Position numbers and translations under genes: made by a program. Shown here in pieces: positions 1-64,000 of a stretch of DNA of 64,000 nucleotides. The notes under the pieces are model-generated. The model was given only the letters and a program-made list of their open reading frames with translations, was not told the DNA's origin and did no database searches. The stretch is taken from NCBI GenBank assembly GCA_021817945.1, contig JAKAFL010000001.1:62001-126000 (forward strand), written 5' to 3'. The stretch is from a bacterium. Lineage in GTDB: Bacteria; Verrucomicrobiota; Verrucomicrobiia; Limisphaerales; UBA11358. Within the stretch, counting starts at the first letter, position 1. Each line of letters opens with the position of its first letter.

Positions 1-1125
1 ATGTCACGCCAGGTTGAAATGCTCCGGTTTCAAGTAGAGGAAATTAAAATGGCCAGATTAAAACCTGGCGAGGACGTTGATTTGGCACAGGAACACCAGC
101 GTGTGAGTCAATCTGCAAGGTTAATGCAGATCACCTCCGCCGCCCTGCTGGTTCTGGGTGAAAGTGATGATTCCCTTTTCAATCTTTCTGGAATTTTGGG
201 AAAACACCTGGCGGACTTGGCCCGAATTGACCCGCAATCCTCGCATTTGGCATCAAACCATGCACAGGTCAGCGCTGGATTGAGGGATTTGCAAATGGAA
301 CTGGGCCGTTACGCAGACCGGCTGGAAACCAACCCGGCACGGCTGGCCGAACTGGAGGAACGCATCAATTTGCTTCACACACTGCAACGCAAGTATGGCC
401 GGACCCTGGAGCAGGTGATGGCCACCGGCGAGGAGGCGGAACGCAGACTGGCGCTGTTGGAGGGACGTGACCTGGAACTGGAGCGCTTGAACAAGGCCTT
501 GTCCGATATGGATGCCGAACTTGTCCGCGCCGGGGACAAACTCTCCCAGGCTCGCAAAAAAACCATTCCGGATTTGGTCAAAGCCATCAGCCGACAACTA
601 CAGGGTCTGGGTTTCAAGCAGAGTCGGCTGGAGATTCAATGGAACGAAGCAGCCCTGGCCAGGCAAAACAGTCCTTCTGAATGGGGGGAACATGGGTATG
701 ATTCCGTTGAATTCATGTTCACACCCAATCCAGGGGAAATGCCAAAGCCATTGAGGGCCATCGCATCCTCCGGGGAAATGGCCCGGGTGATGCTGGCCTT
801 AAAAACGGCGTTGGCAGCCCAGGATGAAATTCCGGTGCTGGTATTTGATGAAGTGGATGCAAACGTAGGCGGCGAAACAGCCAGGGCTGTCGGGGAAAAA
901 ATGAAAAAAATCGCCGCCCGGCGCCAGGTCTTTTGCATTTCCCATCTTCCCCAAGTCGCGGCGGCAGCGGATGCTCATTTTGTGGTTTCCAAGCAGGTGA
1001 AAAATGGTCGCACCGTGTCCGAAATGAAATGGCTGGATAAACCTATGCGAGTGACCGAAGTGGCCAGGATGCTGGGTGGCCAGTCCGAGGCTTCACGCAA
1101 GCATGCCGAGGCATTGCTGGCTTAA
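1..1125 (+). CDS. recN: DNA repair protein RecN, 3' part (5' end outside window)
   Basis: The visible 374 residues are the C-terminal two thirds of RecN, an SMC-like ATPase that gathers double-strand break ends during recombinational repair. After the distal coiled-coil part (about residues 1-190) come the second half of the ATPase head: an ABC signature-like ASSGEMAR near residue 255, Walker B VLVFDEVD near 280, and the switch-histidine segment CISHLPQVAAAAD near 312. RecN is usually about 550 residues, so the N-terminal Walker A half lies before base 1, and the ATG at base 1 is an internal methionine. The signature reads SSGE where RecN proteins usually have SGGE. The gene ends 30 bp before the convergent lnt-like gene. 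Confidence 0.93.
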   Translation: MSRQVEMLRFQVEEIKMARLKPGEDVDLAQEHQRVSQSARLMQITSAALLVLGESDDSLFNLSGILGKHLADLARIDPQSSHLASNHAQVSAGLRDLQMELGRYADRLETNPARLAELEERINLLHTLQRKYGRTLEQVMATGEEAERRLALLEGRDLELERLNKALSDMDAELVRAGDKLSQARKKTIPDLVKAISRQLQGLGFKQSRLEIQWNEAALARQNSPSEWGEHGYDSVEFMFTPNPGEMPKPLRAIASSGEMARVMLALKTALAAQDEIPVLVFDEVDANVGGETARAVGEKMKKIAARRQVFCISHLPQVAAAADAHFVVSKQVKNGRTVSEMKWLDKPMRVTEVARMLGGQSEASRKHAEALLA

Positions 1126-1155
1126 AATCCAGAAGCATGATGCACCGGGGGGTCT

Positions 1156-3402
1156 TCATTTCCGGGAAACCATGGACCTGCGCCATGCCTGCACCGCCAA
1201 TGCACCCACGCATGTCCATCCAAAAACATCGCCATGGCGATTATACCAAGTGCCGGGCTCAGCGGCTCCACTCGATGGCAGCGGTACATCTGCATGAATG
1301 AATCCACGCCCGTACTCGCTGCCTCCTGGGGTCCGAAACAAACGTTCCACTCCGCCTTGGGAATTAATGAGGCAAGTGACCCCGTTGTTGGCGCAGCGAA
1401 ACATGGGTATGCCATTTTCAACAGCACGAAACACCGCATTGGCCATGTGCTGCCACTGCTCTGAACCCTGGCCAAACCAGCCATCATTTGTCAGGTTTAC
1501 GAAAAAGTCTATGTCTTGGCGGGCTGCGGAACGTGCCACCCCGGGGAATGTGTCCTCAAAGCAAATCAACACCGAAGTGTGGCAGGAAGCCGGCACCATC
1601 CCTGTCTGTCCGCCCGGGCTGCCCAGGTAAACGACTCCAGGCTGATCTGAGGGTTGGGCATGGGCTAAATCCGGTGAAGGGTTTGACGGTTTTTCTAATC
1701 CTGTGATTTCAAAGCGTTGGGGACCCTTGCCTGGCGTCCATGCTCCTGAAATGGGTGTCAACCACTTTAGAAACGGCAGCCATTTTGAAAATGGCACATA
1801 CTCCCCAAAAATCACAAGTTTTTGCTTGTGGTAAGCACCCGCAAGCCTGCCTTCTGGGTTGACCAGAAAAGCGGCATTATAATAATTGGTTTCAGCGGAG
1901 GTTTCCTCCACGTCCTCGCCGTTTAGAATCATCCAAACATGATGTTGCCGCGCCAACAGGCTGATGCGGTTGCAATTCTCGGGACTCATTTCTGGCACTG
2001 CGGATTCCGGCCACAACAGAACATCCGTTGGATTGGTCAATGCCGTTTCATTTAGCGCCAGAAAGGAATCAAATTGCGCGTGATCTGAATCCGGGTTCCA
2101 AATCACGGTCTGGGGTATATCGGGCTGGATTGAGGTGACGCGGAGTCTTCGGTCGGATGAAGACGCGTGGGACATGTGAAAAAATCCACCCACGAAACAA
2201 AAAACAACCACTAGAAGAGGCAGAACCATCTCCTGTTGCCAGACGTGGCGGCGGTTGGGGAGGATTCGGATTCGGGCTGCGGCGCATCCCATGGAGAGGG
2301 AAAACCAGACCATCAGGAAAGAGACGCCATAGACACCGGTAATACAAGCCATCTGGATTAGTGGCGTGTTTTGATATTGGGAAACTCCAAGGAAGCTCCA
2401 CGGAAAACCGCCCAGCAACCGTGCGCGAATCATTTCCAATCCAACCCAACTCGCCGCCCCACCCAGGCACCAAAGAAGACGGTGGATCCACGTAAACGAC
2501 CAGCGGTGATAGCCGGATACCAGCCAGGTCCAGGCCCCAAAGTAAAAGGATAAGAAAGCGGATAATGCCAGCCAGCCCAAAATGGGAAAGAACGGATAAG
2601 GGATGGATAGGAGCCAGTACAATGAAATCATCCAAAATGCGAATCCGCCCAGGCAGCCGACGCGAAAGCTATCCATGGGCTTTTTATTTTGGGCAGCCCA
2701 AGCCAGCACTGCTGGTGCCACCCAGGCAAAGCCGGGAAAACTGGTTTTGGGAAAGGCCAGGGCGAGAAGCAATGCTCCCAGAATGGCTTGGGCATACCCG
2801 CTGCGCAGGAATAATTCACGACAGAATGCCATGGGAGTGGCCCACGGATTGTATCCCTGGCAAAATCGAGCTTGAACCACCGCGCAAAGTTCCGCCTGGC
2901 GTTGCAAACTCTTACTCGCGTTCACCAGCACCGCTTCCCGAGAACCCCGCCAGACAGGAATGTCCGAAGTGGAATTCCCTGCATAATCAAAACCCCGAAC
3001 CCCAAAAGTGGCTTCCAACAGGGCCAGCTTGGCTTGACTGCGCAAATTGACGAGTCCGTCACTGCCGTAAACCTGGTCAAACAATCCCACGTGACCGGCC
3101 ACCAACCGACCCATTCTCACATCCGCCGCCGTGGCCAGCACCAGTTTACGTCCGCTTTGTTTCTCCTTTTGCAGCCATTGAATAAATTCACCATGATACG
3201 GAAGTTCGGCAGGATCCAGAAGGATGCGCTCCACCAGCCTGGCCTTCAAGTGAGCCCGTCCGCGAATCCACCAGGCCAAAACCAGAAACAGGGACAGGGG
3301 ATTGCGCCGTAGCAGACGGGCCAACATTTCAAACAGGGTGTCGGTCCTGATAAGGGTTCCATCCAAATCCACGGCTAAAGGTATGTTTAAATTTGCAGAC
3401 AC
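1156..3402 (-). CDS. lnt: HAD phosphatase - apolipoprotein N-acyltransferase (Lnt) fusion protein
   Basis: A 748-residue two-domain protein. Residues about 7-160 form a HAD-superfamily phosphatase with motif I DLDGTL (Asp12 and Asp14), a conserved lysine region QAKLALLE and motif III GNSTSD (142-147). This is the HAD type normally fused to UbiA prenyltransferases. From about residue 195 it becomes Lnt: several membrane helices, then a periplasmic nitrilase domain with LLWPESAVP (Glu), HKQKLVIFGEYVPF (Lys) and VLICFED (Cys), the catalytic Glu-Lys-Cys set, and a last helix. Lnt adds the third acyl chain to lipoproteins. A GTG start at 3402 fits the HAD boundary; an upstream GTG at 3477 would overlap the divergent gene's start by 18 bp. 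The domain calls are firm. What the HAD half does on this protein is unknown. Confidence 0.88.
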   Translation of the reverse strand: MSANLNIPLAVDLDGTLIRTDTLFEMLARLLRRNPLSLFLVLAWWIRGRAHLKARLVERILLDPAELPYHGEFIQWLQKEKQSGRKLVLATAADVRMGRLVAGHVGLFDQVYGSDGLVNLRSQAKLALLEATFGVRGFDYAGNSTSDIPVWRGSREAVLVNASKSLQRQAELCAVVQARFCQGYNPWATPMAFCRELFLRSGYAQAILGALLLALAFPKTSFPGFAWVAPAVLAWAAQNKKPMDSFRVGCLGGFAFWMISLYWLLSIPYPFFPILGWLALSAFLSFYFGAWTWLVSGYHRWSFTWIHRLLWCLGGAASWVGLEMIRARLLGGFPWSFLGVSQYQNTPLIQMACITGVYGVSFLMVWFSLSMGCAAARIRILPNRRHVWQQEMVLPLLVVVFCFVGGFFHMSHASSSDRRLRVTSIQPDIPQTVIWNPDSDHAQFDSFLALNETALTNPTDVLLWPESAVPEMSPENCNRISLLARQHHVWMILNGEDVEETSAETNYYNAAFLVNPEGRLAGAYHKQKLVIFGEYVPFSKWLPFLKWLTPISGAWTPGKGPQRFEITGLEKPSNPSPDLAHAQPSDQPGVVYLGSPGGQTGMVPASCHTSVLICFEDTFPGVARSAARQDIDFFVNLTNDGWFGQGSEQWQHMANAVFRAVENGIPMFRCANNGVTCLINSQGGVERLFRTPGGSEYGRGFIHADVPLPSSGAAEPGTWYNRHGDVFGWTCVGALAVQAWRRSMVSRK

Positions 3403-3459
3403 GCCACCATGCTGGCGGATTTTGTTGGTGAATGACAAGACTTCACCTACGCTGAATGC

Positions 3460-4992
3460 ATGAAAATAAACTGGCACAATCCAATGATTATGCTGGCCAT
3501 TTTGATTTTTTGGCGGTTTGGATTGTATTTATTCACGGTGCAGCCCATCCCTGCCAATGATGCCTTCATATTTGACGGCGGAGTCATTCATTGGCTTCAG
3601 CATGGCCAGTACATCAACCCCTGCATTGAGCAGGGCTATCCGATTTCCAGCCATCAGGTTTTTTCCATTTACCCGCCTCTGTACCAACTTGCTTTGCTGG
3701 CATGGCTGCCCCTGTTTGGAACAAGCGCCGCATCCACCATCGCCCTCCATTTGGTCCTTTGCGCTTTGGACGCGTGGCTTGTGATTTCCCTGGTGGTGCG
3801 GTTTTTTCCGAATAACCCCCAACACCGCTGGCTTGTGGGCCTTCTTTTGGCAGTCACTTTTGATGATCGCCCTGATGACCTGGCCCATGTCTTCGGCCTC
3901 CTAGCGCTGGGAATTCTGATGAAATGGGCGCACCGCGGAAAATCCTCATGGCGGTTTCCACTGGCTTTGACCTTTGCCTTGGTCGCAGCACTATTCACTT
4001 CTGTTGTTATCGGCGCCATGTATTGTGGCGCTGCACTCCTTACCGCGTTTGTCCTCTGGAGAAATCAAAACCGCAAAATGTTCCTCGCTCCGTTCCCTTG
4101 CGTTGTTGCAGCTTTTGTGCTTATCGTGGCTTGGATCATCCATTTTCATCCCCTTTGGTGGCAGGGCTTTCTCGAAAACGGACGCAAACAATCCGTTGTC
4201 CAGGGATTACACTGGCCGCGTTTGCTGGACCTGATGAAATTGGTTCGAACCGTGCCATTATTCGTGTTGAGCCTTGCGCTCATGCCGTGGATGCTCCTGA
4301 CCCGATCAAGCCATCCCGTCGGTCCATGGTGGTGCCTGACCATGGGAACCTGGGCCATGGGCATCATCACTCTTGGCCTGGCCATGACATGGATGGCGCC
4401 GGATTACGGTGGATACACTGTTTACCTCCAAGTATTAGTCGGGGCAGGCATGCTGGAAGCGCTCGCACAACGTTCTCGTCCATTGTTGAAATGGAGTGCG
4501 CTGGCGCTCCCGGTTTGTGTGATTTTGGTTTCCTTTCGCGCCGTGGGCATGTCCACTTGGGGCGTGGCTTGCGCCTGGTCGAATGGTTATTTTAAAACCC
4601 AGGAACAATTGAAAACCACATTGGAGCCTTACACCCGCTCGCAATCCCCCGTGATTCTTTCCTCCGCTTACCTTTACGAGGCGTCTCAATTGGGAGTCCA
4701 GCATCCCATCCACTCTGATTGGTATTTTGACCGCGCCGATTTGTCCTCAAATGCCGATGTCCAGGGCCTCATTCAACTCAAACCTGAAATGATGGTTTTG
4801 ACCCAATTTGATTATTATCGCGCTTTTAAATCCGTCCTAAAAAAACTGGAGACTCAGAGTGTGAAACCGGCTATTTTTGTGAAAAACCTGGCTGTCACAC
4901 CGGCGCCCGACTCCTATGTGTCGCTTCAAAGATTTGTTCAGCATGTGTCTTGGGCGCCAGTGGTGGTAAGCCTGCATTGGAATAATCCTTAA
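3460..4992 (+). CDS. polytopic membrane protein, possible GT-C-type glycosyltransferase
   Basis: A 510-residue protein with about ten hydrophobic helices and a short soluble C-terminal part (about 390-500). The first long loop, just after helix 1, holds acidic residues (PANDAFIFDGG), and a tyrosine/proline-rich stretch (VFSIYPPLYQ) precedes the next helix. This layout resembles GT-C glycosyltransferases that use lipid-linked sugars and keep catalytic acidic residues in the first extracytoplasmic loop, but no family-specific motif was recognised, so that reading is inference. It starts divergently from the HAD-Lnt gene and lies 15 bp before the secreted Kelch protein on the same strand, so the two may be co-transcribed. 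No clear Shine-Dalgarno precedes the ATG. Confidence 0.7.
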   Translation: MKINWHNPMIMLAILIFWRFGLYLFTVQPIPANDAFIFDGGVIHWLQHGQYINPCIEQGYPISSHQVFSIYPPLYQLALLAWLPLFGTSAASTIALHLVLCALDAWLVISLVVRFFPNNPQHRWLVGLLLAVTFDDRPDDLAHVFGLLALGILMKWAHRGKSSWRFPLALTFALVAALFTSVVIGAMYCGAALLTAFVLWRNQNRKMFLAPFPCVVAAFVLIVAWIIHFHPLWWQGFLENGRKQSVVQGLHWPRLLDLMKLVRTVPLFVLSLALMPWMLLTRSSHPVGPWWCLTMGTWAMGIITLGLAMTWMAPDYGGYTVYLQVLVGAGMLEALAQRSRPLLKWSALALPVCVILVSFRAVGMSTWGVACAWSNGYFKTQEQLKTTLEPYTRSQSPVILSSAYLYEASQLGVQHPIHSDWYFDRADLSSNADVQGLIQLKPEMMVLTQFDYYRAFKSVLKKLETQSVKPAIFVKNLAVTPAPDSYVSLQRFVQHVSWAPVVVSLHWNNP

Positions 4993-5007
4993 CCGAATGC
5001 CGATTTT

Positions 5008-8000
5008 ATGCAGCTACGACCCGGAAGAATTGAACATTCGGAACCCCTCTGTTTGCCAGCGCCAGAGCCGTTTGCCAGCCCGGCTATTTTTCTTTTAACG
5101 GCCTGTTTCATTTTCCTGTTGGGATCGAGAGTCGCGGAAGCCAATGGAACATGGACTCCACTCGCCTCAACTCCCCCGGCGGGGATTAATAGCTGCCTTT
5201 TACTGAGTGATGGCACAGTGCTTGGCATGAATGGAAATGGCACCTGTATGAAATTGACCCCCGATATTCATGGCAGTTACATCAACGGCGCTTGGAGCAC
5301 GGTGGCTGCGATGAATCAGAGCCGGCAGTTTTTCTCCGCGCAGGTTTTGACCAATGGGAACGTGTGGGTAGCCGGAGGGGAGGACGGAGTCGGAGGAGGA
5401 GGGGCTGAGATGTACGACACAATGAACAATACCTGGACTCGGTTGCCTCCGCCTTCGAATGGGGACCCAGATTTCTCAGACAGCATTTCAGAAATACTAC
5501 CCTCCGGCAACCCGCTGGTTTGTCCGGTTTATACAAGCACAGAATGTCTCATATATAATGTCACGGCCAACGCATGGCAAACCGCGGCTTCTTGCAACGC
5601 ATCGCAGGATGAAGCGGATTGGGTAAAGCTGCCCAGCGATAACCTGGTCACGATTGACGCTTTTTCCGAAAATACGGAACATTATGTGCCCTCTTTAAAC
5701 GAATGGGTGGCAGATGGAAATTTGCCGGTGCCGCTCTACGATTCCTCGCTCGGTGAGATTGGCACCGGCCATTTGCTGCCCAACGGAAAGGTTTTTTTCC
5801 TGGGATCCACGACCAATACCGCCATCTATACACCGGGAAGCAGCGTCACGGCTGCGGGTAGTTGGGTCAAGGGAGCTGGAATTCCTAATGGGTTGGGGGC
5901 TTCAGATGCGCCGGCGGCCATGATGGTCAATGGCAGGATTCTTTGCTGCCTGGGACCTTCCGCCACCTATAACGGCCCATGCAGTTTTTATGAGTACGAT
6001 TACACGGCAAATACTTTCACGCAGGTGGGTGCCCCCGGTGGCGGCGTCACTTATGGCAACAGCGCCCCCTTTGGCACCAGCATGCTGGCTTTGCCGGATG
6101 GGAGTGTTTTATTCGTCGGCGGCCAGAATTCCACATCTCTCTATGTTTATACGCCGGACGGTTCGCCCCTGCCGTTGGGACAACCGGCCATCAGCTCCAT
6201 CACCGAAAACCAGGACGGGTCCTACCAATTGACCGGAACGGGGCTTAACGGAATTTCTGAGGGAGCCACCTATGGCGATGACGAGCAGATGAATGGAAAC
6301 TACCCTCTGGTTCGTCTGACCAATAGTGTTTCTGGCAATACTTATTATGCGCGCACCCGCAACTGGAACAGCACGAGCGTGCAGACGGCAGGCCGGGTCG
6401 TGACGATGGATTTTGACCTGCCCTCGAACATTCCCGTTGGGACCTATTCGTTGGTTGTCACGGCGGTTGGAAATCCTTCAGCGCCCCAGTCGTTCCATTA
6501 TGCGCCACCCGCCACCCCAACCGGGTTGGCGGCTACTAGTGGGGAAAACCGCCTCGTGAATTTGCAATGGAATGTGAATGCCGGAACCTCGTTCTATAAT
6601 GTGAAGCGTGCCACCCTTGAGAGCGGTTTTTTTGCGACCATCGCAACAGTGGGCGGGACTAATTTCACGGATGCAGGTCTTACGAATGGCCTGACTTATT
6701 ACTACAAAATCTCAGCCGTTGGCAGTGGCGGTCCCAGCGCAGATACCCCCGCTGTAGGCGCCATTCCTTCTGGTCCTGGGCTGGTTCCTGGAGGCGCTCC
6801 AGTCAGTTTTGCGCCCTATTACAACCGCGCAGGCTTGTTCTCCGATGGAACACATTTTACCAATGGGGTGGATGGCGGGTATAGCGCTTATCCATCAGAT
6901 TTGCTGGGCTCCTCGGTGGCATGGAACAATCTGGTTTTTGATTTTGGACCGGCCAATGCCAATGACGTTGTGTATTGTGCCAGCCAGATCATTCCATTGC
7001 CTCAGGGCCAGTTTAATACCCTGCAGGTCCTTGCCGCCGGAGTTAATGGCAACCAACCCTCGCAGCCTTTCACTATCACCTACACCGACAACTCGACCGC
7101 CACGTTTAATCAAAGTTTCAGTGATTGGGCCAATCCACAATTTTATCCTGGTGAGTTCACCGTGGTGAGAATGCCGTATCGAAATTTGAATTCCGGCGGT
7201 TCCCAAACCTTAAATGTGACTGTGGATGGCTATGTTTTCGCGCTGGACCGCACCCGGATGGTCAAAAGCATCACTCTGCCAGACAACGCAAACCTGGTTT
7301 TGCTTTCCCTTGCGCTGGGTGATGATCCGGCGCCGGTGACGCTCACGGGGTATTTCAACCGGGCCGGTATATACACTGATGGCACCACCTTTACCAACCC
7401 GCCCACGGGCGGGCTTGATGGAGGCGGTGCGGCATTTTCGGCCACGCTGCTTGGAGGGTCCCAAACCTGGAGCAATGCCATTTTTGCGCTGGGTCCGCTC
7501 AACGCCACTAACGTGATCAGTTGCGCTGGCCAGACAATCAGCTTGCCGCCAGGAAATTGTTCGCGTCTGGACATGCTGGCGACGGGAGTCCAAGGCAGTC
7601 AAGCCTCGCAATCGTTTGTCGTCACTTACGCCGACAACACCACAACAACATTCGTGCAAAGCTTGAGTGACTGGTTCAGCCCTCAGAACTATCTTGGTGA
7701 ATCCAAGGCCATTCCCATGGACCACCGCAATGAGAGCAACGGCACATCAGACAATCGCACCTTTAATCTTTATGGATATTCATTCCCGCTCAACGGATCC
7801 AAGGTGGTGAGGAACGTTCGATTGCCTGTCAACCCCAACGTCATCGTGACTGCAATCAGCCTGGTTCCTGTTTGGCCCCCTGTCTTTTTGAATAATCCAT
7901 TCTCCTCGGCCAATGCAACTGCTGGACAGGCCTATTCGGGTTCGATTGCGACCAATGCCAGCGACATCAACGGTTACCCGCTGAGCTATGCCAGGGCTGG

Positions 8001-8352
8001 CGGACCGGCTTGGCTGAATATTGCGTCCAATGGAACGCTTTCAGGCACGCCTTTGTCAACCGATGCAGGCAATGGCAGCTTTGAGGTTAGTGTCGCAGAT
8101 ACGAATGGCCAGACCAATTCCGCCATTTTGAACATCACCGTTTTGCCTGCGGCTCCCATTTCTGCCGTTCTTTCAGCGCAATCAGGCGGTTTGCTTTTAA
8201 AGTGGTCCGGTGGTGTCGCTCCTTATCAGGTCCAGGCTACCACCAACCTTGTTCATCCGTCCTGGCAAAACATGGGTTCAGCCAGCAGCGGAAACACCCT
8301 CTTTCTCACGCCTGTCGGCGGCTCGATGTTCTACCGTGTTGTGGGACAATAA
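5008..8352 (+). CDS. secreted Kelch/galactose-oxidase-like multidomain protein
   Basis: A 1114-residue exported protein. A signal peptide covers about residues 1-46 (hydrophobic core AIFLLTACFIFLLG). Kelch-like blades with GG/W spacing follow to about residue 390. Next come a galactose-oxidase-like E-set domain (about 395-500, with YYARTRNWNS), a fibronectin type III domain (502-588), two tandem copies of a domain beginning YYNRAG and YFNRAG (about 598-770 and 774-956), a putative Ig domain (958-1048), and a C-terminal domain ending YRVVGQ as in many Verrucomicrobia exoproteins. The duplicated domain also occurs in secreted glycosidases, which suggests carbohydrate binding (inference). The copper-ligand set of true galactose oxidase was not established. 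A strong terminator follows. Confidence 0.85.
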   Translation: MQLRPGRIEHSEPLCLPAPEPFASPAIFLLTACFIFLLGSRVAEANGTWTPLASTPPAGINSCLLLSDGTVLGMNGNGTCMKLTPDIHGSYINGAWSTVAAMNQSRQFFSAQVLTNGNVWVAGGEDGVGGGGAEMYDTMNNTWTRLPPPSNGDPDFSDSISEILPSGNPLVCPVYTSTECLIYNVTANAWQTAASCNASQDEADWVKLPSDNLVTIDAFSENTEHYVPSLNEWVADGNLPVPLYDSSLGEIGTGHLLPNGKVFFLGSTTNTAIYTPGSSVTAAGSWVKGAGIPNGLGASDAPAAMMVNGRILCCLGPSATYNGPCSFYEYDYTANTFTQVGAPGGGVTYGNSAPFGTSMLALPDGSVLFVGGQNSTSLYVYTPDGSPLPLGQPAISSITENQDGSYQLTGTGLNGISEGATYGDDEQMNGNYPLVRLTNSVSGNTYYARTRNWNSTSVQTAGRVVTMDFDLPSNIPVGTYSLVVTAVGNPSAPQSFHYAPPATPTGLAATSGENRLVNLQWNVNAGTSFYNVKRATLESGFFATIATVGGTNFTDAGLTNGLTYYYKISAVGSGGPSADTPAVGAIPSGPGLVPGGAPVSFAPYYNRAGLFSDGTHFTNGVDGGYSAYPSDLLGSSVAWNNLVFDFGPANANDVVYCASQIIPLPQGQFNTLQVLAAGVNGNQPSQPFTITYTDNSTATFNQSFSDWANPQFYPGEFTVVRMPYRNLNSGGSQTLNVTVDGYVFALDRTRMVKSITLPDNANLVLLSLALGDDPAPVTLTGYFNRAGIYTDGTTFTNPPTGGLDGGGAAFSATLLGGSQTWSNAIFALGPLNATNVISCAGQTISLPPGNCSRLDMLATGVQGSQASQSFVVTYADNTTTTFVQSLSDWFSPQNYLGESKAIPMDHRNESNGTSDNRTFNLYGYSFPLNGSKVVRNVRLPVNPNVIVTAISLVPVWPPVFLNNPFSSANATAGQAYSGSIATNASDINGYPLSYARAGGPAWLNIASNGTLSGTPLSTDAGNGSFEVSVADTNGQTNSAILNITVLPAAPISAVLSAQSGGLLLKWSGGVAPYQVQATTNLVHPSWQNMGSASSGNTLFLTPVGGSMFYRVVGQ

Positions 8353-8386
8353 ATTTGCCGGGAGCCATGGAGCCACTCGTCCAGAG

Positions 8387-8420
8387 AACCACACTCCAAG
8401 GTAAATTGAGTGTGGTTTTT
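8387..8420 (+). terminator. intrinsic terminator after the Kelch protein gene
   Basis: Perfect 10-bp arms AACCACACTC (8387-8396) and GAGTGTGGTT (8408-8417) enclose an 11-nt loop. Five T residues run from 8416 to 8420. It lies 35 bp after the stop codon of the secreted Kelch protein. Confidence 0.85.
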
Positions 8421-8563
8421 GACCAACATGACCCTTGGATTCGACGTTCTTTATTCGCTTTGGCAGACGGGTAAACCAGGTCATCCATCTCACCTCCCAG
8501 CCAAATCCCCAAAACCATTGCAAATATGTGGTTTTTTGCTGAAAACTGCACTAGGATGACATT

Positions 8564-9136
8564 GTGAAACTACCACCGGTGATCTTGGCATCCGCTTCCC
8601 CTCGCCGGGCCGATTTATTGCGTCAGGTGATTCCTGAGTTTCAGATCATGCCATCTTCGGCCCCCGAGTCGGCTCCCGAACATCTTTCTCCCCGTGAAAT
8701 TTGCCTGCTCAATGCCCATCGCAAATCACGGGTGATTTCCAAGAGAATACCCGATGCGCTGGTCATGGCTGCTGACACCCTGGTGTTTTTGGACTTGGAA
8801 GTTTTGGGAAAACCCGGCGATTTACAAGATGCTCACCGCATGTTGACCATGCTTCAGGGCCGTACCCACCAGGTGGTCACCGGGGTTTGCCTGCTGCATT
8901 TAAGGGATCATCGCGAGGTCCTGTTCGCCGAGAGCACTCTAGTGACATTCCTGCCCTTGGACTCAGACCAAATTCAACATTACCTCTCCAAAATCAATCC
9001 CTTGGACAAGGCCGGAGCATACGCCATTCAAGACCATGGTGAATTGATTGTATCCGGCATTTCCGGATCCTATAGCAACGTGGTGGGTCTTCCTTTAGAG
9101 AGAGTAAGGGAAGAGATGGCTTTTTTCGAAATGTGA
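8564..9136 (+). CDS. maf: Maf family nucleoside triphosphate pyrophosphatase
   Basis: A 190-residue Maf/YhdE-type protein. The family hydrolyses non-canonical or modified nucleoside triphosphates to monophosphates and was historically called a septum formation inhibitor. The N-terminal substrate motif ASASPRR is at residues 9-15, AADTLV with the metal-binding Asp is near 68, LGKP near 82, the THQVVTGV segment near 105, and the DKAGAYAIQ motif near 148. The start is the GTG at 8564, since the family motif begins within ten residues of it. The gene stands alone between a terminator and a convergent peptidase gene. Confidence 0.93.
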   Translation: MKLPPVILASASPRRADLLRQVIPEFQIMPSSAPESAPEHLSPREICLLNAHRKSRVISKRIPDALVMAADTLVFLDLEVLGKPGDLQDAHRMLTMLQGRTHQVVTGVCLLHLRDHREVLFAESTLVTFLPLDSDQIQHYLSKINPLDKAGAYAIQDHGELIVSGISGSYSNVVGLPLERVREEMAFFEM

Positions 9137-9253
9137 TATTACTGATTTCCCGCAGTCTGCCATTAAGGCCATTTTTGGACTTTATTTTTTCAGCCATGTC
9201 GAAGGCCGCAACCCGAGATTGCTCTTTCGTCAATGCCTTGTCTGGACAGACCA

Positions 9254-10624
9254 TCAAAGTGCACCCAGTTCCTGCCAGAGATGGGCGCTCATGACCTGGC
9301 CTTTTTCAAAGCAATCTAAATCAAATTTTTCATTGGGCGAATGAGCATTGTCATCCGGCAGCCCCAGCCCCAAAAGCAGGGAATCAGCTCCAAGACATTT
9401 TTTAAATTGATTTACAATGGGTATGGACCCCCCCTCACGCAGCAGAATGGGTTTGCGATGAAATGCCATTTCCAAGGCGCGCAAGGCTGCCTGTGCGGTT
9501 GGGCTGTCCGGCTGAACCAGGTAGGCATCAGCACCATGACCGGCTTCGATTTCCATTCGAACCGTGTCAGGGCAATTCTTTTTCAAATGGCGGAGAACCA
9601 CTTTCCGAATTTGATCCGGCTTTTGGCCAGGCACAAGGCGGCATGTGATTTTGGCCCTTGCCCATGCAGGAACAATTGTTTTGGTGCCTTCCCCCTGGTA
9701 ACCACTGGTGAGGCCGTTGATTTCAAAGGTCGGCCTGACACTGCGTCTTTCTGTGGCTGTATATCCCGGTTCACCAAAAAGCCTTGTCACACCCAGCATT
9801 TTTTTCAAATGCGCATCACTGAGAGGGTATCGGGCAGATTGCCGACGTTCCAATCGAGTCAATGCTTGGGCGCCGTCGTAAAAACCTGGAATCAGGATTT
9901 TGCCATGGTCATCCCGCACAGTGGCGAGCAGCCGGGCTAAAGCCATGGCTGGGTTTTCAACCGCACCTCCAAAGCCGCCTGAATGCAAATCCCGCGCGGG
10001 GCCGAACAGGGTGATTTCAAAGGCGATAATTCCCCTGAGGGCGCAGGTCAGCGCTGGATGATCCAAATCAGGTATTCCAGTATCCGAAACCACCACGGCG
10101 CGGCAGGCCAGCTCGCGGCGGTGTTTTTTTAAAAATGAATCCAAGTGGGCGCTTCCCACCTCTTCCTCGCCTTCGAGGACAAAAGTGAGGTCGCAGGGCA
10201 GGGGAGTGTTGGTCTTCAAGTAGGCTTCCACAGCCTTGAGATGAGCAAAGTTTTGGCCTTTGTTATCCGTGGATCCCCGCGCAAAAATCTGTCGGCCCTT
10301 TTTTCTTGGCTCAAAAGGGGGGGAAATCCATAAATCCAGCGGCTCCACTGGCTGGACATCGTAATGGCCATAGACGATAAAGTGTGGCCGTCTCGAGTGC
10401 TCGCTGCGGGGCGTGCGAGCCACCACTATGGGGTGACCATTCGTGGCCACAAGCCTGGCGGTCATCCCGATTTTCTTGCAATGACGCACCAGCCACCCGG
10501 CGCATTGCTCCAAATCAGGTTTGTGCTGTGGCTGTGCGGATACGCTTGCAAACCGCAGGTATTCGTAAAGCTCCTCCAAAAACCGATCCTGATTGGCTTT
10601 TAGATATTTGAGTACTTCCTTCAT
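9254..10624 (-). CDS. M20 family dipeptidase (metallopeptidase)
   Basis: A 456-residue cytosolic M20 peptidase of the CNDP-like dipeptidase group. The di-zinc ligands and catalytic residues are visible: His in YGHYDVQP, bridging Asp in GSTDNKGQ, the catalytic Glu pair in LEGEEEVGS, Asp in VVSDTG, and a C-terminal His in PDDNAHSPNE. A dimerisation (lid) domain sits in the middle, about residues 205-330. The length is normal for the family. It lies 11 bp downstream of leuD on the same strand and is probably co-transcribed with it. The exact peptide substrate cannot be told. Confidence 0.9.
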   Translation of the reverse strand: MKEVLKYLKANQDRFLEELYEYLRFASVSAQPQHKPDLEQCAGWLVRHCKKIGMTARLVATNGHPIVVARTPRSEHSRRPHFIVYGHYDVQPVEPLDLWISPPFEPRKKGRQIFARGSTDNKGQNFAHLKAVEAYLKTNTPLPCDLTFVLEGEEEVGSAHLDSFLKKHRRELACRAVVVSDTGIPDLDHPALTCALRGIIAFEITLFGPARDLHSGGFGGAVENPAMALARLLATVRDDHGKILIPGFYDGAQALTRLERRQSARYPLSDAHLKKMLGVTRLFGEPGYTATERRSVRPTFEINGLTSGYQGEGTKTIVPAWARAKITCRLVPGQKPDQIRKVVLRHLKKNCPDTVRMEIEAGHGADAYLVQPDSPTAQAALRALEMAFHRKPILLREGGSIPIVNQFKKCLGADSLLLGLGLPDDNAHSPNEKFDLDCFEKGQVMSAHLWQELGAL

Positions 10625-10635
10625 TCAGCAGGCTC

Positions 10636-11196
10636 TCAATGTGCCTTGCTGGCAATCATTCCGCTATTTCGGGCAAAATTAAACAATCCACCCGCATCCA
10701 CCACGGGTCGAACATCCCCCAACGGCTTGAAAAGATATTTCTTGCCGGTCGAGGCAACCGTGACGGTGGCCGCATCCAGATCCACGCTTACAATCTCCCC
10801 GGTTTTGAGAACGTCACAGAGTCTCTCTGTGATTTCACATGGATACAACTCGCCGGTCGCCACGGAATTGCGGAAAAAAATCCGGGCAAAGCTTTCTGCA
10901 AGCACCACCCGACCCCCGGCGGAACCCAGCGCTATGGGTGCGTGTTCCCTGGAGCTTCCACATCCAAAATTCTTTCCAGCCACAATGATGGGGTACTCAC
11001 TGTCCAATGAGCCCTCCTTGACATATCGAATGGGATATAATGACTCCGGCAACCCGGCAAGCGCATAACTTCCCAGCTTCTCATATTCCTCGGCAATGGT
11101 CGGCACAAGGTTCAAGAACTGGGCGGAAATGATTTGGTCCGTGTCAATGTTGTCCCGGACCACATAGACCGGCCCTTTGAAGACAGTTTGCTTCAT
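10636..11196 (-). CDS. leuD: 3-isopropylmalate dehydratase small subunit
   Basis: A 186-residue swivel-domain protein of the aconitase superfamily. LeuD pairs with the iron-sulfur subunit LeuC to isomerise 2- to 3-isopropylmalate in leucine synthesis. The diagnostic segments are DNIDTDQIISAQFL near residue 15 and GKNFGCGSSREHAPIAL near 75. LeuC is not in this window, so related small subunits such as homoaconitase are not strictly excluded. The gene heads a probable two-gene unit with the M20 peptidase. Confidence 0.88.
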   Translation of the reverse strand: MKQTVFKGPVYVVRDNIDTDQIISAQFLNLVPTIAEEYEKLGSYALAGLPESLYPIRYVKEGSLDSEYPIIVAGKNFGCGSSREHAPIALGSAGGRVVLAESFARIFFRNSVATGELYPCEITERLCDVLKTGEIVSVDLDAATVTVASTGKKYLFKPLGDVRPVVDAGGLFNFARNSGMIASKAH

Positions 11197-11296
11197 GGCT
11201 CTAATTTGGCTGGCTCCTGATGGATTTTCAACCAGAATCCAAATGAATCCGACGCTATTTTTTGCCGATTGTCCAAAATTCTATGCCTCCCCATCT

Positions 11297-11692
11297 TCAT
11301 GATCTGCCATCAGGGCTGCCTTTTCGCCAGCGCCAAAGACAGACAACCACCACGCAGGCCGTCCACGAGGGCAAATCATCAGCCAGGGGAAGAACATCCA
11401 ACAAAAAAGTGGGCAGAAACAACAGGTGAAATCCAATCAGCCGACTGAGAACCAGCATTGCCAGCAAATCCAGGCACTGGTCCCACCCGAACCATCCCAG
11501 GGCGCCACTGAAGAGCTGCAGGATATCCGTCATCAAAGCCACACCCAATGCCATCATGGCACGCCTCAAGGTCAGCCTGGGAGCGTCCCTCCTGCCGCTG
11601 AGCCACTTGCTCATTTCAGCCAAGCCTCGGTAGAGAGGGTTCATTGTCAAGTTCAACACATGAAATCCAAACCAAACCACTTGCCCAGCCAA
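11297..11692 (-). CDS. small membrane protein of unknown function
   Basis: A 131-residue, unrecognised protein with three or four hydrophobic segments (about 38-52, 60-85 and 100-122) and a basic C-terminal tail. Arg/Lys clusters flank the first helix, as in inner-membrane proteins. The start is uncertain: TTG at 11692 gives the longest form, while the ATG at 11644 would remove 16 residues. It is divergent from serS with only about 20 bp between starts and lies 100 bp upstream of leuD. No domain could be named. Confidence 0.5.
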   Translation of the reverse strand: MAGQVVWFGFHVLNLTMNPLYRGLAEMSKWLSGRRDAPRLTLRRAMMALGVALMTDILQLFSGALGWFGWDQCLDLLAMLVLSRLIGFHLLFLPTFLLDVLPLADDLPSWTACVVVVCLWRWRKGSPDGRS

Positions 11693-11714
11693 GGGCTGCT
11701 TCTATAATAAACCT

Positions 11715-13016
11715 GTGCTCGATATTAAACTAATCCGCGAAAAAACCAATCACGTTCGTGAGCGGTTGGCCAGTCGGGGCGCCAAAGACGAACAACTCCT
11801 GGATGGCATCCTCACCGCAGACGCCCAAAGACGTGAAACCTTGGCTGAACTGGAGTCTCTCAAATCCACGCGAAATCGTGTTTCCAGGGAAATAGGCGCC
11901 TTGATGGGCCAGAAAAAATTGATTGAGGCTGAGGCCAAAAAAGAGGAAACCCGGGACCTTGGCGAAAAAATCAACGTCTTGGAGAAACGGGTCAACCAAG
12001 CCGATTCGGACAGGGATCGCCTCATGCTACAGGTGCCAAACCTGCCTCACGAGTCCGTGCCTGTCGGGCGTTCGGCAGAGGATAATCCCCTGGTGCGAAG
12101 CCACGGCCACAAGCCGGAATTCGCATTTCAACCCAAGTCACACTTGGAATTGTGCGAGTCGTTGAAGTTGGTGGATTTTGCCCGGGGCGCAAAACTTTCA
12201 GGAAGTGGATTTTTGCTCTACACCCATTGGGGCGCCCGGTTGGAACGGGCGCTGATTCAATTTTTGTTGGATCTGCATGTCACCCGGCATCAATACATCG
12301 AGGTTTCTCCCCCATTCATGGTCAATGAAGCCTGCCTTCTGGGCGTGGGCCAATTCCCAAAATTCAAGGATCAATACTATGGGGTTGCCGAGGGGGATGA
12401 CCCAGCCAACTTGGGAAAACTTTACCTCATACCCACAGCCGAAACCCCAGTGGCCAACATTCATCGGGATGAAATTCTGGCAGTCAATCAGCTCCCCATC
12501 CGGTATTGTGCGTACACCCCATGCTTTCGCGGGGAGGCCGGCGCCGCCGGCGTCGGTACGCGGGGCATGATTCGCGTGCACCAGTTCGACAAGGTGGAAC
12601 TCATCAAAATCGTCCCTCCAGAGGTAGGCTACGAAGAATTGGAAAAAATGGTGGTCAATGCCGAGGCTGTGCTTCAATTGCTGGGGTTGCACTACCGGGT
12701 CATTCTTCTATGCACCGGGGACATGGGGTTTGGCAGCGCCAAAACCTACGATATTGAAGTCTGGGCGCCAGGGCAGGGGGCGTATCTGGAGGTTTCCAGT
12801 TGCTCCAATTGCGAAGATTTTCAGGCTCGCCGTATGAACCTGCGCTACAAAACAGAGAGCGGGGAAAACCGCTTCCCTCATATCCTCAACGGCAGCGGGA
12901 CCGCGCTGGCCCGACTGTTCGTGGCCCTGCTTGAGACCCATCAACAGGCGGATGGATCCATCCAGGTGCCAAGTCCATTGCAACCTTACCTGCATGCGGA
13001 AACGTTGCGACCCTGA
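11715..13016 (+). CDS. serS: serine-tRNA ligase
   Basis: A 433-residue class II aminoacyl-tRNA synthetase that charges tRNA-Ser. The N-terminal antiparallel coiled-coil arm that grips the tRNA long arm spans about residues 28-105. The class II core carries motif 2, FRGEAGAAGVGTRGMIR, near residue 275, with the arginine that binds ATP, and motif 3, NGSGTALARLFVALLE, near 395. The start is the GTG at 11715 (VLDIKLIRE), matching the usual SerRS N-terminus. Length is typical. Confidence 0.97.
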   Translation: MLDIKLIREKTNHVRERLASRGAKDEQLLDGILTADAQRRETLAELESLKSTRNRVSREIGALMGQKKLIEAEAKKEETRDLGEKINVLEKRVNQADSDRDRLMLQVPNLPHESVPVGRSAEDNPLVRSHGHKPEFAFQPKSHLELCESLKLVDFARGAKLSGSGFLLYTHWGARLERALIQFLLDLHVTRHQYIEVSPPFMVNEACLLGVGQFPKFKDQYYGVAEGDDPANLGKLYLIPTAETPVANIHRDEILAVNQLPIRYCAYTPCFRGEAGAAGVGTRGMIRVHQFDKVELIKIVPPEVGYEELEKMVVNAEAVLQLLGLHYRVILLCTGDMGFGSAKTYDIEVWAPGQGAYLEVSSCSNCEDFQARRMNLRYKTESGENRFPHILNGSGTALARLFVALLETHQQADGSIQVPSPLQPYLHAETLRP

Positions 13017-13158
13017 CCCAAATTCCATTTTCTATTTGTCAACAAGCTCTCATGTCAAATGGTCTGGCAAGATTCTTAATCAAATCCGGCTTGGAAATGG
13101 CCTGGAGCCTCGCCGCCACCGAACTGGCTTGGTGGGCAAGCGCTAGGAGTGTTTCTTC

Positions 13159-14610
13159 ATGAAAATCCTGCTAGCCAGCAGCGAAGTTCATCCGTTCTCC
13201 AAAACCGGTGGGCTTGCCGACATGGTTGGCGCCCTTGCCAAGGCCCTGGCAGCTTCCGGCCACGATGTTCATCTTGTCTCACCTCTTTACCGGGGAATAG
13301 TTTCCAAATTCCCCACCATTTCCTCCGCAAACTGGGAGTTTAACCTTCCAATGGCTGATCGGTGGGTTCAGGCCGGGCTTCGATCCCTCGATTTATCTCA
13401 TGGTTTAAAAGCCTTTTTTGTGGATTGCCCTTCTTTTTACGACCGGGCAGGAATCTATCATGAACACAATGTCAGCTATCCAGACAATGCCAGTCGTTAT
13501 ATTTTCTTCTCCAAATGCGTGGTCCATTTGTCTCGATACATGGATTGGCGGCCAGACGTGGTCCATGTGCATGATTGGCAAACCGGCTTGGTGCCGATGT
13601 TGAACCTGCAACAGCGGTATGAAGGCTGGAGCAATCCTCCGCCAACCTGCTTTACCATTCACAACCTGGCTTACCAGGGCCTTTTTCATGGATCGCTCTT
13701 CAATCAACTAAACGCTTCCCGGGAATTTTTCATGCCGGATGGGGCGGAATTTCATGGCTTCCTGAATTGCCTCAAAGCCGGCATCGCTTTTGCCGACGCC
13801 ATCACCACGGTAAGCCCGCGTTATGCGCGAGAAATCTGCACTGAAGAATTCGGATGCGGTTTGGATGGCGTGCTTCGCCGCCGTCGCGAAAGACTTTTTG
13901 GGATCCTCAACGGGGTGGATTATCAGGATTGGACCACTCAAAAAAATCCACTTTTGCCTCATGGCTATTCGGTCAACCGCATGGCCGGAAAAGCTGCCAA
14001 CAAATTGGAACTTCAAAAGAAAATGGGTCTCAAAATTGACCCCGGCATTCCGCTCTTCGGCACCATTTCAAGATTGGCAGAACAAAAAGGTGTTGATATC
14101 CAACTGGGCGCGTTGTCTGAAATGTTGAGCGCAAGGATGCAGTTCGTCCTACTTGGAAGCGGTTCACCGGATTACGAAAAAGGCTATTTGGACCTTGCCC
14201 GGCGCTTTCCTGGCCAAATGGCTGTTTATATAGGCTACAGTGAACCCCTGGCCCATCTCATTGAAGCCGGTTGCGATTTCTACCTCATGCCATCCCAGTT
14301 TGAGCCATGCGGCCTAAACCAGATGTACAGCCTCCGCTATGGCACCATACCGGTGGTGAGAGCCACTGGTGGATTGGATGATAGTGTGGTGGATTTCCAA
14401 CAGGACCCAAAAAGTGCTGATGGGATTAAGTTCCATGAGTATTCAGCGCAAGCGCTGGCAAAAGCTATCCGTAAAGCTTTGGCGCTTTACGAAAATCCAA
14501 CGCTTTTCAAAAGATTCCGGCGCTCGGCCATGAGAGCGGATTTCTCTTGGGATAAAACCCTTGAACAGTATTTGCGCGTCTATGAGATTGCCATGAGTGC
14601 CCATTTTTGA
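13159..14610 (+). CDS. glgA: glycogen synthase (ADP-glucose type, GT5)
   Basis: A 483-residue GT5 glycosyltransferase that extends alpha-1,4-glucan chains from ADP-glucose. The N-terminal sugar-nucleotide motif KTGGLADMV is at residues 15-23. The N-terminal Rossmann domain contains HVHDWQTGL near 137. The C-terminal GT-B domain shows the active-site stretch PSQFEPCGLNQMYSLRYGTIP near 378-398, with the conserved Glu of the EPCGL motif. Length is normal. No other glycogen genes are adjacent. The 140 bp from serS to glgA contain no obvious terminator. Confidence 0.96.
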   Translation: MKILLASSEVHPFSKTGGLADMVGALAKALAASGHDVHLVSPLYRGIVSKFPTISSANWEFNLPMADRWVQAGLRSLDLSHGLKAFFVDCPSFYDRAGIYHEHNVSYPDNASRYIFFSKCVVHLSRYMDWRPDVVHVHDWQTGLVPMLNLQQRYEGWSNPPPTCFTIHNLAYQGLFHGSLFNQLNASREFFMPDGAEFHGFLNCLKAGIAFADAITTVSPRYAREICTEEFGCGLDGVLRRRRERLFGILNGVDYQDWTTQKNPLLPHGYSVNRMAGKAANKLELQKKMGLKIDPGIPLFGTISRLAEQKGVDIQLGALSEMLSARMQFVLLGSGSPDYEKGYLDLARRFPGQMAVYIGYSEPLAHLIEAGCDFYLMPSQFEPCGLNQMYSLRYGTIPVVRATGGLDDSVVDFQQDPKSADGIKFHEYSAQALAKAIRKALALYENPTLFKRFRRSAMRADFSWDKTLEQYLRVYEIAMSAHF

Positions 14611-14735
14611 ACCCACTATTGGCTGAACCTCAATCAAAAGTTTAAAAATTTATGTTTCAGTTGACATTTGTTTTAATTAAATATAACATACATTGTGCAT
14701 CTTTAATTAATCCTGACGATTTTTAAAACACGGAC

Positions 14736-14752
14736 CCAATTTCTCAAATTGG
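14736..14752 (-). terminator. possible weak terminator hairpin after PEP-CTERM gene 1
   Basis: Perfect 7-bp arms CCAATTT and AAATTGG with a 3-nt loop lie 24 bp beyond the stop of the minus-strand PEP-CTERM gene. On the minus strand a short T run follows about eight bases later. The stem is AT-rich and the T-tract is imperfect. The surrounding 14,611-14,775 stretch is AT-rich with two TTAATTAA copies. Confidence 0.35.
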
Positions 14753-14775
14753 ATTGAAAAACCCCTCCTTTTGAG

Positions 14776-15450
14776 TCACCGCCGATTACTGCCTGCAATT
14801 CGATACAGAAGCAAACCAACCGCACCCAAACTAAACAATGAAATTGGGCCAGGCTCCGGGACGGCTATGCTGCCGTTGAAACTCGTCAAATAACTACTGC
14901 CAGTGGATAAAGTGCTTAATGTCTGGCCTGGGCTTGCAAACGAAAAAGACATTGTGAATGAGGCGAGATTATTTGCCTGAAGAAACAGCAAATCTGGGTT
15001 GGCCCCTGAATAGACCACATCCGTAAGGTTCATGGCAAAGACGTCATTGATCGCGCCCCCGGCTTTTCCGTAGGAAGAAATGTCGGTAAAATTAACCAAA
15101 GCAGTCAGCATATTGCCATTGGCATCAGATAGAAAAAAGTTGGCGACTGGCCCGGTCACCGGCGCAGTCTCGACACTGCTATTGGATGTAATGGTTCCGA
15201 AGGTAAAAGGTCCGTTGGAGAACCCGCCCAAAAGACCCACGGATGTGTTATGGCTGGCAGTCCCAGATTCGCTGCCGATTTTAAAATCAGAACTGCTTGA
15301 GGCGTTGGTAAAATAAAATTGAGATGAACCGTTGAAAACTAGCTGCCCTACGCTTGAAAAATTGAGATCCAGAGTGGATTGGGCGTCAGCTTGGTGATGT
15401 GCCAAACCAAACACTGCAAGACTCACGAAAAATGTGAATGTATTTTTCAT
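14776..15450 (-). CDS. PEP-CTERM sorting domain-containing secreted protein (paralogue 1)
   Basis: A 224-residue exported protein with an N-terminal signal peptide (about 1-23, ending ADAQS) and a C-terminal PEP-CTERM signal: VPEPGP near residue 197, a hydrophobic helix, then a basic tail ending GSNRR. PEP-CTERM proteins are exported and processed by an exosortase; none is encoded here. The middle is a beta-rich, Gly/Ser/Asn-rich domain of unknown function with segments GLLGGFSNGPFTFG and TDISSYGKAGGAINDVF, closely matched in the adjacent paralogue. The pair probably arose by tandem duplication and may form surface or matrix material (inference). Confidence 0.85.
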   Translation of the reverse strand: MKNTFTFFVSLAVFGLAHHQADAQSTLDLNFSSVGQLVFNGSSQFYFTNASSSSDFKIGSESGTASHNTSVGLLGGFSNGPFTFGTITSNSSVETAPVTGPVANFFLSDANGNMLTALVNFTDISSYGKAGGAINDVFAMNLTDVVYSGANPDLLFLQANNLASFTMSFSFASPGQTLSTLSTGSSYLTSFNGSIAVPEPGPISLFSLGAVGLLLYRIAGSNRR

Positions 15451-15645
15451 TATGTGCTACACAAGATAGGCTTTGCCTTAGGTTCTGATTTTGTGGGTCT
15501 GCTTTGGAACGCAAACAGCCCCTCCTTGAGGTCAAAACAACAATGCAGCGGCTCTGAACGCAAAAACGTTCGCTAGAACCAGCCAAAAATCCGTGGCAAT
15601 ATTCAAGCCAAGGCAGCTAAAAACCAGCACCAAATACAGCCAAGC

Positions 15646-16323
15646 TTACTTGCGTCTCTGAATCAGGAGTCCAAGAACTCCCAAGGCACCGATCCCAGAC
15701 ATCAGCAGTGAACTGGGTTCAGGAACCGGTGTCACAGCAATGCTTCCGCTGTAGCTGGTAGTATAACCACCCGCACCCGTTGAGAGTTCTGCAAGGGTTT
15801 CACCAGGGCTGCCAAACTGAAACGAGAGGTTTAGAACGGGATTTGCGTTGTTGGCAAGATAAATCAAGTCAGGATTTGATCCTGAATAGGCCAACCCGGA
15901 TAGGTTAACCACGAAGTTGTCATTGATAAAACCGCCAACTTTGCCGTAGGTTGAAACATCTTCGAAATTAACAGAACCGGTCAGATTATGCCCAGCACCG
16001 TCGGCAATGGTAAGAGTTCCTGCCGGGCCTGTCACCGGAGCGCTTTCATACATGCCCACTGTGGTCACTGGTCCATAACTAAAGGGTCCGACCGAAAAAC
16101 CACCCAATAGACCGACGGCGGAACCAGTACTGGATGAACCGCTCTCGCTGGTGATGTCCCATTGGGATCCCATGGGAACGAAAGTTAAAGTATCGGCTGA
16201 ACCACCGAACACCACATTGCCAGTGCTTGAGAAGTTAAGAATAATACCAGATTGAGCCATCGCACCGCTGGCACCAGCCAGCAGAACCCCCAAAGCCACG
16301 CTTGATACAACTTGAGTCTTCAT
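15646..16323 (-). CDS. PEP-CTERM sorting domain-containing secreted protein (paralogue 2)
   Basis: A 225-residue protein built like its neighbour. The signal peptide (about 1-23) ends at AMAQS. The central domain repeats GLLGGFSVGPFSYG and EDVSTYGKVGGFINDNF. The C-terminal sorting signal has VPEPSS near residue 201, then a hydrophobic segment and the basic end QRRK. The two paralogues match collinearly over their whole length. A good ribosome-binding site (GCGGAG) lies 9 bases before the ATG, and a sigma70-like promoter can be placed upstream. The gap of about 195 bp to the downstream paralogue holds no other gene. Confidence 0.87.
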   Translation of the reverse strand: MKTQVVSSVALGVLLAGASGAMAQSGIILNFSSTGNVVFGGSADTLTFVPMGSQWDITSESGSSSTGSAVGLLGGFSVGPFSYGPVTTVGMYESAPVTGPAGTLTIADGAGHNLTGSVNFEDVSTYGKVGGFINDNFVVNLSGLAYSGSNPDLIYLANNANPVLNLSFQFGSPGETLAELSTGAGGYTTSYSGSIAVTPVPEPSSLLMSGIGALGVLGLLIQRRK

Positions 16324-16401
16324 AGATTCTAACTCCGCTTTAATGGTTTTTTAGTTTTGTCTCAATCCGATACTGAATTGGCTCGTTTTAAGACACTCCC
16401 C

Positions 16402-16429
16402 ACTGTAGTGCAAAAATGTATAAATGCAA
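16402..16429 (-). promoter_or_regulatory. candidate sigma70-type promoter for PEP-CTERM gene 2
   Basis: On the minus strand a -35-like TTGCAT (16429-16424) and a -10-like TACAGT (16407-16402) are separated by 16 bp, about 80 bp before the ATG. An AT-rich palindromic T/A tract lies just upstream and could act as an UP-like element. Assigned by pattern only. Confidence 0.4.
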
Positions 16430-16498
16430 GCATTTTTTTAAAAAAATTGACTGATCGAAAATTTTAGGTTACATCCCCTAAAAAAGTAAGCTGGAGCC

Positions 16499-17458
16499 TT
16501 ACCGATTTGCATTCCCCTGCCCTTTGTCCTCCTCTAAACCGGAGCCAAAATTTACGCCCAGATAATCGGTAAAAAATTCGAGCACTTCCCGAACCACATT
16601 CGCAGGCGGAATTAATCCATGTCCCTTATTTGGAATAAGTTCCAAATGTGCTGGCACACCACACTCGCCAAGTTTTTTGTAAAAAATGAGACTTTGAAAG
16701 GGTGGAACCAATTTGTCATTCTCACCATGAATCAAAAATATAGGCGCCGTATTGGAACTAACGTAAAATAAAGGGCTTGCGTTATTTGCGGCGATAATAT
16801 GTGTTTGAACAGCGCCGCCTATTAGGCGGGCCACATCGCCGAAAGGGTCTCTTCGTTCCTCGGGATTGGAAACCAATTCATTCAAGTCGGTAGGGGGGTA
16901 TAATGCGCATGCGCATGAGATACTGGAGGAAAATCGGCCATTATCTCCTACCCCACCATCCAAATTTGGATAATGACTCGTCGTGGCCAGAAGAAGTGCC
17001 AAATGACCTCCGGCTGAAGCCCCGAATGCGCCAATACGATTAGGATCCAGGTTATAGGCCCGGGCATTGGCTCGTATCCATTGCACAACGGACTTGCAAT
17101 CATGAAGCTGGGCTGGAAATGGGGCTTCGCTCGTCAGACGATAATCCATGCTGACGATAGCCACTTGGTTTGCAGCCAGAAAGGCGATGGGACAATTTTT
17201 TTTAGACCCTGAATTCCATGCTCCCCCATGTATCCAGATGATCACCGGCAATTTTTTACGAATGAGGGCTGGACGATAAATATCCAACAACAAGGGGTGG
17301 CCAATGCCTAACCCATATTGCAAATCATGAATGGCCGTGACCCCGGGGGGTGGATTGGAGACGCAGCCGACAAATACGATAATGCCGAGGATGCATAAAA
17401 GACATGCCGAGTGGCACCGGTTCACAGCTCCGGCGATCAGGGTCCTGGATGCGGTCAT
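16499..17458 (-). CDS. putative lipoprotein alpha/beta-hydrolase (BD-FAE-like esterase)
   Basis: A 319-residue hydrolase. The N-terminus has a hydrophobic segment followed by a lipobox-like VFVGC near residue 32, suggesting a lipid-anchored envelope protein. The alpha/beta-hydrolase core has the oxyanion motif HGGAW near 75, nucleophile elbow GASAGG near 144, Asp in GENDKLVP near 246, and His in NKGHG near 279, a complete triad. Similar enzymes deacylate acyl or acetyl esters. It is the last gene of the lipid-modification operon, and its ATG overlaps the upstream stop by 4 bp, which suggests a role in acyl-lipid turnover rather than sugar esters (inference). Confidence 0.82.
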   Translation of the reverse strand: MTASRTLIAGAVNRCHSACLLCILGIIVFVGCVSNPPPGVTAIHDLQYGLGIGHPLLLDIYRPALIRKKLPVIIWIHGGAWNSGSKKNCPIAFLAANQVAIVSMDYRLTSEAPFPAQLHDCKSVVQWIRANARAYNLDPNRIGAFGASAGGHLALLLATTSHYPNLDGGVGDNGRFSSSISCACALYPPTDLNELVSNPEERRDPFGDVARLIGGAVQTHIIAANNASPLFYVSSNTAPIFLIHGENDKLVPPFQSLIFYKKLGECGVPAHLELIPNKGHGLIPPANVVREVLEFFTDYLGVNFGSGLEEDKGQGNANR

Positions 17459-18573
17459 TGAATGGGTTTATTTTTAAACAAATAATGAGAAACAAACCAC
17501 TCACTGCCATTTTGAAATCCCCACAGCTCCGCACAAGCCATGTAGAAAACCCGCCAATAAGCCCACCAACGCGTTTCCTGTCCGGGCCCATAAACCTGGC
17601 GAAACAGGGCAAGAATTTCATCGTGGTGAGAATCCATGTTTGCCAGCCATGCCTCCGCCGTCCTCTGGTAGTGCAAGCCGCTCACGCGCCAATGATGTTC
17701 CAATGCCAGATTCTCCTGAAAATAAAGCAACAGCGAATCACTGGGCATGATTCCTCCGGTGAAAAAGTTGCGAGCCATCCAATCGGAGTCATCGTTGCAA
17801 GCAAAGGGATATGCCAGTTCCCGGTGGCAGAAAATGTGAATGAACAATTTTCCCGAAGGCGAAAGCCAGCGAGAAATGTTCTCCATCAGGGATTGATAAT
17901 TTCGCATGTGTTCAAACATTTCCACGGATACGACCCGGTCAAACACGCGGTCTGTTTCAAAATCGTTCATATCCACGGTCATGACCTGAAGGTTTTGCAG
18001 CCCGCGCAATTTGGCCTGGGAATCAATGTGCCGTTTTTGGGATTTGGAGTTGGAAACGGAGAGAATTTGGGAATTAGGAAAACGTTCAGCCATCCAGAGC
18101 GACAGTGAACCCCATCCGCAGCCCAGCTCCAAAATGGATTGGCCGTCAACCAATTCGGCCCGCGTCACAGTGAGGTCCAACATGGCCTCCTCAGCCTGGT
18201 CGAGATTCCCTGCATCATCCTTCCAAAATCCGCAGCTATATTTGAGGTGTTTACCAAGGCAACATTCATAAAACCGTGCTGGTACTTCATAGTGTTGACG
18301 GTTGGCCATGTCCGTTTGGATGGCGATGGGGCTGCGTTTCAAATCCTCAATCAATGCCAATAACCGGGAATGCTGGGCCTCCAGGCCACCCCGTTTTTCC
18401 ACATCCAGTCGGTTTTTCAAAAACCTCCGTATTCCAATCCGAATGATTGCGTCGGGCAACAGGTTCCTGGCAAGAATCCGTTCCCAAAAAGGAATTGGGT
18501 GGTTTTCCTCCTGGTTGGGCCTGGCCGCGACCATTCTGCTTTTTTGCATGCTTGAAGTATTCATGGAATTCAT
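17455..18573 (-). CDS. Cfa-family SAM-dependent methyltransferase (short form)
   Basis: A 372-residue cyclopropane-fatty-acid-synthase-like methyltransferase. The SAM-binding motif ILELGCGWGSLSLW spans residues 147-160. The segment YSCGFW (112-117) corresponds to the conserved Cys of Cfa enzymes, VEMFEH supplies the catalytic Glu, and FIHIFCH a His, so the bicarbonate-binding residues of true Cfa appear present. The start at 18573 overlaps the stop of the DUF1295 gene in an ATGA, fixing the reading despite a longer open frame. The product probably methylates double bonds of membrane acyl chains or a related lipid. It lacks the N-terminal Cfa domain of the long paralogue in this operon. Confidence 0.85.
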   Translation of the reverse strand: MNSMNTSSMQKSRMVAARPNQEENHPIPFWERILARNLLPDAIIRIGIRRFLKNRLDVEKRGGLEAQHSRLLALIEDLKRSPIAIQTDMANRQHYEVPARFYECCLGKHLKYSCGFWKDDAGNLDQAEEAMLDLTVTRAELVDGQSILELGCGWGSLSLWMAERFPNSQILSVSNSKSQKRHIDSQAKLRGLQNLQVMTVDMNDFETDRVFDRVVSVEMFEHMRNYQSLMENISRWLSPSGKLFIHIFCHRELAYPFACNDDSDWMARNFFTGGIMPSDSLLLYFQENLALEHHWRVSGLHYQRTAEAWLANMDSHHDEILALFRQVYGPGQETRWWAYWRVFYMACAELWGFQNGSEWFVSHYLFKNKPIQ

Positions 18574-19376
18574 TTTGCTTTGGCGCGAAATTTTCGGGGC
18601 CAGGGGATGAATGCGTTCGTGGATTCCTGGTATTCCCGGTAGGCATTGCCCTTGGATTTCAATAAAAGTTCTTCTGTGGGCGGAATGCCGGTGACTTGCA
18701 AAAGGAAATACAACATGAACGCCGGGCTCATGAAGGCAATCCATCCCCATGGCGACCCCAAATCCATCACAAAGAATCCCACCCAGGCCATCCATTCAAA
18801 AAAATAGTTTGGATGCCGGGAATAGCGCCAAAGACCGGTCTGGCAAACTTTTCCATGGTTGACGGGGTTCAACCGAAATTTTGACAACTGAAAATCGGCC
18901 AAAGATTCACCCGCTATTGCCATCAGCCCCATTACCAAGCCGAGCCACTCAAGGTCATGGGTGGATTTTGAATCATTCATGCAGGGAATCAGAAAAACGA
19001 CGCTCAACAAAGCCAGCAAAACTGCCTGCAGTTGGAAGAATAAAAAAGTTTTCCAATGAAGATGCAGGGCCCATTTCGATCGCAAAACGGCGTAGCGGGC
19101 GTCTTCACGAGGATGTTGGCGCATCACCCTTGACCCCACGTGCCAGGCCAGCCTGCCACCCCAAATAATGGCCAGGGTGGCAACCTTGATTTTTCTCGCC
19201 TCCAGGCCTGGAGCCGCGATTGAGTAAAAAAGAGCGGCTGGAATGAAGCCAAAGGACCATGACACATCCACCAGGCCAAGATTGCGGACATGCCATGCAA
19301 CACCCCATGTGACCCACATGAGCACAACAGAAAACGCCAGCACTGCGGCCAGCAAAAAAAGCGCCTCATGAATCAT
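18570..19376 (-). CDS. DUF1295 (steroid 5-alpha-reductase-like) membrane protein
   Basis: A 268-residue polytopic protein of the DUF1295 family, related to steroid 5-alpha-reductases and isoprenylcysteine methyltransferases. About six to seven helices are visible. The family-typical C-terminal motif includes GLWRYSRHPNYFFEW (about 190-204), and GNAYREYQESTNAFIPWPRKF lies near the end. These enzymes reduce or modify double bonds of membrane lipids, but the substrate here is not known. The gene overlaps DUF2062 upstream by 11 bp and the short Cfa gene downstream by 4 bp. Confidence 0.87.
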   Translation of the reverse strand: MIHEALFLLAAVLAFSVVLMWVTWGVAWHVRNLGLVDVSWSFGFIPAALFYSIAAPGLEARKIKVATLAIIWGGRLAWHVGSRVMRQHPREDARYAVLRSKWALHLHWKTFLFFQLQAVLLALLSVVFLIPCMNDSKSTHDLEWLGLVMGLMAIAGESLADFQLSKFRLNPVNHGKVCQTGLWRYSRHPNYFFEWMAWVGFFVMDLGSPWGWIAFMSPAFMLYFLLQVTGIPPTEELLLKSKGNAYREYQESTNAFIPWPRKFRAKAK

Positions 19377-19881
19377 GTTTGGTGACAGTGAAGGTTTGCA
19401 ATCCCCAGTTCATTTTAAAAATCACCCTCAAAACCAGGTAAACTGCTGGCAATAAAAAAAGCGTAATGATCATCCAGCCCAGGACGCCGTGCCATGCAAT
19501 GAATCCAGATTGCTTGAAAAATTCCCAAGGGGATTTTTTCCACTGTTGAATCATCAAAGAGAAGGATACGGAGGCATGTGGATTCCGGGAAATCCATTCC
19601 CCCCAGTGAATATACAACAAAATCATGGCTGGCTGTAGAGGTGCGACAATCCAGTTTGCCAGTTGCAAGGCGGGATGGTTTAGCTTCCAAATCAGGCCGC
19701 ACAACGCACACAGGCATGTAGTCGTACCCAGGATAGGAAACAAACCCAGGTTCAAACCCAGAGCCAGACTCCAGGCCAGTTTGGAAGGGGTAATACCTTG
19801 GACCAACTGGCCTTTGATCACCTCTTTAATCCGGGCTACGGGGCGCACGCTGGTTTTAAATTTCAAAGCCTGGAGTTTCAC
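19366..19881 (-). CDS. DUF2062 family membrane protein
   Basis: A 171-residue membrane protein with a basic N-terminus and the DUF2062 core: the segment GITPSKLAWSLALGLNLGLFPILGTTT near residues 30-55, a helix around 60-75, NWIVAPLQPAMILLYIHWGEW near 82-102, and a C-terminal helix pair. DUF2062 proteins have no assigned reaction and often occur with lipid or envelope glycosyltransfer genes. Here the gene is translationally coupled to both neighbours, overlapping Cfa by 4 bp and DUF1295 by 11 bp, which places it firmly in the lipid-modification unit. Confidence 0.85.
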   Translation of the reverse strand: MKLQALKFKTSVRPVARIKEVIKGQLVQGITPSKLAWSLALGLNLGLFPILGTTTCLCALCGLIWKLNHPALQLANWIVAPLQPAMILLYIHWGEWISRNPHASVSFSLMIQQWKKSPWEFFKQSGFIAWHGVLGWMIITLFLLPAVYLVLRVIFKMNWGLQTFTVTKHDS

Positions 19882-21245
19882 AGGGAGATGGGAATGGCAT
19901 TTTCACACATGCCCTCTTCCACCAGATGAGAACCATGGATGGGAAGTGTTTCAGGAGGGGGGTGCAGCCAGCCCAGCGACGGATTGTTTGGACGCGTGCA
20001 CACAGCCTGTGCCACCGTGATATTGCGGGTGTCAAACGCAGCCTCACAATAGCACAAATAGTAATTCCATTTGCGAATGAAAGAGTCATCAAACCCGAGT
20101 TTTTTGATCTCCTTAAGGTTTTGAGCGAACCGGATTCTCCATCGCCGCAATGTTTCACCATAGGACAATCCCATGTCCTCGAGTTCGTGCAGGCACAAAT
20201 CCCCGGTCCTAAACAGGGCCTCGTTGACCCGTTGGATGGAAACCAGCAAGGAACCTGGAAAAATATGCGTTTGAATCCAATCCACGTGCTTGCGCAAATG
20301 AGCGTGGCGTGAATCCGGGCAGACAATCATTTGCATGGCCAGCAGGCCGTGCGGTTTGAGCAATTCATGGCATTTCTTAAAAAATGTTTCCAGGTAGGCA
20401 TCGCCCACCGCTTCAATCATTTCTATGGAAACAATTTTATCAAACTGCCCTGAAAGCTTTCGGTAATCCATTTGCACAACCTCCACGAGTCCATCCAGAC
20501 CAGCCAGGCGCACGCGTTCCCGGGCAAATCGAAACTGTTCACCCGACAAGGTTATGGTTTTGACCCGGCAACCGTGCCTTTTTGCGCAATGAATGGCAAA
20601 ACCTCCCCATCCACCGCCTATTTCAAGCACGCAGTCCGAGGCTTGCAGTTTCAGCTTGTTGCAAATGCGGTTGTACTTTGCGGTTTGAGCCTCTTCCAGT
20701 GTCTGTCCTGGGTCCTGAAACAGGGCGGAAGAATAAGTCATGGTCTGGTCCAGAAACAGTTCGTAAAAAGCGTTGCCCAGATCGTAATGGTCCGCAATAT
20801 TTTCAGGGCTGCCCCGAAGGCTATTCGGGCGGAGCCTGTGCTGGATTCTGTTCTTCCAGCTCAAAATATTGATCCAGCCATTGCGGATTCGGGATCCCGA
20901 CATTCCCGGCCCCTGCTCCACATTCAGGATAAACCAGGCAATGACACGGGTCACATCATCTGTTTCCCATTCGGCTGCCACATAGGATTCCCCAAACCCC
21001 ACATCGCCATATAAAACACATCGCTTGAAAAAATTCCAATCCATCACACGGATCAACGCTGTCACCTGTGCCCCGGGTTGTCCAAATTGCCGCCTTTCCC
21101 CATTAGGCAGTATTAGAATCAACCCTCCTCGTTTCATGGTTGCGAGTAGATTCAATATGCCATTCACCCATATCCTATTCAGCCCCCTTTTTTCTTTCTG
21201 TGGGTTGCCAGGTGTTGTTTCACTTTTCATTTTTTTCATGAACAT
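19878..21245 (-). CDS. Cfa-family cyclopropane-fatty-acyl-phospholipid synthase-like methyltransferase (long form)
   Basis: A 455-residue SAM methyltransferase with full Cfa architecture. The N-terminal lipid-binding domain carries GFGESYVAAEWETDD (83-97); the catalytic domain has DHYDLGNAFYELFLD (152-166) and SAM motif LEIGGGWGGFA (207-217). Glu in VSIEMIEAVG (272-281) matches the catalytic glutamate. Two positions differ from E. coli Cfa: the YSCAYW cysteine is serine here (YSSALF, 171-176), and the histidine after LL is not seen (LLAMQMI). That may mean a plain methylase rather than a cyclopropanating enzyme (inference). It starts 1 bp after the DUF1365 stop. Confidence 0.88.
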   Translation of the reverse strand: MFMKKMKSETTPGNPQKEKRGLNRIWVNGILNLLATMKRGGLILILPNGERRQFGQPGAQVTALIRVMDWNFFKRCVLYGDVGFGESYVAAEWETDDVTRVIAWFILNVEQGPGMSGSRIRNGWINILSWKNRIQHRLRPNSLRGSPENIADHYDLGNAFYELFLDQTMTYSSALFQDPGQTLEEAQTAKYNRICNKLKLQASDCVLEIGGGWGGFAIHCAKRHGCRVKTITLSGEQFRFARERVRLAGLDGLVEVVQMDYRKLSGQFDKIVSIEMIEAVGDAYLETFFKKCHELLKPHGLLAMQMIVCPDSRHAHLRKHVDWIQTHIFPGSLLVSIQRVNEALFRTGDLCLHELEDMGLSYGETLRRWRIRFAQNLKEIKKLGFDDSFIRKWNYYLCYCEAAFDTRNITVAQAVCTRPNNPSLGWLHPPPETLPIHGSHLVEEGMCENAIPISL

Positions 21246-21246
21246 T

Positions 21247-22050
21247 TTATCGGGAATGCTTGTTGACCATGCTGGAATATGGGCGCAACACCTGGCGCTG
21301 CCATTCAGGATTATCCGCCTTCCTGTGATAGGGCACCCCTTTGATCCATAGCCGAAGCGCCTGGTAATGAATCCAGATTATCACCCGCATAGGCATGAAA
21401 GGATTGCGAATCGTTTGCGCAATCAAAGAGGCGTCATTGAGGGGCTTTTTGACGCCGGCTAAACGGCTCCTCAGCACGGTATGCCCCTGCTCCACTTCAT
21501 CAATTTCCACCAACAGGCTATCTCCAGGCAGCCCCATGTTGAAATCCAGGTTCATTTTGAGATCAGAAAAGGGTGAGATATAAAAGAATTTGGCGATCTG
21601 GCAGCGATACACTCCATCCTGTTTCAGGGTTTCAGGCCCAAGCAAATACAGTTTAATTTCTCTGAAGGTATTGCACACCTCTGCCACAACCCCCTTAGGC
21701 TGGCCGCTCTTGTCAAAAAGGTAAAAAATAGATATGGGATTGAATACATATCCGCACATGCGGGGCAGAGTCAACAATCCCACCCGGCAAGATTCATCAA
21801 TATCCATGCCGATGCTCCTGAGGTGGGAAACCAAGCGGCTTTTCAGGTCCCCTCCCCTGCCCGGTTCGTGGTCCGAATCCTTGAAATTATACGGTCGCAA
21901 ACAATTCCGACCAAAAAGGCGAAGCTTTTTGGTGAGGTCGTCCAATTCATCCAAGTCCAGATAAAACATGAGCAGGCGATGTCTGAATTGATGGTCCTTC
22001 GGCTTCAGCCTGTGATGCCAAACGGTGCATTCGTAAATGCTGGAATTCAT
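21247..22050 (-). CDS. DUF1365 family protein
   Basis: A 267-residue soluble protein of the DUF1365 family. The typical N-terminus YECTVWHHRLKPKDHQFRH (about 6-24) is present, as are LLTLPRMCGYVFNPISIFYLFD (about 97-118), VAEVCNTFREIKLYLL and KFFYISPFSDLKMNL. The family has no fixed biochemical role, but its genes are nearly always found with a FAD amine-oxidase-like protein and a Cfa methyltransferase, as here. It overlaps the FAD oxidoreductase gene by 4 bp and abuts the long Cfa gene. Confidence 0.9.
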   Translation of the reverse strand: MNSSIYECTVWHHRLKPKDHQFRHRLLMFYLDLDELDDLTKKLRLFGRNCLRPYNFKDSDHEPGRGGDLKSRLVSHLRSIGMDIDESCRVGLLTLPRMCGYVFNPISIFYLFDKSGQPKGVVAEVCNTFREIKLYLLGPETLKQDGVYRCQIAKFFYISPFSDLKMNLDFNMGLPGDSLLVEIDEVEQGHTVLRSRLAGVKKPLNDASLIAQTIRNPFMPMRVIIWIHYQALRLWIKGVPYHRKADNPEWQRQVLRPYSSMVNKHSR

Positions 22051-23315
22051 TTGAGGAGCATTTCACCAGTCAGCATGCGGCATAAATTCAGCGCAGAGAC
22101 CAAGGCATCCTCGTGAAAGCCATGCCCGAAATAACTGCCGCAAAAAAAGACTGCTTTTGAGCGTTGGTTGAGTTTGGCCAGGCTTCCCTGCGCTTTGATG
22201 GCAGCTAGGTTGAACAGGGGATGATGGTAAATGAACCGGCGAAGCACGCGCGAGGGTTCCACTTGGGATTCACCGTTGATGGAAATAAAATATTGGTTTG
22301 GCCCGGGAATTGCCTGAAGCTGGTTGAGCCAGTAAATGGTGGAGGAAGCTGTATCGTGCCCTTGTTTCGACGGGACGCGGTAATTCCAGGACGCCCAACA
22401 ACGTTTGGAAGAGGGCATAACACTTTCATCTGTGTGTAAAAGCGCCACATTGGGTTGGTAGGAGAATTGTCCAAGGAGGCTTGATTCCTCCCGGTCTGGA
22501 TTTGCCAGCAAGGCAAGGGCCTCATCGGCATGGCAGGCAAAAATCACCTCTTCAAAAACATCAGTCTTTCCAGAGGCGTCCACCACCACAACCCCTTCGG
22601 ATGACTTTTGAACCAGCCGGGCTCCACAATGGAGTTGGATGGCCCCTTTAAAGGGGGCAATGAGCTTCTCAACGTAGGCCTTGGCCCCACCTTGGACCGT
22701 GAACCAGGGATGTTGCGTGTGCAATCCTAAAAATCCGTGATTATGAAAAAAACGAAGCAGGGTTATGGCGGGAAACTCAAGCATTCGGGATGGAGGAGTT
22801 GACCAAACAGCCGCGCTCATGGGAATGAGGTACATCTCGAGGAAATCACGTCCATACCCCCGGTATTCCACATAGGTTTGGAGAGTCATGGACTGGACTT
22901 TGAAATCCTCCAAAGCAGCGACTGCCTCTGAATTAAACCGGTTTATTTGGAGGAGCATTCGCCAAAATCGGGGTTTAAAAATATTTTTCCTCTGGGCAAA
23001 CAAATGGTTGATGCTGGACCCGCAAAATTCCACGTTGGATGGGCCGTGATGGACGCTGAAGGACATGGGGGCGGGTCTGCAGGGCACATTTAGCTGGTTA
23101 AAAAGCCGGGTCAAGGTTGGATAAGTCACATGGTTGAAGACCATGAAACCGGTGTCAACGGGTAGATCTCGGCCATTTTGGGTGATCATCACGGTGTGGG
23201 CATGACCGCCGGCATGACTGTTTGGCTCGTAAAGCGTCAGGTCGCGCGTCTTGTGGAGGAAATGGGCGCAACCCAATCCGGCCACGCCGGTCCCAATGAT
23301 GGCTGTCCGTTTCAC
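22047..23315 (-). CDS. FAD-dependent amine-oxidase-like oxidoreductase
   Basis: A 422-residue flavoprotein. The dinucleotide-binding motif GTGVAGLGCAHFL lies at residues 7-19. A conserved Glu (YEPNSHAGGHAHT) follows near 29-41, and a C-terminal FAD motif, AVFFCGSYFGHGFHEDAL, near 390-407. The family oxidises or isomerises lipid substrates; the version linked to DUF1365 and Cfa genes is thought to act on membrane fatty acids. It overlaps the desaturase upstream and DUF1365 downstream by 4 bp each. Soluble, with possible membrane association. Confidence 0.88.
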   Translation of the reverse strand: MKRTAIIGTGVAGLGCAHFLHKTRDLTLYEPNSHAGGHAHTVMITQNGRDLPVDTGFMVFNHVTYPTLTRLFNQLNVPCRPAPMSFSVHHGPSNVEFCGSSINHLFAQRKNIFKPRFWRMLLQINRFNSEAVAALEDFKVQSMTLQTYVEYRGYGRDFLEMYLIPMSAAVWSTPPSRMLEFPAITLLRFFHNHGFLGLHTQHPWFTVQGGAKAYVEKLIAPFKGAIQLHCGARLVQKSSEGVVVVDASGKTDVFEEVIFACHADEALALLANPDREESSLLGQFSYQPNVALLHTDESVMPSSKRCWASWNYRVPSKQGHDTASSTIYWLNQLQAIPGPNQYFISINGESQVEPSRVLRRFIYHHPLFNLAAIKAQGSLAKLNQRSKAVFFCGSYFGHGFHEDALVSALNLCRMLTGEMLLK

Positions 23316-24316
23316 AAAGTGTTAGAATGGCCGGATTGAATGGTCCTGAGAGGCGGAATTCCACGGGTATTTTCATAAGCGGATTGGGGAACGGGTTGCA
23401 GGTTCCAGATCAAACCTGTCCAAGACAGGATTTTGAGCAGGTAATACGAGATGTCTATTTCCCACCAGTAAAACCCCTGGCGGGTAGCATTCATGTGATG
23501 GTGGTGATTGTTATGCCATCCCTCGCCAAGTGTGATGATGGCTAGTATGAAACTGTTCCGGCTGTTGTCGCTGGTATCATATCGTTTCCTGCCCAGCAAA
23601 TGGGCGAGAGAATTGATGGAGGAAGTGGCATGAAATAGAACCGTGGTGCTGATGAAGAATCCCCAGACCAGGAGTTGCCAGCCTGTCACACCCCATGCCG
23701 GTTTGTAAAGATGCAGCCAATGACCAAGGCCCGTCAACCCCAACGCCAAAAGGAGAGGAACCACCGCATCAAACCGGTTTAATAAAACCAGTTCGGGATA
23801 GCGGGCCAGGTCCCGCACCTTGGAATAATCCGTTGGAAAATTTCGAGCGCTGGTAATCCACCCTATGTGCGACCACCAAAACCCCCTCAGTGTTGGCGAA
23901 TGAACATCCTCAACCTCGTCAGAATGCCGATGGTGATGCCGATGCTGGTAACTCCACCATAAAGGCCCCCGTTGAACGGCGCTGGCCCCAGCCATGGCAA
24001 AAATGAATTGAGCCATCCTGGAGGTGCGAAAAGTCCTGTGCGAAAAATAGCGATGATAAAATCCCGTGATGGCAAACATGCGGCCAAGGTATAAAACAAC
24101 GGCAACACCCACTGAAAACAGGCTGGCACCGGTCCAGATGACTCCAAGGCACCCCACATGCAGAATCACAAAAGGCAATATCCTAATCCACTCCACCTGG
24201 TCCGGCTTTTTGCGGAGGGCTTCAAAATCATCGCGCCCATGATCTGCATCCACCCATTGCACGAGGGAAACAACGGTGCGCCTGCACACATTCAGGATTT
24301 GACCGTTCATATTCAT
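23312..24316 (-). CDS. acyl-CoA/fatty acid desaturase (delta-9 type)
   Basis: A 334-residue membrane-bound di-iron desaturase and the first gene of the minus-strand operon. The three histidine boxes are HRYFSH (88-93), HRHHHRH (125-131) and HNNHHHH (268-274), and an extra HATSSINSLAH is at 229-239. Two hydrophobic hairpins flank them, as in stearoyl-CoA desaturases. It would introduce the double bond that the downstream Cfa-type methyltransferases then modify. The start ATG at 24316 lies 40 bp from the intergenic inverted repeat. Its stop overlaps the next start. Confidence 0.9.
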   Translation of the reverse strand: MNMNGQILNVCRRTVVSLVQWVDADHGRDDFEALRKKPDQVEWIRILPFVILHVGCLGVIWTGASLFSVGVAVVLYLGRMFAITGFYHRYFSHRTFRTSRMAQFIFAMAGASAVQRGPLWWSYQHRHHHRHSDEVEDVHSPTLRGFWWSHIGWITSARNFPTDYSKVRDLARYPELVLLNRFDAVVPLLLALGLTGLGHWLHLYKPAWGVTGWQLLVWGFFISTTVLFHATSSINSLAHLLGRKRYDTSDNSRNSFILAIITLGEGWHNNHHHHMNATRQGFYWWEIDISYYLLKILSWTGLIWNLQPVPQSAYENTRGIPPLRTIQSGHSNTL

Positions 24317-24355
24317 TTTTCAAACATTTTCAATAGAATATCGAACGTGGCAACC

Positions 24356-24388
24356 TTTTGGATGCATGTAAAATGGTTGCATCCAAAA
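24356..24388. promoter_or_regulatory. 11-bp perfect inverted repeat, candidate operator
   Basis: Arms TTTTGGATGCA (24356-24366) and TGCATCCAAAA (24378-24388) are perfect reverse complements around an 11-bp spacer. The half-site centres are 22 bp apart, about two helical turns, which suits a dimeric regulator. It lies 40-72 bp upstream of the desaturase ATG and about 140 bp upstream of the sigma-factor ATG, in the shared divergent region. Neither side is followed by a T-run, so a terminator is unlikely. Confidence 0.55.
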
Positions 24389-24529
24389 CCGGTCCTCATG
24401 CGTAATTTATAAGACTCCTTCTTGTAAGGCGGTCTCAAAATTGATATGAATCTGTGCGTTCAAATCCATTGGGAAGGATTTTTCGGCGCGTTTTTGCACC
24501 CGGAAAGATCCACACCCTGGAAACAAACC

Positions 24530-25108
24530 ATGGATACGATGAATGAATCCGGCGCTGAAGATCGGGATGCCTTGCTGCTGCAAAAGGCGGCGGATGGGGA
24601 TGCCGATGCCTTCGCCGCATTTTACGATCGCCATTCCGTCCTGATGTACTCCGTGGCCATGCGGATTTTAGGAGACCCTTCCGAGGCCAAGGATGTCTTG
24701 CAGGAATCCTGCATTCAAATTTGGGAAAAGGCCTCCAAGTTTGATCCCAAGCTGGGTAAAGCATCAAGTTGGGCCGCCATACTTGTTCGCAATCGGGCTG
24801 TGGACCGGATAAGGTCCTTGCAGCGTCGCCAGCGCCTCTCTGAAGAAGCGGCTATGGAATCATCGCTCGAACCGGCTCCGGGCAAATCGGCAAATGATTT
24901 TCTATACAAGCAGGAAAAGGCCGCATTAATAGGATCCGCCATTATGGAATTGCCCCAGGAGCAGCGGCAGGCCATAGACTTGGCCTATTTCAAAGGTCTA
25001 ACCCATCATCAAATCGCCGAAAAGCTTCAAGAACCCCTTGGGACCATCAAGGCGCGCATACGGCGGGGGTTGCTGCGGATGCGGGATAAACTGGAGGGCT
25101 TGCCATGA
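24530..25108 (+). CDS. ECF-type RNA polymerase sigma factor
   Basis: A 192-residue sigma70-family protein with only regions 2 and 4. Region 2 (about 22-90) includes DVLQESCIQIWEKA. Region 4 (about 130-185) has LPQEQRQAIDLAYFKGLT followed by a helix-turn-helix HHQIAEKLQEPLGTIKARIRRG. It should redirect polymerase to stress genes, probably its own unit and the divergent lipid operon. The ATG at 24530 is preceded by GGAAA at a suitable distance; an in-frame upstream ATG at 24446 would add a non-homologous leader. The stop overlaps the anti-sigma ATG by 4 bp. Confidence 0.92.
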   Translation: MDTMNESGAEDRDALLLQKAADGDADAFAAFYDRHSVLMYSVAMRILGDPSEAKDVLQESCIQIWEKASKFDPKLGKASSWAAILVRNRAVDRIRSLQRRQRLSEEAAMESSLEPAPGKSANDFLYKQEKAALIGSAIMELPQEQRQAIDLAYFKGLTHHQIAEKLQEPLGTIKARIRRGLLRMRDKLEGLP

Positions 25109-25914
25109 TAGACGAACAACTTCAGGAACAGGCTTCCCTTCATGTGTTGGGCGCTCTTTCACCGGAGGAGGCGCGCGAATTCAAACAAAAAATGACCTGC
25201 AACCCCGAGTTGAGAGCGTTTGTGGGCAGCCTGTCTGTGGCCACCTCGGCGATTGCCGGAAATGTGCCCTGCGCCAAACCTCCTCCAGAAGTCCGAACCC
25301 AATTGCTTGCACAAATTGCGCGTTCCCAAAAGGTTCCCAAGCCTGCTGGGCGCGACTCAAAGCCTGCCTTTCCCCTGTTTGAATGGATTCTGCCAACCTT
25401 GTCTGTGGGATTGGCGGTGATTTGCCTGATGCTCAGCTACCAAAATAATCACCTTAAACAAACTGTTCTTGCCGCCTCCAACCAAATACGCAGCCTGAAT
25501 GCCATGGCAGCCGCACTCCAATCTGCCACCAATGGCCTTCAACAAACCGTATTCGCCTTGAGTGAATCCAACCGTCTGGCAAACCTTCAAATAACATTGC
25601 TCCAATCCCATATCAATGGTTCGCCCGATGCCATGGCTGCCACCCTTTGGGATCAATCCGACCAAAAAGGGGTTTTTGTGGTTCGCAATCTCCCGCCAGC
25701 CCCATCCAGCCGGGATTATCAGTTATGGGTTCTTGAAAATGGCACCACTCCCGTGGATGCCGGGGTGGTTCATGTGGATGAGAATGGCTCGGGGAGAGTG
25801 GATTTTCAACCGGTCAAACACATTCAAATTGCCGCCAAGTTTGCGGTCACCGAGGAGGTTCATGGCGGATCCCCCACCCCCACCCTCAAAAACCTTGTCC
25901 TGGCAGGCATTTGA
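25105..25914 (+). CDS. RskA-like anti-sigma factor
   Basis: A 269-residue single-pass membrane protein. The N-terminal cytoplasmic region (1-85) with LHVLGALSPEEAREFKQKM resembles the RskA anti-sigma domain. A transmembrane helix lies at about 95-112 (LPTLSVGLAVICLML), then a short helical stretch, and an extracytoplasmic RskA domain (about 172-268) containing DYQLWVLENGTTPVDAGV. It should hold the cognate ECF factor at the membrane until an envelope signal releases it. Translation is coupled to the sigma factor. It is not the zinc/cupin ChrR type seen with similar lipid genes elsewhere. Confidence 0.88.
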   Translation: MIDEQLQEQASLHVLGALSPEEAREFKQKMTCNPELRAFVGSLSVATSAIAGNVPCAKPPPEVRTQLLAQIARSQKVPKPAGRDSKPAFPLFEWILPTLSVGLAVICLMLSYQNNHLKQTVLAASNQIRSLNAMAAALQSATNGLQQTVFALSESNRLANLQITLLQSHINGSPDAMAATLWDQSDQKGVFVVRNLPPAPSSRDYQLWVLENGTTPVDAGVVHVDENGSGRVDFQPVKHIQIAAKFAVTEEVHGGSPTPTLKNLVLAGI

Positions 25915-25976
25915 TAAATCAGGGCCAAAAACTCCTGATTGCCTGGCATGTTCATCTGCTTCGATACTTCAAGAAC

Positions 25977-26441
25977 GTGAAAATCAGAAAATTTGAAACA
26001 GAAATCTGGCTCCCATTCCCCCCGGACTATTTGTTTCAATTTTTTGGGGATGCCGGCAACCTGGATTTGCTCACTCCGTCCTGGCTCCATTTCAAGATCA
26101 TCACCCCCATGCCCATAGCCATGCAGGTTGGAACCCTGATTGATTATCGCCTAAGGATTCATGGCTGGCCCGTTTTTTGGCGCACGCGCATTTCCAAATG
26201 GAACCCTCCCCATTATTTCGTGGATGAACAATTGCGTGGCCCATACAGGCTATGGGTTCATGAACACCATTTCATCCCGGAAATGGGAGGAACCCGGGTG
26301 CGCGACAGCGTGCAATATTCAGTGCCTTTTGACTTGATAATACATCCCTTGCTGGTTCGACCGGATCTTGAGCGAATATTTGCCTATCGCTCTGCGGTTC
26401 TCTTGGAGCGCTTCAAATCTTCAACAGAAAAAACCTCATGA
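25977..26441 (+). CDS. SRPBCC (START-like) ligand-binding protein
   Basis: A 154-residue protein with the START/SRPBCC helix-grip pattern: ETEIWLPFPPDYLFQFFGDAGNLDLLTP near the N-terminus, beta strands around GTLIDYRLRIHGWPVFWRTRI, and the C-terminal helix ERIFAYRSAVLLERF. Such folds bind hydrophobic ligands including lipids. The start is uncertain: a TTG at 25911 overlaps the anti-sigma stop, but GTG at 25977 begins exactly at the domain. It is third in the sigma/anti-sigma unit and ends convergent with the lactonase gene. Confidence 0.78.
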   Translation: MKIRKFETEIWLPFPPDYLFQFFGDAGNLDLLTPSWLHFKIITPMPIAMQVGTLIDYRLRIHGWPVFWRTRISKWNPPHYFVDEQLRGPYRLWVHEHHFIPEMGGTRVRDSVQYSVPFDLIIHPLLVRPDLERIFAYRSAVLLERFKSSTEKTS

Positions 26442-26541
26442 GGGTTCCTGGAAAGAGCAAAAGTTGTTGAGGTGGGTCAGTATAAGCCTCCGAAATTGAC
26501 CACAAAAAAGGCGCGGTCACCCGAAAACCTGAAGGTTCCAG

Positions 26542-27690
26542 TCAATGCAAAGGCACAAACAAAACGTCCACCGGGGAACCTACAAGAATGGAAACGCCGG
26601 TGGGGGATAACGTGCCATGGACCGGATCCACGGCAAATTCCGACACGTTTCCAGACCCTTGGTTGGCCGCCAATATCCAATGTCCAGAAGGATCCAATCC
26701 CATTCCCCTGGGCGTGAGTCCACCGCTATTGATATTCTGAGCTAGGTTCCATTGATTTCCACCGGTTGATCCGAGGTTGATGACCTCAATCCTGTTTGCC
26801 CCGCGCACGCTGGTGTAGAGATGCCGCCCGCTCTCATCCAATAAAATTTCAGCAGCCGTGGACTCCGAATTCTTCATGGAAGAATTTGGAAGCAGACTCA
26901 GGTTTCCGATTGGAGACAGGGATCCCAACCTGGAATTCCATGCAAACCGGGTGACAGAGCAACCCATCTCATTGATGACATAAACGCTTTGTTGATCCCG
27001 GCTGAAAACCAAATGCCTCGGGCCGGATCCAGGAGGAGTGTTCCCATGGGAGGGTTGGTCGGGATCCAGTTTCAAATCATCCGGCCCGAGCCGAAACACT
27101 CGCACCTGGTCTGTTCCCAAGTCGCAACCCAGGGCAAAAGTATCGCTTGGGTCCGCAGCCAAAAAATGAGCGTGGGGTGCTTGCTGTCGCTGCAAATTGG
27201 GGCCGTGCCCTTGGTACACATACCGCGCGGAGGGATTTTCTGGAATGCCATTGGTTAGCAGTGGAAGTATTTCAATGGTTCCGCTGGCATAATTGGCCAC
27301 CAGGATGCTTTTGCCGTTATGGGTCACTGACAAATGGCATGGCCCCACGCCTCCTGATGATTTCCTGTCCAATAGGGACAACAACCCATTTTCGGGGTTG
27401 ATGGCAAAAGTGGAAACCGAGCCCTGATTGCCATCAGGCAGTTCGTTCACGGAATAAAGATGCCTGGCATCCGGTGAAAGGGCCAGAAATGACGGGTCTG
27501 GCGCGGCGGCTGCCAGGACAGGCCGAGTCAACTTGCCCGTGTTGATGTCCAGGAGTGAAGTGTAAATCCCCTGGCTTTGGGCACCGGTAAATGTGCCGAT
27601 GTAAACCCGGCAGGAATTGCCAAAACCAGCCGGGACCATTCCTAGCAGGCCTGATACCATCACAACGGCCAGTTGTTTGTAACGCAACAT
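26542..27690 (-). CDS. secreted lactonase family protein (YbhE/Pgl-like seven-bladed propeller)
   Basis: A 382-residue protein with a signal peptide (MLRYKQLAVVMVSGLLGMVPAGFG). It belongs to the beta-propeller lactonase family, which includes YbhE-type 6-phosphogluconolactonase and muconate cycloisomerase-like proteins. Typical segments are YIGTFTGAQSQGIYTS, PDPSFLALSPDARHLYSVNE, HFLAADPSDTFALGCDLGTDQVRVF, and GSGPRHLVFSRDQQSVYVINE. Because it is exported it probably acts on an extracellular lactone or has another role. The start at 27690 was chosen for the signal peptide and avoids overlap with mqnD, 13 bp upstream. Confidence 0.87.
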   Translation of the reverse strand: MLRYKQLAVVMVSGLLGMVPAGFGNSCRVYIGTFTGAQSQGIYTSLLDINTGKLTRPVLAAAAPDPSFLALSPDARHLYSVNELPDGNQGSVSTFAINPENGLLSLLDRKSSGGVGPCHLSVTHNGKSILVANYASGTIEILPLLTNGIPENPSARYVYQGHGPNLQRQQAPHAHFLAADPSDTFALGCDLGTDQVRVFRLGPDDLKLDPDQPSHGNTPPGSGPRHLVFSRDQQSVYVINEMGCSVTRFAWNSRLGSLSPIGNLSLLPNSSMKNSESTAAEILLDESGRHLYTSVRGANRIEVINLGSTGGNQWNLAQNINSGGLTPRGMGLDPSGHWILAANQGSGNVSEFAVDPVHGTLSPTGVSILVGSPVDVLFVPLH

Positions 27691-27703
27691 GATCACACAG
27701 CGC

Positions 27704-28555
27704 TCAAACCACAAATTCCAATTCCTGGCGGTGAGGGAGCAGTCCTTTTTCAAAAGCCTTTCCTAAAAACAGGCGGATGGATTGCCTTCCCCGCTCACCA
27801 TAATCCAGGGTCCAGTGATTGACGTACATCCCCACAAAACGGTCTGCAAGGTCGCGCCCCATGTCCCGCGCATACTGTAGGGCATGCTGCACTGCTTCTG
27901 CGCGGTGGTCCAGGCCGTATTGAATGCTCGCCGTCAGTATCCGGGATATTTCCCGCCGGATATCCGGGCTGAACCTTTTGTGAATGACATTGCCACCCAG
28001 CGGAAGGGGCAACCCGTTATTCTCCTCACCCCACCAGATTCCCAGGTCCTGGCAAACCTTTAAGCCTTCATTTTGATAGGTCAATTGCCCCTCATGAATG
28101 ATCAGCCCTACTTCTGCCGATCCATTTCGCACCGCTTCAAAAATCTTGTCAAAGGGGACCACCACAAAATTCAGGTCGCGCGCCGGTTTGTTCAGCCAAA
28201 GTTGGAGAGCCAGAAATGCGCTGGTCATGGTGCCTGGCACGGCAATTCGCTTGCGGGCTATGGTTTCTCGATCCATTTTCTGCCGTGCCACAAGCATTGG
28301 ACCGTACCCATCACCCATGCTGGCGCCACTGGGTAGCAGTGCATATTGATCTGAAATGGAGGCGTATGCGTGGATGCTCACGGCGCTGATATCCAGCTCG
28401 CCCCGTGTGGCGCGTTCATTGAGGGTTTGAATATCTTGCAGGATATGCCGAAATTGAAAGCCCTTGGCCGGAATCAAATCCTTGGCCAAACCATAAAACA
28501 TAAAGGCATCATCCGGGTCGGGAGAATGACCCAAAGTGAGTGTTGTCGTTTCCAT
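27704..28555 (-). CDS. mqnD: 1,4-dihydroxy-6-naphthoate synthase (futalosine pathway)
   Basis: A 283-residue periplasmic-binding-fold enzyme that splits cyclic dehypoxanthinyl futalosine to 1,4-dihydroxy-6-naphthoate in menaquinone synthesis. Diagnostic segments are LTLGHSPDPDDAFMFYGLA (6-24), DIQTLNERA, LDISAVSIHAYA, LLPSGASMGDGYGP and LIIHEGQLTY with the conserved His. It predicts the futalosine rather than the MenFDHCEB route. A ubiX-ubiA pair at 53.7-55.2 kb could supply later steps. The 5' region leads into a 600-bp non-coding stretch. Confidence 0.92.
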   Translation of the reverse strand: METTTLTLGHSPDPDDAFMFYGLAKDLIPAKGFQFRHILQDIQTLNERATRGELDISAVSIHAYASISDQYALLPSGASMGDGYGPMLVARQKMDRETIARKRIAVPGTMTSAFLALQLWLNKPARDLNFVVVPFDKIFEAVRNGSAEVGLIIHEGQLTYQNEGLKVCQDLGIWWGEENNGLPLPLGGNVIHKRFSPDIRREISRILTASIQYGLDHRAEAVQHALQYARDMGRDLADRFVGMYVNHWTLDYGERGRQSIRLFLGKAFEKGLLPHRQELEFVV

Positions 28556-29152
28556 TCACGAAAGCATACCAGAAATGGCCGGTGTGTCACGACGAGATAC
28601 TCACCCTAATGCACTCCAATTGCCGATGCCGAACACCTGCACAAAAGTCAAACGGCACGCACGCCCGTACTCAACCCAGCCACATTCGGCCACCCCCTCC
28701 TTCGGGTTCATGCGCGGCACGAACTGCAGGCAAATCTAACGGGCGCGCGTGCTCGTTTTCGCTCAAGCCCGGGAATTTTCAGAGGCACCCCCACAGACGC
28801 CTCGGTTTTCCCGTCCCCCACCCCGTTCACCTCAACCACATAACACACGCAAACCAACGCAACAACTGGTTCCATAGCACAGACAATGCCAAGCATGAAA
28901 ACCCCTGTTTTTCACTCAAAATATGGCTTCGGCAAAGGTACGGCAGGTAAAGGTGCTGGCTTTTTTTTTACAAGGCGAAAAAAAATCTGCTGCCTTCTTC
29001 CTGCAATTCTTTGAGTTGCACCTCAAATTTTTCATCGCCTCGCCACCACAATCACCACAAATTTCGCTCAATGAGGCATCTCAAAATTCTTAGGGCGATT
29101 GCCTTTCATGCTGCTTTTGCCTTTTTGAAAGCCTGTGTTAAAATGTGGTCAC
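28556..29152. other. 597-bp intergenic stretch without a convincing gene
   Basis: Divergent spacer between mqnD and an alcohol dehydrogenase. On the plus strand 28,560-28,900 is unusually poor in G, with long C/A tracts, and 28,960-29,130 carries poly-T and poly-A runs. One short basic cysteine-containing frame (29,035-28,916, minus strand, 39 codons) is not supported by any motif. No hairpin with a T-tract and no clear promoter were identified. Confidence 0.5.
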
Positions 29153-30193
29153 ATGACTACAAAAGCTTTCGCTGCACACAACTCCTCCAGTCCGCTGGCT
29201 CCTTTTCTCATTCATCGGCGTTCCCTCGGTCCATTGGATGTCCAAATGGATATCCTCTACTGTGGGGTTTGCCATACGGACCTGCATATTGCGCGAAACG
29301 AGTGGGGCGGAACCACTTATCCCTGCGTTCCAGGCCATGAAATCATTGGTCGGGTAACCCAGGTTGGGACCGGTGTTTCCCGTTTTAAGAAAGGTGATTC
29401 TGTCGGTGTGGGTTGCATGGTTGATTCTTGCCGCACCTGCCCAAGTTGCCGGGATGGGGAAGAACAGTTTTGCGAGGCTGGAACCATTTTTACCTACAAT
29501 GCGCCGGATAAAAATCTTGGAGGAATGACTTTTGGTGGCTATTCCAAATCCGTGGTCGTGGATCAGTCTTTTGTGCTGAACATCCCCTCAAATCTGGACT
29601 TGGCAGCCGCCGCCCCCCTGCTCTGCGCCGGCATCACCACCTACTCACCGCTTCGGCATCATGATGTGAAGCCAGGCATGCGGGTTGGGGTCGTGGGATT
29701 GGGAGGTTTGGGTCATATGGCGGTGAAACTCGCCAAAGCCATGGGTGCCCATGTGGCTGTGTTCACGACTTCTTCAGGCAAGGTTCAGGATGCCCTTCGC
29801 TTGGGAGCCCATGAGGTTATATATTCGCGTGATGAAAACGAAATGAAAGCCCGGGCCAACAGCTTCCATTTCATTCTGGATACCGTATCCGCCAAGCATG
29901 ACATCAATCCCTATCTTCAGTGTTTGCGTCGAAACGGCAACCTCACCCAGGTTGGCGTCCCGCCTGATCCCCTGAGTGTTCACGTCTTTAACCTGGTCCA
30001 TAATCGCCGCAGTTTTTCTGGTTCACTGATTGGAGGTATTAGAGAGACCCAGGAAATGTTGGATTTTTGCGGCCAACACAAGATTGTCTCCGATATTGAA
30101 CTCATCCCCATTCAAAAAATAAATGAAGCTTATGATCGGCTCCTGAAAAATGACGTCAAATACCGCTTTGTGATTGATTTGGCCAGCCTCTAG
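29153..30193 (+). CDS. zinc-dependent alcohol dehydrogenase (YahK/CAD-like)
   Basis: A 346-residue medium-chain dehydrogenase of the cinnamyl-alcohol-dehydrogenase group, which reduces aldehydes with NADPH. Catalytic zinc ligands are in GVCHTDLH near residue 38 and PGHEIIG near 62. The structural zinc cysteines appear as DSCRTCPSCRDGEEQFC (about 93-109). The cofactor motif GVVGLGGLGHMAVKLAKAMG starts near 178. The ATG at 29153 (MTTKAFAAHN) matches the family N-terminus; an upstream in-frame start at 29135 would add six residues. Monocistronic in appearance. Confidence 0.92.
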   Translation: MTTKAFAAHNSSSPLAPFLIHRRSLGPLDVQMDILYCGVCHTDLHIARNEWGGTTYPCVPGHEIIGRVTQVGTGVSRFKKGDSVGVGCMVDSCRTCPSCRDGEEQFCEAGTIFTYNAPDKNLGGMTFGGYSKSVVVDQSFVLNIPSNLDLAAAAPLLCAGITTYSPLRHHDVKPGMRVGVVGLGGLGHMAVKLAKAMGAHVAVFTTSSGKVQDALRLGAHEVIYSRDENEMKARANSFHFILDTVSAKHDINPYLQCLRRNGNLTQVGVPPDPLSVHVFNLVHNRRSFSGSLIGGIRETQEMLDFCGQHKIVSDIELIPIQKINEAYDRLLKNDVKYRFVIDLASL

Positions 30194-30420
30194 GATGCGC
30201 TATTACAACTCGGCGGACTGCGTAATGCATCCGGGCCTGAAGACTTGATTTTACGATTGGGTTTCTCTTGATTATCGTGAGTCAAGACGGGTTTAGGGAA
30301 GTGACAGGCCGTTAATAGTGCAGGAATTTATGACTCTCTGCAGGGCTTTGGCAAAGGTGTATCCTTCTTTAAAAGAGATGGGCCAAACTGAAACCAATCT
30401 AAAAAACCAAGACCGGTTCC

Positions 30421-30711
30421 ATGGCGACATCACAAGGTGAATTTGATTTTGATGCCCCAGGGAGTGATGGGTATTACCGCTGGCTGACTGGACGCAAAAA
30501 ATCAGCCCAGGAACTGGCGCAAAAACTCAACCTTCCGCTTTTTCATCAGGTTGAAGTGTGGCTTGTGGGGGGAATTCGTCTGCGTGGCAAGCTGACTTTG
30601 CAGGAGGAATTCCTTTTGATAGACGAGGAACAACTGCGCCACCTGCCCCTGACAGTGGATCACGTGACTTTTCATATCCGCGAAATAGAGTCATGCTTAC
30701 GTTTGGATTAA
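30421..30711 (+). CDS. small conserved-type protein, possible Sm/Hfq-like fold
   Basis: A 96-residue protein of unknown function. After an acidic N-terminus and a tryptophan-containing helix (YRWLTGRKKSAQELAQKL), residues about 40-96 show alternating strands: HQVEVWLVGGIRLRGKLTL, EFLLIDEEQL, VDHVTFHIREIESCLRL. The strand-Gly-strand layout with LVGGIRLRGKL is reminiscent of the Sm1 motif of LSm/Hfq proteins, but this is pattern-based inference. The coding nature is supported by the regular strand pattern and an ATG with standard codon use. No operon partner. Confidence 0.6.
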   Translation: MATSQGEFDFDAPGSDGYYRWLTGRKKSAQELAQKLNLPLFHQVEVWLVGGIRLRGKLTLQEEFLLIDEEQLRHLPLTVDHVTFHIREIESCLRLD

Positions 30712-31010
30712 TTCCTGGTCAATTCCAACGCAGGTAGAAACCACCCCTCGAATTTTGATGCCTCAACTCAAATCGAGAACGGCAGTTCTGACAATACCTT
30801 TGAGTAGAGTAGGCGGAACGGACGGGTTGAAGAGGCACAAGGCCAATGACCGACTCGCTCCGCCTATTCTACTGAGCAAACCAAATCCGCCAAAACCGGG
30901 ACCAGCAGGTGAGTGAAACGTGGAAGTGAACCGTTCAAAAGAGGCTGTCGAAAACCTGCCGTCCTAAAAAGTCAGACCGAGCAGCTTGATTCGTACCTGC
31001 GAATTTTAAA
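30712..31010. other. 299-bp spacer with an imperfect inverted repeat
   Basis: Between the small protein gene and the minus-strand infA end. Contains the imperfect palindrome at 30,801-30,875 listed separately. No open frame, promoter or T-tract terminator was found. Confidence 0.5.
30801..30875. repeat. imperfect 20-bp inverted repeat
   Basis: The 20-bp arms 30,801-30,820 and 30,856-30,875 are reverse complements with three mismatches, sharing the core AGTAGA-TAGGCGGA. The spacer is 35 bp. It lies in non-coding DNA between convergent genes. It could be a dispersed intergenic palindrome or a long-range RNA hairpin. There is no T-run. Confidence 0.45.
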
Positions 31011-31223
31011 TCAACCAATTCGCCAGACAATTCGAGCTTTGTTGAGGTCGTAGGGAGACATTTCCATTTTCACCCTGTCACCAACCGTCAACTTAACGAA
31101 CCGTTTACGCATTTTGCCTGAAATCGTGGCGAGAACCTGATGCTTGTTGTCCAATTCCACTCGGAACATGGTGCCAGCAAGCACGTTCTGGATTCTGCCT
31201 TCAACTTCTATATGTTCTTCCAT
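31011..31223 (-). CDS. infA: translation initiation factor IF-1
   Basis: A 70-residue OB-fold protein that binds the 30S A site during initiation. Family segments: [20 protein letters not shown] (4-23), [24 protein letters not shown] (27-50) and [14 protein letters not shown] at the end. The ATG at 31223 gives the standard length; an upstream in-frame start would add 13 non-homologous residues. It lies downstream of an RRM protein gene on the same strand, with a 13-bp perfect hairpin between them. Confidence 0.95.
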
Positions 31224-31246
31224 GAAATTTAGGTTAAAGCAAAGTT

Positions 31247-31276
31247 CAAGGCGACGCTCCAATGAGCGTCGCCTTG
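31247..31276 (-). terminator. 13-bp perfect hairpin between RRM gene and infA
   Basis: Arms CAAGGCGACGCTC (31247-31259) and GAGCGTCGCCTTG (31264-31276) with a 4-nt loop. On the minus strand it sits 17 bp after the RRM stop and 24 bp before the infA ATG, followed by AACTTTGCTTT, a broken U-tract. It may terminate or attenuate RRM transcripts before infA, or act as a 5' leader structure of infA. Confidence 0.65.
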
Positions 31277-31292
31277 CAAGTTAAATCATTAA

Positions 31293-31658
31293 TCAATAAC
31301 GGTCACGACCACCGCCGCCACCGCCACCGCCCCCGCCACCACGAAATTCACGGCGCGGACCGCGGTCTCCACCGCCACCACCACCGGGACGTTCGCCGCG
31401 AGGACGTTCTTCCTTGGGTCGAGCAATGTTGACGGTTAAGGGGCGGTTGTCCAAGGAAGCGCCATGCAAGGCCTGAATGGCCTTCTGAGCTTCTTCGGGT
31501 GAGGACATGGTCACAAAACCAAACCCGCGAGAGCGACCTGTCATGCGGTCCATCATCAGGTTGGCTTCCATCACTGTTCCATGAGCTGCAAATGCCTCAT
31601 GGAGATCATTCTCTGTAGTGTTGAAGGAAAGATTTCCCACAAACAGTTTGTTGTTCAT
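31293..31658 (-). CDS. RRM-type RNA-binding protein with Gly-rich tail
   Basis: A 121-residue single-RRM protein. RNP2 is LFVGNLSF (4-11) and RNP1 is RGFGFVTM (44-51), with the helix [12 protein letters not shown] after it. Residues about 83-121 are Arg/Gly-rich ([14 protein letters not shown]). Such bacterial glycine-rich RRM proteins are usually cold-induced RNA chaperones. It precedes infA on the same strand, which links two translation-related genes. Its 5' side is a 250-bp spacer. Confidence 0.93.
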
Positions 31659-31909
31659 AGATGACTCGCTGCTTAACTAACCGATTTCTGACTGTTCCCG
31701 ACTGCCGGGTTTCAAATCATCATTGAACCAAGTTCACTTGAAGATTCACCATGTTCGAAAGGTCAAATTAGTCAACAGACGGCTGAATTTAACCACCTTA
31801 GAGGAAACGATGCAAGGCAAATCTGCAGGCCAAATGAAAATGCCAATGATCGGTAACCAGCCTGCTAGACAGACTCAAAAAGCAAAATCTTTTTCATAGT
31901 ATATCCTTA

Positions 31910-32305
31910 TTAGACAACGGGTTGCTGATCATTGATGGGCGCCATCTCCTCACAAGCACGTGGGTAAAGTCGGCAGAATTGGGTCATTGCTTCGGGAGGC
32001 AATTCCCCAGCCCGGATCAATCGTTCCAGCAGATTTAGAAAACACTTCAAATGCTCCAATCTCACCGGCCAAGGTTTGACTGGTTGGCTTTGATCTCGAT
32101 TCACGGAGACGATAAAATGATAAAATCCTTGAATTGAAGCCACCTCACTGGCTGGAGCCGGTCTCCCCCTTTGAACATCTTCTGCAAGCATTCGGCATTG
32201 CAGATCAAGTGTTTTGATGACAGCGCTGGGTGGTAATTGCTCCAAGGAACGCTCAATACTAAGAAAAAAGGCTGACTTTGCGGGTATCATTCGGGATTGG
32301 CTCAT
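31910..32305 (-). CDS. hypothetical helical protein
   Basis: A 131-residue protein of unknown function, predicted largely helical and soluble. Features are a basic N-terminus (MSQSRMIPAKSAFF), a central QGFYHFIVSVNRDQ segment, and RLEHLKCFLNLLERLIRAGELPPEAMTQFCRLYP near the end. No known domain was recognised. It is convergent with nothing and divergent from a NarL-type regulator across 299 bp. The start at 32305 is the first ATG. Confidence 0.55.
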   Translation of the reverse strand: MSQSRMIPAKSAFFLSIERSLEQLPPSAVIKTLDLQCRMLAEDVQRGRPAPASEVASIQGFYHFIVSVNRDQSQPVKPWPVRLEHLKCFLNLLERLIRAGELPPEAMTQFCRLYPRACEEMAPINDQQPVV

Positions 32306-32604
32306 GCTATTTTATTAATTGGGCGAATAAATGGCCTTATGCAACGACCGGCTTTGCAGGAAATATTTTCGTAAGATCGAACAGGTGGCAATAAAACCGC
32401 AACCGGGACCGGCTTGACTCGGCTGACCGGTTCCCAAACGCATCTAAAGCGCTGGAAAAAAATCATTTTCATCATCATTTTAGGCGAAAAAACTAAGGCA
32501 TTATGCGAAGGGTGACACATTCGGATTTTACCCTTTTTAAGGTAGAAAAAGTGGCGAAATCGAATGGATGCGCTACATTACAGGGTGTTCCAGATAGAGG
32601 TTTT
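32306..32604. other. 299-bp divergent spacer upstream of a response regulator
   Basis: The spacer is AT-rich near 32,310-32,380 and near 32,455-32,500. An in-frame extension of the regulator reaches back to 32,503 but lacks homology to receiver domains. No palindrome or convincing promoter was identified. Confidence 0.4.
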
Positions 32605-33258
32605 ATGCCTATACGGGTTGTCATAGTGGAAGACCATGCATTGCTGGCTCAATCCCTGGGTTCATGGATCTCCCGACATTCACAATTCGAGCTGGTTGGC
32701 GAGGCAGCCGACGGCTTGGAAGGGTTGAAGCTTTGCATGGACCAAAAGCCGGACCTTGCCCTTGTGGACATTGAATTACCCCGCCTGGGCGGCTTGGATT
32801 TGATCCGGAAGTTATTTCCCCTTTCGCCATCTATTCGCATCCTCATCATGTCCGGTCGCACTGACCCGGACACCATCTGGAAAGTCATGCAGAGTGGATC
32901 CCATGGTTATATTGAAAAGAATTTAAAGCCTGAAAACCTGGTGGAAGCGCTGGAAAAAATAGCGCGGGGAGGGACTTTTTTTAGTGAAACTTTTTTAAAA
33001 GTAAAAAGCGCCATGCTTTCCGACCCTGATGCCTTTCAGAAAATTCTCAGCGAACGGGAGCAGGATGTGCTAAGACTGGTGGCCGCAGGCATGCCAGATG
33101 TGCAAATTTCCGTCAAACTGGCCATTTCCACATCCACGGTGGCGGTTCACCGCAAAAATGTCCGGCATAAACTTGGACTTCATAACGATCGTGAACTGGT
33201 GGCCTACGCAAGGCAATGGGGATTGGACAAGACTGCCCCTGCCGACCCATCGGCTTGA
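32605..33258 (+). CDS. NarL/FixJ-family response regulator (orphan)
   Basis: A 217-residue DNA-binding response regulator. The receiver domain spans about 1-120, with IVEDH (6-10) and the phosphoacceptor Asp in LALVDIELPR, the conserved Ser in ILIMSGR, and Lys in GYIEKNLKPE. A LuxR-type helix-turn-helix (about 150-210) has LSEREQDVLRLVAAGMPDVQISVKLAISTSTVAVHRKNV. The start at 32605 is placed at the domain boundary. No kinase gene is adjacent, so the partner is unknown; the propeller kinase at 40.4 kb has its own regulator. Confidence 0.92.
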   Translation: MPIRVVIVEDHALLAQSLGSWISRHSQFELVGEAADGLEGLKLCMDQKPDLALVDIELPRLGGLDLIRKLFPLSPSIRILIMSGRTDPDTIWKVMQSGSHGYIEKNLKPENLVEALEKIARGGTFFSETFLKVKSAMLSDPDAFQKILSEREQDVLRLVAAGMPDVQISVKLAISTSTVAVHRKNVRHKLGLHNDRELVAYARQWGLDKTAPADPSA

Positions 33259-33396
33259 TGGCCATGCGGTGCAGAAAAAAGAGGTATGCCTTGTGGGTTT
33301 CGCGGCCATTCTGGTATTCAGGAGCCGATCCGGGCATTTGACCTGCCTGTTTTGAATGCCTGCATTCACACTTGGCGGCAAATCGTGCATGCCTTA

Positions 33397-33795
33397 ATGT
33401 TAGCCATGATTGTAAACGGCTTACTAAATCCCAGCATGCTGTCGCTGCTGGCGCGCATCCGCCACACAAACGCATTGGTTATTGCAGATCGCGGCTTTCC
33501 CTTCTGGCCCGCGATCGAGACCGTGGATGTTTCGGTGGTGGATGACCTGCCTACCGTGTGTCAATTGATTCAAGCGCTCCGTGCCAACCATCAATTCACC
33601 CAGGCTTTTCAGGCCCGGGAATTTCTTCGTCACAACTCCAGGGTTGTTCGTGAAAAATTTGAAACGGCTCTTCATGGCATTCCTACGCGCTTTGTGCCCC
33701 ACACGGAATTTAAAAAACAGGTCCCCCTTGCCATTGGATTGATCCGCACTGGTGACACCATCCAATACGCCAACACCCTCCTGGTTTCCGGATAA
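33397..33795 (+). CDS. RbsD/FucU family sugar mutarotase
   Basis: A 132-residue member of the RbsD/FucU family, which interconverts pyranose anomers or forms of ribose or fucose. The N-terminal block GLLNPSMLSLLARIRHTNALVIADRGFPF keeps the catalytic His (HTN) and Asp (IADRG), although the usual HTD is HTN. The C-terminal IRTGDTIQYANTLL keeps the Tyr and Asn that contact the sugar. Given L-fucose isomerase 2 kb downstream, a FucU role is likelier than ribose pyranase (inference). The start is uncertain among ATGs at 33397 and 33406. Its stop overlaps the next start (TAATG). Confidence 0.82.
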   Translation: MLAMIVNGLLNPSMLSLLARIRHTNALVIADRGFPFWPAIETVDVSVVDDLPTVCQLIQALRANHQFTQAFQAREFLRHNSRVVREKFETALHGIPTRFVPHTEFKKQVPLAIGLIRTGDTIQYANTLLVSG

Positions 33796-35393
33796 TGCCA
33801 GCACCCGCTGTTCTCATGTGCTCTCATCCCAGAAGGCCATACCGCGGCCTGTTTTTCCGCTTGGTGATTTGCGCCGGGATGTTTTGCGTGCTTTTTACTT
33901 CCAGGCCTTTGCTTGCGCAGCAGGATGCCGACAACCGATACCTGGAAATCTACGAGCAGGTGCAAAAGGCCAACACCTTTTTGGATGAAGGATCCCTGCC
34001 CCAGGCGTTGGATTCCTACCAAAACGCATTGGTTCAACTGCAGAATTTCAGGCAAATCTATCCGGATTGGAACCCGGATATTGTCAGTTACCGATTTGCG
34101 GACATTCAAGATAAAGTGGCGTCACTCAAAAACCAGTTGCCCACATCCAACCCCCTCCCAACCGCAAGTGTGTCCAACTCCACACCATCAACCTCACAAC
34201 CCGCCACCGAAACCAACCGGTCCGATTCCACGATTCTCTTATTTCAGCAGCAAGTGGAATCCTTGAGGGCTCAGAACGCCCGGTTGCAAGCCCAACTTCA
34301 GGAAGCTTTGGCTCAAGAGCCTTCCCCTTCTGACCGGTCCGCGTTGGAAGCGGACGCCGAGGAAATCCGGCTTTTAATGAAGGAAAACTCCCTTTTAAAA
34401 TTGAGTCAATCCGGCCAAACTGCCCCCAGTCCATCAACCAACCGTTTTGACCGAAGCGGCAGCGCCTCATTCCAAAGCAATGCCACTCCTCCTCCCGGCG
34501 CCAGGCAAAACGCAGACATGCTGTCTCTCTCAAATGAAAACCAGGTCCTGAAACGCAAACTGGCATCAATGATGAAGGAAAATGATTTTTTGCGTCAAAA
34601 ACTGGAAAAGAATTCGGCTGAAAGCCATGTGCCGCCTCCCATTTCTGATTCCGTGGCGCATGGGTTATCCACCCGGGAAGATTTGGAAAAACAACTTTCG
34701 GAAACGGCCTCGGCCCTGGTTCAAACGGATGAAAGGTATGAAGAATCGCTGTTTGAATTGACGCGTGAGCGCAACGCCCTGGCCCGGCAGTTAATTGACC
34801 AGGGTGCTACAACTCCGGTTAATCAGGAAATTCAAATCAACACCCAGCCACCCTCAGAGGCAACCCATGAGGTGCCAACGCGCCTGATGGCTTTGAATAC
34901 CAATTCAGACACAGGATTTCTTTCCGGCCCGGCACCGGCTTTACAGGGGCACGCACTGAATGATTCTGATCCCGGCACCGCGGGCGGTGGAACTCATGGG
35001 GATGCACGATCTGTTCAAGCTGCCGCCCTCATCTCCGAGGAGCAAAAGAAGACCGCCCTGGGTGATTTCACCGCTGCTTTAACGGATCTGCAAATGGCTG
35101 CGAACCTCCAGACCAACAATCCAGAGATTCAAAACCAGCTTGGATTGACACTCGAACGCATGGGATTGAGACAGCCCGCAGAGTCGGCTTTATTGAGGGC
35201 CCTCCATCTCAACCCCCTTTTCAGTCCCGCCCATTTAAGCCTCGCCTTTTTTTATCTTTCCGAAAAACCGCCACTGGTTCAACTGGCCCGGTGGCATTAT
35301 GAACAAGCCCTGCGCCTGGGGGCGACCCGGAATGCGGGCTTGGAAAAAAGCCTGGCCTTCACCAATGAAATCGAAGCCATCCCGGCGCATTAA
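33795..35393 (+). CDS. exported coiled-coil and TPR-repeat protein
   Basis: A 532-residue protein with a signal peptide or anchor (about 20-41, LVICAGMFCVLF). A TPR-like helical pair follows (about 48-115, NTFLDEGSLPQALDSYQNAL), then a Ser/Thr/Pro linker (118-140), Gln/Leu-rich coiled coils (about 145-205 and 230-325), a flexible segment, and C-terminal TPRs (about 415-525: DFTAALTDLQMAANLQTNNPEIQNQLGLTLERMG). It probably scaffolds periplasmic complexes; no partner can be named. It is translationally coupled to the mutarotase gene. Similar architectures are common in Verrucomicrobia. Confidence 0.75.
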   Translation: MPAPAVLMCSHPRRPYRGLFFRLVICAGMFCVLFTSRPLLAQQDADNRYLEIYEQVQKANTFLDEGSLPQALDSYQNALVQLQNFRQIYPDWNPDIVSYRFADIQDKVASLKNQLPTSNPLPTASVSNSTPSTSQPATETNRSDSTILLFQQQVESLRAQNARLQAQLQEALAQEPSPSDRSALEADAEEIRLLMKENSLLKLSQSGQTAPSPSTNRFDRSGSASFQSNATPPPGARQNADMLSLSNENQVLKRKLASMMKENDFLRQKLEKNSAESHVPPPISDSVAHGLSTREDLEKQLSETASALVQTDERYEESLFELTRERNALARQLIDQGATTPVNQEIQINTQPPSEATHEVPTRLMALNTNSDTGFLSGPAPALQGHALNDSDPGTAGGGTHGDARSVQAAALISEEQKKTALGDFTAALTDLQMAANLQTNNPEIQNQLGLTLERMGLRQPAESALLRALHLNPLFSPAHLSLAFFYLSEKPPLVQLARWHYEQALRLGATRNAGLEKSLAFTNEIEAIPAH

Positions 35394-35414
35394 CCCTGCT
35401 GCCACTACTTGCAT

Positions 35415-35834
35415 ATGCGTCAATTTTTCCATCAACTCACCCTGCCAGCAACCAGGCGTGGCTTGGTGGATTTCACCAGCCAACTCCAGGGCGTGCTGCG
35501 TCAAAGCCAACTCCAGGATGGTATAATGAACCTCCTGCTGCAGCACACTTCCGCCTCACTTTTAATCCAGGAAAATGCCGATCCGGATGTGCGTCGTGAT
35601 TTGGATATGTTTTTTAGCCAGCTTGTGATGGATGGCGATCCTCGGTTTATGCACCGGGCCGAGGGAGATGATGACATGGCAGCCCATATCCGCACCGCGC
35701 TGACCTCGGTTCATCTGGCCATTCCATTCCAAAACGGACAGCTTTCCTTGGGCACCTGGCAAGGTGTTTATCTTTGGGAGCACCGCACCCATGCGCACGC
35801 GCGCAAAATCCTTATCCATTTCCTCGGCACCTGA
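35415..35834 (+). CDS. yjbQ: YjbQ family (UPF0047) protein
   Basis: A 139-residue YjbQ-type protein. Family marks are LQHTSASLLIQENADPDVRRDL (about 42-63), with the conserved HTSAS, and LSLGTWQGVYLWEHR near the end. Members show weak thiamine-phosphate synthase activity and their true function is unclear. The ATG at 35415 was chosen; an upstream TTG at 35409 adds two residues. It follows the TPR gene by about 20 bp. Confidence 0.9.
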   Translation: MRQFFHQLTLPATRRGLVDFTSQLQGVLRQSQLQDGIMNLLLQHTSASLLIQENADPDVRRDLDMFFSQLVMDGDPRFMHRAEGDDDMAAHIRTALTSVHLAIPFQNGQLSLGTWQGVYLWEHRTHAHARKILIHFLGT

Positions 35835-35952
35835 AACCATCTTTCCCATTCTCTTGAATGCGAATCCCCGGTCGTGACTGGGATTGGAACTTGCCATGAG
35901 GCATGCTGCTTTTTTAAGATGGAGCGTCGCTGGAATTTAAAATTAAACCTTC

Positions 35953-37737
35953 ATGAACCACACTCTTTTCAAGGGCAAACTTCCCAAAATCGGAATTCGA
36001 CCAACCATTGACGGACGACTTGGCGGGGTCCGGGAATCTTTGGAAAATCAAACGATGGCCATGGCCCGTGCGGCAGCCAGCCTGATTTCGGCCAACCTGT
36101 CCTATCCCAATGGCCAGCAGGTCGAGTGTGTTCTTGCAGACACCTGCATTGGCGGAGTGGCGGAGGCTGCTGCATGCTCGGAAAAGTTCTCCAGCCAGGG
36201 TGTGGGCGCCACCCTCACCGTCACACCGTGCTGGTGTTATGGCAGCGAGACCATGGACATGGACCCCGCACTGCCCAAGGCTGTTTGGGGATTTAACGGC
36301 ACAGAGCGTCCCGGCGCAGTCTATCTGGCTGCAGTTCTTGCCGGACACACCCAGAAAGGCCTCCCTGCCTTTGGAATTTATGGACGAGAGGTTCAGGATT
36401 CCACCGATACAATCATTCCCGAGGATGTCCGGGAAAAAATCCTTCGCTATGCCCGCGCCGCTTTGGCCGTGGCTCTCATGCGAGGAAAATCCTACCTCGC
36501 CATGGGCGGCGTCTCCATGGGTATCGCTGGATCCATCGTGGACCAGAATTTCTTTGAAAGCCACCTGGGCATGAGGGTTGAAACGGTTGACATGACGGAA
36601 TTCCTGCGCCGTATGGACAAGGGAATTTTTGATCCTGAAGAGTACCAGCGCGCCTTGAAATGGGTGAAACAGAATTGTGCCGAAGGCAAGGATTACAATG
36701 CTCCTAAAACCCGGCGTTCCAGGGCGAGCTTGGATTCCGAATGGGAGAAATCAGTCAAAATGGCCTTGATTACCCGGGATCTCATGGTGGGAAATCCCAA
36801 GCTGGCCGAGATGGGATATGGCGAGGAGGCCATGGGGCACCATGCCTTGGCGTCCGGTTTTCAAGGCCAGCGCCAATGGACCGATTACCAACCCAATGGC
36901 GATTTCCTGGAAGCCATCCTGAACACATCTTTTGATTGGAACGGCCGCCGCGCACCCTACATCGTGGCCACTGAGAATGATTGTCTCAACGGTGCCTCCA
37001 TGCTTTTCGGCTATCTGCTGACCAATACCGCCCAGATATTTGCCGATGTCCGGACCTACTGGAGCCCGGAGTCCGTACACCGTGTTTCCGGGCACAAACT
37101 TTCCGGCCATGCCAAGGAAGGACTGCTCCACCTCATCAATTCCGGTCCCGCCACCCTGGACGGGGTTGGATGCCAGCAATTGAACGGTAAACCTGCAATG
37201 AAGCCCTTTTGGCAAATCACCGACGCAGAAGTCCGCAAATGTCTTGCCGCCACCACGTGGCATCCTTCCATCACCGAATATTTCCCTGGCGGCGGCTGGT
37301 CCACCCGGTTTCTCACTCGTGGAGGAATGCCAGTGACCATGGCTCGCCTTAACTTGGTGAAGGGCCTCGGCCCCGTTCTTCAGGTCGCTGAGGGCCACAC
37401 CGTGGATCTGCCCGCCAAGGTTCACGATCAACTGGATCAGCGAACAAACCCCACATGGCCCAGCACCTGGTTTGCCCCGGTCCTCACTGGCTCTGGCGCG
37501 TTCCGCGACGTTTACACGGTCATGAACAACTGGGGCGCAAACCATGGCTCCATCAGCTACGGCCACATTGGTCCCGATCTCCTTTCGCTGGCTGCCATGC
37601 TGCGCATTCCCGTTTACATGCATAATGTGGCGGCGGAGCGAATCTTCCGGCCCAGCGCTTGGACTGCTTTTGGTACCCATTGCCTGGAAAGCGCCGATTT
37701 CCGGGCCTGCGCCAACTTCGGTCCGCTCTACGCCTGA
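35953..37737 (+). CDS. fucI: L-fucose isomerase
   Basis: A 594-residue enzyme converting L-fucose to L-fuculose, also active on D-arabinose in some species. N-terminal block [20 protein letters not shown], central [23 protein letters not shown], the manganese-site segment [18 protein letters not shown] and the C-terminal [13 protein letters not shown] with the metal-binding His match FucI. Length is close to E. coli FucI (591). It lies 118 bp after yjbQ. Together with the mutarotase and the GH95 fucosidase at 61.8 kb it indicates growth on fucosylated glycans. Confidence 0.95.
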
Positions 37738-37741
37738 AACC

Positions 37742-38320
37742 TTGCCCCGCAAAAAATTCATCATTGGGTGGCTTGCAGCCATTCTCGCCATAGGCTTTGT
37801 CCTGATTGGGGTGGCGGCTCTCTTGTCCCCGCAAACTTTTCTCTGTGTGGACAGCGGCAATGTGTCCGGGGATGTGCTTATTGTGCTGGGCGGCGGGGTT
37901 AAAGACCGTCCGGAATTTGCCGCAACCCTGTATGAGCAGCACGCGGCGCCGCTCATCCTGCTTTCAGGAGCAGGAGACACCACGCTGAACCGCCGCGTCC
38001 TGCGCCAAAATGGGGTTCCCAAGGACGCAATTGAGATGGAAAACCGGTCGCTCACCACTCGGGAAAACGCCATCTATAGCATACCCCTCTTGCGAGCCGC
38101 GCACATCCACCGCGCCATAATCGTCACTTCCTGGTACCATTCGCGTCGCGCCCTAAAAACCTTTCAACATTATGCTCCCGATATCACCTTCTACTCACGG
38201 CCAGCCTATTTTGAAATGCAACACGCTGGCTGGAGCCGAAACAATACCAGCCACCGAATGCGTTTGGAATTCCTCAAATTGATCGGTTATTGGGGATTTT
38301 ACGGAATCAACCCGTTTTGA
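37742..38320 (+). CDS. YdcF/SanA-like DUF218 membrane protein
   Basis: A 192-residue protein with one N-terminal membrane helix (about 6-28, FIIGWLAAILAIGFVLIGVAAL) and a DUF218 domain: DVLIVLGGGVKDRPEFAATLYEQ, LILLSGAGDTTLNRR, NRSLTTRENAIYSIPLL, and ITSWYHSRRA-type VTSWYHSRRALKTF. The family is linked to envelope carbohydrate metabolism without a fixed reaction. The start is a TTG at 37742, 4 bp after the fucI stop; longer readings run through fucI in another frame. Confidence 0.85.
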   Translation: MPRKKFIIGWLAAILAIGFVLIGVAALLSPQTFLCVDSGNVSGDVLIVLGGGVKDRPEFAATLYEQHAAPLILLSGAGDTTLNRRVLRQNGVPKDAIEMENRSLTTRENAIYSIPLLRAAHIHRAIIVTSWYHSRRALKTFQHYAPDITFYSRPAYFEMQHAGWSRNNTSHRMRLEFLKLIGYWGFYGINPF

Positions 38321-38383
38321 AATGTATTTAATGCCACCTGTCGTTCAATCCGAATGGCCGACCGATTTTCCAATTTTTATTCC

Positions 38384-38411
38384 TTGCATTTTTTAACTCA
38401 CATCACATAAT
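38384..38411 (+). promoter_or_regulatory. promoter of the initiator tRNA gene
   Basis: A -35-like TTGCAT (38384-38389) and a -10-like CATAAT (38406-38411), 16 bp apart, end 14 bp before the mature tRNA 5' end. The -35 hexamer and spacing are the same as those proposed for the second PEP-CTERM gene. Confidence 0.5.
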
Positions 38412-38425
38412 GAACATCCCTTGAT

Positions 38426-38502
<77 letters not shown>

Positions 38503-38515
38503 GTTTTAAATCGTG

Positions 38516-38556
38516 AAAACGCCCATTTCCTTATGGAATTTGGGCGTTTTTGTTTT
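38516..38556 (+). terminator. intrinsic terminator after the tRNA gene
   Basis: Stem AAAACGCCCA with TGGGCGTTTT, extended inward by TTCC/GGAA, loop TTAT, then TTTTTGTTTT. It lies 13 bp after the encoded CCA. Confidence 0.9.
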
Positions 38557-38843
38557 GGGATAATTGATGCCCAGAAAAACTTTTTGCAATTCATCCAAGG
38601 AAATGACTGTATGCCTCGATCGAACAAGTTTGTCAGGTTTAGGATTGTCTGTACAGAACAGGACCGGGTGAATTCCATCCACTTCATTTCATAGCCGGGT
38701 GATTTTGGGATGGTTCCTCACACGCAAGCTGTCGGATTGACGAATGGCATGCAAATCAAGCCGTTGCCAAGATTAGGTCGCCCAAGTTCCTAAATCCAAA
38801 TAATGAGACAAGTTTTCTTTGAACAAGATTGATGCAAACCGTC
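38557..38843. other. spacer between tRNA terminator and GH99-like gene
   Basis: No convincing gene. A minus-strand frame of 56 codons starting with GTG near 38,675 and ending at 38,504 is open but overlaps the tRNA terminator and carries no known motif. Nothing else stands out. Confidence 0.4.
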
Positions 38844-40121
38844 CTACTGTTCCAGCACCCTAAGCTCCTTCCTCGCCAACGCCAAATTTCCTGAAATCAA
38901 ATGATCTGCAATTTGATCCAACGCATGGGCCATTAGGGGATCGGTGCCATGGGCGCGCCTTAATTGGTAAATGTGCAATGGAATTTGCAAATCAGCTTCC
39001 TTGAATGGAAAATCCCGCTGCAAAAAAGCCCGCCGCAAATCCTGGATCATCACCAGGTTGGTGAAACCGTATTCCTCCGTGGGCTCTATCATGGTGCCTT
39101 CGCCGAAATCGTTCCAAGTCACTACTTGTGTCATAAAGGAGGAATTGGTCAGCGCCAGCCCAAGCGTCTCCCGGAATGTGTCTCCATGATGATCGCCAAT
39201 GTACCCCAAGTAATCCATGTCTGCCGCCCTGGAATAGACGTCATGAAAACGTGGAAAAGCGCTGCTGATGGAAGCGGGCCACGATGCGGATTTTTGAGCA
39301 AAGGCAGCCAGGTAACCTTGCAGGGCTGCATCAGACAGCACACCGCCAGTTCCCGGGGCCTGGCTTAGCCACATGGGTGGCCAGTCAAAGGCCCCAAGGC
39401 TGACGGGTCCCCTGTTGTCCTCGGTAAAAAAGGCCGGCTGGTTCGTGGCGTCCAACGTTGAAAAAATGCTTTTCCATTCCGTTTCCCCGTGAAAATACTG
39501 GGGTCCAAAATTCAACAGCACGGGATGGCCATGATAACGCAGATAGGTGGAGTCGCCAAACCAGTTTGCCTGCAGGTATTTCATGTCGGCCCGGGCCTGG
39601 GCTATGGCCGCATTGGGAGTCAGGTCATTGGCATCAATCAAATGACGCATTGTCTGGTCTTCATAACAAACGGCAAATTTTAATCCTGCCTTGCGAGTGA
39701 ACTGAAACAGACGTTTCACGGCCTCATTGTTGGATCCGTAATCCAAAAAATCCGTGGACCCATACCAATCCACCACAACCCCGTCAATACCGGCTAATTT
39801 CATGAGCAAAACATGGTACTCCAGCACTGCCGGGTCGCTGGAGTCATAAGGGCCAATCAACGGGTAATACCAGGAGGCGATTTCCCGCTGTCCGAGCAGG
39901 TTGGTGGAATCAGGATTAAATCGGTCCATAGTCCAATGCCAGCCCCATTCTTGATGATAAGGCCGAGCACTGAACCAAGGCATGTAGTAGGCCATGATCC
40001 ATTTGCCATGAACAAGGGGAACGGCACCCAGAAGAAGAAAGACCCCCAGCAGAAGGTTGCCCGGAGTAAGACGCCACGCGTTCACAGGAAAAAGCCTCGC
40101 AAATTCCCGCCCTGAATGCAA
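38844..40121 (-). CDS. GH71/GH99-like secreted glycoside hydrolase family protein
   Basis: A 425-residue exported protein with a signal peptide (about 20-39, LLLGVFLLLGAVPLVHG). The barrel starts with WIMAYYMPWFSARPYHQEWGWHW, followed by ASWYYPLIGPYDSSDPAVLEYHVLLMKLAGIDGVVVDWYG, typical for the GH71/GH99-like superfamily (alpha-glucanases and mannosidases). Further marks are VCYEDQT, YHGHPVLLNFGP and TWNDFGEGTMIEP near residue 340. Substrate is uncertain. It is divergent from the propeller kinase, so that kinase may control it. Confidence 0.82.
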   Translation of the reverse strand: MHSGREFARLFPVNAWRLTPGNLLLGVFLLLGAVPLVHGKWIMAYYMPWFSARPYHQEWGWHWTMDRFNPDSTNLLGQREIASWYYPLIGPYDSSDPAVLEYHVLLMKLAGIDGVVVDWYGSTDFLDYGSNNEAVKRLFQFTRKAGLKFAVCYEDQTMRHLIDANDLTPNAAIAQARADMKYLQANWFGDSTYLRYHGHPVLLNFGPQYFHGETEWKSIFSTLDATNQPAFFTEDNRGPVSLGAFDWPPMWLSQAPGTGGVLSDAALQGYLAAFAQKSASWPASISSAFPRFHDVYSRAADMDYLGYIGDHHGDTFRETLGLALTNSSFMTQVVTWNDFGEGTMIEPTEEYGFTNLVMIQDLRRAFLQRDFPFKEADLQIPLHIYQLRRAHGTDPLMAHALDQIADHLISGNLALARKELRVLEQ

Positions 40122-40406
40122 TCCCGGTCAGTCTCCTGCGCCAAGCGATTAAAAGCAATGTCCCTGCCCTTTTTTGCAATAACCGGGGGACGGCAGGCAA
40201 GGTCGCCAGGTTTATGACAAAAACAATACATGAACCGATTCATCATGACTGCCCTGGGCTCGCGTGGTCAGTCGCATGAAATGGGGACAGCGTACCGTCT
40301 TGTCTATCGTTTATTTTTGGCACATAATCATACATCCACCGCAATGTACCGCTTGATCCTCACGGAACCGCAGCCATTTTGCAGGCGTACCTGCCGGCGC
40401 TGGACG
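40122..40406. other. divergent region between GH99-like gene and sensor kinase
   Basis: The shared upstream region of 285 bp. Much of it is open in frame with the kinase back to 40,230, so part may be coding if an earlier start is used. No palindrome or confident promoter was found. Confidence 0.4.
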
Positions 40407-43400
40407 ATGCCTTTCGGAATCACCTTGGCAAGAGCCGCTATTTGGCTCGTTTCCGGAATAATTCTGTTGCAGCCTCATGAATTGCAGGCTTTGATTCTTT
40501 GGAATGAGCCAGGAACACGCCTGGTTCGGGATAACGGGTCGGGAGCGGATCTGCTTGGAGGGGCAGTAAAGCGCGATGATACTTCGAATGACACCCTTTA
40601 TTTCAAATTTCATGTACGGCCCATATCCGACAAGGACACGGAGGATTATTATGCGGGCTTTGAATTATACGATGGCGACGTGGAGCGGTTAGGGGTGGGT
40701 AATTCCCTTTCCGCCTGGGCCTATAGCGCCTTTACGAGAGCGGATGACCGCGTCCAATCCAGCGCCCCAACCACGCTGGTGGATTTGCATTCATCGCGAC
40801 CTGAATCCCTGGGCAATAATTCCTACCAATACCCCCGGCGCAGCGTGGAGGCCACCATTGTGTTCAAGGTCCAATTTATTCCAGGTGAGGACGACCTTGT
40901 AACCGTCTGGTTGAACCCTGACTTGGGGCCGGGCGCCAATGAGGCTGCGCAGCCGGATTCTCTGACCACCCGATTCAACGCCGATGCCAGTTTCGATGAA
41001 ATTAGGCTGCGTCACGGAGGTAAGGGTGGAGGTTGGATTTTTAGTGATCTTTCCATCGCCACCGCCTTTAGTGATTTTGTGGATGCCAGCAGCCCGAGGT
41101 CGGGAGATGCGGGGTATGGCATGATGGATGGACTTCGGTCCATGAGCATTCAGGCCTGGAATCACGACACAGGCCTGCCTGTGAATCCAGTATCCGTCCT
41201 GGCAAGGGACGCGAATGGGTTTATCTGGGTGGGCGGAAATCAGGGATTGGCGCGATTTGATGGATTGAATTTTTTGCCTGTGGATTCGGGCATCGCGAAT
41301 GGAGGCTTGCACGTGACTGCCCTATGGTCCCAGCCAGATGGCACAATGTGGATAGGCGACCGGAGAGCCGGGCTTTTAATGTGGCAAGGTGGACATTTGG
41401 CAAAAGCCAGTGAACCGGGATTACCAGAAACACTGAGTGTGACAGCCTTGGTTGGAGATCACATGAGGAGACTGTGGGTGGGCGCTACCAATGGGCTTTT
41501 CATGGCATGGATTCACCAAACCGATGCTCAATCACATCAGATCCAACCATTTTTTTCAGGTAAAAAGGTGACAGCCCTCGCCACGGGCACCCACGGTTCA
41601 ATTTGCGTGGCCATTCAAGGTGAGGGCCTTTACTTCTGGGAAACCAACAAGTTTATTCAAATGGATAACCAGGAAACGAGGAATGAATTGGCCCATGCCA
41701 CTTCAATCCTGGTGGATTCTTTTCATCGGGTATGGGTCGGCACCGAATCCGCCTCGGTTTTGTGCCTGGACAGCGGACACTGGCAAACTTTTCATCTTTC
41801 CAGCGGAAGAATGCCGGGTTCTGTAACCTCGCTGGCCATGAGCGCGAACGGCGTTCTTTGGGCGGCGACAGAGGGCCCCGGGCTCTGGCAAATAAAGGGA
41901 CGAAAAGTTTTTCCATTGCCCCTTGTGGGGGAACTTGCTCCGACTCAGCCAACCTGTTTGTTGGCCGATCCAGATGGCCGCTTATGGGCTGGAACTGAAT
42001 CCAACCTGTTCTGCCTGCGTTCGAAGGTGGTTTTGGCGCTGGGCCAAAACGACGGATTGGGTTATGGACCAGTCCACGGCATGGCGGAGGTCACCCCAGG
42101 AGTGATATGGGTGGGAAAACCGCGTGATGGATTGTACCGTTGGAATGGCAGGACATTTGGCCGCCTGCCAGTTGCTGGTTTGTCTCCGCAGGATTCCCAG
42201 GTCAGTTCCATCTTGGTGACCCACGAGGGGTTTTGCTGGGTGTCCACCACCCATGCACTGTTGGTTTACAAAGACAGCCTGGCCGCAGCCGATGAGGTGT
42301 GGACCCTGCCTCACGCGCCACCGGGAATATCAGCGCTGGCCGAGGGTCCCGATGACAGTCTCTGGATGGGCACACGGTCAGGAGGAATCTATTGCTTGAA
42401 AAAGAACCAATGGACGTCGCCCGTGAATCTTCAAGTCACCAACGCCATCCAGGCGTTGATTTCGCAGCGCGATGGAACTTGGTGGATTGGCACGGCAGGC
42501 GCAGGTCTTTATGAGATTCAGTCCGGCGTCAAGCGGCGGTGGGACCTGTCTTCAGGGCTTCCAGATGAAACGATTGAAACCCTGTTTCTGGATTTAAAAG
42601 ACCGGTTGTGGATTGGCACTTCCAGCCGGGGTCTTGTGTGCCTGGCTGGATCCCACATGAATGTTTTTGGACCGCAGGAGGGCATCCCTCCAGGACCTAT
42701 TTATCAAATCATGGAGGACGCGGACGGACGGCTTTGGTTGGGAACTGGCCATGGGATTTACTGCGTGGGCATAAAGGATTTGGATGCATTAAAACTGGGT
42801 GAGAAGAAGCAAGTCAGCGCAAACCATTTTGGGATTGCGGCAGGCATGACATCGGAGAGTTGTGTTGGCGGCGGGTTTCCATCTGGATTGAAAGATAAAA
42901 CCGGAGCCCTTTGGTTCCCAACGCAACAGGGAGTGGTGGTGGTGAATCCTTCCGCATTGCCAAATGGATTATCCGCGCCAAAACCCATCCTTGATGAGGT
43001 TTTGGTGGATGGCATTTCGGCCTGGCCAGGTCCGGGTGATTCACCCTCCCAAATTCCAGGCCGGGCGGGCAGTTCGGATTCGCTGCGCGTGCCTGCGGGT
43101 CCACACCGTGTGGATTTTCATTTCACAGCCGTCAACTTTGAGGCTTCGGAGCTGATGCATTTTCAATATCGCCTGGATCCGTTGGACCGTGATTGGGTGG
43201 ACGCGGGGAACCATAGGACCGCCGTGTACAACTACCTGCCGCCGGGCCAATATGTATTCAAACTGGAGGTCTGCAATCCAGAGGGATCGTGGACCCAAGC
43301 CGTCGTGGTTATGAAACTTGAGCAATTGCGCCACTACTGGCAAACGTGGTGGTTCCTGGCGGGCGCCGGCTTGGGCGTATTAGTGGTGGTGGGCGCCGCC

Positions 43401-44120
43401 GTCCGCCTGGTGGTGAAGGGCAAAATGCAAAGGCGCCTGCGCATGATGGAACAGGAACGGGTCCTTGACCTGGAACGCACACGAATTGCGCGGGATCTTC
43501 ATGATGAAATGGGCGCGAAATTATGCCGTATTTCCTATTTGAGTGAACATGCCCGGCGCATTGAGATGCCCAACCCGGATTTAGGCGACCAAATTGCAAG
43601 CATCTCCGAGGTTTCCAGGGAAGTGCTCCACTCCCTGGATGAAATTGTATGGGCGGTGAACCCACAAAACGACACGCTGGATCACCTGGCCTCCTACATA
43701 GGGCAGTATGCCCAGGAATATTTTTCCATGACCGGAATGGAATGCGAGTTGGACATTCCACCCGTGCTGGATTCACACCCTCTTTCCTCCCAAGCCCGGC
43801 ACCATTTGTTCATGGCCACCCACGAGGCGCTGACCAATATCCTGAAACATTCCAAGGCCAGTCGCGCCAGTATTCGCATCGCCCTGGAAAGCCAAACATT
43901 GAGGATTCAAATCCATGACAATGGCTGCGGATTTGACCTGGCAAAGGCCCGTGCCATGCTTGAATCTTCCATGTTGCCGAATGGCGACGGAATCACAAAC
44001 ATGAGCCGCCGTCTGAAGGATATCGGAGGCGAGGCCCACATTGAGTCCAAACATGGCATGGGCACAATGATTTTGTTTGTTTTGCCCTTGAAAACCAAAG
44101 CTGGAAACAAAACCTCCTGA
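40407..44120 (+). CDS. hybrid-type membrane sensor kinase: lectin-like domain, beta-propeller, Y_Y_Y and histidine kinase
   Basis: A 1237-residue sensor. The signal peptide is at 1-28 (IWLVSGIILLQ). A lectin-like beta domain (about 30-230: FKFHVRPISDKDTEDYYAGFELYDGD) comes next. Two-component propeller repeats fill about 255-800, recurrent as DANGFIWVGGNQGLARFDG, DGTMWIGDRRAGL, DSLWMGTRSGGIY and DRLWIGTSSRGLV. The Y_Y_Y domain is about 905-965, a membrane helix about 985-1007, the HisKA_3 box ERTRIARDLHDEMGAKL about 1030, and an HATPase with HEALTNILKHSKASR and DNGCGFDL. Starts at 40230 or 40344 are also possible. It is followed by its regulator, 12 bp away. Confidence 0.92.
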   Translation: MPFGITLARAAIWLVSGIILLQPHELQALILWNEPGTRLVRDNGSGADLLGGAVKRDDTSNDTLYFKFHVRPISDKDTEDYYAGFELYDGDVERLGVGNSLSAWAYSAFTRADDRVQSSAPTTLVDLHSSRPESLGNNSYQYPRRSVEATIVFKVQFIPGEDDLVTVWLNPDLGPGANEAAQPDSLTTRFNADASFDEIRLRHGGKGGGWIFSDLSIATAFSDFVDASSPRSGDAGYGMMDGLRSMSIQAWNHDTGLPVNPVSVLARDANGFIWVGGNQGLARFDGLNFLPVDSGIANGGLHVTALWSQPDGTMWIGDRRAGLLMWQGGHLAKASEPGLPETLSVTALVGDHMRRLWVGATNGLFMAWIHQTDAQSHQIQPFFSGKKVTALATGTHGSICVAIQGEGLYFWETNKFIQMDNQETRNELAHATSILVDSFHRVWVGTESASVLCLDSGHWQTFHLSSGRMPGSVTSLAMSANGVLWAATEGPGLWQIKGRKVFPLPLVGELAPTQPTCLLADPDGRLWAGTESNLFCLRSKVVLALGQNDGLGYGPVHGMAEVTPGVIWVGKPRDGLYRWNGRTFGRLPVAGLSPQDSQVSSILVTHEGFCWVSTTHALLVYKDSLAAADEVWTLPHAPPGISALAEGPDDSLWMGTRSGGIYCLKKNQWTSPVNLQVTNAIQALISQRDGTWWIGTAGAGLYEIQSGVKRRWDLSSGLPDETIETLFLDLKDRLWIGTSSRGLVCLAGSHMNVFGPQEGIPPGPIYQIMEDADGRLWLGTGHGIYCVGIKDLDALKLGEKKQVSANHFGIAAGMTSESCVGGGFPSGLKDKTGALWFPTQQGVVVVNPSALPNGLSAPKPILDEVLVDGISAWPGPGDSPSQIPGRAGSSDSLRVPAGPHRVDFHFTAVNFEASELMHFQYRLDPLDRDWVDAGNHRTAVYNYLPPGQYVFKLEVCNPEGSWTQAVVVMKLEQLRHYWQTWWFLAGAGLGVLVVVGAAVRLVVKGKMQRRLRMMEQERVLDLERTRIARDLHDEMGAKLCRISYLSEHARRIEMPNPDLGDQIASISEVSREVLHSLDEIVWAVNPQNDTLDHLASYIGQYAQEYFSMTGMECELDIPPVLDSHPLSSQARHHLFMATHEALTNILKHSKASRASIRIALESQTLRIQIHDNGCGFDLAKARAMLESSMLPNGDGITNMSRRLKDIGGEAHIESKHGMGTMILFVLPLKTKAGNKTS

Positions 44121-44132
44121 TTTTCATAATTT

Positions 44133-44756
44133 ATGATCACTGTATCCATCGTTGACGACGAAAAAGACCTTCGCCAATCCATCACTACTTTCATCAATGG
44201 TTCGCCTGGGTTCAAATGCAAGGGGGCCTATGGCAGTGCTGAGGCCGCCCTTGTTGGACTCATGGAGGACAAGCCGGAAGTGGTTCTCATGGATATCAAC
44301 CTGGGTGGCATGAGTGGCATTGATTGCGTGGAAAAACTCAAGGCCCGGTGCCCTTCCCTGCAGATTCTCATGCTAACGGTTTACGAGGATACCGACCAGA
44401 TATTCCGCGCCCTCGAGGCTGGAGCCACCGGATATCTGCTCAAGCGCAGCAGCCCCACCAAATTACTTCAAGCCATCCGTGAAGTGCATGCCGGCGGATC
44501 ACCCATGACCAGTTCCATTGCACGCAAAGTGGTGGCCTCCTTTCAAAAGAGCAAAAATTCTTCAGAAAAACAAACCCACCTCTCGCCCAGGGAGGAAACC
44601 GTCCTCCACTGCCTGGCCAAGGGTTTTACCTACAAACAAATTGCGTCGGAATTGGATATCAGCATAGACACCATCCGAACTTATCTCCGAAGAATTTACG
44701 AAAAACTGCATGTGCAATCCCGCACAGAAGCGGTGGCCAAGTATTTGAGCCAATAG
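44133..44756 (+). CDS. NarL/LuxR-family response regulator (partner of the propeller kinase)
   Basis: A 207-residue regulator with a receiver domain: VDDEKDLR near residue 7, phosphoacceptor Asp in VVLMDINLGG near 55, Thr in LMLTVYED, and Lys in GYLLKRSS. The LuxR helix-turn-helix follows, LSPREETVLHCLAKGFTYKQIASELDISIDTIRTYLRRIYEKL. Placed 12 bp after the kinase, it is the obvious phosphotransfer partner. Targets probably include the adjacent glycosidase genes, as is usual for propeller sensors (inference). Confidence 0.94.
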   Translation: MITVSIVDDEKDLRQSITTFINGSPGFKCKGAYGSAEAALVGLMEDKPEVVLMDINLGGMSGIDCVEKLKARCPSLQILMLTVYEDTDQIFRALEAGATGYLLKRSSPTKLLQAIREVHAGGSPMTSSIARKVVASFQKSKNSSEKQTHLSPREETVLHCLAKGFTYKQIASELDISIDTIRTYLRRIYEKLHVQSRTEAVAKYLSQ

Positions 44757-44767
44757 CGCGGATACTC

Positions 44768-46960
44768 TTATTGAATTGGCCGAATGCCCAAAGTCGGGTC
44801 TCTGGGACGAATCGCAATCGCCTCACCGCCTCCTGGAACAAGATGAAATTCCAGGGTGAATTGGCTGGTGACATCGCAGTTGGTGATGTTGCAGGCAAAG
44901 GGGTTGGTGCGCCAGTCCGCGTCGCCGTCATCCCGGTAAATTTGCGCACTGTAATTCCTGCCCGAATCCAGAAAATCAAGCTTTACAGGAAAATCACGCC
45001 CTCGCTCATTGGTCATGCTTCCCACATACCAATCCCCCCCTCCTCGCCTCTTGCGTGCGATGGTTTCGTACTCGCCAATCGCCCCATTGATCCAGCGTGT
45101 CGTCTCCCAGTCCACTGGCACATCCATGATGAACTGAAACATGCTCCGGTATTTTTCATCATTCTCCGGAAGGTCCGCAGCCATTTGCAGGGGCGAATAA
45201 AAGCAGACATACATGGCAAGTTGCTTCACAAGGGTGGTCTGAACACGATCGTGGGGACGGTACTGGGGATAGGTAACCTGAAGGATGCCTGGGGTGAAAT
45301 CAAAGGGCCCGCTTAAAAATCGGGTGTAAACGAGGTTCACATCATGAGCTGGCGGATTCCCGCCGTCTGGAGACCATGCATTGTACTCCTGACCCCGCGC
45401 GCCCTCGCGGGTCATAAAATTAGGCCAGGTCCGCCGTTCCCCAGTGTCTTTTATAGGCTCGTGCGCATCCAACATCACATGGTATTTGGCCGCCAATTCA
45501 GCAATTTTACGATAATGGCGTACCATGTACTGACCATCCAGGTATTCAGACCCAATGTACTTTCCCGAAGCATCGTAACGTTTGACCCGCGGCTCCATCC
45601 CCACATACCCGGTTTTAACATGATGAATTCCCAAACGAGCGCATTGGGCAAATGCTGCGTCCGCCTGGACCTCAAAATTAGTTATCACCGCCCCGGTTTC
45701 AAAATGGGCAATGAAGTCCACACCCTTTGAATGCGCGTACCGGACAACGCCATCCAAGTCAAACTGGGCGTTGGGTTGGGTAAAGCTGAATTCCGAGGCA
45801 TGCGCCACCCAATCCGGCGCCCAACCCCGGTTCCAACCCTCAGCCAGGACCGCAGAAAAGCCATGGGCCGCCGCGTAGTCTATATAACGGCGCGCATTCT
45901 CGGTGGTTGCACCAAGCCCATCCGTGCTTTGCTCCCCGGGCTTGCTGGGATTCCATGTGTATTTGCCCAAATGCATCCCCCACCAAATGCCCATGAATTT
46001 GCCGGGTTTGATCCAGTCCGGTTCACCAATGGCGGAAGGCGGATTCAAATTCATCGCCATGTCTGAAGTTCGCTGCACAATGTCCCCCAGGTCATCGGAA
46101 ATCATCACAAAACGCCAGGGTGATACACACGGGGCCTTGCAACGAACCAGCACTCCGTCTGACCATGGCGCCAGGTCACACTTCAAGGTGTTATTCGGGC
46201 AAGGTTTTAATTCCATACCGGCGTAATCCGTGAGGTCAGCTTCGTGGATGACAAGGTAATCGCCATTATCTTGTTGGAGTGTCAGGGGTGTGGTCACTGC
46301 CCGGACTGGATCTCTGTTGGGGTTGTCACCGGCTGTGGCATCTCCATATGGCAGGCGGGTCTGGCGCAATAGTTCGCTCAGCCTGGTATGCGAATAGAGT
46401 TGCTCCGAGGCCTGCGGCCTGTATGCAGGCTGCCACAGTGCCATGGCGTCCCCTGCAAGGGCAAATTCTGTTTCCTCATCCAGAATTTCAAAATCGTCCA
46501 ACCCGTTTTGCCTGGGCCACTCATAACGAAAAGCCACGGCGTCATTATACACCCTGAAAATGATCCGCACCGCCCGATGTGCCCCGCCCATTTGCGTGAG
46601 CGTCACCTGCATCCGGTTATAATGATCCTCCACCGTGCGGCTTTCACCGTAAGGCAAGACCCACACACCCTCATGCGACCCTCGTGAAACCCGGCTCACC
46701 TGAAAACCCGAATCCAAGGCCCCAACATTCAAAACCACCCCCAACTTTGATTTGTTTAAAACAGGGTGCCCGCGATAGGTTGCGGAGTAATAAGGCGAAC
46801 CATCAGCCAAAATGAAATCCAAACGGATGGAGCCATTGGGTGATTCCAAGTGTGATGAGGAGGATAAATCCTGCGAACTCAATGCAGAATGAATAAACCC
46901 CATTAGAAGAACCGGAATGAAAATGATAATGGAAGCCGCTCTCAAGCGAAAAGGGGTCAT
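44768..46960 (-). CDS. GH97 family glycoside hydrolase (SusB-like)
   Basis: A 730-residue secreted glycosidase with a signal peptide (about 1-28, SIIIFIPVLLMGFIHS). An N-terminal beta-super-sandwich (about 30-290) precedes a (beta/alpha)8 barrel. Catalytic marks resemble the inverting SusB group: HFETGAVITNFE for one glutamate, DAHEPIKDTGERRTWPN for another, and GQEYNAW for a third, while the strand ends VKTGYV rather than the VKVDF of retaining members. Likely an alpha-glucosidase on alpha-glucans. The start at 46960 fits the signal peptide; a longer open frame runs into the pseudopilin gene. Convergent with the response regulator. Confidence 0.92.
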   Translation of the reverse strand: MTPFRLRAASIIIFIPVLLMGFIHSALSSQDLSSSSHLESPNGSIRLDFILADGSPYYSATYRGHPVLNKSKLGVVLNVGALDSGFQVSRVSRGSHEGVWVLPYGESRTVEDHYNRMQVTLTQMGGAHRAVRIIFRVYNDAVAFRYEWPRQNGLDDFEILDEETEFALAGDAMALWQPAYRPQASEQLYSHTRLSELLRQTRLPYGDATAGDNPNRDPVRAVTTPLTLQQDNGDYLVIHEADLTDYAGMELKPCPNNTLKCDLAPWSDGVLVRCKAPCVSPWRFVMISDDLGDIVQRTSDMAMNLNPPSAIGEPDWIKPGKFMGIWWGMHLGKYTWNPSKPGEQSTDGLGATTENARRYIDYAAAHGFSAVLAEGWNRGWAPDWVAHASEFSFTQPNAQFDLDGVVRYAHSKGVDFIAHFETGAVITNFEVQADAAFAQCARLGIHHVKTGYVGMEPRVKRYDASGKYIGSEYLDGQYMVRHYRKIAELAAKYHVMLDAHEPIKDTGERRTWPNFMTREGARGQEYNAWSPDGGNPPAHDVNLVYTRFLSGPFDFTPGILQVTYPQYRPHDRVQTTLVKQLAMYVCFYSPLQMAADLPENDEKYRSMFQFIMDVPVDWETTRWINGAIGEYETIARKRRGGGDWYVGSMTNERGRDFPVKLDFLDSGRNYSAQIYRDDGDADWRTNPFACNITNCDVTSQFTLEFHLVPGGGEAIAIRPRDPTLGIRPIQ

Positions 46961-46971
46961 GAGCAAGCCTT

Positions 46972-47937
46972 TTATTCCTGGGTGGTGGACCATTGAATGG
47001 TGTCGTAGGCAGGGCTGCTGATGGAAGCATCCGACCGCACGCTGCCCACCGCCTGACCTGGGGAAACCGGCAGGCTGACTCCGGGGGAAAACACACCATA
47101 GAATTGGCCCCAAGTCAGTTCGCTGGGCAGGGATGCTGCGGCATGGCCATCCACATAGACCACGTTCACACGGTTGTTGTGCTTGGCATAGGCCGTTTGG
47201 AGTCTTTCATTAAACCCATTGGCCACAGGCTGCGAAGCGCCTGAATTTCCCGACCACACGGTATCCAGCCACGCCGCAGCAGTGGCGGAGCTGATTGGAT
47301 TGATGGACCCGCTTGTGTCTGTAATAGCCACCATGTCTGAGGGCTGAAGCACAAAAGAAGATTTGAACGGTTTGTAATTCAACATGTTGCCGGCACCCGC
47401 ACCGGAGAGCTGGACCGCCCCAAATACCCCGCAACAATTGAAACCGTATGAAAGAAATCCGGTGATGCTGGGATCCCATTCTCCTGGTTCACTGGGATAA
47501 ATGATACCTCGCTGGCGTTTTGGACACACCCACACCTTGGGATTGGGCTCGTCATTGGCCATCATGGGGGCGGGGGTGTTGGGTTGCCAGTTATTGGGAT
47601 TGGTGCCATAAAACCATTCCTCTCCAGCCATCTGGCCATGGGCATTTTTATAGATGGACTGTGTCCGCCAAGGGTTGGGAGCGGGATAAACGTCGCCATT
47701 GTCTCCGGCATAAATGGTAAAACCTATTCCAAACTGCTTGGTGTTATTGATGCAGGCAATGGCCAATCCACGATCCTTGGCCTTGCTCAGCGCTGGCAAT
47801 AGCATGGCTGCCAAAATCGCAATGATGGCGATGACCACCAAAAGTTCGATCAAGGTGAAAGCATCGGGCGGCATCAGGCGTTCGCATGGTTGTCGTCCGA
47901 TTGTTTTTGAATCCAGCTCGCGTTCCATTTTTTTCAT
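46972..47937 (-). CDS. type II secretion-like pseudopilin with prepilin N-terminal methylation motif
   Basis: A 321-residue protein with a class III signal: basic leader, then [28 protein letters not shown] (about 27-54), including the conserved Glu at +5 after the cleavage site. The globular part has the [12 protein letters not shown] and [15 protein letters not shown] segments typical of the large secretion-associated family in Verrucomicrobia and Planctomycetes. It probably forms an envelope pseudopilus or acts as a lone secreted scaffold. It lies 11 bp upstream of the GH97 gene, suggesting co-transcription. Confidence 0.9.
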
Positions 47938-48264
47938 AGGATCATAGCCATATTCTGCCCGGCTAAACCAAGTGTGCCTCGTGCCCTCAAACGGCCTAAA
48001 GGTATTGATGGGTATCAGCTTAATTCAACAAGCCACTCAAAAACAGTCGCATGAAGCGGTGACAAAAGAAAATGGCAGGTCCAACTGCTAACCCCGTCGA
48101 AATCCAAGTTTTTCCATACGCAATAAATCAAGTTGGGAATGTGACAGGCAAGCGGATTCCTCCACCCCATATGAGACCAAACTGCTGAATCCCAATGCCG
48201 ATACACGGGAAAAACCACCTCAGTTCAGACGTGATCGGCAAAATTCCGGCACATTGAGTTTTGC
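47938..48264. other. 327-bp stretch without a gene, beside a decayed helicase
   Basis: No open frame with recognisable content, no promoter-like pair and no terminator hairpin seen. It separates the pseudopilin start from the 3' remnant of the helicase pseudogene. Confidence 0.45.
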
Positions 48265-49510
48265 CCCACGGAGCTACAGGCCCCTATGCTCTTTTTGTGC
48301 GCACGACTTGTTGGGAAATTTCAACAGGGCTTCCCTCCAGGCTGCTGGACTGCCCCCGGCCGCTTGCAACAACAGCCTGCCCCAAAAGGACTGAAGGGCT
48401 GTGGGAAGTTTGTCCAATTCTATGCGCAATTCCGATTCTCATTTCTTCCAAAATTCCTGCTCCATCGCATCGGCTTGAAACAAAGCCGTTTCCGCGCGGC
48501 GCCGAGGCAGATTGATCCCTGCATTGGAGCGTGTATTCCGAATCATGACCTGGCCAAGGATCCGTCTCAATTCATCCGGTTCGTGGGGCTGCCGGAGGCG
48601 TTTTGTATCCATGAAACGCTTTTTGAATTCCTTGGGAGAGGGCAATTGGCCTGGCTGAAGCAGCGTGACAAGGTTGTAAAGGTCCTCAAGGGAGTTCTGT
48701 ACGGGTGTGGCAGTGAGCAACGATAGAAAACGACGAGGCAACACGTTCACGGCTTGCCATGCCTGGGATTCCCGGTTTCGCAGATAATGTGCCTCATCCA
48801 CAATCACAAGGTCCCATGGCACGGTGCTGGCCATTTCCAAATGCGCCGCCAGCTTGATGGTATGGAGGCTGGCTACAATGCCCATATTATCCCACCAAAA
48901 TTGACCCGCGTTTGAACGAATCAAACCTTGGTTTGTGGTCACCGTGGCAAGATTGAATTTGTCGTTTAATTCCTCCTCCCACTGGTCCACCAGCGAAGTC
49001 ACCGTGATCACCAGAAAGCGCTTCACCAATCCACGCGTAATCCACTCCTTCAGAGCCAGTCCGGCTTCAATCGTTTTCCAAAGCCCCACCTCGTCTGAAA
49101 GCAAGGCACGCCCACGCAACGGACCAAGCACCCTCAGGACCGTGCGTATCTGGTATTCCATTTGCCGTATCCGGCAGAAGGGAAGCGAAATGAGATTGTC
49201 GCATTGGTTCGAAACCCACCATTGCGCCGCCCTCTCTCGCATAAAATAACCCGTGAGATTTTACAAAGGCAAAGCAGTTTCCTGAATGGTGAGGTTTGGA
49301 AAATCAATTCGAACCTGCACCTCCGGCTGCATGTGGAAGCAGGCATGGCCGCAGGAAGTTGCAATTCCTTGCGAGATTGGAGTTTGTCCGAAATCCGACG
49401 CGCTTCAGCCCTGGCACCCTCCTTCGACCGCATTCTTTTAGCCCGTAGCTCCTCCTGGATTTCATACCTCCGCTTTTCTTCGTCCCATTCTTTCTACGCA
49501 ATAAGAATGT
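48265..49510 (-). pseudogene. decayed SNF2/DEAD-like helicase pseudogene
   Basis: Pieces of one helicase lie in different frames on the minus strand. Frame A (about 49,480-49,330) reads KRRYEIQEELRAKRMRSK and QSRKELQLPAAM. After a shift, another frame reads QPEVQVRIDFPNLTIQETAL up to a stop. The longest piece (49,242-48,439) encodes the ATPase lobe with SDEVGLWKTIEAGLAL, DEAHYLRN and LLTATPVQNSLEDLYNL, then a stop at WKK. Downstream, yet another frame continues with FWGRLLLQAAGGSPAAWREA. The Walker A glycine is replaced by tryptophan (GLWKT for GLGKT), and the second helicase lobe is missing. Loss of function is nearly certain. Confidence 0.85.
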
Positions 49511-49759
49511 CTTGAATCATCGGATTTGAATGGGGAATCCCATTGATGTTTCTTCCCAGGTTCGGGAAATCATTTTCAAAACTTTTATTCATCCACTTTT
49601 TCCATTTTCCATCGTCTTACGGCCATTGTAATTAAATCTGGCAACGGATCCATCCTACTGGCCTGATGACCGTTTTTTCCACCATGACCGGCCGACTTTA
49701 TTTTGGCCGCAGCCATGCAGAAAGGCGGCAAGTGAAGGTCCTGCCACCCCGAATTGGCT

Positions 49760-50653
49760 TCATTTTGCCGCGTTTGCCCCGGGGTATTTCATGCGAATCG
49801 AGTAAAGTGAATGCGTGGCGGTAATGAACAAGGTTTTATGATCCGGACCGCCAAAACACACATTGCCGCACCAATTTTCAGGAACCGCAACATGATCCGT
49901 GCGGATTCCAGAGGAGTTAAAAATCGTGACTCCATGGCCGGTCAGGAAAAGGTTGCCCGCCTTATCCATGGTCATGCCATCTGACCCCATCGGACAAAAC
50001 AGGGTTTTGTGCGCAAGCTCGCCATTGGAAAGGATGTCATAGCGCCAGGTTTGGCCTGCGCCTATGTCCGATACAAAAAGGAATTTTCCATCCGGCGACC
50101 CCGTGATTCCGTTGGGTTTGCGCAAGTCATCCGTCACTCGGATCAGCTTTGAACGCTGCGGTGTCAGGTAATAAACTTCTTCATTGGTCAATGCCATGGT
50201 CCTGTGGTCCCACCAGGTCCGGCGATAAAACGGGTCGGTGATGTATATCCCTCCTCCAGGCGAGATACACACATCGTTTGGTCCATTGAAATATTGGCCG
50301 TTAAAGCCGCTGGCCAGCACCGTGAAATGCCGGGTGAAAGGGGAAATGCACCATAGCTGGTTGTGTTCATCAGCACAGGAAATGAGGTTGCCTTGGGCGT
50401 CAAATTCCATGCCATTGGAGTGCCCAGAAGGCTGCATGAAGGTGGAAAGACGTCCGGACACGCTCCATTCAAGGATGCGGTTTGAAGGCTGATCCACAAA
50501 AAAAACATTCCCAAGACGATCACAAGTAGGGCCCTCGGTAAAATCAAATCCGCCTTGCAGCTTTGCAAGCCTGGCGCCCGGTTCAAGCGGGGATTCATCG
50601 GCTAAAACCGAAAAAGCCAGACAAAAAACCGCCATAATGTAAATGATGCTCAT
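49760..50653 (-). CDS. SMP-30/gluconolactonase family secreted protein
   Basis: A 297-residue protein with a signal peptide (about 1-18, IIYIMAVFCLAFSVLA). Six-bladed propeller marks include FTEGPTCDRLGNVFFVDQPSNRI (metal Glu), HSNGMEFDAQGNLISCADE, FNGPNDVCISPGGGIYITDPFY (Asn/Asp) and RKPNGITGSPDGKFLFVSD. These carry the calcium/zinc ligands of sugar lactonases. The substrate is an aldonolactone in principle, but export suggests use of extracellular sugar acids. It has no obvious operon partner. Confidence 0.9.
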   Translation of the reverse strand: MSIIYIMAVFCLAFSVLADESPLEPGARLAKLQGGFDFTEGPTCDRLGNVFFVDQPSNRILEWSVSGRLSTFMQPSGHSNGMEFDAQGNLISCADEHNQLWCISPFTRHFTVLASGFNGQYFNGPNDVCISPGGGIYITDPFYRRTWWDHRTMALTNEEVYYLTPQRSKLIRVTDDLRKPNGITGSPDGKFLFVSDIGAGQTWRYDILSNGELAHKTLFCPMGSDGMTMDKAGNLFLTGHGVTIFNSSGIRTDHVAVPENWCGNVCFGGPDHKTLFITATHSLYSIRMKYPGANAAK

Positions 50654-50833
50654 GGCTTGAATTTATGCGTCTTCAAGAATAGCCCAAACCATGGCCCCAT
50701 TGCCAGCAGGATTGCTCAGCCAGGTTTTTGAATTGCTGGTGTGGATTTGGGGACGGTCCCTTTTGCCCCTGCAATTACCGGCTTGTTTTTGGGCTTCACC
50801 TGTCGCAACTTGATGGAGTCCGATAGGCCTATT

Positions 50834-51286
50834 ATGCATTCAGGCACCGCTAAAATACTTCGCTTTTTGGGAAACTGGGTCATCAACACCGCTTCGGTGG
50901 CTTTGACCGTGATCATTTTGCGCGACCACATCAGTTACGGTGACCGTGTCCAGAACCTGCTTTTGGTTTCGTTGCTGCTGGGGATTTTAAATGCCTTTGT
51001 ACGGCCCATTTTAATGCTGATAGCGCTTCCCTTGCTGATCTTTACCCTTGGCCTTTTTACCTTGGTCATCAACGCCTTGCTGCTTTGCCTCATCAGCATA
51101 CTGCTGCCATTTTTTCATGTGGATAGCTTTGGCTATGCCTTTTTAGGCGCTGCCATTATTAGCATCATTTCCGTGGTGTTGCACAGCCTGACTGGCACGA
51201 ATCGAGTCACCATACAGACCCAGCGGAATCCTCCTCCCCCACCCCGCAAGGATGGCGATGGAGGTGGTCCGGTGATAGATATCTGA
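50834..51286 (+). CDS. YvlD/phage-holin-family (PF04020-like) four-helix membrane protein
   Basis: A 150-residue protein with four hydrophobic helices (about 12-28, 46-66, 69-92 and 97-118). Helix-pair marks NAFVRPILMLIALPLLIFTLGLFTLVINALLL match the YvlD/holin-4 family. The tail is polar with prolines. Despite the family name these are usually housekeeping envelope proteins of unknown function. ATG at 50834 was chosen; an earlier in-frame ATG at 50813 is possible. Confidence 0.85.
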   Translation: MHSGTAKILRFLGNWVINTASVALTVIILRDHISYGDRVQNLLLVSLLLGILNAFVRPILMLIALPLLIFTLGLFTLVINALLLCLISILLPFFHVDSFGYAFLGAAIISIISVVLHSLTGTNRVTIQTQRNPPPPPRKDGDGGGPVIDI

Positions 51287-51320
51287 GCGCTTGCCTCTTT
51301 CAGCCACCCTTGAGCGGACG

Positions 51321-52376
51321 TTAACCGCCCTGATGACCACCCGCTGTGGGAGCAAGGCTTCTGGCCGTGATCAATATGATTTCTTTCAGAGATGTCCGGG
51401 GCACATACCCCGTGAAATGATGGAGTTTGCCGACCGAAGGTTTACGCCTGCGCATGTCATCCACCACGGGGGAGATTTGGGATCGTTCCAGCCCGTCCCG
51501 GTTTGAGTTCAAAGGATAGGCATTGGCGTAAGGCACCATTTCCACTCCTGAAGACGATTCCAGTGTGGAAACGACCAAACGCGCCAATTCCAAGATGGAA
51601 ATCTCCTCGGTACTGCCGATATTAAAGACCTGCCCGGCTGCTGAAGGGCATTTTTGCAGGCGCACCAGCGCCTCAACAACATCGTGAACCAGACAAAAGC
51701 ACCGGGTTTGGAAACCATCGCCAAATACCTTCAGGTTTTCGCGGTTTTGGGCCGACGCGATGAATCGCGGAAGGACCATTCCGTATCGTCCGGTCTGACG
51801 GGGACCCACGGTATTAAATAACCTGGCGATGATGACGGGCAGTTGCCGTTCCCGGGCATACGCAAACGCCATGAATTCGTCCGCCAATTTGGAACAGGCG
51901 TAGCTCCAACGCGGCTGACCAGGTGGACCGATGAGAAGGTCATCTTCCTCGTCAAAAGAATCACGAGAGCTTTTGCCATACACCTCTGAAGTGGAGGTAA
52001 GAAGCACTGGAGTTCCAGCATCCGCAGCAGCCCGCAGCAGCACTCGGGTTTCATCGAATCCATCTTCCAAAACCTGCAGCGCGGATTTCATCACTAATTC
52101 CACCCCCACCGTGGCAGCCAGGTGATAAATAAAAACAGCCTTTTTCACCCACTCTTGCAAGTGGACGCACTCGGAAATTTTGCAAGAGGCTATCTGAATC
52201 TGCGGATGCCCGGCAAAATCCTTCAAGTTATCATGGCTGCCTGTGGAAAAGTCATCAATCACAGCCACTTGAAAACCATCTTTCAGAAGACGTTCGACCA
52301 GGTGAGAGCCAATAAAGCCTGCGCCGCCTGTGACAATCACCAAGGGTGAGTTTTCCTTGCCTTTGGCCGGATTCAT
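51321..52376 (-). CDS. NAD-dependent epimerase/dehydratase (extended SDR)
   Basis: A 351-residue nucleotide-sugar enzyme. GGAGFIGSHLVERL at 17-30 binds NAD. The active-site residues are TSTSEVYG (Ser/Thr) near 130 and YACSK (Tyr-Lys) near 158. RLFNTVGPRQTGRYGMVLPRF near 188 is typical of UDP-glucuronate decarboxylase or UDP-glucose epimerase relatives. The exact substrate is not decided. Its ATG overlaps the amidase stop by 4 bp, so both are expressed together. Confidence 0.88.
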   Translation of the reverse strand: MNPAKGKENSPLVIVTGGAGFIGSHLVERLLKDGFQVAVIDDFSTGSHDNLKDFAGHPQIQIASCKISECVHLQEWVKKAVFIYHLAATVGVELVMKSALQVLEDGFDETRVLLRAAADAGTPVLLTSTSEVYGKSSRDSFDEEDDLLIGPPGQPRWSYACSKLADEFMAFAYARERQLPVIIARLFNTVGPRQTGRYGMVLPRFIASAQNRENLKVFGDGFQTRCFCLVHDVVEALVRLQKCPSAAGQVFNIGSTEEISILELARLVVSTLESSSGVEMVPYANAYPLNSNRDGLERSQISPVVDDMRRRKPSVGKLHHFTGYVPRTSLKEIILITARSLAPTAGGHQGG

Positions 52377-53569
52377 GGAGAATGTGGCGAACCGGATTTG
52401 GTTCCCAAACCAGAAACCTCCCGGCTTGCCCTGTCTCCCCTGGAGCGATCCAAGGCGGAAGCCAGTGCAATGGCCAGGGATTCCCGGAACCTGGGATCTT
52501 CAATCCGGGCAGCTTCGGCTGGATTGGATAGGTAACCCGCCTCGATCAGCACGGCAGGCCGGTTTTGGCCGCGCAAAACCCCAATAAAACGGGCTCGACG
52601 AACCCCGCGATCCTCCTCGCCTGTGGCCTGAACCACCGATGCCTGCAGGCGCACGGCCAGCAGTAAATTCAAAGCGTCGTACTGGTTATTCGGAAGATTT
52701 TCCTGCCAGGGATCCGCAAAACCCCTGGTGAGAGTGGAAGGCATTCCCGATGGCGTGAGGCAATAAGTCTCCACACCGGATTGGCGCCTGTCAGGCGCCG
52801 CAGAATTGAAATGCAGGCTGATAAAAAGATCGGCATGATGGTTTTCTGCAAATTGAACCCGGTTGGACAAGGACATATCCACATCCCGCGTGCGGGTGAG
52901 AAAAACCCTCCAGCCTGAAGCTTCAAGCAAGGGTTTCATGCGGAGGGCCAAGTCCAGGGTAAAATCCTTTTCTGGCCGATGATCCAATACACTGATGGTG
53001 CCGCTGTTCATTCCGCCGTGGCCCGGGTCCAACACTAATGTGGAAAAGTCCGTCATTGGAAAACCCGGGCTGCATAACAAAGGCTGGAGATTCTTGGCCA
53101 AATCCAGTCCGTTCATCCACACTTCTCCATCCACCATTTCAGGATCAAATCCAAGGTGAATAGGATGGCCATTCCATAAGGCTTCCCTGCTACCGATTGC
53201 AAGCACCATGGATCCTTGCGATGATTTGACCACATAGGTTGCCAGGGGAGAATCAGTCAACCTTCGGGGCATTTCAATGCCATGCAAAGCTGCCCAGCGA
53301 TTCAGTGAGGTCCAAGTGTTATTAGGAATGACCGGCGCAGGTTCCGGCAGGCGAGGAGTCATCCCGCCCCCGCGTGCTGGGGCCGCAGGGACCATTGCCT
53401 GGGGTGCAACAGGCGGCAAATATACTGACGGCGGCCTCGGCGAAGCGGTTGATGGCCGGGTGGAATCCTCGATGGACCACTCCTTGGGCACGGGACCTTG
53501 GGGTGGGGATTGACATCCCGCCAACAACAAGCCTGCCGACAATAATAAAAACGCCTGAAACTTGAACAC
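52373..53569 (-). CDS. lipoprotein N-acetylmuramoyl-L-alanine amidase (Amidase_3)
   Basis: A 398-residue cell-wall hydrolase that cleaves the lactyl-peptide bond of peptidoglycan. The signal ends in the lipobox LLAGC near residue 17, implying a lipid anchor. After a Pro-rich linker and a small N-terminal domain, the catalytic domain (about 200-385) has zinc ligands in VLDPGHGG (His), DLFISLHFNSAA (His) and a Glu, with the catalytic Glu in AVLIEAGYLSNP. A GTG at 53569 was chosen because it gives a 19-residue lipoprotein signal; longer in-frame starts add an unrelated leader. Coupled to the epimerase gene. Confidence 0.9.
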   Translation of the reverse strand: MFKFQAFLLLSAGLLLAGCQSPPQGPVPKEWSIEDSTRPSTASPRPPSVYLPPVAPQAMVPAAPARGGGMTPRLPEPAPVIPNNTWTSLNRWAALHGIEMPRRLTDSPLATYVVKSSQGSMVLAIGSREALWNGHPIHLGFDPEMVDGEVWMNGLDLAKNLQPLLCSPGFPMTDFSTLVLDPGHGGMNSGTISVLDHRPEKDFTLDLALRMKPLLEASGWRVFLTRTRDVDMSLSNRVQFAENHHADLFISLHFNSAAPDRRQSGVETYCLTPSGMPSTLTRGFADPWQENLPNNQYDALNLLLAVRLQASVVQATGEEDRGVRRARFIGVLRGQNRPAVLIEAGYLSNPAEAARIEDPRFRESLAIALASALDRSRGDRASREVSGLGTKSGSPHSP

Positions 53570-53723
53570 CAGCCCATTGTGCGAAAGGAAATAGCAGAAA
53601 CAAGATGTTTTGAGCCCCAATTCACCTCGATGAAGTTCCCACATTTGTACCCGGCATGCTTTAACCTCTGGCAGGCATTCCGCGACTTGTTTGAGGCTGG
53701 CAAATAAGGCAGAATTATGCCGC

Positions 53724-54281
53724 TTGAAAATACTTGTGGCCATCACCGGCGCAACCGGCGCGCTCTACGCGCAACGTTTGCTGGACAATTTGGACCCCGC
53801 TCGACACGAAATCCACGTGGTCCTGAGCAATTACGCCCAGCAGGTCATCAAGGTGGAGTTGGAATCCGGATTGAAGCTGCCCCCCGGGGTTCAGTCGCAT
53901 TCCCTTAAAAGCATGAATGCCCCATTCGCCAGCGGATCAAATCCGCCGGATGCCATGGTGGTTATACCCTGCACCATGGGAACCATGGGCAGGATTGCGC
54001 ATGGATACAGCGAGGACGTGCTGCTTCGGGCTGCGGATGTGGTTCTGAAGGAGCACAAAAAACTGATTTTGGTCCCCCGTGAAACCCCCCTAAGTCTGGT
54101 CCATGTCAAAAATATGGAACTTTTGCTTCTAGCCGGGGCCATCCTCCTTCCTGCCAATCCCAGCCTCTATGGCAATCCACGCACAGTCGTAGAGGTCGTT
54201 GACACGGTGGTATCCAGGGTGCTGGATCATCTGGGTGTTCCCAATGATTTGTCCCCGCGCTGGGCGGAGGAAAAAGAATGA
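53724..54281 (+). CDS. ubiX: UbiX-type flavin prenyltransferase
   Basis: A 185-residue enzyme of the UbiX/Pad1 family, which makes prenylated FMN for UbiD-type decarboxylases. Visible marks: ITGATGALYAQRLL near residue 7, VIPCTMGTMGRIAHGYSEDVLLRAADVVLKEHKKLILVPRETPLSLVHVKNM near 90-140, and PANPSLYGNP. TTG at 53724 starts exactly at the family N-terminus; another TTG at 53691 adds 11 residues. It overlaps ubiA by 4 bp. With mqnD in the window it may be the MqnM of the futalosine menaquinone pathway (inference). Confidence 0.92.
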   Translation: MKILVAITGATGALYAQRLLDNLDPARHEIHVVLSNYAQQVIKVELESGLKLPPGVQSHSLKSMNAPFASGSNPPDAMVVIPCTMGTMGRIAHGYSEDVLLRAADVVLKEHKKLILVPRETPLSLVHVKNMELLLLAGAILLPANPSLYGNPRTVVEVVDTVVSRVLDHLGVPNDLSPRWAEEKE

Positions 54282-55192
54282 AACCGAAGGTCTGGCAGAA
54301 CAACATCTTTTTCAAGTGGGGCTCTTTTGTAAGGTTCTCACACACAGTCTTCGCCCTGCCTTTTGCCCTAAGCGCCATGCTGGTGGCCGCCCGAAACAAC
54401 CGGGGTTGGCCAGGGTGGCAAACCTTCGGACTCATCCTTTCAGCCATGGTTTGTGGAAGAACCTGCGCCATGGCATTCAACCGGATCGTGGATCGAAAAT
54501 TTGATGCCCTGAATCCACGCACAAAAAACCGGCACCTGCCCAGCGGTCAAATCAACCTGTCCTCAGCCATTTCCCTTTGCATTTTGGCTGGCCTTGGCCT
54601 GGTCGCCTCCTGCTACTTTTTGAATTCCTTGTGTTTTTTTCTTTCCCCCGTCGCACTGATCGTGGTCTGTTTTTATTCTCTGACCAAACGCTTCTCAAAT
54701 TACACGCATGTTTTCCTGGGGTTGGCTCTTTCCCTGGCCCCCATTGGCGCATGGCTGGCGGTGCGGGGCAATTCGGTCACCCACTTGGAACTGTTACAGA
54801 TGATCCTCCTTGCGGCTTCCGTCGTGTTTTGGCTGGTGGGTTTTGACATTATTTACGCGCTTCAGGATTACGATTTTGACCGGGAGCATGGGCTGCGCTC
54901 CCTTGTGGTGGCTTGGGGACCTGCCAATGCCTTGGGCGTGGCTTTCCTTAGTCATTTGATCATGTGTGGACTATTGGTGGCATTTGGTCTGGCCTGCGGT
55001 TTCAAGCTCGCCTATTTCATAGGCTGGCTCATCATTCTCGCCTGTCTGCTGCTGGAACACTGGGTGGCTCGACGGCGAAGCGTGAATTGGATCAACCTTG
55101 CTTTTTTCCGGCTGAATGCACTGGTGGGAACCGTCTTTTTGGTGGTGGTGGCGGCGGAGATTGTTTTCCAAGGAGCATTCTGGATGCACTGA
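54278..55192 (+). CDS. UbiA-family prenyltransferase (probable MqnP-type)
   Basis: A 304-residue polytopic enzyme with nine helices. The first Asp-rich motif is NRIVDRKFDALNPRTKNR (about 68-85) and the second DIIYALQDYDFDREHGL (about 189-205), the binding sites for prenyl diphosphate magnesium. It attaches a polyprenyl chain to an aromatic ring. Pairing with ubiX and the presence of mqnD suggest prenylation of 1,4-dihydroxy-6-naphthoate (MqnP) rather than 4-hydroxybenzoate, but the sequence alone cannot separate these. Confidence 0.9.
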   Translation: MKPKVWQNNIFFKWGSFVRFSHTVFALPFALSAMLVAARNNRGWPGWQTFGLILSAMVCGRTCAMAFNRIVDRKFDALNPRTKNRHLPSGQINLSSAISLCILAGLGLVASCYFLNSLCFFLSPVALIVVCFYSLTKRFSNYTHVFLGLALSLAPIGAWLAVRGNSVTHLELLQMILLAASVVFWLVGFDIIYALQDYDFDREHGLRSLVVAWGPANALGVAFLSHLIMCGLLVAFGLACGFKLAYFIGWLIILACLLLEHWVARRRSVNWINLAFFRLNALVGTVFLVVVAAEIVFQGAFWMH

Positions 55193-55283
55193 AGGTTCAA
55201 AAACCCCGCGGAAAACCCAAATATCCGATGAAACCCTCGATGAAACCTAAATGCTTTCTCGAAATGCTCAAACTGAAAGGAAC

Positions 55284-55493
55284 TCAAATTTTAATCCGGG
55301 ACCCACAAGCACGCACCAAACACCATCCGGTAATTGCTTCAGCCAAGGCCACCAACCCTGCCGCAATCACAATCAGGCCCTTCAACATGGACACGTCCAC
55401 CCAAATGATGCCAAACATCAGGCATAAAGCCCCGGCCACGCCCCGGGCAATGCGCCCTGAACGCCTTAAATTAGGGCGAAAAAAGCTGGACAT
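55284..55493 (-). CDS. small DUF2892-like membrane protein
   Basis: A 69-residue protein with two hydrophobic segments (about 15-32 and 36-54) around a short loop. The pattern NLRRSGRIARGVAG at the N-terminus and GWCLVRACG near the end resembles DUF2892/YgaP membrane domains. It has an ATG and the expected length. It lies in the reverse direction between ubiA and a second small membrane protein. Function unknown. Confidence 0.72.
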   Translation of the reverse strand: MSSFFRPNLRRSGRIARGVAGALCLMFGIIWVDVSMLKGLIVIAAGLVALAEAITGWCLVRACGSRIKI

Positions 55494-55581
55494 GCTCTAC
55501 TCTAACCCATGCCTGCGCCTTTGGCAAGGTGAACTCTGCATCAATTCCATGCGCCACACATCGCCTCATTGGCAATAAACT

Positions 55582-55794
55582 ATGCATCTGGACGAAAATT
55601 TTCTTTGGGCCTCGGTTTTTTGGGGAGGCATTGCCAGTGGATATTGGATATACGGTTGGCGCCAAAAATCATGGATTCCCTTGGCTGGCGGAGCTTTAAT
55701 GATGGCCGCTTCCTTTTTGCTGCCGGCCTTGACCATGAGCATGGTCTGCTTGCTTTCCATGGTCGCCGTTTGGTGGTGCTTGAGGCGGTTTTGA
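55582..55794 (+). CDS. small two-helix membrane protein
   Basis: A 70-residue protein of unknown function. It has helices at about 9-25, 32-47 and 50-66, a basic loop (GWRQKS), and a basic C-terminus (LRRF). Its size and pattern resemble small bacterial membrane proteins sometimes labelled amino acid transport protein, with no proven role. It ends 33 bp before a bidirectional terminator. Confidence 0.6.
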   Translation: MHLDENFLWASVFWGGIASGYWIYGWRQKSWIPLAGGALMMAASFLLPALTMSMVCLLSMVAVWWCLRRF

Positions 55795-55826
55795 CAAATT
55801 AAACCTGCTGGTTTCACGAAAGGCAA

Positions 55827-55867
55827 AAGCCGGGAAACGCAAGGCATTCCCCGGCTTAACCTTTTTT
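55827..55867. terminator. bidirectional terminator between small membrane protein gene and eno
   Basis: Arms AAGCCGGGAA and TTCCCCGGCTT pair with one bulged base around a 10-nt loop. The plus side ends with TTTTTT; the minus side has CGGCTTTTGCC. It serves the plus-strand gene and the convergent eno gene. Confidence 0.75.
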
Positions 55868-55882
55868 GTGGCTACGGTTCTT

Positions 55883-57226
<1,344 letters not shown>

Positions 57227-57413
57227 TCAAACGGGCCAAGATCATCGAGGTTGGATTTGGATTCGCCTGCTTCCACCTCAGCGGCCTGGATTTAAGGACC
57301 ACATGGCATCCTCTTTCGAAATCACGCCATCCTGTTATCCGGCCAGAATCAGTACGCCGCCAAATTTAAACCAAATAAACCCGAACCCTCAGAATGAGCT
57401 ATTGGGTTAACGA

Positions 57414-59177
57414 TTACCTGAAAGATGGATCCAACTTGGCTCGCAGCCATTCTGCCACTTGATCGGCCCAGCCAGGCAGATTCGTTTGCCAGCCGCGAAT
57501 CCGGTGGGTGGCGCCTGGTATGGTAATGAAATCACAGGAATTGCCGGATGCCTTGAGTCTGGCTGCAAAATCCTCGGTTTGATCGTAGGGCACAGTGGTG
57601 TCAGCGCTCCCCTGTACAAGAAGATACGGGGGCAAACCCGGCGAAAGGTTGGAAACGGGCGATATTTTTTCCATGATGCCCAGGGTGTCCGCGTCCAATT
57701 CGTTCCTTCCCAGCAAATACTTCATTGAAACCCAATTGTCCAGGCTGCCGCGTCGCTTGGCATCATAGGCGATTTCCGTGGGTGGCGCAAATCCAACGAT
57801 TGCCTGCACACGTGTGTCCTCATTCGTCCGGGTCCCAGCCAGGGTTACAAGGTGCCCGCCTGCGGAATAGCCAATCAATGCAATATGAGATGGATCGCCT
57901 CCATAAGCGGCGGCATTCTTTTTCACCCAACGGATGGCCGCAAGCTCATCCTCGTAACAATCAGGCCATTGGTTTGTGGGAGCCAGGCGATAATTAATGG
58001 TAAACCAGGTGAATTGATTCACCGCGCGAGCCAGCACCGGCACGATGTCCGTTTCCTTGTCCCCTGAAGACCAGCCTCCACCATGGACGATGATCAGAAC
58101 CGGATGAGAACCCGGGGTGGAGGGAACGTGGGCATCCAATTTTAGAGCCTCCCCGGAGGCATAACCATAGGTAATGTCCAGGTGATTGGCGGACCATGCG
58201 TTCATGACTTCATCATCGGGATGCCAGTGGTCGGAACCGCCGAGAACCGCCGAGAGGGTGATTTTTTTGGCCTCCGCATCGGTCAATTGCCGTGACCAGT
58301 CGGGGCGGCTGGACGGTTGAGCGCCCGGGCCGCTGCTCTTGTATTCTGCATAGCGTGCTGTCTTGTGCGCCTCAGGCTTGTTCCAGTCAAACCAACCGGC
58401 TGGATTAATGACATCAGACATCTCGCAATTTAAAAAAATCGTGCTGGCATGAATTCTCCAGGGACGGCCCAGGTAGGAGTGATACCCCGGATGGGCGGCG
58501 CGTATGGTGCAGTGGGAAAACACAAATCCAAAGGGGGAATCCTCTGGCGTGGAGGCAGCGGTCACATAGCCTTTGCCAAGGCAAACAATGGAGCAATGCT
58601 CAAACCATGCGGTGGCCGCGCCAAATATAAAATCCACGTGGCCATCAATTTCGCAATCCTCAAAGTACTGGCGTCCACGATTTAACAATATGGTGTCCTG
58701 CCATCCCAAAAACCGGCAGCGCCGGAAGGCGGCGCGATCCCCGTCCACACGAATGGCCAGCGCCTGCCCCACCGGTCCGGCGCCGTTCGCAAAGGTCAGG
58801 TTTTCCGCCGTGAAATCATCCGCATCTATGGTTGTGGACGGAGTCTTGAACGTGCCGATGGGTTTGCCCTCGCTGTTTGTAATGCCCGCATAAAGGTCAA
58901 AGGTGAGAATGGTCTTGGAGGGTTCCTCCCCCACCAGATGGAAATATCGCTTTTCCCGCTGGACATAAATGAGCTCATGATAAGTGCCGGGCGCAATATG
59001 AATGATCACGGGGTTGTCACGACTGCCTGACGGCACCGCCATGATGGCCTCCTGGACGGATCGAAATGGAGCGCTGCCATCAGGCGCCACAAAAAGATTG
59101 GTTTGGGCGTTCGCCACGAGGACCGGGCTGGCAAGAAGCACAATGAAGACCCGCGCTTGTTGGATGAAAATTTTCAT
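57414..59177 (-). CDS. secreted pectinesterase fused to an alpha/beta-hydrolase esterase
   Basis: A 587-residue bifunctional protein with a signal peptide (about 1-25, VFIVLLASPVLVANAQ). Residues about 28-310 form a CE8 pectin methylesterase parallel beta-helix, with active-site segments AIRVDGDRAAFRRC, FLGWQDTIL, DGHVDFIFG (catalytic Asp) and YLGRPWR (Arg). Residues about 335-585 are an alpha/beta-hydrolase with HGGGWSSGDK, nucleophile GYSAGGH, Asp in GSADTTVP and His in GATHRI. It would remove methyl groups and other esters, probably acetyl, from pectin. The ATG at 59177 begins at the signal peptide. Last gene of the glycan operon. Confidence 0.9.
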   Translation of the reverse strand: MKIFIQQARVFIVLLASPVLVANAQTNLFVAPDGSAPFRSVQEAIMAVPSGSRDNPVIIHIAPGTYHELIYVQREKRYFHLVGEEPSKTILTFDLYAGITNSEGKPIGTFKTPSTTIDADDFTAENLTFANGAGPVGQALAIRVDGDRAAFRRCRFLGWQDTILLNRGRQYFEDCEIDGHVDFIFGAATAWFEHCSIVCLGKGYVTAASTPEDSPFGFVFSHCTIRAAHPGYHSYLGRPWRIHASTIFLNCEMSDVINPAGWFDWNKPEAHKTARYAEYKSSGPGAQPSSRPDWSRQLTDAEAKKITLSAVLGGSDHWHPDDEVMNAWSANHLDITYGYASGEALKLDAHVPSTPGSHPVLIIVHGGGWSSGDKETDIVPVLARAVNQFTWFTINYRLAPTNQWPDCYEDELAAIRWVKKNAAAYGGDPSHIALIGYSAGGHLVTLAGTRTNEDTRVQAIVGFAPPTEIAYDAKRRGSLDNWVSMKYLLGRNELDADTLGIMEKISPVSNLSPGLPPYLLVQGSADTTVPYDQTEDFAARLKASGNSCDFITIPGATHRIRGWQTNLPGWADQVAEWLRAKLDPSFR

Positions 59178-59209
59178 GATGCGGAGGGATTGAATGAATC
59201 TATTCGGTT

Positions 59210-60427
59210 TCAAGGTTCAGCGATATTTGGATCTGCCGGCGCATGGCCCAGGTCCTTTGAGGTTGCCAGGGCTATGACCCGGCCTTGGTTTCCAACGGCA
59301 CAATAAAAATGATAGACCACACCGCCCGTTTTTAAAACCCATGGTTTGTGTGCATAGACGTGGTCGTATGGCTCGGATGGTTTTACCAGTTCCGGGCCGT
59401 TCCATTGAACCCAGTTTACCAGGTCCCGGGAGACGGCAAACGTGTCAAACGCGCGCGGGTGCCAGCCAGCCCCAAAATAAAACATCACCCAGAATTTCCC
59501 AATCCTTACAATCTGCGGATCCCCGCTGATCCCATTTTTTTTGACAACGCCGTTTCGCACCACGGGATCCGCCCCGTAGCGCTGCCAGTGGACCATGTCA
59601 GCCGAAACGGCCATGCCAATCTGCTCAAAGCCATTTTTGTATTTTGCATTGTAATACATCACAAATGGCCAACCCGTGGAACGGTCCGGGTCGCAGATGA
59701 TCTGGCTCTTATAGATCGTCTTGGTTTCGAAACTGCGGGCATCCCTTTGTTTGGGGCTGAGCACTGGATTTTGTGCCAATCTTTGCCAAGGTTCGGCCTG
59801 CTCCGGACGAAGAGTCCATGCCAAGCCAAGGGACAAAGGATCGGTTTCATACCCTTGTTTTGCCCCGCCAATGAAGGAGAGCCAGTATTTTCCATCGTAA
59901 ACGCCCAAGGCATGGCTGCCATTCCATTGCGGGTCCACCAGGGCCACACCGCCATCAGCCTGCCATGCATCCCATCCGCTTTTTGAAAAAGGCAGCACAC
60001 AACCCAGCTTGGTCCAATGCAGCAGGTCCTTGCTTCTTGCCAGGAAGGTCTGGTAACCGACCTTGTGGTCATTGGCCACATACATCATGTACCAACTTCC
60101 ATTCTTTTCAAAAACGCTCGGGCAATCCACCATTTCATCCTTTCCTGATCCCTTCAACACTACGCCATACTTGTAGGGAGTCCGCACTTCATCATAAATT
60201 GTTAACAACGTGCTTTCATCCACAGACCCGCTCGCGGGTTTGGCGGCGATCACCTCGGGCCTGGATTCCTCGGCACCAAAAGCAATGCATCCCAGGGTCA
60301 TCCCCAGCAGGATGGATCCGGCCAGCAGGCTTGAAAAAAACCGGCTTATCCTTTTTTGCGTCCGCGTGCGAACCGAAATTTCCGGACCATCGGCATTTTC
60401 ATGCCTTGCTTTGGCGGGCTTTAACAC
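59210..60427 (-). CDS. secreted five-bladed beta-propeller glycosidase (GH43/GH117-like clan)
   Basis: A 405-residue protein with an export signal (FFSSLLAGSILLGMTLGC). The propeller shows repeated blades: MVDCPSVFEKNGSWYMMYVAND, LARSKDLLHWTKLG, GVYDGKYWLSFIGG, SQIICDPDRSTGWPFVMYYNA and SGDPQIVRIGKFWVMFYFG. Such five-bladed propellers occur in GH43, GH117 and related families, and the precise family is not clear. Start is weak: no ATG lies in frame before the signal, so GTG at 60427 was used; a TTG at 60520 is the longest alternative. An ATG-led signal lies one frame away, across six A bases (see finding). Confidence 0.78.
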   Translation of the reverse strand: MLKPAKARHENADGPEISVRTRTQKRISRFFSSLLAGSILLGMTLGCIAFGAEESRPEVIAAKPASGSVDESTLLTIYDEVRTPYKYGVVLKGSGKDEMVDCPSVFEKNGSWYMMYVANDHKVGYQTFLARSKDLLHWTKLGCVLPFSKSGWDAWQADGGVALVDPQWNGSHALGVYDGKYWLSFIGGAKQGYETDPLSLGLAWTLRPEQAEPWQRLAQNPVLSPKQRDARSFETKTIYKSQIICDPDRSTGWPFVMYYNAKYKNGFEQIGMAVSADMVHWQRYGADPVVRNGVVKKNGISGDPQIVRIGKFWVMFYFGAGWHPRAFDTFAVSRDLVNWVQWNGPELVKPSEPYDHVYAHKPWVLKTGGVVYHFYCAVGNQGRVIALATSKDLGHAPADPNIAEP

Positions 60428-60526
60428 GAAATGAATTTGCACTTGGTATATGGCGTCTCGGGACTCCTGTCTTTCCAGACGTGCCGGGGTTTGATTTGGT
60501 TTCAGTTGGGTGCTGCGCAAATGATC

Positions 60527-61762
60527 CTACTGGTTGTCCGCATCCAGCCGGGATTTGAAATACCGGTTTATTCCGTCGAGTATTTCAGGCACCAGCGTGA
60601 CCTTATGTCCTCGTTTTTCATGATCCATCATGAATATCTCGTCACTGCCCAGAACCGCCAGTTTCTGGCGCAGCACGGTCATCTGGAATTGGGCATCCGG
60701 CCCTTCCCCGCAATTAATCGTCAAAAACAAGGGCAATGTCGCTTGGTTCAGGTAATCCATGGCCCCCTCTCTTTTCCAAAAATCCCGGTGGTGTTCCAAA
60801 TCACCCCAGGCGGCATTGTAACGGGGCAGCATGTGGTCCTTGGGCAAAATCTGGAGATAAGTAAAGCGTCCGGACATTACCACAGCGCCCTGCACATCGC
60901 TGGATTCCCCGATGTTCAACCCGTGGCCCTCAAACTCGGGCATTCCCATGGTGGTCACCAGCATCAAGGCCATGCCGCTTCCGCGTGAAAAACCGTCCAT
61001 GGCAATCCTGCCGTTCAATCCCAGTTCGCGTCCCTCCACGCGAAGCGTCCGAACAGCCGCTTTAATGATCCAGCAGCATTCAGGCATCGGATCCAGTCCC
61101 TTGTACGGGGCTTTTACGGGATGGTCCGCCATGGCAACCGCCATTCCCTCCGTGGCCTCGCCGTCCAGGATGGTGTCGCTGCAAATAACAAGGGAGGCAT
61201 TGCCCATCCGGTTTACGTTATCACAGGAAAACTCCAGAACAGCCCCACTGGGTCGGGCGGGATGCACCGGGTAAATGATGTCCAATGCCAGGGAACGATC
61301 CGTTTCGCGGTCAAAAACTACGTTTTGCTTCAAGTTGCAGCCAGATGGCACCAAGTACACATGGGCCTTATCAATCGAATAACCTGGAATCAACCCGCGA
61401 GTCTGAACCGCCTTCCGCAGGTCAAAAAGATCCTGGTTCAACCATGGAACACGGGCCTGCGAGGCGTGCTGGTAATCCAGGATCAAAACCCTCATGCGGT
61501 TGGTTAAAAACCCCTGGAGTAGTTCCTCGTCCGATTCGGTTCCCACCCTTGGAGCCGCCAGGTTTTCAAGGTAAATGACCAGCGGCAATGTGTTGGTCGG
61601 GCTTGTGAATGGAGGTTCCAGCAGCTTTGCCGGCACGGTGGCATGCGCACATTGGCTGAACCATGAAAACTGATCCACCGACGCGCCTTGTAGTGTCAAA
61701 CACAAAGCCCCATTCGCCAGCATGAGAAGCCATGAAAGCCGGAATTTTTTGAAGCCATTCAT
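60527..61762 (-). CDS. secreted alpha/beta-hydrolase
   Basis: A 411-residue exported protein with a signal peptide (about 6-25, LSWLLMLANGALCLTLQGA). The nucleophile elbow DGFSRGSG near residue 267, an Asp near 360 and His in KRGHKVT near 390 form a likely triad. The N-terminal domain (about 30-190) is of unknown fold. It may deacylate polysaccharides or aryl esters. Its ATG at 61762 is 7 bp from the fucosidase stop, and the stop is close to the glycosidase gene, so it is in the same operon. Confidence 0.75.
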   Translation of the reverse strand: MNGFKKFRLSWLLMLANGALCLTLQGASVDQFSWFSQCAHATVPAKLLEPPFTSPTNTLPLVIYLENLAAPRVGTESDEELLQGFLTNRMRVLILDYQHASQARVPWLNQDLFDLRKAVQTRGLIPGYSIDKAHVYLVPSGCNLKQNVVFDRETDRSLALDIIYPVHPARPSGAVLEFSCDNVNRMGNASLVICSDTILDGEATEGMAVAMADHPVKAPYKGLDPMPECCWIIKAAVRTLRVEGRELGLNGRIAMDGFSRGSGMALMLVTTMGMPEFEGHGLNIGESSDVQGAVVMSGRFTYLQILPKDHMLPRYNAAWGDLEHHRDFWKREGAMDYLNQATLPLFLTINCGEGPDAQFQMTVLRQKLAVLGSDEIFMMDHEKRGHKVTLVPEILDGINRYFKSRLDADNQ

Positions 61763-61769
61763 AAACGGA

Positions 61770-64000
61770 CTAACTTTCTCCAGTTTGCGTGGTTTGCCCT
61801 TGGCCTTTTTTTTGCAAAGAGCCATCAAACTCGAAGATGTCCCCTGCTTTGCCCTGACCATCAAAGGAATTTTTTCCACAGACAATATGGAAGGGGCGTC
61901 CCAATTTGGAATGCAGCCGGACACGAGTCAATTTGCCCTTGTCCCAGGCCATGTCCACCACAAAACCATCACGCGCGCATAATCCGGTTACGGACCCGCG
62001 CGGCCAAGCTTCAGGCAAGGCGGGCAGGAGGGTGAGAATGCGTGCTTGATGGTTTTCCGCCGACTGGGTCCACGGGCTTTGCAAAAGCATTTCCGCCACA
62101 CCCGCCGTGGCGCCCAGGTTTCCATCAATTTGGAATGGTCCACACAAATCAAATAGGTTGGGAAGAGTCCGACGACTCAGCAGTCCTTCCAACTGGCTGA
62201 ATGCATAGCTCGCATCGCCCACACGCGCCCATAATGGTATGCGCCAGGCATAACTCCAGCCAGTGCTGCCCGCGCCGCGCCATTGCAACAGCCTTTGCGC
62301 CGCCTGCCAGATGCGAGGGTCAGCAGGACTGATGTCAGCTCCGGGAAATAATGCCCACAAAGGTGACATGTGCCGATGATTGTTGTTGGGCACATCCACA
62401 TCTTGCAGCCATTCCTGGAGCTGCCCATATTTTCCAACCTGGTTGGGCGCCAACTCCCCCGCCGTTTGCTTGAATTGACTCATCAATTCCTCATGCACAC
62501 CCAGTATCCGTTCCGCCTCAATGGTGCCGTTGAGAAGCGCCCTGATCAATTGATTGTCCATCGTGGGGCCATAGCAAAGGTTACCCTCTTCAGGCGAGAA
62601 AGAAGGCGATGTGACTTTCCATCCCGTTTGAGGATCCTTTACCAAGTCATCCACAAAGAAAATGGAGGCCCCCTCCATTTCAGGCAATACCCGGGCTAAA
62701 AATGCCTTGTCCCCGGTGAAAAGGTAATGTTCCCACAAATGATAGCACAGCCAGGCCCCGCCAGTAGGCCACACCCCGTCTATGTTGTTGATTGGAGCGG
62801 TACCCCGCCACAAGTCCGTGTTGTGATGCACCACCCAGCCGCGGCTCCCATATTGTTCCCGCGCCGTCCGCACACCCCCTTGGGAAAGGTCATGGATCAT
62901 GTCGAACAGGGGTTGGGCACACTGGCTCAGATTGCATACTTCAGCAGGCCAGTAATTCATCTCGCAGTTGATGTTCAGTGTCCATTTGCTCTCCCAGGGT
63001 GGGTTCAAATCCTCATTCCACAAGCCTTGAAGGTTCGCGGGCTGCCCTCCAGGCCGGCTGCAGGATATCAACAAATACCTTCCATAATTAAAATCCAATG
63101 CCGCCAGCGCCGGATCTTGGGCTAATCCCGTCTTCTTTACATCCAGCAATCGCCGGTCCAGCGGTTCATTTACCTGGGCGTTAGAACCCAGGTTCAATCG
63201 AACCCGTTCATACAGCCCCTTGTAGTCAGCCTGTTGGGATTGTCTTACCTGTTCCTCCTTTTTTTCACCCAGGGCCGCCAGAGCATCCGCACATCGTTGG
63301 TCCGGATCACCCGTTATATCCTGGTAATTCTTAAAACTCGTCGCTGCCACCAGGTATATCGTCGCCGAATTCGCTCCCGTGACCGACAAACCATCGCCTT
63401 CAGCTTGCACTTGTCCCCCATCTACCCTCACCATAGCTCGTGATTCAAAACGTAATCCCCCCTCTTCCACTTGGCCGGTCATGACCAATGTAGCCGCGCC
63501 GGCTCGGGCGGTATGGGAACCTGGGTGAGGACTATCCATGCGCAAATGAAATTGAATCCTGTTGGGTTGGTTGGCGGTGATTTTCACCACCAGCACCTGG
63601 TCGGGGTGACTTGCATAGACCTCCCGCTGGTAAACGACCCCGTTATCAGTGAACCGCACCGTCTCAGTTGCGGTTTCAAGGTCCAGCGAACGACGGTAGT
63701 CTCTGATGTTGGTCATGCCTGGAAAACTCAAATGCAAATCGCCAAATGGCTGGTAAGCCTTCTGCCTCACTGGATTGCTCAGGAAAAATTTGCGGGTGAG
63801 TTCGTCGGCCTGTTTGATTTCGCCTTGAAACAGCATCTGGCGAATTTCAGCCAGATGATCATGCGCCCCGGGTCGGTCATAATCATGCGGCGCCCCTTTC
63901 CACAAGGTATCCTCATTAAACTGGATTCGATCCTCCGATATGCCACCGAATACCATGGCGCCAAGTCGTCCATTGCCAACGGGAAGCGCTTCGGTCCATG
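61770..64000 (-). CDS. GH95 alpha-L-fucosidase (5' end beyond window)
   Basis: At least 743 residues, with the N-terminal edge outside the window (the last readable bases still code WTEALPVGNGRLGAMVFGG). GH95 hydrolyses alpha-1,2-fucosyl linkages of plant and mucin-type glycans. An N-terminal beta domain leads to an (alpha/alpha)6 barrel with INCEMNYWPAEV, DNQLIRALLNGTIEAE and FQIDGNLGATAG, which carry the catalytic Asn, Glu and Asp set known from this family. Released fucose can be taken through FucU and FucI. First gene in the glycan operon of this window. Confidence 0.93.
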   Translation of the reverse strand, partial: WTEALPVGNGRLGAMVFGGISEDRIQFNEDTLWKGAPHDYDRPGAHDHLAEIRQMLFQGEIKQADELTRKFFLSNPVRQKAYQPFGDLHLSFPGMTNIRDYRRSLDLETATETVRFTDNGVVYQREVYASHPDQVLVVKITANQPNRIQFHLRMDSPHPGSHTARAGAATLVMTGQVEEGGLRFESRAMVRVDGGQVQAEGDGLSVTGANSATIYLVAATSFKNYQDITGDPDQRCADALAALGEKKEEQVRQSQQADYKGLYERVRLNLGSNAQVNEPLDRRLLDVKKTGLAQDPALAALDFNYGRYLLISCSRPGGQPANLQGLWNEDLNPPWESKWTLNINCEMNYWPAEVCNLSQCAQPLFDMIHDLSQGGVRTAREQYGSRGWVVHHNTDLWRGTAPINNIDGVWPTGGAWLCYHLWEHYLFTGDKAFLARVLPEMEGASIFFVDDLVKDPQTGWKVTSPSFSPEEGNLCYGPTMDNQLIRALLNGTIEAERILGVHEELMSQFKQTAGELAPNQVGKYGQLQEWLQDVDVPNNNHRHMSPLWALFPGADISPADPRIWQAAQRLLQWRGAGSTGWSYAWRIPLWARVGDASYAFSQLEGLLSRRTLPNLFDLCGPFQIDGNLGATAGVAEMLLQSPWTQSAENHQARILTLLPALPEAWPRGSVTGLCARDGFVVDMAWDKGKLTRVRLHSKLGRPFHIVCGKNSFDGQGKAGDIFEFDGSLQKKGQGQTTQTGES

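What the first reader, a model, noticed from the sequence alone, without database searches (positions are those of the whole stretch)
16499..26441. Eleven-gene divergent regulon: ECF sigma/RskA unit facing an eight-gene overlapping lipid-modification operon
Desaturase, FAD oxidoreductase, DUF1365, two Cfa-type methylases, DUF2062, DUF1295 and a lipoprotein esterase run head-to-tail with overlaps or 1-bp gaps, divergent from a sigma factor, an RskA-like anti-sigma and a START-like protein. Similar lipid sets elsewhere are linked to ChrR-type singlet-oxygen control; here the anti-sigma is a different, membrane type. The unit could make a methylated, cyclopropanated or furan fatty acid in response to an envelope signal. 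The product is not known.
Basis: partly seen in the sequence, partly recalled or inferred. Interest (0 to 1): 0.75.

Follow-up and report, generated by a model that had tools for sequence, protein, structure and literature searches.

The report
Sigma-controlled furan fatty acid operon
An environmental Verrucomicrobia bacterium carries what looks like a full gene set for protective furan fatty acids, apparently switched on through two mirror-image promoters by its own sigma factor with a membrane-bound brake; similar units exist in other phyla, so this is a new variant rather than a new kind of system.

Summary
In detail: 11 genes at 16499-26441, the eight lipid genes joined by overlaps or a 1-bp gap, facing an ECF sigma, an RskA-type anti-sigma and a START-like gene. 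New here: two mirror-image promoters (TGCATCC-N16-CG) lie between the arms in 9 of 9 distinct loci with this arrangement, and a close sigma (E<=1e-60) is in 9 of 10 genomes with the operon and 0 of 49 without (3 of those 49 at E<=1e-40). The lipid genes match the published furan fatty acid pathway: FAD protein UfaD-like, DUF1365 UfaO-like, first 'Cfa' UfaM-like; the second 'Cfa' is of the coclaurine-N-methyltransferase/FufM kind, so a dimethyl-furan fatty acid is predicted. Most likely: membrane damage, perhaps photo-oxidative, removes the anti-sigma; free sigma fires both promoters; furan fatty acids are made. Product and signal are untested. New variant of a known kind.

The parts
16499..17458 (-). 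BD-FAE-type esterase, probably a lipoprotein, last gene of the operon
   Evidence: Pfam BD-FAE 5e-60; one hydrophobic N-terminal segment. Homologue (47-55%) at the operon end in L016, L017 and L020
17455..18573 (-).
   Evidence: Best PDB coclaurine NMT 8.8e-81, cyclopropane synthase 8e-27; EMFEHM in 85 of 88 ORFs of this type in 89 loci
18570..19376 (-). DUF1295 membrane protein (distant matches to steroid 5-alpha reductase and ICMT models)
   Evidence: Pfam DUF1295 8e-60; adjacent to the FufM-like gene in 58 of 80 named loci
19366..19881 (-). DUF2062 membrane protein
   Evidence: Pfam 6e-13
19878..21245 (-). UfaM-like fatty acyl methylase (CFA1)
   Evidence: Pfam CMAS 1e-79; SIEMIEAVG where the two solved cyclopropane synthases aligned (7qos, 6bqc) read SVGMFEHVG
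21247..22050 (-). DUF1365, UfaO-like furan-forming protein
   Evidence: Pfam 2e-66; UfaO carries DUF1365
22047..23315 (-). FAD oxidoreductase, UfaD-like
   Evidence: Pfam NAD_binding_8/Amino_oxidase; 40% identity to the FAD protein of a ChrR-linked locus, L121
23312..24316 (-). Fatty acid desaturase, first gene of the operon
   Evidence: Pfam FA_desaturase 9e-19
24342..24366 (-). Predicted ECF promoter for the lipid operon: TGCATCC-N16-CG(ATAT)
   Evidence: site in 9 of 9 distinct loci with divergent sigma
24378..24402 (+). Predicted ECF promoter for sigma/anti-sigma: TGCATCC-N16-CG(TAAT)
   Evidence: site in 9 of 9 distinct loci with divergent sigma
24446..25108 (+). ECF sigma factor, SigK-like; ATG at 24446 has an in-frame counterpart in all 8 distinct relatives examined
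   Evidence: Pfam Sigma70_r2/r4; best PDB SigK 4nqw 1.7e-26; start
25105..25914 (+). RskA-type membrane anti-sigma factor; one hydrophobic segment, residues 91-109
   Evidence: RskA_C 5e-21; NF052375 antisigma 107.2 bits, cut-off 100; segment; no HxxxCxxC
25977..26441 (+). START/SRPBCC-like protein (ORF listed from 25911)
   Evidence: Polyketide_cyc 3e-6, above cut-off; 60% identical homologue beside the sigma in L014 only, of the 9 relative loci searched

Best explanation
A self-contained stress regulon that makes furan fatty acids. The RskA-type anti-sigma holds the SigK-like ECF sigma at the membrane (inferred from family). Membrane damage, most likely photo-oxidative or singlet-oxygen type, leads to proteolysis of the anti-sigma (inferred). 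Free sigma then uses two mirror-image promoters (supported by conservation, not by experiment): one feeds back on sigma/anti-sigma, the other drives the lipid operon. The desaturase supplies an unsaturated acyl chain. The UfaM-like enzyme methylates it, the UfaD-like enzyme makes the methyl-diene, the UfaO-like DUF1365 protein closes the furan with O2, and the FufM-like enzyme adds a second methyl to give a dimethyl-furan fatty acid (all inferred by homology). The furan lipid scavenges oxidants in the membrane. Roles of DUF1295, DUF2062, esterase and START are unassigned.
For: Promoter pair in 9 of 9 distinct loci, spacer 16 each time, while most other intergenic bases differ; single-base shuffles of the window stretch: either site in 6, both in 0 of 20000. 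Own genome: of 10 hits to one pattern the 8 others lie inside ORFs; of 21 hits to another, 18 lie inside ORFs of 80 aa or more, 2 are this pair, 1 is intergenic 310 bp from an ORF. DUF1365 and the FufM-like gene are in the same 10 of 59 genomes; sigma at E<=1e-60 in 9 of those 10 and 0 of the other 49. Motif before the desaturase in L017, where the nearest sigma (54%) lies on another contig. Chemistry of UfaM/UfaD/UfaO/FufM; FufM 38% identical to Arabidopsis AT4G33110. Photolyase beside this sigma in L012 and L014. R. capsulatus SigK/RskA-like pair induced by singlet oxygen; proteolysis of ChrR, and UfaO (RSP_1090) needed for full RpoE activation (abstract).
Against: No lipid or expression data. 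The 1e-60 line was drawn after seeing the scores; at E<=1e-40, 3 of the 49 genomes without the operon (G027, G048, G054) also have a relative, and one operon genome (G041) has none. The 9 loci are kin, so not independent. Photolyase in only 2 of 89 loci; the own-genome photolyase is about 83 kb away and the only motif-like hit in its 10-kb stretch is inside the gene on the other strand. No site with up to 2 mismatches before START in the window. The sigma has none of SigK's cysteines. The same report says R. capsulatus lacks homologues of RSP_1087-1091, so a SigK/RskA-like pair can serve without furan genes. 41 of 44 named full-set loci show no linked sigma. DUF1365 identity to Proteobacterial and Streptomyces versions is 22-38%.
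Confidence: 0.5

Rival explanations
1. Same regulation, but the product is a methyl-branched or methyl-unsaturated acyl chain (10-methyl type) and not a furan; DUF1295 acts as a reductase.
For: DUF1295 has distant matches to steroid 5-alpha reductases; UfaA1 lies in the M. bovis SigK regulon, and tuberculostearate synthesis by UfaA1 is recalled, not from a call; the Streptomyces operon has DUF1295 but no second methylase in the operon as annotated (a class I methyltransferase about 5 kb away was not typed).
Against: The window has both DUF1365 (UfaO family) and a FufM-like enzyme; that simple methyl branching needs no DUF1365 protein is recalled.
Confidence: 0.22
2. Furan fatty acids are made, but the inducing signal is a different envelope stress, not photo-oxidation.
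For: SigK signals and role are called obscure or little known (passages); photolyase linkage in only 2 of 89 loci; own genome has a second such dyad near a ferritin-like protein.
Against: The lipid core sits with ChrR or MerR and often photolyase on Proteobacterial plasmids; R. capsulatus SigK/RskA-like pair is singlet-oxygen induced; M. kansasii genes with putative SigK sites are light-induced; RskA abundance falls under UV in Nesterenkonia.
Confidence: 0.22
3. Plain cyclopropanation operon with extra genes.
For: Both methylases match the CMAS Pfam model.
Against: CFA1 has EMIEAVG in place of GMFEHVG, as in ChrR-linked methylases; CFA2 is far closer to coclaurine NMT.
Confidence: 0.04

Closest known systems
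SigK-RskA with ufa-type operon in Actinobacteria (Streptomyces sp. NBC_00069 plasmid, L154; M. bovis SigK locus with UfaA1)
   Same: L154: SigK-annotated sigma plus RskA_C anti-sigma divergent from FADox-DUF1365-CFA-DUF1295-hydrolase; CCAATCC-N16-CGA once on each strand between them and nowhere else in 13.3 kb (pattern chosen by eye after the [CG]CATCC pattern found nothing)
   Different: Window adds desaturase, DUF2062, FufM-like gene and an unrelated esterase (no BLAST similarity to the L154 hydrolase); sigma lacks the SigK cysteines; -35 is TGCATCC. Of 2 Streptomyces regions opened, the other (L155) shows no such unit
RpoE-ChrR singlet-oxygen regulon with ufaD/ufaO (R. sphaeroides; Phyllobacterium, Ensifer, Aminobacter plasmids)
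   Same: Sigma/ChrR divergent from FADox-DUF1365; TGATCC or CGATCC-N16-CGTA on both strands in 2 of 4 ChrR loci, L120 and L153
   Different: ChrR is a cupin anti-sigma; the window's is RskA-type, and its sigma falls outside the ChrR-partner clade
Acinetobacter sp. WY4 plasmid lipid operon (L149)
   Same: Desaturase-FADox-DUF1365-CFA-DUF1295-FufM-like in that order, cryptochrome/photolyase nearby
   Different: No sigma annotated in the 19-kb stretch; histidine kinase and response regulator genes follow; no DUF2062
UfaM/UfaD/UfaO/FufM pathway (R. sphaeroides, R. palustris; PMC7380195)
   Same: Each of the four enzyme types has a candidate here
   Different: In R. palustris FufM is RPA0924, apart from RPA2569-2571; here all four sit in one operon with a desaturase

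Membership tests
SigK-RskA dyad (ECF18/ECF19) | Anti-sigma with RskA_C domain and a transmembrane segment | tested here: met
   RskA_C 75.7 bits, cut-off 29.4; hydrophobic segment 91-109
SigK-RskA dyad (ECF18/ECF19) | Sigma reaches NCBI's SigK model cut-off | tested here: not met
   157.9 bits, cut-off 226, second-best model; Streptomyces L154 sigma scores 265.9
SigK-RskA dyad (ECF18/ECF19) | Sigma closer to SigK than to ChrR-partner RpoE | tested here: inconclusive
   PDB: SigK 96.6 bits, RpoE 78.7; ChrR-partner sigmas form a supported clade (95/96) without it, but its place next to SigK is unresolved and long branches are flagged
SigK-RskA dyad (ECF18/ECF19) | Redox cysteine pair of SigK | tested here: not met
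   No cysteine at any of the 4 cysteine columns of the SigK fragment aligned; the pair is kept in 94% of ECF18 and 56% of ECF19, so this does not exclude ECF19
ChrR-type (ECF11) singlet-oxygen dyad | Anti-sigma with HxxxCxxC zinc motif and cupin domain | tested here: not met
   No HxxxCxxC and only RskA_C found. Control: L121 ChrR has both; the zinc motif was found in 2 of 3 ChrR proteins (not L120)
Furan fatty acid pathway | UfaO family (DUF1365) | tested here: met
   224.5 bits, cut-off 25
Furan fatty acid pathway | UfaD-type FAD protein and UfaM-type methylase in one operon with it | tested here: inconclusive
   Genes and operon present and 40% identical to ChrR-linked counterparts; the R. 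sphaeroides proteins themselves were not at hand
Furan fatty acid pathway | FufM-family second methylase | tested here: inconclusive
   Coclaurine-NMT kind; FufM is 38% identical to AT4G33110, whose coclaurine-NMT-like label is recalled; FufM sequence not at hand
Furan fatty acid pathway | Furan fatty acid in the lipids | not testable with these tools
   needs mass spectrometry
Cyclopropane fatty acid synthase | SVGMFEHVG stretch seen in two solved synthases | tested here: not met
   SIEMIEAVG in CFA1

The most novel reading that the evidence does not exclude
RskA-type membrane anti-sigmas, SigK's included, are sensors of oxidised membrane lipid, parallel to ChrR but working from within the membrane, and control of furan fatty acid synthesis is an old job of theirs; the window is the fullest form seen here, a one-operon route from desaturation to a dimethyl-furan fatty acid. 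(Odds lowered from a draft 0.25 because R. capsulatus has the pair without the furan genes.)
Probability: 0.22. Interest if true: 0.7.

Novelty: new variant of a known kind. Interest (0 to 1): 0.42.

Why it matters
It brings together SigK-RskA, whose signal is called obscure, and furan fatty acid synthesis under RpoE-ChrR. One paper already notes that the singlet-oxygen sigma pair of R. capsulatus resembles SigK/RskA (PMC7074977, passages); a link from SigK-RskA to furan fatty acids was not seen in searches (20 of 49 papers listed). The same divergent layout faces the same lipid core with ChrR, with SigK-RskA and with this pair, so one idea (photo-oxidised membrane in, furan fatty acid out) becomes testable for all three. 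The window also offers a compact operon with candidates for all four known enzymes plus unassigned partners (DUF1295, DUF2062).

Tried and rejected
Plain cyclopropanation was rejected. Membership in the ChrR/ECF11 type was rejected. A wide regulon in the own genome was looked for and not found with TGCATCC-N15-17-CGNNAT (10 hits, 8 others inside ORFs) or TGCATCC-N16-CGW (21 hits, 18 inside ORFs). Limits: some of those ORFs may not be genes (the C19 hit, beside the second dyad, is one I doubt), and sites without the leading T, as before the ferritin-like gene on C19, escape these patterns. The light link through photolyase is weak in these loci: 2 of 89. My first view that L012 lacks the anti-sigma was wrong: an N-terminal part matches. 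The promoter motif does not tell the sigma types apart; of 4 ChrR loci, 2 show the pair on both strands, L121 on one strand only and L150 with spacer 15. Rfam at gathering scores gave only a tRNA in the window. sigma70 and terminator scans were at chance level. Plasmid regions opened and not used as support: L151 (unannotated), L155 (no such unit). Papers: PMC7380195 section 8 and passages; PMC7509140, PMC9861118, PMC10940516, PMC5547695, PMC10540498, PMC7074977, PMC5241685, PMC8965627 passages; PMC3818230 abstract and outline; other listings only.
Full report
OBSERVATION. The eleven ORFs exist as described with the stated domains. Gaps run -4, -4, +1, -4, -11, -4, -4 from desaturase to esterase. 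The second methylase's start moves to 18573 and START's to GTG 25977. The sigma ATG at 24446 has an in-frame counterpart in all 8 distinct relatives examined, with a similar leader (MSLCAQ or near, in the rows printed), so that start is probably right.

SETTING. The window is part of contig C57 of a 3.76 Mb, 94.7% complete genome. Public records with this unit are labelled Verrucomicrobia subdivision 3 (L020) and Methylacidimicrobium fagopyrum (L025, the contig of L015). The unit is patchy: DUF1365 is in 10 of 59 genomes searched, own included; the FufM-like gene is in the same 10. In G057 the nearest sigma lies on another contig with an RskA_C anti-sigma, yet the desaturase there keeps the motif. 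All 8 relatives with a divergent sigma also have the anti-sigma, cut by the contig end in L016 and only as an N-terminal part in L012.

PROMOTERS. The intergenic region holds TGCATCC-N16-CG on both strands. In 9 of 9 distinct loci with divergent sigma (window, L011, L012, L014, L015, L016, L018, L019, L020) both sites are present, the sigma-side site at -68 to -72 and the operon-side site beginning at -104 to -108 from the sigma ATG, while most surrounding bases differ. The loci are kin, so this is conservation and not nine independent events. Single-base shuffles of the window stretch gave either site in 6 and both in 0 of 20000. Background of GCATCC-N16-CG[AT] is 87 hits in 1.55 Mb of 89 loci, real sites included. 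In the own genome 8 of 10 hits of one pattern and 18 of 21 of another lie inside ORFs; the window's pair and one site 310 bp from an ORF do not. So the regulon looks local, within the limits given under Tried and rejected. In L014 a further site stands before START-SDR-photolyase; the window has none before START with up to 2 mismatches.

ENZYMES. CFA1 has SIEMIEAVG, as in the Salinivibrio and Acinetobacter operon proteins, with SIEMFEAVG in the ChrR-linked Ensifer protein and EMxEAV in 62 of 65 CFA1-type ORFs of 89 loci, against SVGMFEHVG in the two solved cyclopropane synthases aligned (7qos, 6bqc). CFA2's best solved relatives are coclaurine and pavine N-methyltransferases (8.8e-81, 7e-74), with cyclopropane synthase far behind (8e-27). 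Arabidopsis AT4G33110 is 38% identical to FufM (PMC10940516, passages); its coclaurine-NMT-like label is recalled. In R. sphaeroides/R. palustris, UfaM methylates, UfaD desaturates, UfaO (DUF1365) puts in O2-derived oxygen to form the furan, and FufM adds the second methyl (PMC7380195, section 8 and passages). All four have a candidate here; hence a dimethyl-furan product is predicted, not shown.

HOW COMMON. Stretches reach at most 10 kb each side and many are shorter, and a remote sigma would be missed. DUF1295 is next to the FufM-like gene in 58 of 80. The lipid set is thus widespread; the divergent sigma is a trait of the window's kin in this sample.

PRECEDENTS FOR THE CONTROL. ChrR plus sigma faces FADox-DUF1365 on Phyllobacterium, Ensifer and Aminobacter plasmids, and lies near DUF1295-FufM-like in R. 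leguminosarum. Sites of the form TGATCC or CGATCC-N16-CGTA stand on both strands in 2 of 4 such loci, L120 and L153. A Salinivibrio plasmid has MerR-photolyase-NTF2-SDR-FADox-DUF1365-CFA. Streptomyces sp. NBC_00069 has a SigK-annotated sigma plus an RskA_C anti-sigma facing FADox-DUF1365-CFA-DUF1295-hydrolase. There the preset [CG]CATCC pattern found nothing; CCAATCC-N16-CGA, picked by eye afterwards, occurs once on each strand between the arms and nowhere else in 13.3 kb. A second Streptomyces region, L155, has no such unit. The M. bovis SigK regulon includes UfaA1 and three proteins of unknown function beside SigK and RskA (PMC10540498, passages); that these include an FAD protein, DUF1365 and DUF1295 is recalled. 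R. capsulatus has a pair more like SigK/RskA than RpoE/ChrR, induced by singlet oxygen, but lacks homologues of RSP_1087-1091 (PMC7074977, passages).

SIGMA AND ANTI-SIGMA TYPE. Best PDB match SigK (1.7e-26), then RpoE (5e-21). In a 23-row tree the ChrR-partner sigmas and RpoE form a clade (95/96) without the window's; its place relative to SigK is unresolved, and the tool warns of long branches. It misses the SigK model cut-off (157.9 of 226 bits) and has no cysteine at SigK's cysteine columns. The anti-sigma meets RskA_C and NF052375, has one hydrophobic segment and no HxxxCxxC (one of three ChrR proteins lacked it as well). I therefore call the pair SigK-like/RskA-type, not SigK-RskA.

MECHANISM. 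Supported by conservation: the two promoters, the co-occurrence, the operon. Inferred: membrane anti-sigma proteolysis (DegS/RseP-type in R. sphaeroides, PMC3818230, abstract), the signal, the product. For light: photolyase beside the sigma in L012 and L014; light-induced genes with putative SigK sites in M. kansasii (PMC9861118, passages); RskA falling under UV in Nesterenkonia (PMC8965627, passages). Against: photolyase in only 2 of 89 loci, and none under this motif in the own genome as far as looked.

VERDICT. A real, conserved regulon; a new variant of a known kind. Interest 0.42.

Noticed in passing
own genome G000:C19:32439-33014 (L122): Second SigK-like sigma (51% identical) with an RskA_C anti-sigma, and a ferritin-like protein with a GCATCC-N16-CGT site 33 bp upstream; a sigma/RskA_C anti-sigma/ferritin-like set is also on an Aquisphaera plasmid (L152).
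   Followed up: partly
L012:6463-6915: Only an N-terminal part (residues 1-140 of the window's) of the anti-sigma matches; an SDR-DUF2867 gene and a photolyase follow.
   Followed up: partly
L125:342-418: A related sigma/anti-sigma pair lies near a DUF4331 gene that has a GCATCC-N17-CGT site 76 bp before it; L124 also has a pair near a DUF4331 gene.
   Followed up: no
L018:8084-8419 and relatives: A small membrane gene (DUF1475) lies between CFA1 and DUF1295 in several relatives' operons and is not seen in the window or L017.
   Followed up: no
window 24410-24450: Conserved TTGT and TATGA stretches before and over the sigma ATG may be a second, housekeeping-type promoter or part of the leader.
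   Followed up: no
window 14776-16323: Two similar-looking exported proteins in tandem beyond the operon's end, one with a PEP-CTERM match.
   Followed up: no
window 42788 (-): A third exact TGCATCC-N16-CG match in the window; context not examined.
   Followed up: no
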